The notes under the pieces: model-generated
What the model was told of the DNA's origin: nothing
The model's input: only the letters and a program-made list of their open reading frames with translations
The model's database searches: none
In this document: in pieces, positions 1-27,689 of the stretch
How positions within the stretch are numbered: the stretch's first letter is position 1
How the letters are laid out: the number at the start of each line of letters is the position of its first letter
Program-made: the position numbers and the translations under genes
IMG/VR virus record: IMGVR_UViG_3300042377_000223
Location: 1 to 27,689 of that record
DNA length: 27,689 bases
Direction: 5' to 3' (one strand)
DNA from: a virus

Positions 1-632
1 ACCAAGTCATTCATCTGGGAGATAACTTTGACTTCCGCAGTATCCGCAGGGGTGCTGGGCGTAAAGAAGAAGACGAGTCGCTTGTCGCTGATGTCAAGGC
101 TGGAAAGGATTTCATCAGCCGAGTGCAACCTACTATTTTCTTAAACGGAAACCACGATGACAGACTCGACCAAATCATCAACGGCTCTACCAGCGGAATG
201 ATGGTTGACTACTGCATCGACCTCAAGAACGACATCTACAACCATCTCAAGAAGAATGGATGTAAGAAGATTTACGATTACCACGCTGAGGATGGCGTAC
301 ACACGCTTGGCAAGGTCAAGTTCGTACACGGCTACACCTGCGGAACTCGTGCCGTGGAGGAACACGCTATCCATTATGCTGAGCCTCAGGGTGCTGTCAT
401 TATGGGTCACCTGCACTCCATCCAGCAGGTCAATGCCAAGAAGCACCACGGAGCAGTAGGCTTCTCTGGTGGCTGTCTGTGCGTCAAGACGATGGACTAT
501 AGTAAGAATCGTCTAGCGACCAGCAAGTGGGGGTCAGGCTGGACTTATGGATTCGTCCAAGGGTCGGATTGGAAAGTGTGGCAGGCTCACCGAGTGGGGA
601 AGAAATTCATCTACTCTATCAAAGGACTATGA
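1..632 (+). CDS. Calcineurin-like metallophosphoesterase, 5' part missing
   Basis: The reading frame is open from the first bases of the window (codons start at base 3), so the gene begins upstream; the GTG at 123 lies inside the conserved core and is not a credible start. Visible family motifs in order are LGDNFDF (GD motif, bases 15-35), NGNHDDR (GNHD motif, around 144-164), a later FVHGY histidine, and MGHLHS (GHxH motif). These bind the two metal ions that hydrolyse phosphomonoesters or phosphodiesters. The first DxH motif would lie upstream of the window. Phage enzymes of this type act in nucleic acid or nucleotide metabolism, but the substrate cannot be read here. The TGA stop overlaps the ATG of the next gene (ATGA), so the two are translationally coupled. 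Confidence 0.85.
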   Translation, partial: QVIHLGDNFDFRSIRRGAGRKEEDESLVADVKAGKDFISRVQPTIFLNGNHDDRLDQIINGSTSGMMVDYCIDLKNDIYNHLKKNGCKKIYDYHAEDGVHTLGKVKFVHGYTCGTRAVEEHAIHYAEPQGAVIMGHLHSIQQVNAKKHHGAVGFSGGCLCVKTMDYSKNRLATSKWGSGWTYGFVQGSDWKVWQAHRVGKKFIYSIKGL

Positions 633-787
633 GAAACCCAATGGACTTCACTCCTCCCGAACACTACAGGGAACTTGACCGAATGGCTAAGTACTATCGC
701 AGAGAACGAATTGTTGTTAATATTCTTCTTGTCGTTGCTTGGTTTGCTACTGTAATCACGGCTCTCAAACTTATCTTTATCCGATGA
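629..787 (+). CDS. Small single-span membrane protein (52 aa)
   Basis: I do not recognise a family. The start at 629 overlaps the upstream stop (ATGA); a second ATG at 641 is possible. Residues 1-27 are polar and rich in Arg, Tyr and Glu, and residues 28-50 form one hydrophobic helix (IVVNILLVVAWFATVITALKL) ending two residues before the stop. The Arg cluster (RRER) just before the helix suggests a cytoplasmic N-terminus under the positive-inside rule. The stop overlaps the next ATG (ATGA at 784). It lies far from the holin at 2014, on the other strand, so a lysis role is not implied. It could be a membrane-acting host-takeover peptide, but that is only a guess. Confidence 0.6.
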   Translation: MRNPMDFTPPEHYRELDRMAKYYRRERIVVNILLVVAWFATVITALKLIFIR

Positions 788-1023
788 ACAACAAAGACCT
801 CAAGGCTATGGAAAAACTGTTTGGAAAGGCTGTCGCTGAAAAGCCAGCCAAGGGTTTCTATACCCGCAGGGAAATCCAGAAGATGTGGAATCTTTCTGAG
901 CCTATCATCTCACGAAAACTTTCTACTGCTCTCAAACTTAATCTTCTTGAAATGCGTATGTACCGAGTGAAGTCTGGTATGGTCACTCGCCCTATCCCTC
1001 ACTACCGAATCCTCACCAAGTAA
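784..1023 (+). CDS. Small winged-helix DNA-binding protein (79 aa)
   Basis: The start at 784 is chosen because its ATG overlaps the previous stop; an upstream in-frame start would run through the membrane gene. Residues 26-54 (from FYTRREIQKMW through SEPIISRKLSTALKLNLL) have the helix-turn-helix pattern of a winged-helix domain, with residues 39-50 as the likely recognition helix. Residues 55-76 alternate like the two strands of a wing (MRMYRVKSG, then PIPHYRIL). The family is typical of small transcription regulators. Its position next to other small genes on the strand opposite to the late genes suggests an early or middle regulator. No operator can be assigned. Confidence 0.6.
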   Translation: MNNKDLKAMEKLFGKAVAEKPAKGFYTRREIQKMWNLSEPIISRKLSTALKLNLLEMRMYRVKSGMVTRPIPHYRILTK

Positions 1024-1027
1024 CTCT

Positions 1028-1339
1028 ATGACCAACGCAGACAAACTGAAAGAATTCCTTACGAACTTTGACGAGGGTATCGTCATCGCAGAAGGATGTG
1101 AACACGCCTTCATTGGTGTGTCTAACACTCCTGATGGCTATCGTGCTGTGTACTCTACTGAGCGTATCATCTCCAATATGATGGAGGAAGATATGATGAC
1201 CTTTGATGACGCTGAAGAGTATATGCACCTTAACATCCTTGGTAAGGACTATGGTGATAACGCACCTTTGTTCGTTGACATCGTCCCAGATGAGTTCTGG
1301 AAAGATGATGAAACCGAATTAGGTGACCTTGCTAACTGA
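1028..1339 (+). CDS. Small acidic phage protein of unknown function (103 aa)
   Basis: No function can be assigned. The stretch EEDMMTFDDAEEYMHLNILG followed by YGDNAPLFVD resembles a short motif common in small phage proteins (a 'D-M-S/T-x-x-E-A-x-E-x-x-x-x-N' helix followed by 'P-x-F/I'), recognised from memory rather than by search. The protein is strongly acidic, with a charged C-terminus. The ATG lies 4 bases after the previous stop and has no Shine-Dalgarno sequence. Its last 21 bases overlap the 3' end of the convergent lipoprotein gene on the other strand. Confidence 0.6.
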   Translation: MTNADKLKEFLTNFDEGIVIAEGCEHAFIGVSNTPDGYRAVYSTERIISNMMEEDMMTFDDAEEYMHLNILGKDYGDNAPLFVDIVPDEFWKDDETELGDLAN

Positions 1340-2017
1340 AGGTCTCAGGTATCTATAGGTCTTGATGACTCCGATAATCAAGATGTCTAGCACGGCAATC
1401 CCCACGCCTGCTCCTATAATCCAAGAGAACCAAGGTGAATCAAAAATCCACGCAGAGCCAATTGCTAGTCCACCTGCTAGCGAGACAATAACCCCAGAGG
1501 CTTTGCGTGGTGTGAACGCTGTTACCAGCACACCTACCACAAATAGGAACGCCCCGACTGTGCTGACCTTCCATAGCACCTTCTGCTTGAACTCAGCGTC
1601 AGCCCTTGCGTTAGCCTCAGCGAGTTCGTAGTCCCTCTGCTCTACCATTTGGTACAGGGCTGTGGTCTCAGCATCAACCTTGGATGCCTCTTTCTTGTCA
1701 TTCTCTACCGCCTTAGAGTCGTTTTGTTTGATGATACGGGTGTACTCCTCAACCTTGACCACGGAGGGCTTAGCGACCCCAGAGAGACGGGTTACTTGGG
1801 CTTCGACAAGTCCTCGTACATTGCCTTGAGCGAGGCTAGGCACGACAGCAGTAAGGGCAGAAGCGGAATCAGAGACGATATCTTCGACCTTTGTGATGTA
1901 CTTGTCCTTCTCTTGGTTTTTCGTTTCAACGGGAATAGGGGCTTGAGGTTTAGGGGTAGACGAGCAACCGCATAAGGTTACAAACACAAATAATATTGTC
2001 AGGCTTTGTAAACTCAT
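1319..2017 (-). CDS. Spanin-like membrane lipoprotein (232 aa)
   Basis: Residues 3-15 are a hydrophobic signal segment followed by LCGC, which fits a lipobox with lipidation at Cys18; unusually, there is no Lys or Arg before the hydrophobic core. After CSSTPKPQ comes a soluble, helical, charged region (about 85-145, coiled-coil-like, rich in Glu, Lys and Ala), then three hydrophobic segments at about 148-168, 174-192 and 196-218, and a basic tail. A lipidated N-terminus plus a C-terminal membrane anchor is the topology of a unimolecular spanin, which fuses inner and outer membranes in the last step of lysis; known ones have one C-terminal span, here there seem to be three. The gene follows the holin with an ATGA overlap, which supports a lysis role. 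Alternative: an exclusion-type membrane lipoprotein. Confidence 0.6.
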   Translation of the reverse strand: MSLQSLTILFVFVTLCGCSSTPKPQAPIPVETKNQEKDKYITKVEDIVSDSASALTAVVPSLAQGNVRGLVEAQVTRLSGVAKPSVVKVEEYTRIIKQNDSKAVENDKKEASKVDAETTALYQMVEQRDYELAEANARADAEFKQKVLWKVSTVGAFLFVVGVLVTAFTPRKASGVIVSLAGGLAIGSAWIFDSPWFSWIIGAGVGIAVLDILIIGVIKTYRYLRPSVSKVT

Positions 2018-2319
2018 TTGGTTTTCTGAAGGAACTTGCGTCTCGCCCAGTTGAAAACCTCTGGAGCAATAGAACCAGAGATGCTACACAAGACGCTCTT
2101 ATAGAAAGGGTCTATGTCGGCAGAGTACAGGGAGAAATAGCAGATGACTCCAACGATAGCACCCGCCACGACCATCCGTGTCCATCGCATAATCTCGTAC
2201 TTCTCGTCCGTAAGTATAAGCCTAGCCAGCATTCCAAGACCGCCAAGCACGGCAAAAAGCCAGCCCGTCTTCTTGAACTCTTCTGCCATATCGTTCAGCG
2301 ATTGAGGGTCTTGGCTCAT
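2014..2319 (-). CDS. Holin (LydA-like, three membrane spans, 101 aa)
   Basis: The protein has three hydrophobic segments, at about residues 20-37 (LFAVLGGLGMLARL), 49-66 (MVVAGAIVGVICYFSLY) and 72-91, and ends in a basic tail (ARRKFLQKTK). The segment GGLGMLARLI, then a charged loop with Arg, then a Gly-containing second helix resembles the LydA-type phage holin family. Holins form holes in the inner membrane that release endolysin and set lysis timing. The start overlaps the stop of the giant virion protein gene (ATGA) and its own stop overlaps the start of the spanin-like gene. There is no endolysin gene next to it, which is unusual. The number of spans and the position are clear; the exact family is less certain. 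Confidence 0.75.
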   Translation of the reverse strand: MSQDPQSLNDMAEEFKKTGWLFAVLGGLGMLARLILTDEKYEIMRWTRMVVAGAIVGVICYFSLYSADIDPFYKSVLCSISGSIAPEVFNWARRKFLQKTK

Positions 2320-5300
2320 TGCTTAGGCTCAGCCCTTTGGACTCTCCGCTTTGCGGCTTCAAGGTCTTCGTAGATGCCCTGCATAGCCTTCTGGGGGTTG
2401 TACACTTTGAACTTGTCACCTTGGACAACAATCATCCAACCGACAGCATTCTTCCAGAAGCCTCCGTTGAGACCCTTTTCCAGAGTCCATCCTCTCCAGC
2501 CTTCCAGTTTGCCCATAGGCTTAGAGGGAGGCAGGTTCGGGAACGGAGTACCAGCAGGGGCAGGCGTTCCTTGGGGTGGAGGAGGGGCTATAGAGCCTCT
2601 TGGAAGGGCAGGGGTAGCGGGAGGTCTAGGGAAAGCAGGTGTGCCGCTAGGCTTAACGCTAGGCAGGGGAGGCGTAGCAGGGGGTCTAGGGAACGCAGGC
2701 GTTCCTGAGGGCTTATACGAGGGCAGTCCAGCAGGGGCAGGCGGAGCAGGATACGGAAACTGCTTAGGCAAGTTCTGGTTACGAGGCTCAGAGGCTTCGA
2801 TGTCAGCACCATCGTTCAGGTCTTGAACGACTTCACCAATGCGTCCCGTAGCCTCATCAGCGTCAAGGCTAGCACCCTCTTCCATATCAAGTCTAGCCTC
2901 ACCACGCTTGCGGTCTATCTCAGCGGTGACTTGGTCAGACTCAAGGCTAGCACCTTCTTCCATATCTCTACGGGCGGTTGCTTTGCCTTCCGCAATAGCG
3001 TCAGACTCAAGGTCAGCACCTTCAGCCATATCTCTGTCCGCAATTCTCTTAGCCGTGTCTTTAGAGTTCTGGCTAATTTCCTTGTTGAGAGGCTTTAGTG
3101 TCTTCTTGAGTTCCTTGAGGACTGCAACAGGGGTAAATGCAGGGGTGGCGATTCCGTTGTCAACAGCCGCCACAATCTTATCGTAGGCTTCTCTGACTTC
3201 TGGGACAAGGACTTCGTCCGTAGCGTCCTGTCTTCTGACAGCCTCACGCAGAGCCTTCATCGCATTCTTGATGTCAGGGGACAGGTTAGCCGTGTCAGCG
3301 TTGTCATCAATGAACTTGCCGAGAGTTCTAACGCCACTCTTGACGCTGTCGCTTACCTTGAAGTTTCCTTCAAACGGCTTGAGGTCAGGCTTAGTATCCT
3401 TTTGCTTTTCCGCAAGCATCGGCTTAAGCGTATATTCGTTGAGATTGTTATATTCTCGCTTAGCATCCCAGTATCTACGCTTGTTGTCAGAGTTCTCTCT
3501 GCCCTTGGCATCCTTGAACCTTTCATATCTATCCATCAAGCCCTTTAGGTAATCAACCTTCTCTTGAACTTGTGCGACCTGTTCGTCTGAAACTTTATAG
3601 CGAGCAGACTGGTCAAGTTTAGAGATAGTCGTGCGTCCGCTTATAGAGATGTTAGAGGAGTCTTCTTCTCCGAACTCAGCGTTTCCGAACACAGACTTCC
3701 TAGCCTTGATAGGTCTACCTTCAGTATCAACGACTTCTCCGAATACTTCCTTGACTCCTTGGCTTCTGACACGCTCACCAAATTCAGATAGCATCAGTTT
3801 GCTGTAGCCTCTGTTGCCGAACTGTTCAGGAACTTGCGTGTCAACAATCTTAGCCGTGCCATCGTTATAGACATCAGCATTCAGGATGCCGACCTGCTGA
3901 CCTGCCTTGTTGTGAAGCGTGAGCGTGACGAGATTCTTGCCCTTGATAATTCTGGTGTTCTCGCTGTATCTAAGTTCCATGCCCTCAATCTTGGCAGGGT
4001 CTTTCTCAGCGATGCGTCCAAGGAAGCCAGTCTTCCATTGCTGACTACCGACTTCATAGGTTCTGCCGCCATCACGAGGCTCTCCAGCAAGGTCTTCAAC
4101 CTTAAACGGCATATACTCACTAGGCTTAGCGACAACCTTAGCGTACGGATTCTGAGAGCCGCCAAGTTCGTTAACATACGACATCTTGCGAGCCTTGTTG
4201 TATTCTTGGATACGCTGGTTTTTGGCGTTGTTGACGATTTCCCAAGCAGGGGCTGTCTTGGTCATAATAGACATAACAGGCTTCTCTCCGCTTGTCTGAA
4301 CAACTGTAGACCTGTACGACTCGTGGAGTCCGCTGTCTACCTTCTCTGCGATAGGACTCTTAATCTTGATGACAGCGTAGGCGTGACCCTTAGGGACATC
4401 CCTAATCATAGGCTCAGCGAGCAAGTCACCGAACACACGATTGGCTTCAGCGGCTGTGAACTTGCTGGTGTTCTTGGCGTTCCAAGACTTGCCACCAATA
4501 GCCTCACGCATTTTAAGATACGCATTTCCGCTGATTTCCTTAGACTTGGCAATCTTGGAAAATAGGCTTTCGATAAAGAGTTTTCTGTTCTCGAAACTGT
4601 GTGTCGGAAGTTCTTCAAGAGCCTGCTCCATAAGAGAGCGATAGGACTCTGTCTCATCAAACGAAATCTTTTGCTTGTCGCTTCCTTTCTTTTTGCCAGA
4701 GACATACTTGTCCATAGAAGCGTCAATCAGATGTTGCTTCAGGGTTTCGGGACTCATAGCACCATTCTCGACCAAGTGGTCAAGGATTTGCAGGACTGAC
4801 TTAGTACCTGTAGGGCTTTGGAAAATCTTGTCATTGTCAGGCTTGACCAATGTGATAAACGATTCTGACTGACCGAACTTTCGTCCGTTGACCTTGATAG
4901 CCTCGTTCATCCACTTAACCAAGACTGAAGACTCTCCCTCTCCAGCAAATGTGCTTGCCCAGAAGTCAGCGAGGTCTCCGTGAAGCATATGGAAGAACAT
5001 ACCTCCCTGAAGGTTTTCTACAGTTTTAGCATTAATCTTGAGTTCACCAACAGCCATAGTATCGGCTGTGTGAGCAATACCCTTCAGCCTTCCGATATTC
5101 AATCCTTTGTATGAGTCAGAGAGTTCAATTTTCTTTTCATCAATGCCTTTCTGTAGAAGTTCAGCACCCATATTTTTGACTAATACACTAGGAACTACTC
5201 TTGCCTCAGGTGTCGTATCGTCAACCTTCCAAGAGAGACCAATGCCAGTTCCAATACGGACATCCTTACCACGAGGCAAAGACTCCTGAATAGGGTATCT

Positions 5301-8300
5301 GACAGAACCTTGGTCGCTGTCAGCGGACACAGAGCCAACCTGCTCAGACTGTCTTGTGACTCGCTCCATACCAATATGCGTGTCGATGATAGCCGTGTTC
5401 TCCTTGACCTTGTCAGCCATAACAATGAACACAGTATCGGCACTACCACCATCGTAGACATTCTTGATGACAATGCCATCGTGACCGCCTGCTCTGGCTT
5501 GCTTGAAGATTCTATCGTACTTAGCCCCGTCAAAGCACTCAAAGCCGTAATCGAGTACGAAAGGATTGTTGAACTTAATGGCGGCTCTAACCTGACGATA
5601 GCCCATTTCGCCTTCCTTAGGGTCAGCGTATCCAAACGATGTCTTGGTTTCTCCAGCAAGAAACACGCCAACTCTGTCGTTGGGGTTCATATGGCGAGAA
5701 CCAAGTTTATTAACATCGAACTCCTTGTAGGTCAGAAGTTCATTGGAGTTAGTTCCGTGCGTAGCAACTGTCGTGACTGGTTTTCCTGTCTGGAACTGAG
5801 AATCATACTGGTCACCAAAGAACACCTTAGCCATATTGTCATAACCTGTGGATGTTCGTCTGTGAGTGTTTATGTAGTCAAGAATCACCTGACCATTACG
5901 CTGACCATTTCTTGTTGCTCTTGTGTACGCAAGACGAATGTCGTTATATCTCTGGAGATGAGCAGATACAGCCATCAATTCCTGACGCTTGATGTTTTTC
6001 TTTACAGCGTTAGGTTCTTTAGTCGCATAGAACGCATCCTCAAGTTGTGTCTTTAGTTGTTCAATTTTGCTTACACGAGCCATCACTTGCTCGGTAGCCT
6101 GCATAACTGCTTCGGGCTCAGCCTGACGGAGTTTAATAAAGTTGTCGCTGTAGAACTCCTCACGGGTCTGACGGATTAGTTCCGTACCAGCGTGGAAAGC
6201 CTTGCCAGCGTCAGTCTCAAAGATGTCTCCGATTTCTCTTGCTTTGGCAATAGTCTCATCATCCCAGACCTTAAATGTCTGCTGTTGCTTTTGTTGGTCG
6301 GCAACAACACGCTCAATACGCTTTTCGGTCTCGACACGCTCAGCCGCATAAGCCTTTTCCATCGCCTTTCCAGCGAGGTCTTTGTCCTTAAACGCACCAA
6401 GCATCTTGCCTTCAGCATCGTACAGGTTAGCCGCACCTTGCTTGTCTGCCACAATCTTGTACTTAGAAGCGTGAGTGAACACATCTCCCTGAGGAGTAGC
6501 CTCGTGTTCCATATCGGACACCTTGTAGTTCCTGCTGAGGTCGCTGTGAGCGTTGTCTAAATTGAAGTCGTACCTGATAGGCAGGTCGCTCTTAACAGGA
6601 GACATAAAGTCTATCCGCTGGTTGAAGACTGTCGATGTGTTGCCTCTGGGAATCTCAGCGATAGGAGTGTTGAAATACTTCTCGCTCTTACGCTTAGCCA
6701 TACCAAGGAACTGATGCATTATGTTCCTACGCTCTGCACCAAAGCCATCACCACGAGCGAGGGAAGGAAGCAGGGAGGACTCCTGACGGGTCAGGTCTGT
6801 GCTAGCCTTGCTTGCGTTGCTTAGGTATTCAAAGAACGACTTGTCGAACTCGTTTCTGTCACCCTGCCAGAGGTCTCTAACTTCAGGCTTAGCCCATTGT
6901 TCGTTGCCTCTAGCGTCAATAAGATTCTTGTCTAGACCCTTCATCAGGAGCGACATCGTGCCGTCTTTCTTGACCTTTATTTCGTAGCCGACAACAATCG
7001 TGTTTCTAGAAGTAATAGGAACATCAGCACCATACACTCGCTTGGAGTTCGGGCCAACTTCCAGTTCCATCGAGTCACCCTTATAGAGGTACGAAATTAC
7101 ATTAGAGCCGTTGCCAGAGGTAATCTCTTGGATGTTCTTAATGCGTTCAGCAAGCAAAGGCGTAATGTGACCTTCGTTGACCAAGTGCGTCAGCATCGTG
7201 TCGCTGAATTTAGTTCCAACTGTACTGTTAGCAACAAAACTTCCTTCGACATCCTTCAGTCCAGCAACTTCCTTAGGGTCTAGTTTGGACAGCGAATCGT
7301 GGACAGCCTTGCCAACCTGAATACGCTCTGCCTTAACTTGGTCTTCTGTAAGGTTGCGTCTCTTCCCGTCTTTGTCAAAGTAATGCTTAAACCCGTCCAT
7401 ACCATTACTGTTAAAGAAAGCGGCACGAGCAACTGGCTCAAGCGTTCTGACATCAAACGAGTTGGTGCTACCCTTGCGTTTGCCAGCAACCGAACGCAGG
7501 AGGTCTTGCACCATATAATCAATAGCCGAACTTCTCTGGGCTAGAGTACGCTTGCCGTCATTCGGGCCGAACGACTTATCGAAAGTCTTGTCTCCTGTGA
7601 AGTCTCCGAATGTGGGGTTCTGCTTAGTTACATTCTTCTGCCAGAAGTCTAGGAAGCCGTTGTGCAGTCTGTCCATAACGCCCTGCATACCTGTGTACTC
7701 TGCTCCACGGAACAGATAGTCAACAGGCTTGCCCTTCATAAACTGAGTGGCGTAGTGAGCACCGAACTCTTCAACGAGGTAATCAAGAGCCTTGGCTGAG
7801 TCAGGGTTCATTCTGGCTGTGCTACCAGCCTTTTGGTACTCAGCGAGGTGATTGTCGAACTCAGCAAGGCGTTTAGCGAGTTCAGCAGGAAGTTCAGAAA
7901 GTTTCTTTCCAGTAGTAGGGTCTACTGTGTTTCTGAGTTCTCTTGTTACAAATGCCTTGAACTCCTTAGGGTCAATTTCAGCAGGCTTGACCTTGATGCC
8001 ATTAGCATCGAACTTACCAAGAATAGCCTCAGAAAAGTTATCTCTGAACATTCTCTCCATAACTGTGGTCTTGAACACAGCGTGGAAGATTTCGTGGTGC
8101 ATCACATTCTTGCTTGTAGAGTCTGTGTTGATTACGATAGTAACCTGCTTCTTTCCATTTCCATCTCTTTCCGTGTGCATCACGAATCCTTCACCGCCAA
8201 AGAAACCAGAAAGCGGGGCTTCAAATTGAATAGGCTTTCCGTCCGCACCAAGAAGTTTTGCACCAGTCACAGGGTCAACTTTGTGACCATCAGCATCAAG

Positions 8301-9866
8301 TCCCTTAGACTTAAGGAATGCCGCCTGACCTTGAGCGTTATCAACAATCAAACGCATATCAGGAGCAATGCGGTCAAGGCCAGCAATCACCTGCAAAGCA
8401 CCAGCCCTGTCACCCTTGAGGGTAGCATCAAGAAGGTATGTTTCAGTAGCCGCAAGATTAGGATGCTTGTCGGCTCTCATATTCTCAAGGACAAAACCGC
8501 CTTGAACTTCAGCCCTAGCCATCTTTGTGCCACCAGAAACATCCGCAAAGGCTCGTCCAGCAAGAGCACCAGTACCACCTAAAGCCATACCAGCACCAAT
8601 GCCCTGTCCCATACCTTCTGCACCACCGCTGAGATAGCCAAGACCGCCACCTATGACAGCACCCTGAGCCGCACCTTCAGCCATTCCATAACCATAGGAA
8701 AACATAGGGTCAACGGCATCAAGAACTTTAAGTAATCCCTTAGCGTGTCCAGAAAGGTTAGGGGTCTGAAGGAGAGCCTCCCTAGCAAAAGAGTTATAAC
8801 CACGAGTAAAACCTTGCTTCATTATCTGTTCACCAACAGCACCAGCGGCTTCACCAATGCCAGCCGCCGCACCAGCACCAAGGTAAACATTAGAAATAGT
8901 AGAGGCTACGGGAATATGGCCTCCCATTACGGATGCCGTGGTCGAACCAACAGCGGACATTCTAGCCGTAGCCTGAAGTTCCTTGGTAGACATACCAGTA
9001 GCGGTCTCTAGAACATTGCCGCCAACAGCAATAGCCTTGTCGATAGTTCCTCTCGTTACTGCACCAACAGCCTCAATAGGAGCACCAACACCCCACTTGA
9101 GGCCACCACCAATGACAGATGCCTTCAGCGACTGACTTCTAGCCGCAAGCATAGTGAGTTTTTCGCCCATACCGACAGCCCTCATACCCGCAGAAGCGGC
9201 TGAGCCAAACGGAACAAACAGCGTAGGGTCAGCAATATAAGACATCGCAAGGGTGATGTCCTTGTCGATGACATTCTTATCCATAACAATGGTCTCTTCG
9301 CCTGACGCAAGAGCCGCAGAGTGCTTATTGAATCTTCTGGCTTCTAGGAATTGCTGATAACCCTCCGCAGTACCATCTCCAGCAATAGCGTTCTTAAGAC
9401 CAAAAAGGATGCTGTTAGGGTCGGAACTCTGAGCCACCATACCATAGAGGTTGCGTGTACCCTGTGCAAACGCTTCAATAAGGGACGCAGGGGCTTGAGA
9501 TAGAGCCTTAAGGGGATGGTCAGCAACAGCACCTACAGCCCTTCCTAGGTCATCTAGGACAGCCGATGCACCCGCACCGATACCATCAATGATGCTAGTC
9601 TCTTTAGTCTTGTTGAACGCTACGAACTTCAGGTAATCCGCTTCTTCAGGGACATAGTCTGCGTCTTGCTTGAGAGCCTCGGCAACATCTTCCCCCGTCA
9701 AAGGGGCGTTGATTTCTTCGATAGCCTTCTGGCGTTCCGCTGGGTCTAGTGTATCTAGGAACGCTAGTGTTTCCTGAGAAAACCCAGAAGAGTCCTCAGT
9801 AGGCATAGCACCTGTATTGGCTACTTGCAGTTCGTTGTAAGAGCCTTTGCTGTCAGGGAAGTCCAT
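2316..9866 (-). CDS. Giant polyvalent internal virion/ejection protein (2516 aa)
   Basis: This is the last of four consecutive genes in the order of T7 gp13-14-15-16 and, by position, the counterpart of gp16. Regions that can be seen: Gly/Ala-rich hydrophobic stretches at about 322-345 and 392-440 (glycine-zipper-like, likely membrane insertion during DNA ejection); HEIFH at 591-595, a zinc metallopeptidase signature; an ADP-ribosyltransferase domain at about 1366-1490 starting with HGT (His1370), then GVFLAG, SFGYAD and GHDGI, of the type found in phage polyvalent proteins; a GNAT-like segment at about 1955-2060 with NRGYSKLML at 2018-2026; four acidic repeats around 2280, 2302, 2328 and 2350; and a Pro-rich region at about 2365-2455. 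A [YF]KVSD motif recurs at 1114, 2090 and 2169. I see no lytic transglycosylase motif. Function as an injected effector is inferred. The stop overlaps the holin start. Confidence 0.85.
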   Translation of the reverse strand: MDFPDSKGSYNELQVANTGAMPTEDSSGFSQETLAFLDTLDPAERQKAIEEINAPLTGEDVAEALKQDADYVPEEADYLKFVAFNKTKETSIIDGIGAGASAVLDDLGRAVGAVADHPLKALSQAPASLIEAFAQGTRNLYGMVAQSSDPNSILFGLKNAIAGDGTAEGYQQFLEARRFNKHSAALASGEETIVMDKNVIDKDITLAMSYIADPTLFVPFGSAASAGMRAVGMGEKLTMLAARSQSLKASVIGGGLKWGVGAPIEAVGAVTRGTIDKAIAVGGNVLETATGMSTKELQATARMSAVGSTTASVMGGHIPVASTISNVYLGAGAAAGIGEAAGAVGEQIMKQGFTRGYNSFAREALLQTPNLSGHAKGLLKVLDAVDPMFSYGYGMAEGAAQGAVIGGGLGYLSGGAEGMGQGIGAGMALGGTGALAGRAFADVSGGTKMARAEVQGGFVLENMRADKHPNLAATETYLLDATLKGDRAGALQVIAGLDRIAPDMRLIVDNAQGQAAFLKSKGLDADGHKVDPVTGAKLLGADGKPIQFEAPLSGFFGGEGFVMHTERDGNGKKQVTIVINTDSTSKNVMHHEIFHAVFKTTVMERMFRDNFSEAILGKFDANGIKVKPAEIDPKEFKAFVTRELRNTVDPTTGKKLSELPAELAKRLAEFDNHLAEYQKAGSTARMNPDSAKALDYLVEEFGAHYATQFMKGKPVDYLFRGAEYTGMQGVMDRLHNGFLDFWQKNVTKQNPTFGDFTGDKTFDKSFGPNDGKRTLAQRSSAIDYMVQDLLRSVAGKRKGSTNSFDVRTLEPVARAAFFNSNGMDGFKHYFDKDGKRRNLTEDQVKAERIQVGKAVHDSLSKLDPKEVAGLKDVEGSFVANSTVGTKFSDTMLTHLVNEGHITPLLAERIKNIQEITSGNGSNVISYLYKGDSMELEVGPNSKRVYGADVPITSRNTIVVGYEIKVKKDGTMSLLMKGLDKNLIDARGNEQWAKPEVRDLWQGDRNEFDKSFFEYLSNASKASTDLTRQESSLLPSLARGDGFGAERRNIMHQFLGMAKRKSEKYFNTPIAEIPRGNTSTVFNQRIDFMSPVKSDLPIRYDFNLDNAHSDLSRNYKVSDMEHEATPQGDVFTHASKYKIVADKQGAANLYDAEGKMLGAFKDKDLAGKAMEKAYAAERVETEKRIERVVADQQKQQQTFKVWDDETIAKAREIGDIFETDAGKAFHAGTELIRQTREEFYSDNFIKLRQAEPEAVMQATEQVMARVSKIEQLKTQLEDAFYATKEPNAVKKNIKRQELMAVSAHLQRYNDIRLAYTRATRNGQRNGQVILDYINTHRRTSTGYDNMAKVFFGDQYDSQFQTGKPVTTVATHGTNSNELLTYKEFDVNKLGSRHMNPNDRVGVFLAGETKTSFGYADPKEGEMGYRQVRAAIKFNNPFVLDYGFECFDGAKYDRIFKQARAGGHDGIVIKNVYDGGSADTVFIVMADKVKENTAIIDTHIGMERVTRQSEQVGSVSADSDQGSVRYPIQESLPRGKDVRIGTGIGLSWKVDDTTPEARVVPSVLVKNMGAELLQKGIDEKKIELSDSYKGLNIGRLKGIAHTADTMAVGELKINAKTVENLQGGMFFHMLHGDLADFWASTFAGEGESSVLVKWMNEAIKVNGRKFGQSESFITLVKPDNDKIFQSPTGTKSVLQILDHLVENGAMSPETLKQHLIDASMDKYVSGKKKGSDKQKISFDETESYRSLMEQALEELPTHSFENRKLFIESLFSKIAKSKEISGNAYLKMREAIGGKSWNAKNTSKFTAAEANRVFGDLLAEPMIRDVPKGHAYAVIKIKSPIAEKVDSGLHESYRSTVVQTSGEKPVMSIMTKTAPAWEIVNNAKNQRIQEYNKARKMSYVNELGGSQNPYAKVVAKPSEYMPFKVEDLAGEPRDGGRTYEVGSQQWKTGFLGRIAEKDPAKIEGMELRYSENTRIIKGKNLVTLTLHNKAGQQVGILNADVYNDGTAKIVDTQVPEQFGNRGYSKLMLSEFGERVRSQGVKEVFGEVVDTEGRPIKARKSVFGNAEFGEEDSSNISISGRTTISKLDQSARYKVSDEQVAQVQEKVDYLKGLMDRYERFKDAKGRENSDNKRRYWDAKREYNNLNEYTLKPMLAEKQKDTKPDLKPFEGNFKVSDSVKSGVRTLGKFIDDNADTANLSPDIKNAMKALREAVRRQDATDEVLVPEVREAYDKIVAAVDNGIATPAFTPVAVLKELKKTLKPLNKEISQNSKDTAKRIADRDMAEGADLESDAIAEGKATARRDMEEGASLESDQVTAEIDRKRGEARLDMEEGASLDADEATGRIGEVVQDLNDGADIEASEPRNQNLPKQFPYPAPPAPAGLPSYKPSGTPAFPRPPATPPLPSVKPSGTPAFPRPPATPALPRGSIAPPPPQGTPAPAGTPFPNLPPSKPMGKLEGWRGWTLEKGLNGGFWKNAVGWMIVVQGDKFKVYNPQKAMQGIYEDLEAAKRRVQRAEPKQ

Positions 9867-9867
9867 A

Positions 9868-12411
9868 TTACTTTGCTCTAGTTTTCTCCGCCAGTTTTAC
9901 TTGTTGAAGAGAACTAGCAAGGTCAGTTTTACTAGGAGAAATAGAAACACTTATACCAGCACTATTGTGAATCAAAGAGTCTTCCATAGATTTCATAATG
10001 CTGTTTAGTTTAGATTCGCCAATTGTGTCAAACTGAAAGAACTTTCTAGGGTCACCAATTCGTTCTAAAATCATAGCGTGTTCAGGAAGAGCAACTGGGC
10101 CAGTACCAACTGTTTCAACACGAATCGCCGCCTTAAGTTGAGCCAGCAATGATTCAGCATCACCCCACATAGGCTGAGGAATAAGAGTTCTTGATACCTT
10201 GCCTTGCTTGTACATCGCAAGAAGTTTAGGAATAATAATACGAGCCTTTACAGTATCATCGTGAAGTTTCTTGAATTCCTTTGCACCCTCTTCTCCTCCT
10301 GAAGCAATACCTGCTAATTTAATGCCAGAACCCTTTGCTCTTTCTTCAGGGATAATTTCTCCACTAGGAGTACGAGTCCCATAACTGTATAAGGTATTTT
10401 TGCTGATTTGTTCAGCAGTAACAGGGGTTGTTTTGTCTGGAGGAATGTACTGAGCACCCTTTGGGGTAATCATAATCTTACCACCAAGTCCATCAGGGGC
10501 GTTCATAAAGCGAACGCTAGTTTCAGGGCGAATGCTTGAATAGACCTCTTCAAGGGCAGAAGGAATAATACCTTTGTTGTTAGTAACAAACCATTGACGC
10601 ACTCTTTCCTTTTCCTCAGCAAATGTTTCTTGACGGAATCCTTCCTTAACACCTTCTTGGATTTGAGTGTTAAAGTCAAATGTCTTTGCGTACTTGTTGA
10701 CAGCAGGTGTAGTTGCGGCATCCGTACCAAGACCAACAGTTTCTGGAGTTAGTTCCTCAAGTGTCTTAGCGGCCTTAGTAGCCTTAGTTCCAGTAAGCAC
10801 AGACTGGTTTTCCAATTCCTTACTGAGTTTGTACATCTGGTCAGCCGTCATAGGCTTGTCCGCTGGGATGCCTAACTTAGCCGCCGCATTGGTAACATCA
10901 GCACGAGCATCAGTAAATCGAGAAGGTGCTTTAATTGTGCCAATCCCGCCACCCATATATCTAGTATTAACTTCGGCAACAGTAGGATTATTCTGTGTTT
11001 CAAATCTATTAATATCTCTTGCAATGTCTCCAACTGTGATATTTCCGCCAGTTCTAATAGTGTTCTCAAGCGTCTTTTGCGTATTCGCAATAACGGACTT
11101 GGCAAAATCGTTGATGACAGCGTCTTCTGCTGTCTTAGGCTTAACTTCATTAACCTTACGCTCAGCAAGAATCTGCTCAATAGGTCTTGTATCAACAGGG
11201 GCTGGAGGAGCAACATCATCTTTGAAGTTGCTAATGCTGATGCCGTTGTACTTGCTAGTAAGAGTTTCAACCTTAGTTTCTAGTGCGTCACGCTTTTTCT
11301 TGTCAGCGGCATAATCACCCGTCTTTCCATTTCTTGGTACATATTTTCCTTCTGAGGAAATATACTTATAATTTCTTTCGAGGTCTTCGTCAGCCTTTTC
11401 AAGGTCAGTCTTAGTTTTATTAAGTTCATCCCATACTGGCCTAGAAGCGTTAATTGCCTTTTGTGTGGCAGTAAGCATCGGCTGACTTTTTTCAACTCCA
11501 GCAGGGGCAGTCCCCGTGGCAGATATAACCCCAGATTTCTTTTGAGCCGCAAGCGAAGCCGCAATGTCCCTATCTCCTAGAGCCTTAGCCGCAGATGTAC
11601 CAGCACCCTGCTGAGCCTCAGACAGAGCCGCAACTTGACCCATAATGTTTTCACCAGTTCCGTAGTCTTCTGAAGACTGTCCTGCAATCTCGCCTGCAAT
11701 CTTGTTCTTGTTTCTGAAGTCAGAGATGTTCTTCAGGATAGCATCTCTAAGTGCAGGGTCTGTCTTAGCCATATTTGGGTCATTGGCAAAGCCGTTCTCC
11801 CATTGAGTGGTAAGTTTACCAAGAGCACTTTCAATATCAAAACTTTTCAGGTTGCCAATTTTAGCCTGAACCTCAAATGACTTTCTAGCAAGTGCAAGGT
11901 TCTCCTCAATAGTGTCGGTTGTGCTAAACGGAGTTCCCTTGACATAGCCGCCTTGGTTGTCAGGAATTTTAACTTCCTTAGACAAGGCATCTTGAACGCC
12001 CTGTCTGGTTCTAGCAGTCAAACCCTTCTCGTAAATAGCAAGGCTAGGAGTAATCGACTTCTCAAACGCTTCAGCCTCAATCAAAAAACCAGCCTGCTGG
12101 TTTGTGGACATACTTTCAAACTGAGAAAACTTCTTAAGGATAGGCTCAAACCTGTCTGCAAACTGTCCAAGTTCTGGATTGTCTGCAATATTAGCCTGCA
12201 TAAACTTCAGGTTTTCATACAAGCCAGCACCCCTTGCCGTAGTGACTTCACGCTTGTCTCTGTTATCAGCGTATCCCTTCATTCCCGCAGTAATGGAATT
12301 ACTAAGACCAGTCATAGTACGCTCTATGCTAGCCGCCTGCTGAGCACCGAATTCGCTGATGCCTTGGATGGGTTGGATGCCACCAGTATACTGTCCAAAG
12401 GTTTTAGCCAT
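9868..12411 (-). CDS. Internal virion protein, gp15-like position (847 aa)
   Basis: This is a large, mostly helical, hydrophilic protein with no enzyme motif I recognise. The N-terminus (GQYTGGIQPIQGISEFGAQQ) resembles internal core proteins of podoviruses. Long charged helical stretches, for example around 330-400 (DELNKTKTDLEKADEDLERN), suggest coiled coils. Size and position between the 280-residue and 2516-residue proteins match T7 gp15 (747 aa), a component of the ejected trans-envelope channel. The ATG lies in an A/T-rich leader without a Shine-Dalgarno sequence. The next gene starts 2 bases after the stop. Assignment rests on synteny and composition. Confidence 0.7.
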   Translation of the reverse strand: MAKTFGQYTGGIQPIQGISEFGAQQAASIERTMTGLSNSITAGMKGYADNRDKREVTTARGAGLYENLKFMQANIADNPELGQFADRFEPILKKFSQFESMSTNQQAGFLIEAEAFEKSITPSLAIYEKGLTARTRQGVQDALSKEVKIPDNQGGYVKGTPFSTTDTIEENLALARKSFEVQAKIGNLKSFDIESALGKLTTQWENGFANDPNMAKTDPALRDAILKNISDFRNKNKIAGEIAGQSSEDYGTGENIMGQVAALSEAQQGAGTSAAKALGDRDIAASLAAQKKSGVISATGTAPAGVEKSQPMLTATQKAINASRPVWDELNKTKTDLEKADEDLERNYKYISSEGKYVPRNGKTGDYAADKKKRDALETKVETLTSKYNGISISNFKDDVAPPAPVDTRPIEQILAERKVNEVKPKTAEDAVINDFAKSVIANTQKTLENTIRTGGNITVGDIARDINRFETQNNPTVAEVNTRYMGGGIGTIKAPSRFTDARADVTNAAAKLGIPADKPMTADQMYKLSKELENQSVLTGTKATKAAKTLEELTPETVGLGTDAATTPAVNKYAKTFDFNTQIQEGVKEGFRQETFAEEKERVRQWFVTNNKGIIPSALEEVYSSIRPETSVRFMNAPDGLGGKIMITPKGAQYIPPDKTTPVTAEQISKNTLYSYGTRTPSGEIIPEERAKGSGIKLAGIASGGEEGAKEFKKLHDDTVKARIIIPKLLAMYKQGKVSRTLIPQPMWGDAESLLAQLKAAIRVETVGTGPVALPEHAMILERIGDPRKFFQFDTIGESKLNSIMKSMEDSLIHNSAGISVSISPSKTDLASSLQQVKLAEKTRAK

Positions 12412-12416
12412 AAAGA

Positions 12417-13259
12417 TTATTTCTTAAAGAATCCAGTACCGCCAGTAGCCATACCTCCAAGAACAGCACCGCCCATACCCATAAGACCAGCGGTCATAGC
12501 GTTGCTTGCTTGTTGGTTAGCCATCTTGACTTGCATAGCCTCTTGGCGGTTAGCACCAATAAGAGCAGAATTGTACTGAGATTCAGGTTGAAAGATTTGA
12601 GCACCAAGTCCCTGAGACATATTGTAGGCAGAGCCGTACATATTAGCGGGGGAGTAAGCATTAGCCTGTGTAAGCATTTGACTGCCGTATGTACCCATAG
12701 CCTGCTGGGTATTTTGTGCTCCAAGTCCGTAGGTGCTTTGAGCGTACTGTCTAGCCCTATCCTCACGAGCAAGACCCATATTGTAACTGCCTAGCACCTC
12801 TTGAGCGACTGCTTGATTGCCTGTGAGACCCCTAGCCGCCATTGCCGCCCTAGCCGCCTGCTGGGACTGCTGGGTCATTTGAGCCGTAAGCCCAGAGCCA
12901 GCCTGAAGCCCTTCTTGAGCCTGCTGAGCCATCGTATCGTACAGACCCATAGTCTCAGCCCCCATACCACGCCTGTAAGCCCCCATAGCAGACTCGCCAA
13001 TCTGTCCGTACACAGGGGACATAGCCGTAGCGTACTGACTGCTCAGTTGTGCCGCTTGAGGAATGAACTTGCCGTAGGACTCCGCTTGGAACTTCAGTTG
13101 GTTGTCCATCATCTCCTGCTGGAGTTTTTGGTACTGAGGTTGATACGCCCTCTCAGCCGCAAGCAGTTCAGGCTGGAGGTCGATTTGAGCCCGAAGTGCG
13201 GCTTTCATTTCTGCCGCATAATCACGAGGAGGAGGTGCTGAAATTTTCTTGCTTCCCAT
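12417..13259 (-). CDS. Internal virion protein, gp14-like position (280 aa)
   Basis: The sequence is rich in Gln, Ala, Met and Gly, with long helical stretches (residues about 15-75 and 95-175) and repeated Q-Q-A-x-x-A patterns. The C-terminus is a Gly/Ala/Met hydrophobic segment (AMTAGLMGMGGAVLGGMATG) ending in FFKK, likely membrane-inserting. This composition is typical of podovirus internal core proteins that are ejected first and form an outer-membrane pore (T7 gp14 type). The start ATG has the leader TTTTATAACA and no Shine-Dalgarno sequence. Neighbours on both sides are the other putative ejection proteins. Confidence 0.7.
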   Translation of the reverse strand: MGSKKISAPPPRDYAAEMKAALRAQIDLQPELLAAERAYQPQYQKLQQEMMDNQLKFQAESYGKFIPQAAQLSSQYATAMSPVYGQIGESAMGAYRRGMGAETMGLYDTMAQQAQEGLQAGSGLTAQMTQQSQQAARAAMAARGLTGNQAVAQEVLGSYNMGLAREDRARQYAQSTYGLGAQNTQQAMGTYGSQMLTQANAYSPANMYGSAYNMSQGLGAQIFQPESQYNSALIGANRQEAMQVKMANQQASNAMTAGLMGMGGAVLGGMATGGTGFFKK

Positions 13260-13261
13260 TG

Positions 13262-13678
13262 TTATAAAAGGTTGATGTATTGGTTGGTTATTTCTGTGAG
13301 GTTACCGAACCTAAGAGACCACTTTTTACAGTTGCTCCAATGGGGGTAACGCAGTTTAAATTCTTTTACAAGATTTTTAGTGGACTGTGAATCGACCGAA
13401 ATCATATCCATTATGCACAGGTCGTACTTGTGTTCTTCGTCCCTAGGTATCTTGTTATTAAATGTGAACAGAGACTCTTGGTCTCCGTTGCTAGCCTTAA
13501 TAGGGTAAGCAATTCCCACTCCAGCCACCTCGTTGTCAACAGTAGATACAAACAGGTGGTCGTGGGCAAACGCCCATTTGAGGTAAACCTCCGTGGTGAT
13601 GTCATCAAAACCAAAAGCCTCGCCACGCCCTTTAGAGCGATGCGTCTGAACAAAGGCTTTTAGTTTCGACAGGAACAT
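13262..13678 (-). CDS. Small GNAT-like protein, gp13-like position (138 aa)
   Basis: The segment HLFVSTVDNEVAGVGIAYPI (about residues 40-59) looks like the paired strands of an acetyltransferase (GNAT) fold, and CIMDMISVDSQSTKNLVKEF could be the next strand and helix, but the acetyl-CoA loop (Q/R-x-x-G-x-G/A) is not present. T7 gp13 is also 138 residues long and sits in the same place before gp14; it is needed for virion morphogenesis. The start ATG overlaps the stop of the fibre-like gene (TGATG). I call this a likely gp13 counterpart, probably without enzyme activity. Confidence 0.5.
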   Translation of the reverse strand: MFLSKLKAFVQTHRSKGRGEAFGFDDITTEVYLKWAFAHDHLFVSTVDNEVAGVGIAYPIKASNGDQESLFTFNNKIPRDEEHKYDLCIMDMISVDSQSTKNLVKEFKLRYPHWSNCKKWSLRFGNLTEITNQYINLL

Positions 13679-14907
13679 CAGATATAGATTTCCTGAGCGT
13701 GACCTACCGACAATCCTGTTTCGTGGTCAAAAGTCCCAGCACTATTGACTGACCTGTTTAAGTAAAAAGTAGAAGTTCTGTTATTTGTAGACCTAAAGTG
13801 AACAGAATAGGTGCAAGATACATCAAGCGTATTAAGGTCAATAATCTTAACTCTAACTGTGTTAGGTGTAGTTCCGTCATTAGCATCGTGACCACAAGTC
13901 GTAACGCCAGACCAAGTGTTGTTTGAAGCGTCCACGGCATCTGGCAAGGCAACAGGAGTCCCAGCACCTACGCCAGAGTTAGGTGTGCGTGTAACAACAA
14001 ACACAGTATCAGAGGCTGAATTCCACATTTCTCCAAAAACAGCCCAATCAAGAACAACAGTATTTCCAGTCTTCTTAGGAGTGAATGTAATGTCTAATTG
14101 AGGGATTTTAGTTCCGTATAGGTTAGCAGTATTCTGAATACCGCCCCAACCAGAAGTAAGACTTGCTATTGCTCTAGTCTGAACGAAGTAGTCAAGGCGA
14201 GGATTGATGGCAGTAGTTCCAAGCAAGGGGGCATTTGTAAGTGTCGCAGTACCTGTAACAGTAAGATTTTTAGATATAGCAAGATTAAAGAGTGCCTGCG
14301 TGTCTACCTCTAGATATGGGGTCACAACAGCATTTGCATATTGATTTCCGCTGACCGCAGTATGACCAACAAACCGACTAGTAGCCTTTACGAGATAGTT
14401 ACAGGCTGTCGGAGTGGTGGTAATCGTTGCACCAGCATAAGAAGGGAGAACAATTGTAAATGTAAACGATGTGACTGCCGTAATTTTAAATACTCCGTTA
14501 TATCCAGTACCAGCACCAGAAATTTGAACAATTTGGTTTACAGAAAGGCCGTGGGCAACAGCGGTTGTTACTGTAACAGTAATTGCATCGGCACTAACAT
14601 AAGTGCTTCCAACAACAAGAATTCCGTCATTTGAAGCAATGACAACATCTTTGTTTGCTTGGGCGGTGATGCTTGAGGTTGTAATAGGAAGCCCAGAGCC
14701 AACCACATCTCCAATCGTAGCCTTCTTAAGCACACCAGCGTCATTGACGATAGTGCTGTCGGTAGCCTCAAGGGTGTTAGCCGTGATGCTTGGCTGGTCA
14801 GAGATAGCCCCAACAAGTAATTGTGCAGAGTCAACCAGTTGATTAAGTCGAGCCGCAGTAAGTTGTTGCGAATTGGCGAATGTATCGCCCTTAGAAAGTT
14901 GTGGCAT
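13678..14907 (-). CDS. Tail fibre/spike-like structural protein (409 aa)
   Basis: The N-terminus (FANSQQLTAARLNQLVDSAQ) resembles the attachment segment of phage fibre and neck proteins. Residues about 105-172 contain a small beta module (VTVTTAVAHGLSVNQIVQIS, then GYNGVFKIT) that is also present in the nozzle protein encoded just upstream. The remainder is Thr/Ser/Asn-rich and beta-predicted, ending with a sheet-like domain (VRVKIIDLNTLDVSCTYSVHF). It is likely attached to the tail tip and could contact the receptor. The stop overlaps the start of the next gene (TGATG). It has no recognisable lyase, hydrolase or chaperone domain. Confidence 0.6.
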   Translation of the reverse strand: MPQLSKGDTFANSQQLTAARLNQLVDSAQLLVGAISDQPSITANTLEATDSTIVNDAGVLKKATIGDVVGSGLPITTSSITAQANKDVVIASNDGILVVGSTYVSADAITVTVTTAVAHGLSVNQIVQISGAGTGYNGVFKITAVTSFTFTIVLPSYAGATITTTPTACNYLVKATSRFVGHTAVSGNQYANAVVTPYLEVDTQALFNLAISKNLTVTGTATLTNAPLLGTTAINPRLDYFVQTRAIASLTSGWGGIQNTANLYGTKIPQLDITFTPKKTGNTVVLDWAVFGEMWNSASDTVFVVTRTPNSGVGAGTPVALPDAVDASNNTWSGVTTCGHDANDGTTPNTVRVKIIDLNTLDVSCTYSVHFRSTNNRTSTFYLNRSVNSAGTFDHETGLSVGHAQEIYI

Positions 14908-14908
14908 A

Positions 14909-17218
14909 TTATTGTTTATTTATATTGTTTTTCTTCTGTTGAGTGGCGTAGGCATAAGCAGAGCGAATAGAAGGACGCTTGGAGTAAGATACAAATTTAA
15001 GGATTAAGCCAGAGCCTATTTTTCTGATAGGGTTGCTTCTGTTGAAGTCTTCTACAGAAGACGAACCAAGAGAATCTACCCTTACGCTAATATCTGGATT
15101 TCTAACTTGAGCGTATGTCTCAATTCTTTCTCCACCAGATGTAAGGATGTTTGCCTCGTAGGAACTGAACCTCTTGTCGTTGATGTTATCAAGAGTGTAT
15201 TCTCTTGTTTCCAGTACAGCGTTGATATCGTTCTTGGTGAACGAAAGCGTGTCCAAGATGATAACATTAGGATTAGGACTTCCGTTGGCATCTAAAGAGG
15301 CAACTAATATTAAGTTTCCGTAAAGTCCTTTTGCTATGTTTTCTGGCGTGTCTACTCCTGTAACAGGAGATGGCAAAATAGGGCTTCCAATAGCATCACC
15401 GAACTCATCGTAATCAAGTTCTTCTGTAAGGAATATGCCTTGATAGTTATCTACTAAAAACATTCTACGCTGATTGTCTTTCTTAACTACAATGAACTCT
15501 TTTAAAGATGTGGACTCAGCCTTGGCAAAAGTCGTTCCAGTCGCTCCAGTTACAAGCCAAGTGGCAGTTCCACTAACATAAGGGTCAACAACAAAACTAG
15601 ATTTAGGTATTTCAATTATAAAGTCTGTGTTAGTAAAATAAGCAGGTGTTCCGCTTTCTGTTTGATTAATGACTTTGTATGTTCCGCTTGGGAACTTAAA
15701 ATTTTCTACAAGAACAGTTCCAAGATATGCTTGTCCAAAATTTACATTAACATAATCTCCAACTTTCATTCCGTGCCAAGGAAGGCTATATTTCGTGATA
15801 GCCACATAATAATAATTAGGCGATGAAAAACTTGATACAAAAGCATCTACAAGAGTAGAAACATAAGCAAGCAATGAGTTATTAGTAGCAACAAGGGTAG
15901 GATAAGTATCAACCGATTCCCATTGCTTTAAGATGAAGTTATATACCAGTACAGTATTGTTGACAGTAGAGTCATCCAACGGAACGGCAAGGTAGTAGCG
16001 ATTATTCCAATAGGTAGCAACAGCATTGCTTGCGTAGTTGCGATTGATTCGCTGAATGACATCATCAATAGGGGCTGAGATAGGGTCAGCCATCGTAAGC
16101 AACTTCATTGACTCAGCAGAGGCAGGTTGAGGTTGCAGGAAGTACACCCCGTTGTCGGAAAGGAAGAACACGCCACCACCAGCCTGTACAACAGACTTTC
16201 TAGCAGAACAACCTATGTCGGTAGCCAGCGTCCTAACATAGGAGTCATTGCTGAGGGCTTCACCCGTGACATAGCGGTTAGAGCCGACACTAACATAAAA
16301 AATGCTGTTACGCATAAACACCAAGAACTCATTTAAAGTCCAAGGAGCAACACCGACTATTTGGTCGTTACTGCCGTTATTTATTGTAAAAGCGTCAAGG
16401 GCATCCCAGTCATTGTAATCAAGGAAATTGCTGACGGAAACTGTGTCGTAGTTTCTAAGAGGGTTTGTCTCTAGGTGAAATTTGCCGACAGCAATAAGCC
16501 TATTAGCATAGTACAACAGACTAGAGCAGTTCGGGAATTCAACGCCAGCACCAGAAGTCGGTAGTGCTGTGATAGTTGCCGCTAAGTCCCACATCAGCGG
16601 ACGCTTGTTAAATCCTCTGCTAATGAAGATTTTATCCATAGCGTTGCAGACATCGCAACCTTCTGGGGTGGTTATTAACTCAGAAGCGGAGTACGAACAA
16701 GAAGTTGAGCCAATAGCCCCGTAAGAGGCAACCGCCAGCATAGTGTATGTAAAATCGTTTGTAGTATGACTAGTAATTACAAACAAACCAGAATAACCAG
16801 CAAGACTGGATTCAACATACACGCTGTTTCCATTAGCAAGCCCGTGTGCGGCTTTTGTTACTGTGACAGTTAATGCATCAGAAGATGTAAGCGTAGCACC
16901 TGTTATTCTGTTCGGAAAATATATCTTAGAAGAAATAATTTCTGTTTCTGGATTGTATGTGTACAGTCCATTAGCAACAACCAAAACAATAATTTCCTGT
17001 CCGTTAGGCTGGATGTATGTACCAGTACCATAGATGGTCTGGCCGATGATGTCCCCAGCAGTCTTTCGTTGAAGACCTTTTCTGGTCTTAGCGACACCCC
17101 TGTCTAGTCTGAAATTCTGAGACTTACTAACAATACCTTTAGGCAAAGCACTAGGGTTGTCACGGCTGTTAAGCCCGACAAATCCCATATCTCCGTCCTT
17201 TAGGTATTCATTAGCCAT
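14909..17218 (-). CDS. Tail nozzle protein (tail tubular protein B, T7 gp12-like, 769 aa)
   Basis: The N-terminus has the pattern of podovirus nozzle proteins: GLNSRDNPSALPKGIVSKSQ, then NFRLDRGVAKTRKGLQRK. These proteins form the lower tube of the tail with beta-propeller-like repeats. Length agrees with T7 gp12 (about 794 aa). An inserted beta module at about 108-178 (VTVTKAAHGLANGNSVYVES, then GYSGLFVIT) recurs in the fibre-like protein, and a third, more diverged copy may lie at about 450-560 (PWHGMKVGDYVNVNF, then GTYKVINQ). The ATG shares its first base with the stop of the 35-residue gene before it (TAATG). Order after the adaptor gene supports the role. Confidence 0.8.
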   Translation of the reverse strand: MANEYLKDGDMGFVGLNSRDNPSALPKGIVSKSQNFRLDRGVAKTRKGLQRKTAGDIIGQTIYGTGTYIQPNGQEIIVLVVANGLYTYNPETEIISSKIYFPNRITGATLTSSDALTVTVTKAAHGLANGNSVYVESSLAGYSGLFVITSHTTNDFTYTMLAVASYGAIGSTSCSYSASELITTPEGCDVCNAMDKIFISRGFNKRPLMWDLAATITALPTSGAGVEFPNCSSLLYYANRLIAVGKFHLETNPLRNYDTVSVSNFLDYNDWDALDAFTINNGSNDQIVGVAPWTLNEFLVFMRNSIFYVSVGSNRYVTGEALSNDSYVRTLATDIGCSARKSVVQAGGGVFFLSDNGVYFLQPQPASAESMKLLTMADPISAPIDDVIQRINRNYASNAVATYWNNRYYLAVPLDDSTVNNTVLVYNFILKQWESVDTYPTLVATNNSLLAYVSTLVDAFVSSFSSPNYYYVAITKYSLPWHGMKVGDYVNVNFGQAYLGTVLVENFKFPSGTYKVINQTESGTPAYFTNTDFIIEIPKSSFVVDPYVSGTATWLVTGATGTTFAKAESTSLKEFIVVKKDNQRRMFLVDNYQGIFLTEELDYDEFGDAIGSPILPSPVTGVDTPENIAKGLYGNLILVASLDANGSPNPNVIILDTLSFTKNDINAVLETREYTLDNINDKRFSSYEANILTSGGERIETYAQVRNPDISVRVDSLGSSSVEDFNRSNPIRKIGSGLILKFVSYSKRPSIRSAYAYATQQKKNNINKQ

Positions 17219-17325
17219 TACTGAGAGATAATAGAGAAGTACACAGCCTTAATCTTTTCAGACCAGCGTGTACCGACATAAACGCCACCAAGGAAGGTGA
17301 CTGTAGCGATGATAAGGGTAATCAT
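17218..17325 (-). CDS. 35-residue single-span membrane peptide
   Basis: This gene is short but well bounded: its ATG overlaps the stop of the 61-residue gene (ATGA at 17322-17325) and its TAA overlaps the ATG of the nozzle gene (TAATG at 17216-17220). It starts MITLIIATVTFLGGVYVG, one hydrophobic helix with a GG pair, followed by a short amphipathic basic part (TRWSEKIKAVYFSIISQ). Its frame fills exactly what would otherwise be a 100-base gap in a tightly packed operon. Function is unknown; a small membrane protein in the middle of tail genes could be a virion component, a superinfection factor or a pinholin-like peptide. Existence is inferred from the two overlaps. Confidence 0.6.
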   Translation of the reverse strand: MITLIIATVTFLGGVYVGTRWSEKIKAVYFSIISQ

Positions 17326-17507
17326 TGAGGTAAAGTAATTTTAAGACGCTTGAGTTCGGCCTTGAGTTCAGCCTCGGTTGGCTTGGTAATGAGGGTCAGA
17401 ATGCCAGCGTACTTGCCGCCAGCCTTGAACTCTTGGTAGCCAAGGCAGGTCTTGCCGTCTAGAACGAAAGCAACCCAGCCTGTTGGAATGATAGTTTCAG
17501 TAGCCAT
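17322..17507 (-). CDS. Small protein of unknown function (61 aa)
   Basis: The frame is open upstream to 17543, but the ATG at 17507 (MATETIIPTGW) is preferred because it lies just after the stop of the preceding gene, which ends at 17513. The first half is beta-like (GWVAFVLDGKTCLGYQEFKA), the second half is a charged helix (TEAELKAELKRLKI). I do not recognise a family. The stop TGA overlaps the ATG of the 35-residue membrane peptide. It is probably co-translated with its neighbours and may be a minor tail component. Confidence 0.6.
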   Translation of the reverse strand: MATETIIPTGWVAFVLDGKTCLGYQEFKAGGKYAGILTLITKPTEAELKAELKRLKITLPQ

Positions 17508-17512
17508 AAAGT

Positions 17513-18187
17513 TTAATAGTAATAGCCTCCATTGCCGTCCCAATAGACTGTCATTCCCATAGATGGTTCATATGCACCAGTCGGTGTTCCATATGAGTAA
17601 AAACTTCCTTGTCCATCATATGATGCAAAATAACCGACAGAAGTTGCTACATAATATGTATATTTACCATTCGGGTAATCACCTCCAAAGATATTTACAA
17701 GGTAAGTGCCTGTGCTATTATACACATATTCATTTACGCCAATTACAGAATATACAGTATTTAAATTAGCATCTAGCCTAATATATCCACCAGCCCCATC
17801 CCAAGTGTATTCATATCCAGCAAAGTGAGCCGTAGCAACATTTAACTGTACTGGGTTAAGGTTCACAAAACCACCTTCGTGGGCTTCGTCATTAGTTGTT
17901 ACAAAAGTATTATTTCTGTATTGGATATCAGAAGCGGTAGCGTAATCAGTATAAGTGCCACCAGCCCCATCATTTTTTACAATGTAGTCGGCAGATTGCC
18001 CATAATAGAGTGTAGTTCCAACAGTATGAGTAACTCCAGCCAGATAATCAACATCGTCAAGGGTGCTGTTATAAGTCCCAGCCGCAGGGAAGCCACCGCC
18101 AGACGGATTAGACACGATTTTACCGAACCCGTTGCGGCTAGAGCCAGACGAGATGCCTAAGTCTATCCTATTGAAGTCAACACCCAT
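17513..18187 (-). CDS. Gly/Tyr-rich repeat protein in tail region (224 aa)
   Basis: I do not recognise a family. The protein is rich in Gly, Tyr, Thr and Asn, and carries a spaced motif D-G-x-G-[GS]-[TYF] at residues 73-78, 130-135, 191-196 and 217-222, each flanked by aromatic residues (for example YTWDGAGGYIRLD and VYWDGNGGYYY). This looks like a beta-repeat or adhesin-like surface protein rather than an enzyme. The last residues are YWDGNGGYYY, so the final repeat ends at the stop codon. The ATG shares a base with the previous stop (TAATG). A role in decorating the tail or binding a host surface is inference. Confidence 0.6.
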   Translation of the reverse strand: MGVDFNRIDLGISSGSSRNGFGKIVSNPSGGGFPAAGTYNSTLDDVDYLAGVTHTVGTTLYYGQSADYIVKNDGAGGTYTDYATASDIQYRNNTFVTTNDEAHEGGFVNLNPVQLNVATAHFAGYEYTWDGAGGYIRLDANLNTVYSVIGVNEYVYNSTGTYLVNIFGGDYPNGKYTYYVATSVGYFASYDGQGSFYSYGTPTGAYEPSMGMTVYWDGNGGYYY

Positions 18188-18486
18188 TAGCAGGTGGCAA
18201 AGGCAATATGAACAGGGGTAGAGGCGGTGTCAGACAGGCAACGGATGTGGCCGTTGTAGTTGTCAAGGGAAATGCTTTCGCCAGCCTTGACCTTGAACCC
18301 TTCAGAGCCAGACTCAGCAAAACGGACTGTGATGACAGCCGTGGCGTGTTGATTCTGGACAATGACGCTCACCCGTCTGATGGGGGTGACGGCGGCATCA
18401 AGGACAGTAGTGGCAGATGTGCCTACTGTGAAAGTAGCGTGAGTAAAGCCACGCAGGAACGGAGATGTGAATGAGATGTTAGCCAT
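18187..18486 (-). CDS. Small beta-rich structural protein (99 aa)
   Basis: The sequence is made of short beta-like segments (TTVLDAAVTP, RRVSVIVQNQ, AVITVRFAESGSEGFKVKAGES, HIAFATC) typical of a jelly-roll or Ig-like virion component. The segment GFKVKAGESISLDNYNG has the look of small phage proteins encoded near the head-tail connector, as recalled from such genes rather than from a search. The stop TAA overlaps the next ATG. The start is preceded by ACTTACTAAA with no Shine-Dalgarno sequence. The exact role (head decoration or tail) cannot be determined. Confidence 0.6.
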   Translation of the reverse strand: MANISFTSPFLRGFTHATFTVGTSATTVLDAAVTPIRRVSVIVQNQHATAVITVRFAESGSEGFKVKAGESISLDNYNGHIRCLSDTASTPVHIAFATC

Positions 18487-18487
18487 T

Positions 18488-19255
18488 TTAGTAAGTGTTT
18501 GTCATATTGATTCTGCCGAACTGAGACTGCTGACGAAGAGTCTTGTCGTATTCCATATCAAGAACTTCCTTAGCCTTAGCATCAATTGTTGCGGCTTCAG
18601 CAATCTGACCTTCAGACACAAGCCAATTAGCGGCAGAAGCCCAAGCAATGAAAGAAGAAAAGATATAAGGAATTTCAATCTTAGCCCAAAGACTAGGATG
18701 TGTGTTAGGATTTTGTCCAACAGTCGTAGATGCAACTGTGCAGGTATAAAAATTGCCAGCGTGCGGCTTGCCCAAGACTGGTGTAAAAGTGCCTGTACCA
18801 GAGCCAGAGTCAAAGTACACCTGAACACCCTGATAGTAAACTACAGAAGGGTTGTACAAGTCTCCAGTTATTACAGGACAAGCAAGGCGATAGAGATACC
18901 AGCCCTCAACTATAGCCGTATTCAGAATGACCTTCTTAGAAGTGCCATCATCGTACAGTTGGTACTGGAGTTGGATAGCCTTAGTAGTCTCCTGAGGATT
19001 CTTTGTGTATACAGCAAGGATTTCTCCAGATTCTGTAGCGGGAGTAAAGTATGTAACATTGTTTACATCAACCGCTGTAGTAAACTTAATTAACCTGCAA
19101 ACATCAGCCCAATTGTTAGCCTCCCAAGCCTCACGCATACGAGCGTTGCTAAAATCACGGAACTGAGCAAAGGTGTCAGTCGTGATGTTTTGGCGGTCAT
19201 TTCCAGAGTACTGGAGAGCGTCAAAAAGGATTTGGGAGAAGTTTGCTGTTCTCAT
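18488..19255 (-). CDS. Head-tail adaptor (tail tubular protein A, T7 gp11-like, 255 aa)
   Basis: The N-terminus (NFSQILFDALQYSGNDRQNI, then FAQFRDFSNARMREAWEANNW) has the helical pattern of podovirus adaptor proteins that bind beneath the portal. A beta-rich central part (SGEILAVYTKNP, YYQGVQVYFDSGSGTGTF) is followed by a C-terminal helix bundle (SSFIAWASAANWLVSEGQIA, then AKAKEVLDMEYDKTLRQQ). Length is somewhat above T7 gp11 (196 aa). Gene order between capsid and nozzle supports the assignment. The ATG overlaps the previous stop by an ATGA. Confidence 0.7.
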   Translation of the reverse strand: MRTANFSQILFDALQYSGNDRQNITTDTFAQFRDFSNARMREAWEANNWADVCRLIKFTTAVDVNNVTYFTPATESGEILAVYTKNPQETTKAIQLQYQLYDDGTSKKVILNTAIVEGWYLYRLACPVITGDLYNPSVVYYQGVQVYFDSGSGTGTFTPVLGKPHAGNFYTCTVASTTVGQNPNTHPSLWAKIEIPYIFSSFIAWASAANWLVSEGQIAEAATIDAKAKEVLDMEYDKTLRQQSQFGRINMTNTY

Positions 19256-19617
19256 TTGATGAGATATCCGTCACCTGTAAAAATTGCCCCTTGGACGCAG
19301 GTTCGCTTGATGCGATTTTTAACTGCTACCTCAGGGTTATCTCTGATAAAATCATTAACGAACTCATCGTCTTTCCAGCAATCTGGCCCAAGGCGGTGTG
19401 CCCAATAATGGTAACTATCAAGAGGGATAGAGGCGATTTTCTCGCCAATACCATCAACGCTTTTTGCGGCGTTGGAGTTGTGAAAAATAGCCGATTGCTT
19501 GGCAACCGACTTTGCTTTGACCTCATTCATTCTCCAGCCCAACAGGAGTTCCTGCTCCACCCTCTTTTGAAGGTGGGCAGGGACTGCGTCAGCCAGACTT
19601 TGAATGATGTCTGACAT
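19252..19617 (-). CDS. Conserved phage head-region protein (121 aa)
   Basis: No enzymatic motif is present. The segment SYHYWAHRLGPDCWKDDEFV, then DFIRDNPEVAVKNR is of a type I recall from small proteins encoded between capsid and adaptor genes in environmental podoviruses. The protein is helical and charged in its first half and ends in a beta-like VQGAIFTGDGYLIK. The ATG follows the leader AATCCGCAGTA, with no Shine-Dalgarno sequence. Its stop overlaps the adaptor start. The role is unknown; head completion would fit the position. Confidence 0.6.
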   Translation of the reverse strand: MSDIIQSLADAVPAHLQKRVEQELLLGWRMNEVKAKSVAKQSAIFHNSNAAKSVDGIGEKIASIPLDSYHYWAHRLGPDCWKDDEFVNDFIRDNPEVAVKNRIKRTCVQGAIFTGDGYLIK

Positions 19618-19626
19618 TACTGCGGA

Positions 19627-20658
19627 TTAGGCTGTGAAGTCGAACACACCGAAAGCGAGGGGGTTGTAGACGCAAAGTCCAGCAACCGCTTCAATCATTC
19701 GGGCTTCGCCACCACCAGCGTTCGGCAGAGCCGTCACGCCAGCAACATTGCCACCATAACGCACTTCGACTTGGTCGAACGGAATGACATAACCAACAAA
19801 GGTCGAGCCAACGCCAGAGGAAGCCTTGAGGTAGTGGGAAGGGTGGAGTCTCAACTTACCGAAATCACCCTCGAAAATGTCAACAGAGGCGATATAAGCG
19901 GACTCGTTGGCTTCACGATTGAAGGTGCGGATGGCAGTCTGGGTGTTGGCAGAGCCAGAGGAGGGCGTAGTGAACACGAGGTTCGTGAACGCTCTCTTCA
20001 GGGCAGTACCACAGAGGAGGTCATAATCCTTGAACTGACCAGTCTGGGAATAGATGCCTGTGAGGACATTCTGAACGACAGACTCAGTAAGGGCGGCAGT
20101 ACCGACAGTCGAGCGATTGGCGGTAGGTGTGCAGAACTGGTCGATGACAGGAAGGACAGAATCCTTCGTGGCAATCGGTTGAAGCCACTTGTGGAGACCA
20201 CGAGTGAGGTAGGGGGTAGAACCACCAGCGTCAGCCTGAGCACCATTGTCGGAACACATCGAGGCTTCCATATCACGCTTGATAGCCTGAATGCCCTTAG
20301 CGACATTGTTAGCGAGTTCATCACGAACGCCAGCGACTGTGGCGATGTCCTGCGTAAGCGGGGACACACGAACAGAGCGTCTGAAGATTTGGATGTAGTT
20401 GCTGAGTTCAGCACGATACTGTGTAGCACCATCCTTGGTGTAGTTTTCGTAGGTCGAAACATCTGTGCCATCGACTGTGCCAGTAATCTTCGGGGTAGGA
20501 AGAGAATCAGCCTGCCAGCGGAACAGGGTATTTCCGGGTTTGCTACCCTTTTTAGCCATCGAGGTGAAAGGAGTATCCTTAGCATCAACGAGAGCAATGA
20601 GGTCAGCGAGTTCTTCTCTCTTACCAGACGAGAAGGAGGGTTCTGTGAGATTAGCCAT
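19627..20658 (-). CDS. Major capsid protein (SU10/DUF5309 type, 343 aa)
   Basis: The N-terminus (REELADLIALVDAKDTPFTS, then FRWQADSL) followed by a Gly-rich loop and the helix EASMCSDNGAQADAG matches the pattern of the SU10-type capsid family (DUF5309), which adopts the HK97 fold. An E-loop-like region (about 40-80: GNTLFRWQADSLPTPKI, GTDVSTYENYT), a spine helix (about 110-135: GVRDELANNVAKGIQAIKRD) and a beta-rich A-domain with QVEVRYGGNVAG near the C-terminus are visible. Length is normal for the family. It follows the scaffold gene. The leader before ATG (CTATATACTAAT) is A/T-rich with no Shine-Dalgarno sequence, remarkable for what should be the most highly expressed gene. Confidence 0.9.
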   Translation of the reverse strand: MANLTEPSFSSGKREELADLIALVDAKDTPFTSMAKKGSKPGNTLFRWQADSLPTPKITGTVDGTDVSTYENYTKDGATQYRAELSNYIQIFRRSVRVSPLTQDIATVAGVRDELANNVAKGIQAIKRDMEASMCSDNGAQADAGGSTPYLTRGLHKWLQPIATKDSVLPVIDQFCTPTANRSTVGTAALTESVVQNVLTGIYSQTGQFKDYDLLCGTALKRAFTNLVFTTPSSGSANTQTAIRTFNREANESAYIASVDIFEGDFGKLRLHPSHYLKASSGVGSTFVGYVIPFDQVEVRYGGNVAGVTALPNAGGGEARMIEAVAGLCVYNPLAFGVFDFTA

Positions 20659-20690
20659 ATTAGTATATAGGGTTTAGGGGTTTTGAATGA

Positions 20691-21701
20691 TTACAGGAAT
20701 CGGTTAGCGATTATAGACGAAAGGTCATCTCTAGAGTTCGATGCAGAAAAACGCTTCTGGGCTTGCTGAGACTTCAAATCCTTGGAAGGAATGGAGTTCG
20801 GTGCTGAAGAAGGTCTAGGCTGGTTGGGTGCTTTGTTGATAACTCCAGAGGACTTGCCTTTGGATTCTCTCGCTTTTACGCCAGAGATGTAATCACCAAT
20901 CACCATCTTGTAGTCAGGGAATTTCTGGATTTCAGGGAAAGCCTTCAGGAAAGTCTCAGCGATTTGTCTGTCTCGTGATGCCTTATCCTTCCACCAAGGG
21001 TATTCCTTAGCGGCAATGGTTTCCATTTGATTGAAGTTCTGGAGGTACTGCATACGCTTGGGGAGGTGGTCTTCCATCGCATCAAGAGACTTGATTTTGA
21101 TGTTTCGCACTTCTTCAGCGGAGTATTCCACTTCGTTTCCATCCTTACCTGTAACTACTGCACCATCGGGGTTCATTTCGCACCAGCGTCTGATTTGCTT
21201 GGCTTGGTCAATCTCTCGATTAACCTCTTCTAGCGTAGACAGGTGAGCGTAAGGATTGTCCTGAGTCGGAATCTGTGCTGGCTTGTTAGCCTCTTGCGAC
21301 AGTCTATCCACCTCAGAACGGAGTCGTTCCACTTCTGCTTCAGCCTCCCTGCGTTTGGCAGAGAGTTTGTCGATGCGTTTCTTAACACCTTTGGGCAAGC
21401 CCCTATCAAGTTCGTTATCTTCAGATTTGGTTTCTTCGGTTTCCTCGGAATCTGTAGACTCGTCCTGTTCGGTGGCTGTATCGTTATCTTGAGAAAGAAC
21501 CTCACTATTCTCGGAAGTCGCTTGACCTTCCGCTTCAGTTTGCTCCTGCGAGACTGAAGACTCACTATTTTCCTTACCGCCTAGGAAGGATTCGCTAACT
21601 ATGTCAGCGAGTTTACTGATATCGAACGCCTGCGGGGGGCTTTCGTTTGTCGTAGCGTTGTTTTGAGCCGTGCTAAGGTCGGCTTGATTTTCTGTATTCA
21701 T
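20691..21701 (-). CDS. Capsid scaffold protein (336 aa)
   Basis: The first 100 residues are very acidic and rich in Glu, Ser, Gln and Thr (for example SEETEETKSEDNELD). A coiled coil follows at about 103-140 (VKKRIDKLSAKRREAEAEVE and RLRSEVDRLSQEANK), and the C-terminal 60 residues are basic and Ser-rich (RESKGKSSGVINKA to the SNSRDDLSSIIANRF end). This charge layout, and its place directly before the capsid gene, are those of a scaffolding protein, whose basic C-terminus binds the coat protein inner face. No protease motif is visible. A conserved middle part (residues about 180-280) with EYPWWKDKASRDRQIAE is also common in phages of this type. Confidence 0.8.
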   Translation of the reverse strand: MNTENQADLSTAQNNATTNESPPQAFDISKLADIVSESFLGGKENSESSVSQEQTEAEGQATSENSEVLSQDNDTATEQDESTDSEETEETKSEDNELDRGLPKGVKKRIDKLSAKRREAEAEVERLRSEVDRLSQEANKPAQIPTQDNPYAHLSTLEEVNREIDQAKQIRRWCEMNPDGAVVTGKDGNEVEYSAEEVRNIKIKSLDAMEDHLPKRMQYLQNFNQMETIAAKEYPWWKDKASRDRQIAETFLKAFPEIQKFPDYKMVIGDYISGVKARESKGKSSGVINKAPNQPRPSSAPNSIPSKDLKSQQAQKRFSASNSRDDLSSIIANRFL

Positions 21702-21778
21702 TAGATAAGGTCTAAAGTCCGTTTTTATATGCAGGATGTTGTAATAGTTCCAGAACTAGTAGCCAGTTACGGCTTAAA

Positions 21779-21807
21779 ATTATACTAAGCAAGTACTATA
21801 ACCATTA
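21779..21807 (-). promoter_or_regulatory. Possible promoter before the scaffold gene
   Basis: The only sizeable gap in the structural genes (21702-21804) contains a perfect TATAAT on the minus strand (21779-21784). The hexamer 17 bases upstream, TAATGG, is a poor -35 match. A promoter here would boost scaffold and capsid expression. Confidence is low because the region is A/T-rich. Confidence 0.25.
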
Positions 21808-22077
21808 CATACCGCTTTCTGACGAACTATGTGCTTCGGAGGGTCTTCCTTGGTCAGCCAGCACTTCTTCTCGGGTCTGGATAAGAATAGACTTAAATGC
21901 GGTCAAGGCTTCAGCCCTGCCAGCATACCAAGCCCTGTCTTCTCCCTTATTATCCTTAGAGATAGCGGAGGCTACCTCGGACTCAATAGAAGCGTCTAGG
22001 AGCATATGCAGAGCCTTCCAGAGGTCGTTGTTCTTTTCAAACGACAGACCTGTAATGATTTGGTTAGGGTAACGCAT
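21805..22077 (-). CDS. Small protein between portal and scaffold (90 aa)
   Basis: This is a small helical protein of unknown function. It begins MRYPNQIITGLSFEKNNDLW, continues with amphipathic helices (ALHMLLDASIESEVASAI and DRAWYAGRAEALTAFKSILI) and ends with a Ser/Glu-rich tail (AHSSSESGM). The ATG shares its first base with the TAA of the portal gene (TAATG); a GGA lies just before the overlap but is too close to act as a normal ribosome site. A 100-base gap with a possible promoter separates it from the scaffold gene. It might be a portal-associated minor protein. Confidence 0.6.
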   Translation of the reverse strand: MRYPNQIITGLSFEKNNDLWKALHMLLDASIESEVASAISKDNKGEDRAWYAGRAEALTAFKSILIQTREEVLADQGRPSEAHSSSESGM

Positions 22078-24257
22078 TATTCCTGAGGTTGCTGTTGATT
22101 GGCTTGGTCAATCTGTTGCTTCATCTGTCCAGCGGCTTGTTCGCCTACGGGAGTAACCCCCGTGCGTCCAATCTGCTTGTTCTGCTGTTGCATAGCGGAC
22201 ATCTGGAGATTCTTCATCATATTCTCCACGAGAGCACGGAAGTGAGGGTCTTGTTGCATTTGTTGCTGAGCCTTCGGATTCTTGCTCATAATGTCTTGCA
22301 TATACTGCAACTTTGTAGGAGCAGACGGGTCGTTCTCAACATAGTTGGCTTCGTTACCAAGCATCATAAGGCCGATGTCAGACTGGATGTCCTTGTACAT
22401 CTGCTGAGAAGCGGAGGTCTGGTTAATGATGAGTTCCTTAGCCTTGTCAGGGTCGATAGCCTCGATAGCCGCCTTGACCAACTTGTTCTTGTCGATAACG
22501 CCACCGCCATCCAGAGGAAGGACAAATTGCGTAATAGCCTTGAGTTTCTCGATGACAAAGTTCGTGTCGAGTTCTCGCACATCGTACTTAACTTGGAAGT
22601 CGTACATATTGCTAACGCTGGACATATTTTGAGGAAGAGCCGTACCAGTAATCTGTTCGATTTCAGCGGAGTCCATATACTGGAGCATCAGACTGAATGT
22701 CATAGCAAAGGCTTCACTCCACACATCAAGCCAGTTGTTGATGATAAACTGTTGAGTAACCTGAGTCTTCTGCGGCATAATCTGCGGATGCGGAAGACCA
22801 AAATATGATGCGTGATTCATCTCAACTCTGTCGATAAGCATAAACGCCACCTGCTGATTTTGGTCAGTAGGAGCAGGCATAAACTTGTAGTCATCCATCG
22901 AGGTGACAGGCAGGTGAATTCCTGGGGCAATCTTATTGATACCACCAAGACGCTTTTTAACAAGGATAGGCGGCATCGTTGTGAACGCTGTGCGGTCACG
23001 AATAGCATCGTGCTGAGCCTTGATTTCTTCTTGGTCTGTCATCGCCAGTTCAGGAACGCCACGAGACTCCATAATGGCTCTGCGGGTGCGTTCTCTGCGG
23101 TAAATGATAAACGGGTACTTATTGTGAGCGTAGCCAAGCAGTCCGTGAGAAGCGTAGTCTTCACTACCAGCCTGAGGGCAGAAAACAGTTTGATAAATTC
23201 CTTGAATGCCATCCTTGTCGATATTGCGACTGTAGGCGTAAACAAGTTCAATGAGGTTGTCATTGCGAGCAACTTGATAGTTAATCAAGGCGGCGGCAGG
23301 CAGAAGGTTTGGGTCGTTGAATTGTGATTGCATACCCATCACATTAACAGCCTGCTCAACAAAAGAGTCAGACCATTCTTCCTGAGCCGCCATAGAACGC
23401 AGTTCGACTTCAGTTACATAGGTTCTGCGAAAGATAACACGAGCCTTTTGGATTTCAATAGTCTCAGGAGGGAACGAGATTTCATCATACGGCTTAAGGG
23501 CAACAATGAGAGGTTGGTTTTTAGAAACAAACTGCTCAGGAATTTCACAGACACCCTTTTCACGGAGTTCGCTAATAGCCTTCTTTACATCCTTAGGGTC
23601 AACCGACTGAAGGTACATGCAGATGAGGTCTACAGCGTAGTCTTCTTGTGCAGGGTCTTGGATAGCGGCAGGAAGGTCTTTAAGGGAAGTGTTCGGGTTA
23701 GCCTGAACAGCCTGTTGCACAATCTGCATCAATTCATCTAAACGAATTTTCTGGAAGCGTGTACCCATTTCCTGCTCCCAGATAACATTAAGGGCAGACC
23801 AGCCGTATTGCTGGGTGTACTGGCAAAGGAGTTCCGCTTCCTTGCGGAGTTCAGAACGCAGTCGAGACTCAAGAAGCCACGACATCAAGATGTTTGCGGT
23901 AGAAGCGACCTCAGAGTCACCGAACTCAGTACCCTTAACCTTGACCTGACAGCGGTCAAAGGTCGTAACGCACATCGACACTAGGTCGTTAATGGTGCGG
24001 TCAACAAGGCGGGAACGGACATCAGAAGCACCCTCAAATGGGAACGCAGGATTGCCGTCAGGCAGGTTTTCGCTGTGTTTCTTGCCATCCTTGGACTGAC
24101 CTTCCCAGCGAGACAAGCGGATGTCATCATTTTCGTTGATATTAGCGGTGTTGCCGCCATTTTGCGTAGAACGCTGGTATTCCTTGTAAAGATACGGAAT
24201 ATCAGGAGTCTCGCTAGCAAAGACCATCGGGTCTTGGTTAATTTTGTAAGATTTCAT
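22077..24257 (-). CDS. Portal protein (726 aa)
   Basis: The protein is in the size range of podovirus portals. The N-terminal region (FPFEGASDVRSRLVDRTIND) and the stretch WSALNVIWEQEMGTRFQKIR resemble the clip/wing area of environmental podovirus portals. The central region contains ESRGVPELAMTDQEEIKAQH, a helix-rich crown/stem segment typical of portals, and the C-terminus is Gln/Met-rich (about 650-726), which is common for the barrel. The ring formed by 12 copies holds the packaging motor and the tail adaptor. It follows the terminase gene and a small HTH gene, and its first 20 bases overlap that gene. The TAA overlaps the next ATG. The leader AAATATTTAA has no Shine-Dalgarno sequence. 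Confidence 0.85.
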   Translation of the reverse strand: MKSYKINQDPMVFASETPDIPYLYKEYQRSTQNGGNTANINENDDIRLSRWEGQSKDGKKHSENLPDGNPAFPFEGASDVRSRLVDRTINDLVSMCVTTFDRCQVKVKGTEFGDSEVASTANILMSWLLESRLRSELRKEAELLCQYTQQYGWSALNVIWEQEMGTRFQKIRLDELMQIVQQAVQANPNTSLKDLPAAIQDPAQEDYAVDLICMYLQSVDPKDVKKAISELREKGVCEIPEQFVSKNQPLIVALKPYDEISFPPETIEIQKARVIFRRTYVTEVELRSMAAQEEWSDSFVEQAVNVMGMQSQFNDPNLLPAAALINYQVARNDNLIELVYAYSRNIDKDGIQGIYQTVFCPQAGSEDYASHGLLGYAHNKYPFIIYRRERTRRAIMESRGVPELAMTDQEEIKAQHDAIRDRTAFTTMPPILVKKRLGGINKIAPGIHLPVTSMDDYKFMPAPTDQNQQVAFMLIDRVEMNHASYFGLPHPQIMPQKTQVTQQFIINNWLDVWSEAFAMTFSLMLQYMDSAEIEQITGTALPQNMSSVSNMYDFQVKYDVRELDTNFVIEKLKAITQFVLPLDGGGVIDKNKLVKAAIEAIDPDKAKELIINQTSASQQMYKDIQSDIGLMMLGNEANYVENDPSAPTKLQYMQDIMSKNPKAQQQMQQDPHFRALVENMMKNLQMSAMQQQNKQIGRTGVTPVGEQAAGQMKQQIDQANQQQPQE

Positions 24258-24423
24258 TTAAATATTTGGCGAGGTCATCACGGAAGTACCTCTTATGACC
24301 ACCTTTGGTGGTGAATGTTCGTACTTGCCCCTTTTTGGCAAGCGACTCAAGTCTTATCCGTCCAATATTAGCGAATAGCATCGCTTTCTGACGAGACAAG
24401 AGAGTTGGGTAGTAGATTTCCAT
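24238..24423 (-). CDS. MerR/excisionase-like winged-helix protein between TerL and portal (61 aa)
   Basis: Residues 9-57 fit the small HTH_17/excisionase-like family: a first helix (SRQKAMLFANIGRIRLESL), then KKGQVRTFTTKGGHKRYFRD, whose G-G-H-K-R-Y-F is the usual wing signature, then DLAKYLNEIL. It probably binds DNA. Its ATG shares a base with the TerL stop (TAATG) and its 3' end overlaps the portal start by 20 bases, so all three are linked. A DNA-binding protein at this place could mark the packaging site (small terminase role) or regulate late genes; both are inference. A -1 frameshift at a G-run near the TerL end would fuse it to TerL. Confidence 0.7.
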   Translation of the reverse strand: MEIYYPTLLSRQKAMLFANIGRIRLESLAKKGQVRTFTTKGGHKRYFRDDLAKYLNEILQN

Positions 24424-26030
24424 TAGTATCCACCGCCCCCCCAGCCCTTCATAGAGTCATTTCCCTGATATTCAGGATTCATAGTCATAAGATATCGCAG
24501 GCAGTCGATAGGGTCTTTGGTTGCACCTTTATCTCCGTCCTGACCTGTCCACTCTTTAAGGCAGTAGATTAGGTTTTCACAAGATTCGGCTATATAAAGC
24601 CTAGGCTTATTAATAGGGCTTATCTCTTGATTGTAATCGTAGGCAAATCCGTCATTAATCATTGCCACTCCCTGCTCGATGCGGATTCCAGCGGCAGGCT
24701 GAAAGTGCATAGGGTTTTCACCACTATCAAGCATTTCTATAAGGGTAGTGCCGCCATCATCGGTGACAGCCTTAGTACCGCCTGCACGAGGGTCGATGTA
24801 ACGCTCCCAAATCTGTTCGCCATTTTCCAAATCAAGAATTAATTGCTTGTAGTCAGCCAGAGACCGCCCAGCCCCGTTTCTTTGGGCTGTCCCTGCCTTC
24901 CCGTCAGGGTCGCTAGAGGGCAATGCCCATTCTCCATCTGAAGTGTCAGGGAACTCCCTGTAGACATATATATTTCCTTCCTCGTCTACTCTAGCCCAAA
25001 GCATAAACCAGTTTCTTGCACCAGCAGGGTCGGTAATGAAGTAGTTTGTACCCTCGGCAGGCACAGCCTCATCTTTGACGATGTTCACCTCAGGACTGAA
25101 ACGAGGAAACTGAGACCCGCTTACATTGTCAGCCCAACCATAAGCACGAATCTTAATTTCATAAGATTTCTTTCCAGACAAGGTTTTTTTAAGATTCTCA
25201 AATGGATTATACGGATTGAGTTGGCTGTGAAACCACATCACGGCAGAGGAGCGATTAAATGATTTAGCCTTGTACGGCATATGACCCCTCGGGCATCCCA
25301 TTACATTCTGAGAATCAGGTAGCAAAGGAGATGCAAGGGTCTCAGTAATCTTAGCACCGCTGACATATTCCTTAACAACAGAACTGTAGCCAGAGATAGG
25401 AGTAAAAGTGACAACCATCTTGCCCATACGGGTAACGGCACGATAGCGGAGTGTCTCAACCCAGTCTAGCGGCACAAGTTCATCACACCAGATGAAGTCC
25501 ACTTCACCACCTTCAATGACATCTCGCTTCTGAGCGTAGTTCATAAAGAAGCATTGGCTTTTGTTCGGAAGAATAAAGGTGTTGTCTGAGAACCCGTTTT
25601 TCTGCGTATACTGCACATTTTGCACCTTGTTCTTTCGGAGTTCCTTAAACTCTGAAGGCAGGTACTTGTAGATGACATTCTGTTGCATCTGGATACTCGA
25701 TTGATTCGTAGTATGCAGACACCACACACGGGCATCCTTAATATTGATAAGCGTCTGAACGACTCTTTTAGCCGCCCATTCCGTTTTGGACGCTCGGTTA
25801 CCACCAAGGATGAGAACTTCGTTGTTCTCCTTTAGCAACTGGTCTGCTTCCTTCCAATGTGGTAAATCGAACCCGTGCCTATATGGGTCAAGTTTTTCTG
25901 CGAGGATTTTATCCTCACGCAAGGTCAGAATCTCTGCGGTCTTCTCAGCCCCTACCTTTTCAGCCAAACGCCTAATCTCCTCCTGAGTCGGAGTGACAAG
26001 AATAGGGTGAGGGGTAGGAGTGAAAGCCAT
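24423..26030 (-). CDS. Terminase large subunit (TerL, 535 aa)
   Basis: The ATPase domain has a Walker A variant GGNRASKT at 76-83 (Lys82), Walker B DFIWCDE at 178-184 (Asp183, Glu184), and a coupling motif VVTFTP at 206-211. The nuclease domain shows candidate metal ligands at Asp334 (FITDPAG), Asp413 (YIDPRAGG) and Asp509 (DPIDCLRYL), the usual three-acidic-residue RNase H-like arrangement. Together these package and cut concatemeric DNA. The C-terminus is short and Gly-rich (GWGGGGY), encoded over a run of seven G. The ATG follows GAACTGAT with no Shine-Dalgarno sequence. Length is typical for TerL. Confidence 0.92.
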   Translation of the reverse strand: MAFTPTPHPILVTPTQEEIRRLAEKVGAEKTAEILTLREDKILAEKLDPYRHGFDLPHWKEADQLLKENNEVLILGGNRASKTEWAAKRVVQTLINIKDARVWCLHTTNQSSIQMQQNVIYKYLPSEFKELRKNKVQNVQYTQKNGFSDNTFILPNKSQCFFMNYAQKRDVIEGGEVDFIWCDELVPLDWVETLRYRAVTRMGKMVVTFTPISGYSSVVKEYVSGAKITETLASPLLPDSQNVMGCPRGHMPYKAKSFNRSSAVMWFHSQLNPYNPFENLKKTLSGKKSYEIKIRAYGWADNVSGSQFPRFSPEVNIVKDEAVPAEGTNYFITDPAGARNWFMLWARVDEEGNIYVYREFPDTSDGEWALPSSDPDGKAGTAQRNGAGRSLADYKQLILDLENGEQIWERYIDPRAGGTKAVTDDGGTTLIEMLDSGENPMHFQPAAGIRIEQGVAMINDGFAYDYNQEISPINKPRLYIAESCENLIYCLKEWTGQDGDKGATKDPIDCLRYLMTMNPEYQGNDSMKGWGGGGY

Positions 26031-26099
26031 ATCAGTTCTTGGAATGGGATATCATCGTCATCATCTTCTTCGATGTCGTTTGGGTCTCCCATAGCATTG

Positions 26100-26231
26100 T
26101 CACTTCTTGCCCTTGGTTTTGTACTTGCAAGGCTTCATCGGCTTAGAGCCAGCCTTGTAGGAGACTCTCTCTCGCTCCATCTTACGCATCTGCTTACCTT
26201 CGCCCTTTTCGTGTCTAGATTCGTTTTTCAT
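26100..26231 (-). CDS. Very small basic protein upstream of TerL (43 aa)
   Basis: The frame starts MKNESRHEKGEGKQMRKMER and ends with KYKTKGKK before a TGA at 26100-26102. Sixteen of 43 residues are Lys or Arg and five are Glu. It could bind nucleic acid or a capsid partner, but no family is recognised. It is placed between the HTH protein and TerL and would otherwise leave a gap. An A/T-rich palindromic leader (TTAAAAAATTTTTAA-like, 26238-26254) precedes it. Its reality rests on position and composition only. Confidence 0.45.
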   Translation of the reverse strand: MKNESRHEKGEGKQMRKMERERVSYKAGSKPMKPCKYKTKGKK

Positions 26232-26255
26232 AGTCTGGTTTAAAAATTTTTTAGT

Positions 26256-26654
26256 TTAGTACTTCCCGTTGAACCGAGGGTGTCGCACGACAACCCATCG
26301 TGCTCCATCCCATCGTACATCGGCAGGCATACCGATACCGAATTTGGAAGAGTCACGGCAGATGACATTGTGTTCCTTGCCGTTAATGAGGACGCTGATG
26401 ACACGGGGGTTGCGGTGCTTAGCGGACACAGTACCCGAGGCTTGTTTGGGGGACTCAACGACTTCCGTGGGCTTAACGCCGAGGTGTTCACGCAGTAGGG
26501 CGATGCCTTCTGGAGTCCACTCAATCTGCCAGAGGTTTTCGGGTTTGAGCGAGGGAATCTTCTTCCAGCACTTTCCCGACTCAAAAAATGAACGCATCTC
26601 CTTCAAGATGTCACGAGATATACCAAGAGCGATGCAGAGTTCCTTTTCCTTCAT
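26256..26654 (-). CDS. HTH protein, terminase small subunit candidate (132 aa)
   Basis: I take the ATG at 26654 (MKEKELCIALGISRDILKEM); a TTG at 26690 would extend it by 12 residues, but this TTG is part of a TTGACA that could be a promoter -35 element. Residues 1-26 contain a helix-turn-helix pattern (ALGISRDILKEMR), followed by a second helical segment (LWQIEWTPEGIALLREHLG). After a Ser/Pro-rich linker the C-terminal half is a beta-rich domain (RVISVLINGKEHNVICRDSS and VRWDGARWVVVRHP). Being the first protein gene of the late string, just before TerL, it is the natural small terminase candidate, though the C-terminal domain is not one I recognise from small terminases. Confidence 0.6.
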   Translation of the reverse strand: MKEKELCIALGISRDILKEMRSFFESGKCWKKIPSLKPENLWQIEWTPEGIALLREHLGVKPTEVVESPKQASGTVSAKHRNPRVISVLINGKEHNVICRDSSKFGIGMPADVRWDGARWVVVRHPRFNGKY

Positions 26655-26714
26655 AGGAGCATTAGGAATGCTTATGCTGGGGGCTGTCAAGCCGTTTCTC
26701 TACAAATCGTAATA

Positions 26715-26788
26715 TAGGGGCGGGGGGAGTCGAACCCACCGACTTAAGCCTTATAAAGACTCCACTCTAACCGCTGAGTTACGCCCCC
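26715..26788 (-). tRNA. tRNA-Ile (anticodon UAU)
   Basis: On the minus strand the acceptor GGGGGCG pairs with CGCCCCT (one G-U at the end), the D-arm is ACTC/GAGT with a GG in the loop, the anticodon arm is GAGTC-TTTATAA-GGCTT, and the T-arm has TTCGACT in the loop with one mismatch. The loop places TAT at positions 34-36, which reads AUA. CCA is not encoded; the discriminator is A. The variable region is six bases, one more than usual. An anticodon of UAU is less common than the modified CAU used by most bacteria for AUA. Confidence 0.85.
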
Positions 26789-26793
26789 CAAAG

Positions 26794-26864
26794 AAGACCC
26801 GCAGGGACTTGAACCCCGACAAGGAGTACCAAAAACTCCTGTGCTACCATTACACCACGGGTCT
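26794..26864 (-). tRNA. tRNA-Gln (anticodon UUG)
   Basis: The acceptor AGACCCG pairs with CGGGTCT; the D-arm is GTGT/GCAC with TAATGGTAG in the loop; the anticodon arm GGAGT-TTTTGGT-ACTCC is fully paired and places TTG at 34-36; the T-arm CGGGG/CCCTG encloses TTCAAGT. CCA is not encoded and the discriminator is T. It decodes CAA. It lies 5 bases from the tRNA-Ile gene, so the two are very likely cut from one transcript. Confidence 0.92.
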
Positions 26865-26871
26865 GAAAACG

Positions 26872-26910
26872 ACTGTCCTAGAGAAACCATTGTCAAGAGG
26901 GCAGGACAGT
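26872..26910. repeat. Inverted repeat between tRNA-Gln and tRNA-Arg
   Basis: Two 8-base arms, ACTGTCCT (26872-26879) and AGGACAGT (26903-26910), are perfectly complementary around a 23-base spacer that contains CTCTTGACAATGG on the minus strand. In RNA this would be an 8-bp stem between two tRNAs. It may be a processing signal or the scar of a tRNA deletion. Confidence 0.45.
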
Positions 26911-26917
26911 ACTAAAC

Positions 26918-26989
26918 TCGACCCTCCAAGAATCGAACTTGGATGACCCGCTTAGAAGGCGGGTGTTCTATCCGTTGAACTAAGGGTCG
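26918..26989 (-). tRNA. tRNA-Arg (anticodon UCU)
   Basis: The acceptor CGACCCT pairs with AGGGTCG; the D-arm is GTTC/GAAC with an AACGGATA loop; the anticodon arm CCCGC-CTTCTAA-GCGGG is fully paired with TCT at 34-36; the T-arm CCAAG/CTTGG encloses TTCGATT. The discriminator is A and CCA is not encoded. It decodes AGA. All arms are perfect, so this is a confident call. Confidence 0.95.
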
Positions 26990-27110
26990 TAAATAGGGGG
27001 TGGGTAGGATTTTAGCCCTACCGATGGATATTGGTTAATCAGTTTACGCTATTATGCCATTATGACCTGTATTAACATTTACTCACATCCTCTGGTTATC
27101 CAGAGCACCC
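26990..27110 (-). other. Structured stretch with tRNA-like T-arm, possible decayed tRNA
   Basis: On the minus strand GGTAGG-GCTAAAAT-CCTACC forms a 6-bp arm at the spacing of a T-arm, but the loop lacks the invariant TTC. Upstream is a D-arm-like CATAATGGCATAATAGCG, and no matching acceptor is found nearby. Further upstream a perfect 6-bp hairpin CTCTGG-ATAA-CCAGAG (27090-27105) is present. It lies between tRNA-Arg and tRNA-Thr, so a decayed or rearranged tRNA gene is the simplest reading; a small structured RNA is the alternative. Confidence 0.35.
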
Positions 27111-27116
27111 AAAGAG

Positions 27117-27188
27117 AGCCTTGTGTTGGGATTGAACCAACGACCTACAGTTTACAAAACTGTCGCACTACCGCTGTGCTAACAAGGC
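27117..27188 (-). tRNA. tRNA-Thr (anticodon UGU)
   Basis: The acceptor GCCTTGT pairs with ACAAGGC; the D-arm is GCAC/GTGC with AGCGGTA in the loop; the anticodon arm ACAGT-TTTGTAA-ACTGT is fully paired with TGT at 34-36; the T-arm GTTGG/CCAAC encloses TTCAATC. The discriminator is T and CCA is not encoded. It decodes ACA. It is the first tRNA transcribed from the leftward promoter region. Confidence 0.95.
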
Positions 27189-27233
27189 AAAGACTTCGCT
27201 CGTTGAGACTCGCTTGTTTATTCAATGAACAGG

Positions 27234-27264
27234 CTTATATTCATAGAGAATCCTTTAGAGTCAA
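27234..27264 (-). promoter_or_regulatory. Possible sigma70-like promoter for tRNA and late genes
   Basis: On the minus strand TTGACT (27259-27264) is followed after 19 bases by TATAAG (27234-27239). The spacing is longer than the ideal 17, but an A/T-rich tract (ATTTAAATTTTATTA) lies just upstream of the -35, as an UP element would. It would start transcription just before tRNA-Thr. It is the best candidate seen, not a proven one. Confidence 0.35.
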
Positions 27265-27295
27265 TAATAAAATTTAAATCCCTTCCCCCAGAATT

Positions 27296-27335
27296 GGGGG
27301 ACTGAGGGGGTGAACAACAGGGGGTACATAGGGGG
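27296..27335 (+). repeat. Four G5 tracts, potential G-quadruplex
   Basis: Four runs of exactly five G occur at 27296-27300, 27306-27310, 27320-27324 and 27331-27335, with spacers of 5, 9 and 6 bases. This fits an intramolecular G-quadruplex on the plus strand. The first run can instead pair with CCCCC at 27285-27289 (loop AGAATT), so two structures compete. It is in the non-coding control region. Confidence 0.6.
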
Positions 27336-27386
27336 ATTCCAAATGGATGCGTCAAGCAGAATCGGCTTTTATTTCATATACATCAA

Positions 27387-27411
27387 AAGAGTGCTTGACA
27401 CAAGCCCTTTT
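27387..27411. terminator. Bidirectional terminator-like hairpin
   Basis: The arms AAGAGTGCTTG and CAAGCCCTTTT pair around the loop ACA, with one mismatch and one G-T pair in 11 positions. An A-run lies on the left and a T-run on the right, so it could stop transcription from both sides. It lies in the non-coding region. The three-base loop and short T-run make it weaker than a classic terminator; an operator is possible. Confidence 0.35.
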
Positions 27412-27689
27412 AACCTCCCCTAATAACCCCTCTCCTCGCTCGTACTTCTGTCCTTCGTACTCGCTATAGTCTTATTGTGATAAAAAAAGTGTCTGGACAG
27501 ACCCGTATGGTTCTGGCCGCAGAAAATAAAGTAAGACCCCCTCCCCCCGTCTAGTAGAAAGTAAAAGAAAAGTAAACAGGCTTCTTATATAGAGTGAAGG
27601 GCTGGATGGTAAAACGGGTTCAGTCAGTCTATAATATATCTAGTAGAAGATGAGAATGGATTGAGAATACAGCCGAATCAATTGGATAG

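Follow-up and report, generated by a model that had tools for sequence, protein, structure and literature searches.

The array of four G5 runs at 27296-27335 in the window (a 27,689-base IMG/VR virus fragment) is real and conserved, and it is the template strand of a promoter-like control region. We tentatively favour, at a little short of an even chance, a reading in which this region is bidirectional and precedes a tRNA-terS-terL-structural gene block, and in which the array serves as template strand for an accessory promoter cassette made up of P1 and a leader hairpin. At the level of sequence, comparison with relatives shows the arrangement of the elements, its conservation and the covariation of the hairpin. 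The features concerned are as follows:

24423-26030, minus strand: putative large terminase subunit gene terL (Terminase_6N match below the curated cut-off; similar to annotated TerL proteins)
26256-26690, minus strand: 144-aa ORF in the terS position, conserved in relatives, its function assigned from position
26715-26989, minus strand: tRNA-Arg(tct), tRNA-Gln(ttg) and tRNA-Ile(tat)
27116-27188, minus strand: tRNA-Thr(tgt), the first gene downstream of P1/P2
27222-27230, minus strand: boxA-like GTTCATTGA, at about +1 of P2
27236-27241, minus strand: P2 -10-like AATATA
27259-27264, minus strand: P2 -35-like TTGACT
27284-27301, minus strand: leader hairpin TCCCCCA-ATTC-TGGGGGA, in the predicted P1 leader
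27285-27335, minus strand: C-run array plus GGGGG
27285-27289, plus strand: CCCCC (G-run GGGGG on the minus strand)
27296-27300, 27306-27310, 27320-27324 and 27331-27335: array runs r4, r3, r2 and r1, each G5 on the plus strand and a C-run on the minus strand
27325-27330, minus strand: P1 -10-like TATGTA, 19 nt from the -35-like hexamer, with C5 on both sides
27350-27355, minus strand: P1 -35-like TTGACG, its TTGAC invariant in relatives
27395-27430, plus strand: P1', divergent copy (TTGACA 27395-27400, 20 nt, TAATAA 27421-27426, CCCC on both sides)
27471-27495, plus strand: CTTATTGTGATAAAAAAAGTGTCTG, a conserved T-tract/A-tract element downstream of P1'
27537-27548, minus strand: second motif GGGGGGAGGGGG, followed by TC, downstream of P1'

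The initial annotation had placed the four G5 runs, the CCCCC at 27285-27289 and a minus-strand G6-A-G5 at 27537-27548 exactly where they are found here. It had also held that four exact G5 runs within 40 bases are extremely unlikely by chance, which is borne out: four disjoint G5 runs within 41 bases occurred in none of 1000 dinucleotide shuffles of the window and in none of 5000 shuffles of its last 1 kb, the maximum being three in each case. Counted over the whole window, however, G5/C5 runs are about as numerous as expected (34 vs 34.9). The first three runs, with their exact spacers, are found again in five other IMG/VR contigs. The array is the sole site in the window with four runs of at least four G and loops of up to 12, and it matches the sequence motif for an intramolecular G-quadruplex (four G-runs of at least three, with short loops). 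Its potential to form such a structure is indeed high by sequence score, as had been proposed, with a G4Hunter mean of 1.95 over its 40 bases; its best 25-base G4Hunter window ranks third in the whole window.

These four runs and this score would suit a functional intramolecular G-quadruplex on the plus strand, competing with the C5/G5 hairpin and serving as a transcription roadblock or promoter switch, and every run retains at least four G in 32 of the 33 distinct versions of the array that were compared. Run lengths nevertheless drift among those 33. Run 3 has a length of 5 or 6, and both run 4 and the single G-run are always five, but runs 1 and 2 range from 3 to 6, and in three relatives the distance between runs 3 and 4 is 23-29 nt instead of 5 nt. 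All four runs reach at least five in just 16 of the 33, with synteny kept, which is largely the pattern that the initial annotation had named as telling against its proposal. Conservation limited to run and loop lengths, as a functional G-quadruplex would show, is not what the relatives display: the non-G spacers TCAGT and TTCA are conserved, as is the -35-like TTGAC. The divergent P1' retains a C-flanked hexamer with just two local runs, and in distant relatives G-runs lie on the opposite strand, on the terS side. Because the twin P1' and the run-length drift both argue against it, the G-quadruplex is probably not what selection sees, and we consider it a rather unlikely functional element; an accessory promoter cassette that is read by its sequence appears to fit better. 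Short inserts separate C-runs 3 and 4 in L024, L052, L054, L055 and L058, and are hairpin-like in L024, L052 and L058.

The anatomy of the control region was derived from an alignment of relatives, read in the minus-strand sense, which is that of the tRNA and terminase genes. The upstream half consists of TTGAC, 18-21 nt and TANTAA/TATGTA with a C-run on each side, usually followed by a G at the expected start, often by TTCA, and then by CCCCCTCAGTCCCCC-loop-GGGGGAAGGGATTT; in the window the hairpin segment, CCCCCTCAGTCCCCC-loop-GGGGG, lies between P1 and P2. Next come TTGACT, about 17 nt, a GATAA-like hexamer, GTTC[TA]TTGA and the tRNA. TTGAC occurs 41-46 nt upstream of run 3 in all 28 distinct hairpin-anchored loci (background 0.0016 per base). 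TTGAC and TA are separated by 20 nt in 24 of 33 distinct elements and by 18-21 nt in every one of them, TTGAC having been required by the pattern that gave these elements, and the sequence of the P1 spacer varies despite this near-constant distance. Such a combination of near-fixed distance and free spacer sequence is promoter-like, and the predicted P1 start would fall near 27318 on the minus strand.

P1 and P1' depart from the sigma-70 consensus (TTGACA, 16-18 nt, TATAAT), their spacers being mostly 19-20 nt, and the -10-like hexamers TAATAA, TATGTA and TAGAAC lack the final T of TATAAT; a simple sigma-70 scan detected neither P1 nor P2. A sigma-32 heat-shock promoter, for which CTTGA...CCCC is tempting, is not claimed, the distance from -35 to the AT of the -10 being 2-3 nt longer than in the groE and dnaK P1 promoters. 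At the end of contig L045, P1 occurs in an inverted copy, possibly an assembly artefact.

The predicted P1 leader contains runs 3 and 4, the latter paired with the single G5. The pairing of a G5 run with CCCCC, already noted in the initial annotation, is upheld: across 14 distinct variants the 7-bp helix shows 100% pairing, with compensatory changes of the closing pair among A-U, U-A and G-C. The hairpin exceeds every shuffle both in cells paired and in covariation score; kinship of the sequences inflates tests of this kind, but slid controls score clearly lower. An outer CCC:GGG helix was also considered and was rejected for want of supporting covariation. The hairpin does not have the form of an intrinsic terminator, since in most relatives it is followed by GGGGGAAGGGATTTAAAT and similar sequences with no direct U-tract, and a terminator scan did not call it.

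Downstream of the hairpin, a second TTGAC is present in 27 of the 28 distinct hairpin-anchored loci, and 22 of the 28 have the boxA-like GTTC[TA]TTGA, beginning at a constant 34-35 nt from the first base of the P2 TTGAC. A tag at so constant a distance is again promoter-like. The array lies in a conserved noncoding region preceding a tRNA, the terS-position ORF and terL, in agreement with the control-region location first proposed for it. The same minus-strand block goes on to an ORF of 726 aa, located where the portal gene would be, and to head genes. Rfam searches, which covered positions 26000-27689 of the window itself, gave just tRNAs at gathering score. In L063 the same slot (7889-9095) holds ten tRNA genes. 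Relatives of the terminase are abundant in IMG/VR; the nearest named phage by terminase is C75C1 (OQ984151), merely 34% identical, and among annotated features the named phages similar by DNA matched in tRNAs alone.

The divergent twin, P1', starts 40 bp from P1 and points the opposite way; in relatives the two divergent TTGAC sequences are mostly 40-57 bp apart. C-runs flank the P1' hexamer too, where just two runs lie together. A database scan for the divergent P1' form returned 53 stretches, and a terminase relative was present in 24 of the 33 loci tested from that scan, many at 58-69% identity. In whole related genomes a broader P1' pattern is mostly confined to this region. The T-tract/A-tract element and C5NC6 recur downstream of P1' in an alignment selected partly on such features. 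A dyad, GCTTG-ACA-CAAGC, covers the P1' -35 at 27393-27405 of the window, and related TTGACNCAAG forms occur in several relatives. In one 88,287-base contig (L007/L145), about 45 kb separates two control regions that differ from each other; the contig probably represents two joined phage genomes.

The C5 motifs could instead be spaced sites bound by a repressor or activator of the phage, in which case the promoter geometry would be incidental. In favour of this, successive C-runs in the window begin at intervals of 10-14 bp, and C-runs persist in several P1' copies that carry CCCCCATACCCC in place of the hexamer. Their spacing differs between relatives, however, and it is TTGAC that is invariant and held at a near-fixed distance; we therefore regard this explanation as unlikely.

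The accessory character of the favoured cassette is indicated by its distribution. The full element was found by a strict pattern in 26 of 38 contigs having 3 kb upstream of terL, including 13 of 13 with TerL identity of at least 82%; L047 also carries it. L066, L068 and L069 are without P1, array and hairpin and retain P1', a TTGAC at about the P2 distance, the boxA-like GTTCTTTGA and tRNA-Thr; L040 and L051 likewise are without P1, array and hairpin. Because the array is absent from relatives that keep the downstream site and the tRNAs, it is best described as belonging to a cassette that is accessory; relatives that lack it appear to manage with P2 alone.

Absence from some relatives would also be consistent with a REP-like dispersed bacterial palindrome, captured and domesticated before the operon. 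Like REP/BIME elements, the hairpin unit combines a palindrome and a conserved tag at one of its ends. The form CCCCC-N5-CCCCC-loop-GGGGG is high-copy in some bacterial genomes, and its spacers there, TCAGT, TCAAT and TCACT, also occur in the phages; in the phylum sampled a genome gave up to 212 raw matches (overlaps included), compared with at most 15 for the reversed control. Of 100 genomes drawn from one phylum, however, the single one with the TCAGT form was the one selected for having it; the common core is so short that convergence is possible, and in the phages the unit stands in the same place with P1. A captured repeat accordingly seems distinctly improbable to us.

The initial annotation had suggested replication start as one role of the array. 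If the control region were a replication origin, with divergent primer promoters and an AT-rich unwinding region, the TATAATA-rich stretch that adjoins it in several relatives might be the latter. The iterons in an O gene that mark a lambda-type origin are, however, found in an O-like gene elsewhere and not in the control region: in the O-like initiator gene of G003 there are three iterons of 21 nt at a 23-bp spacing, and G012 has repeats of this kind in the equivalent position, an arrangement like that of lambda. Iterons in or at the O-like gene make a lambda-type origin likely in both genomes. Replication thus probably starts elsewhere than in the array region, that suggestion becomes less likely, and an origin here is very improbable. 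The iterons of L111:3272-3338 (G003) and L120:2099-2166 (G012) are three in each case, 21-23 nt long, of the GGCAATTTTTTGCC-CCCC type and spaced 22-23 bp.

The second motif, present also at L282:3062-3074, is the most deeply conserved element of the control region, deeper than the array. In an unselected check of 56 loci, covering up to 4.2 kb upstream of terL, G5-9 N G5-9 was present on the terL-sense strand in 48, usually once and usually with TC next, and on the opposite strand in 21, some of them in GC-rich genomes. C75C1 has the motif (GGGGGGGAGGGGGTC) without the array, which suggests that the motif is the older of the two. Its place upstream of terL in 48 of the 56 loci, even where the terminase is as distant as in C75C1 (34% identical) and L133 (37%), might mean that the control region, and above all this motif, is a packaging signal (cos or pac) upstream of terS. 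Thirteen contigs, the window included, end within 280 b upstream of the motif, a dense accumulation, but their ends are spread over 7-276 b with no single position, near-complete contigs read through the control region, and assemblies also break at AT-rich and G-rich DNA. Packaging would in addition leave the array unexplained, some packaging-competent relatives being without it. As an account of the control region it has, in our view, little likelihood; it is more plausible for the second motif, which might be a packaging site, than for the array.

For the accessory promoter cassette, we infer the identity of the promoters, their start sites, the regulator, the part played by torsion and the role of the hairpin from the arrangement described above. 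Most likely, host polymerase by itself would use P1 and P1' poorly, given their long spacer (about 19-20 nt) and the C-runs on either side of the -10, and help from a phage regulator or from torsion of the template is proposed to be needed. Torsion arising between the divergent P1 and P1' would be a possible aid, an idea weakened by the report that spacer length has only a minor effect on supercoiling sensitivity (PMC8695583). The leader hairpin may act on the new transcript by 5' stabilisation, pausing or antitermination, before transcription would proceed through P2 and the boxA-like tag and reach the tRNAs and the structural genes. A more speculative extension, which we hold to be doubtful, is that CCCC-TANTAA-CCCC with TTGAC about 19-20 nt upstream defines a new class of phage promoter, arranged as a divergent pair and used by host polymerase only with a phage factor, the G-rich template and leader hairpin forming a switch between early and late transcription.

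The phage group is uncultured and almost devoid of annotated relatives. For it, the region provides a first candidate for a switch that governs expression of the tRNA and structural genes, together with a natural presence/absence series of the cassette among relatives; the second motif is in addition a candidate site for packaging or regulation. The promoter architecture would be unusual if the C-flanked -10 is in fact used. A text search of the literature for the core sequence returned unrelated papers only, and none was found on late promoters with boxA and tRNA.

Compared with known systems, the control region is ordinary in kind and unusual in detail. Bacterial rRNA operons have tandem P1/P2 promoters with boxA. 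Like them, the phage region has tandem promoter-like sites, a GC-rich stretch after the first -10, a boxA-like tag and RNA genes in first place; unlike them, it has 18-21 nt from TTGAC to TA, C-runs flanking the -10, a leader hairpin and a divergent twin. Phage late control regions include lambda pR'-Q and the put RNA hairpins of HK022. As in these, a promoter-like site precedes the late block and an RNA hairpin follows immediately, but no Q or put sequence was identified in the phage region, and its hairpin is without a consistent U-tract after it. REP/BIME elements (PMC3733652, PMC2817692) share with the hairpin unit a short palindrome preceded by a conserved tag, and some bacterial repeats share its C5-N5-C5...G5 form; the text of PMC3733652 contains no C5 or G5 run, and the phage unit differs in having one fixed copy per phage and a promoter-like site. 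Finally, unlike the window, C75C1 is without C-run array, P1 cassette and leader hairpin, and like the window it carries the second motif, as GGGGGGGAGGGGGTC located 939 b upstream of its terL and followed by TTGACA.
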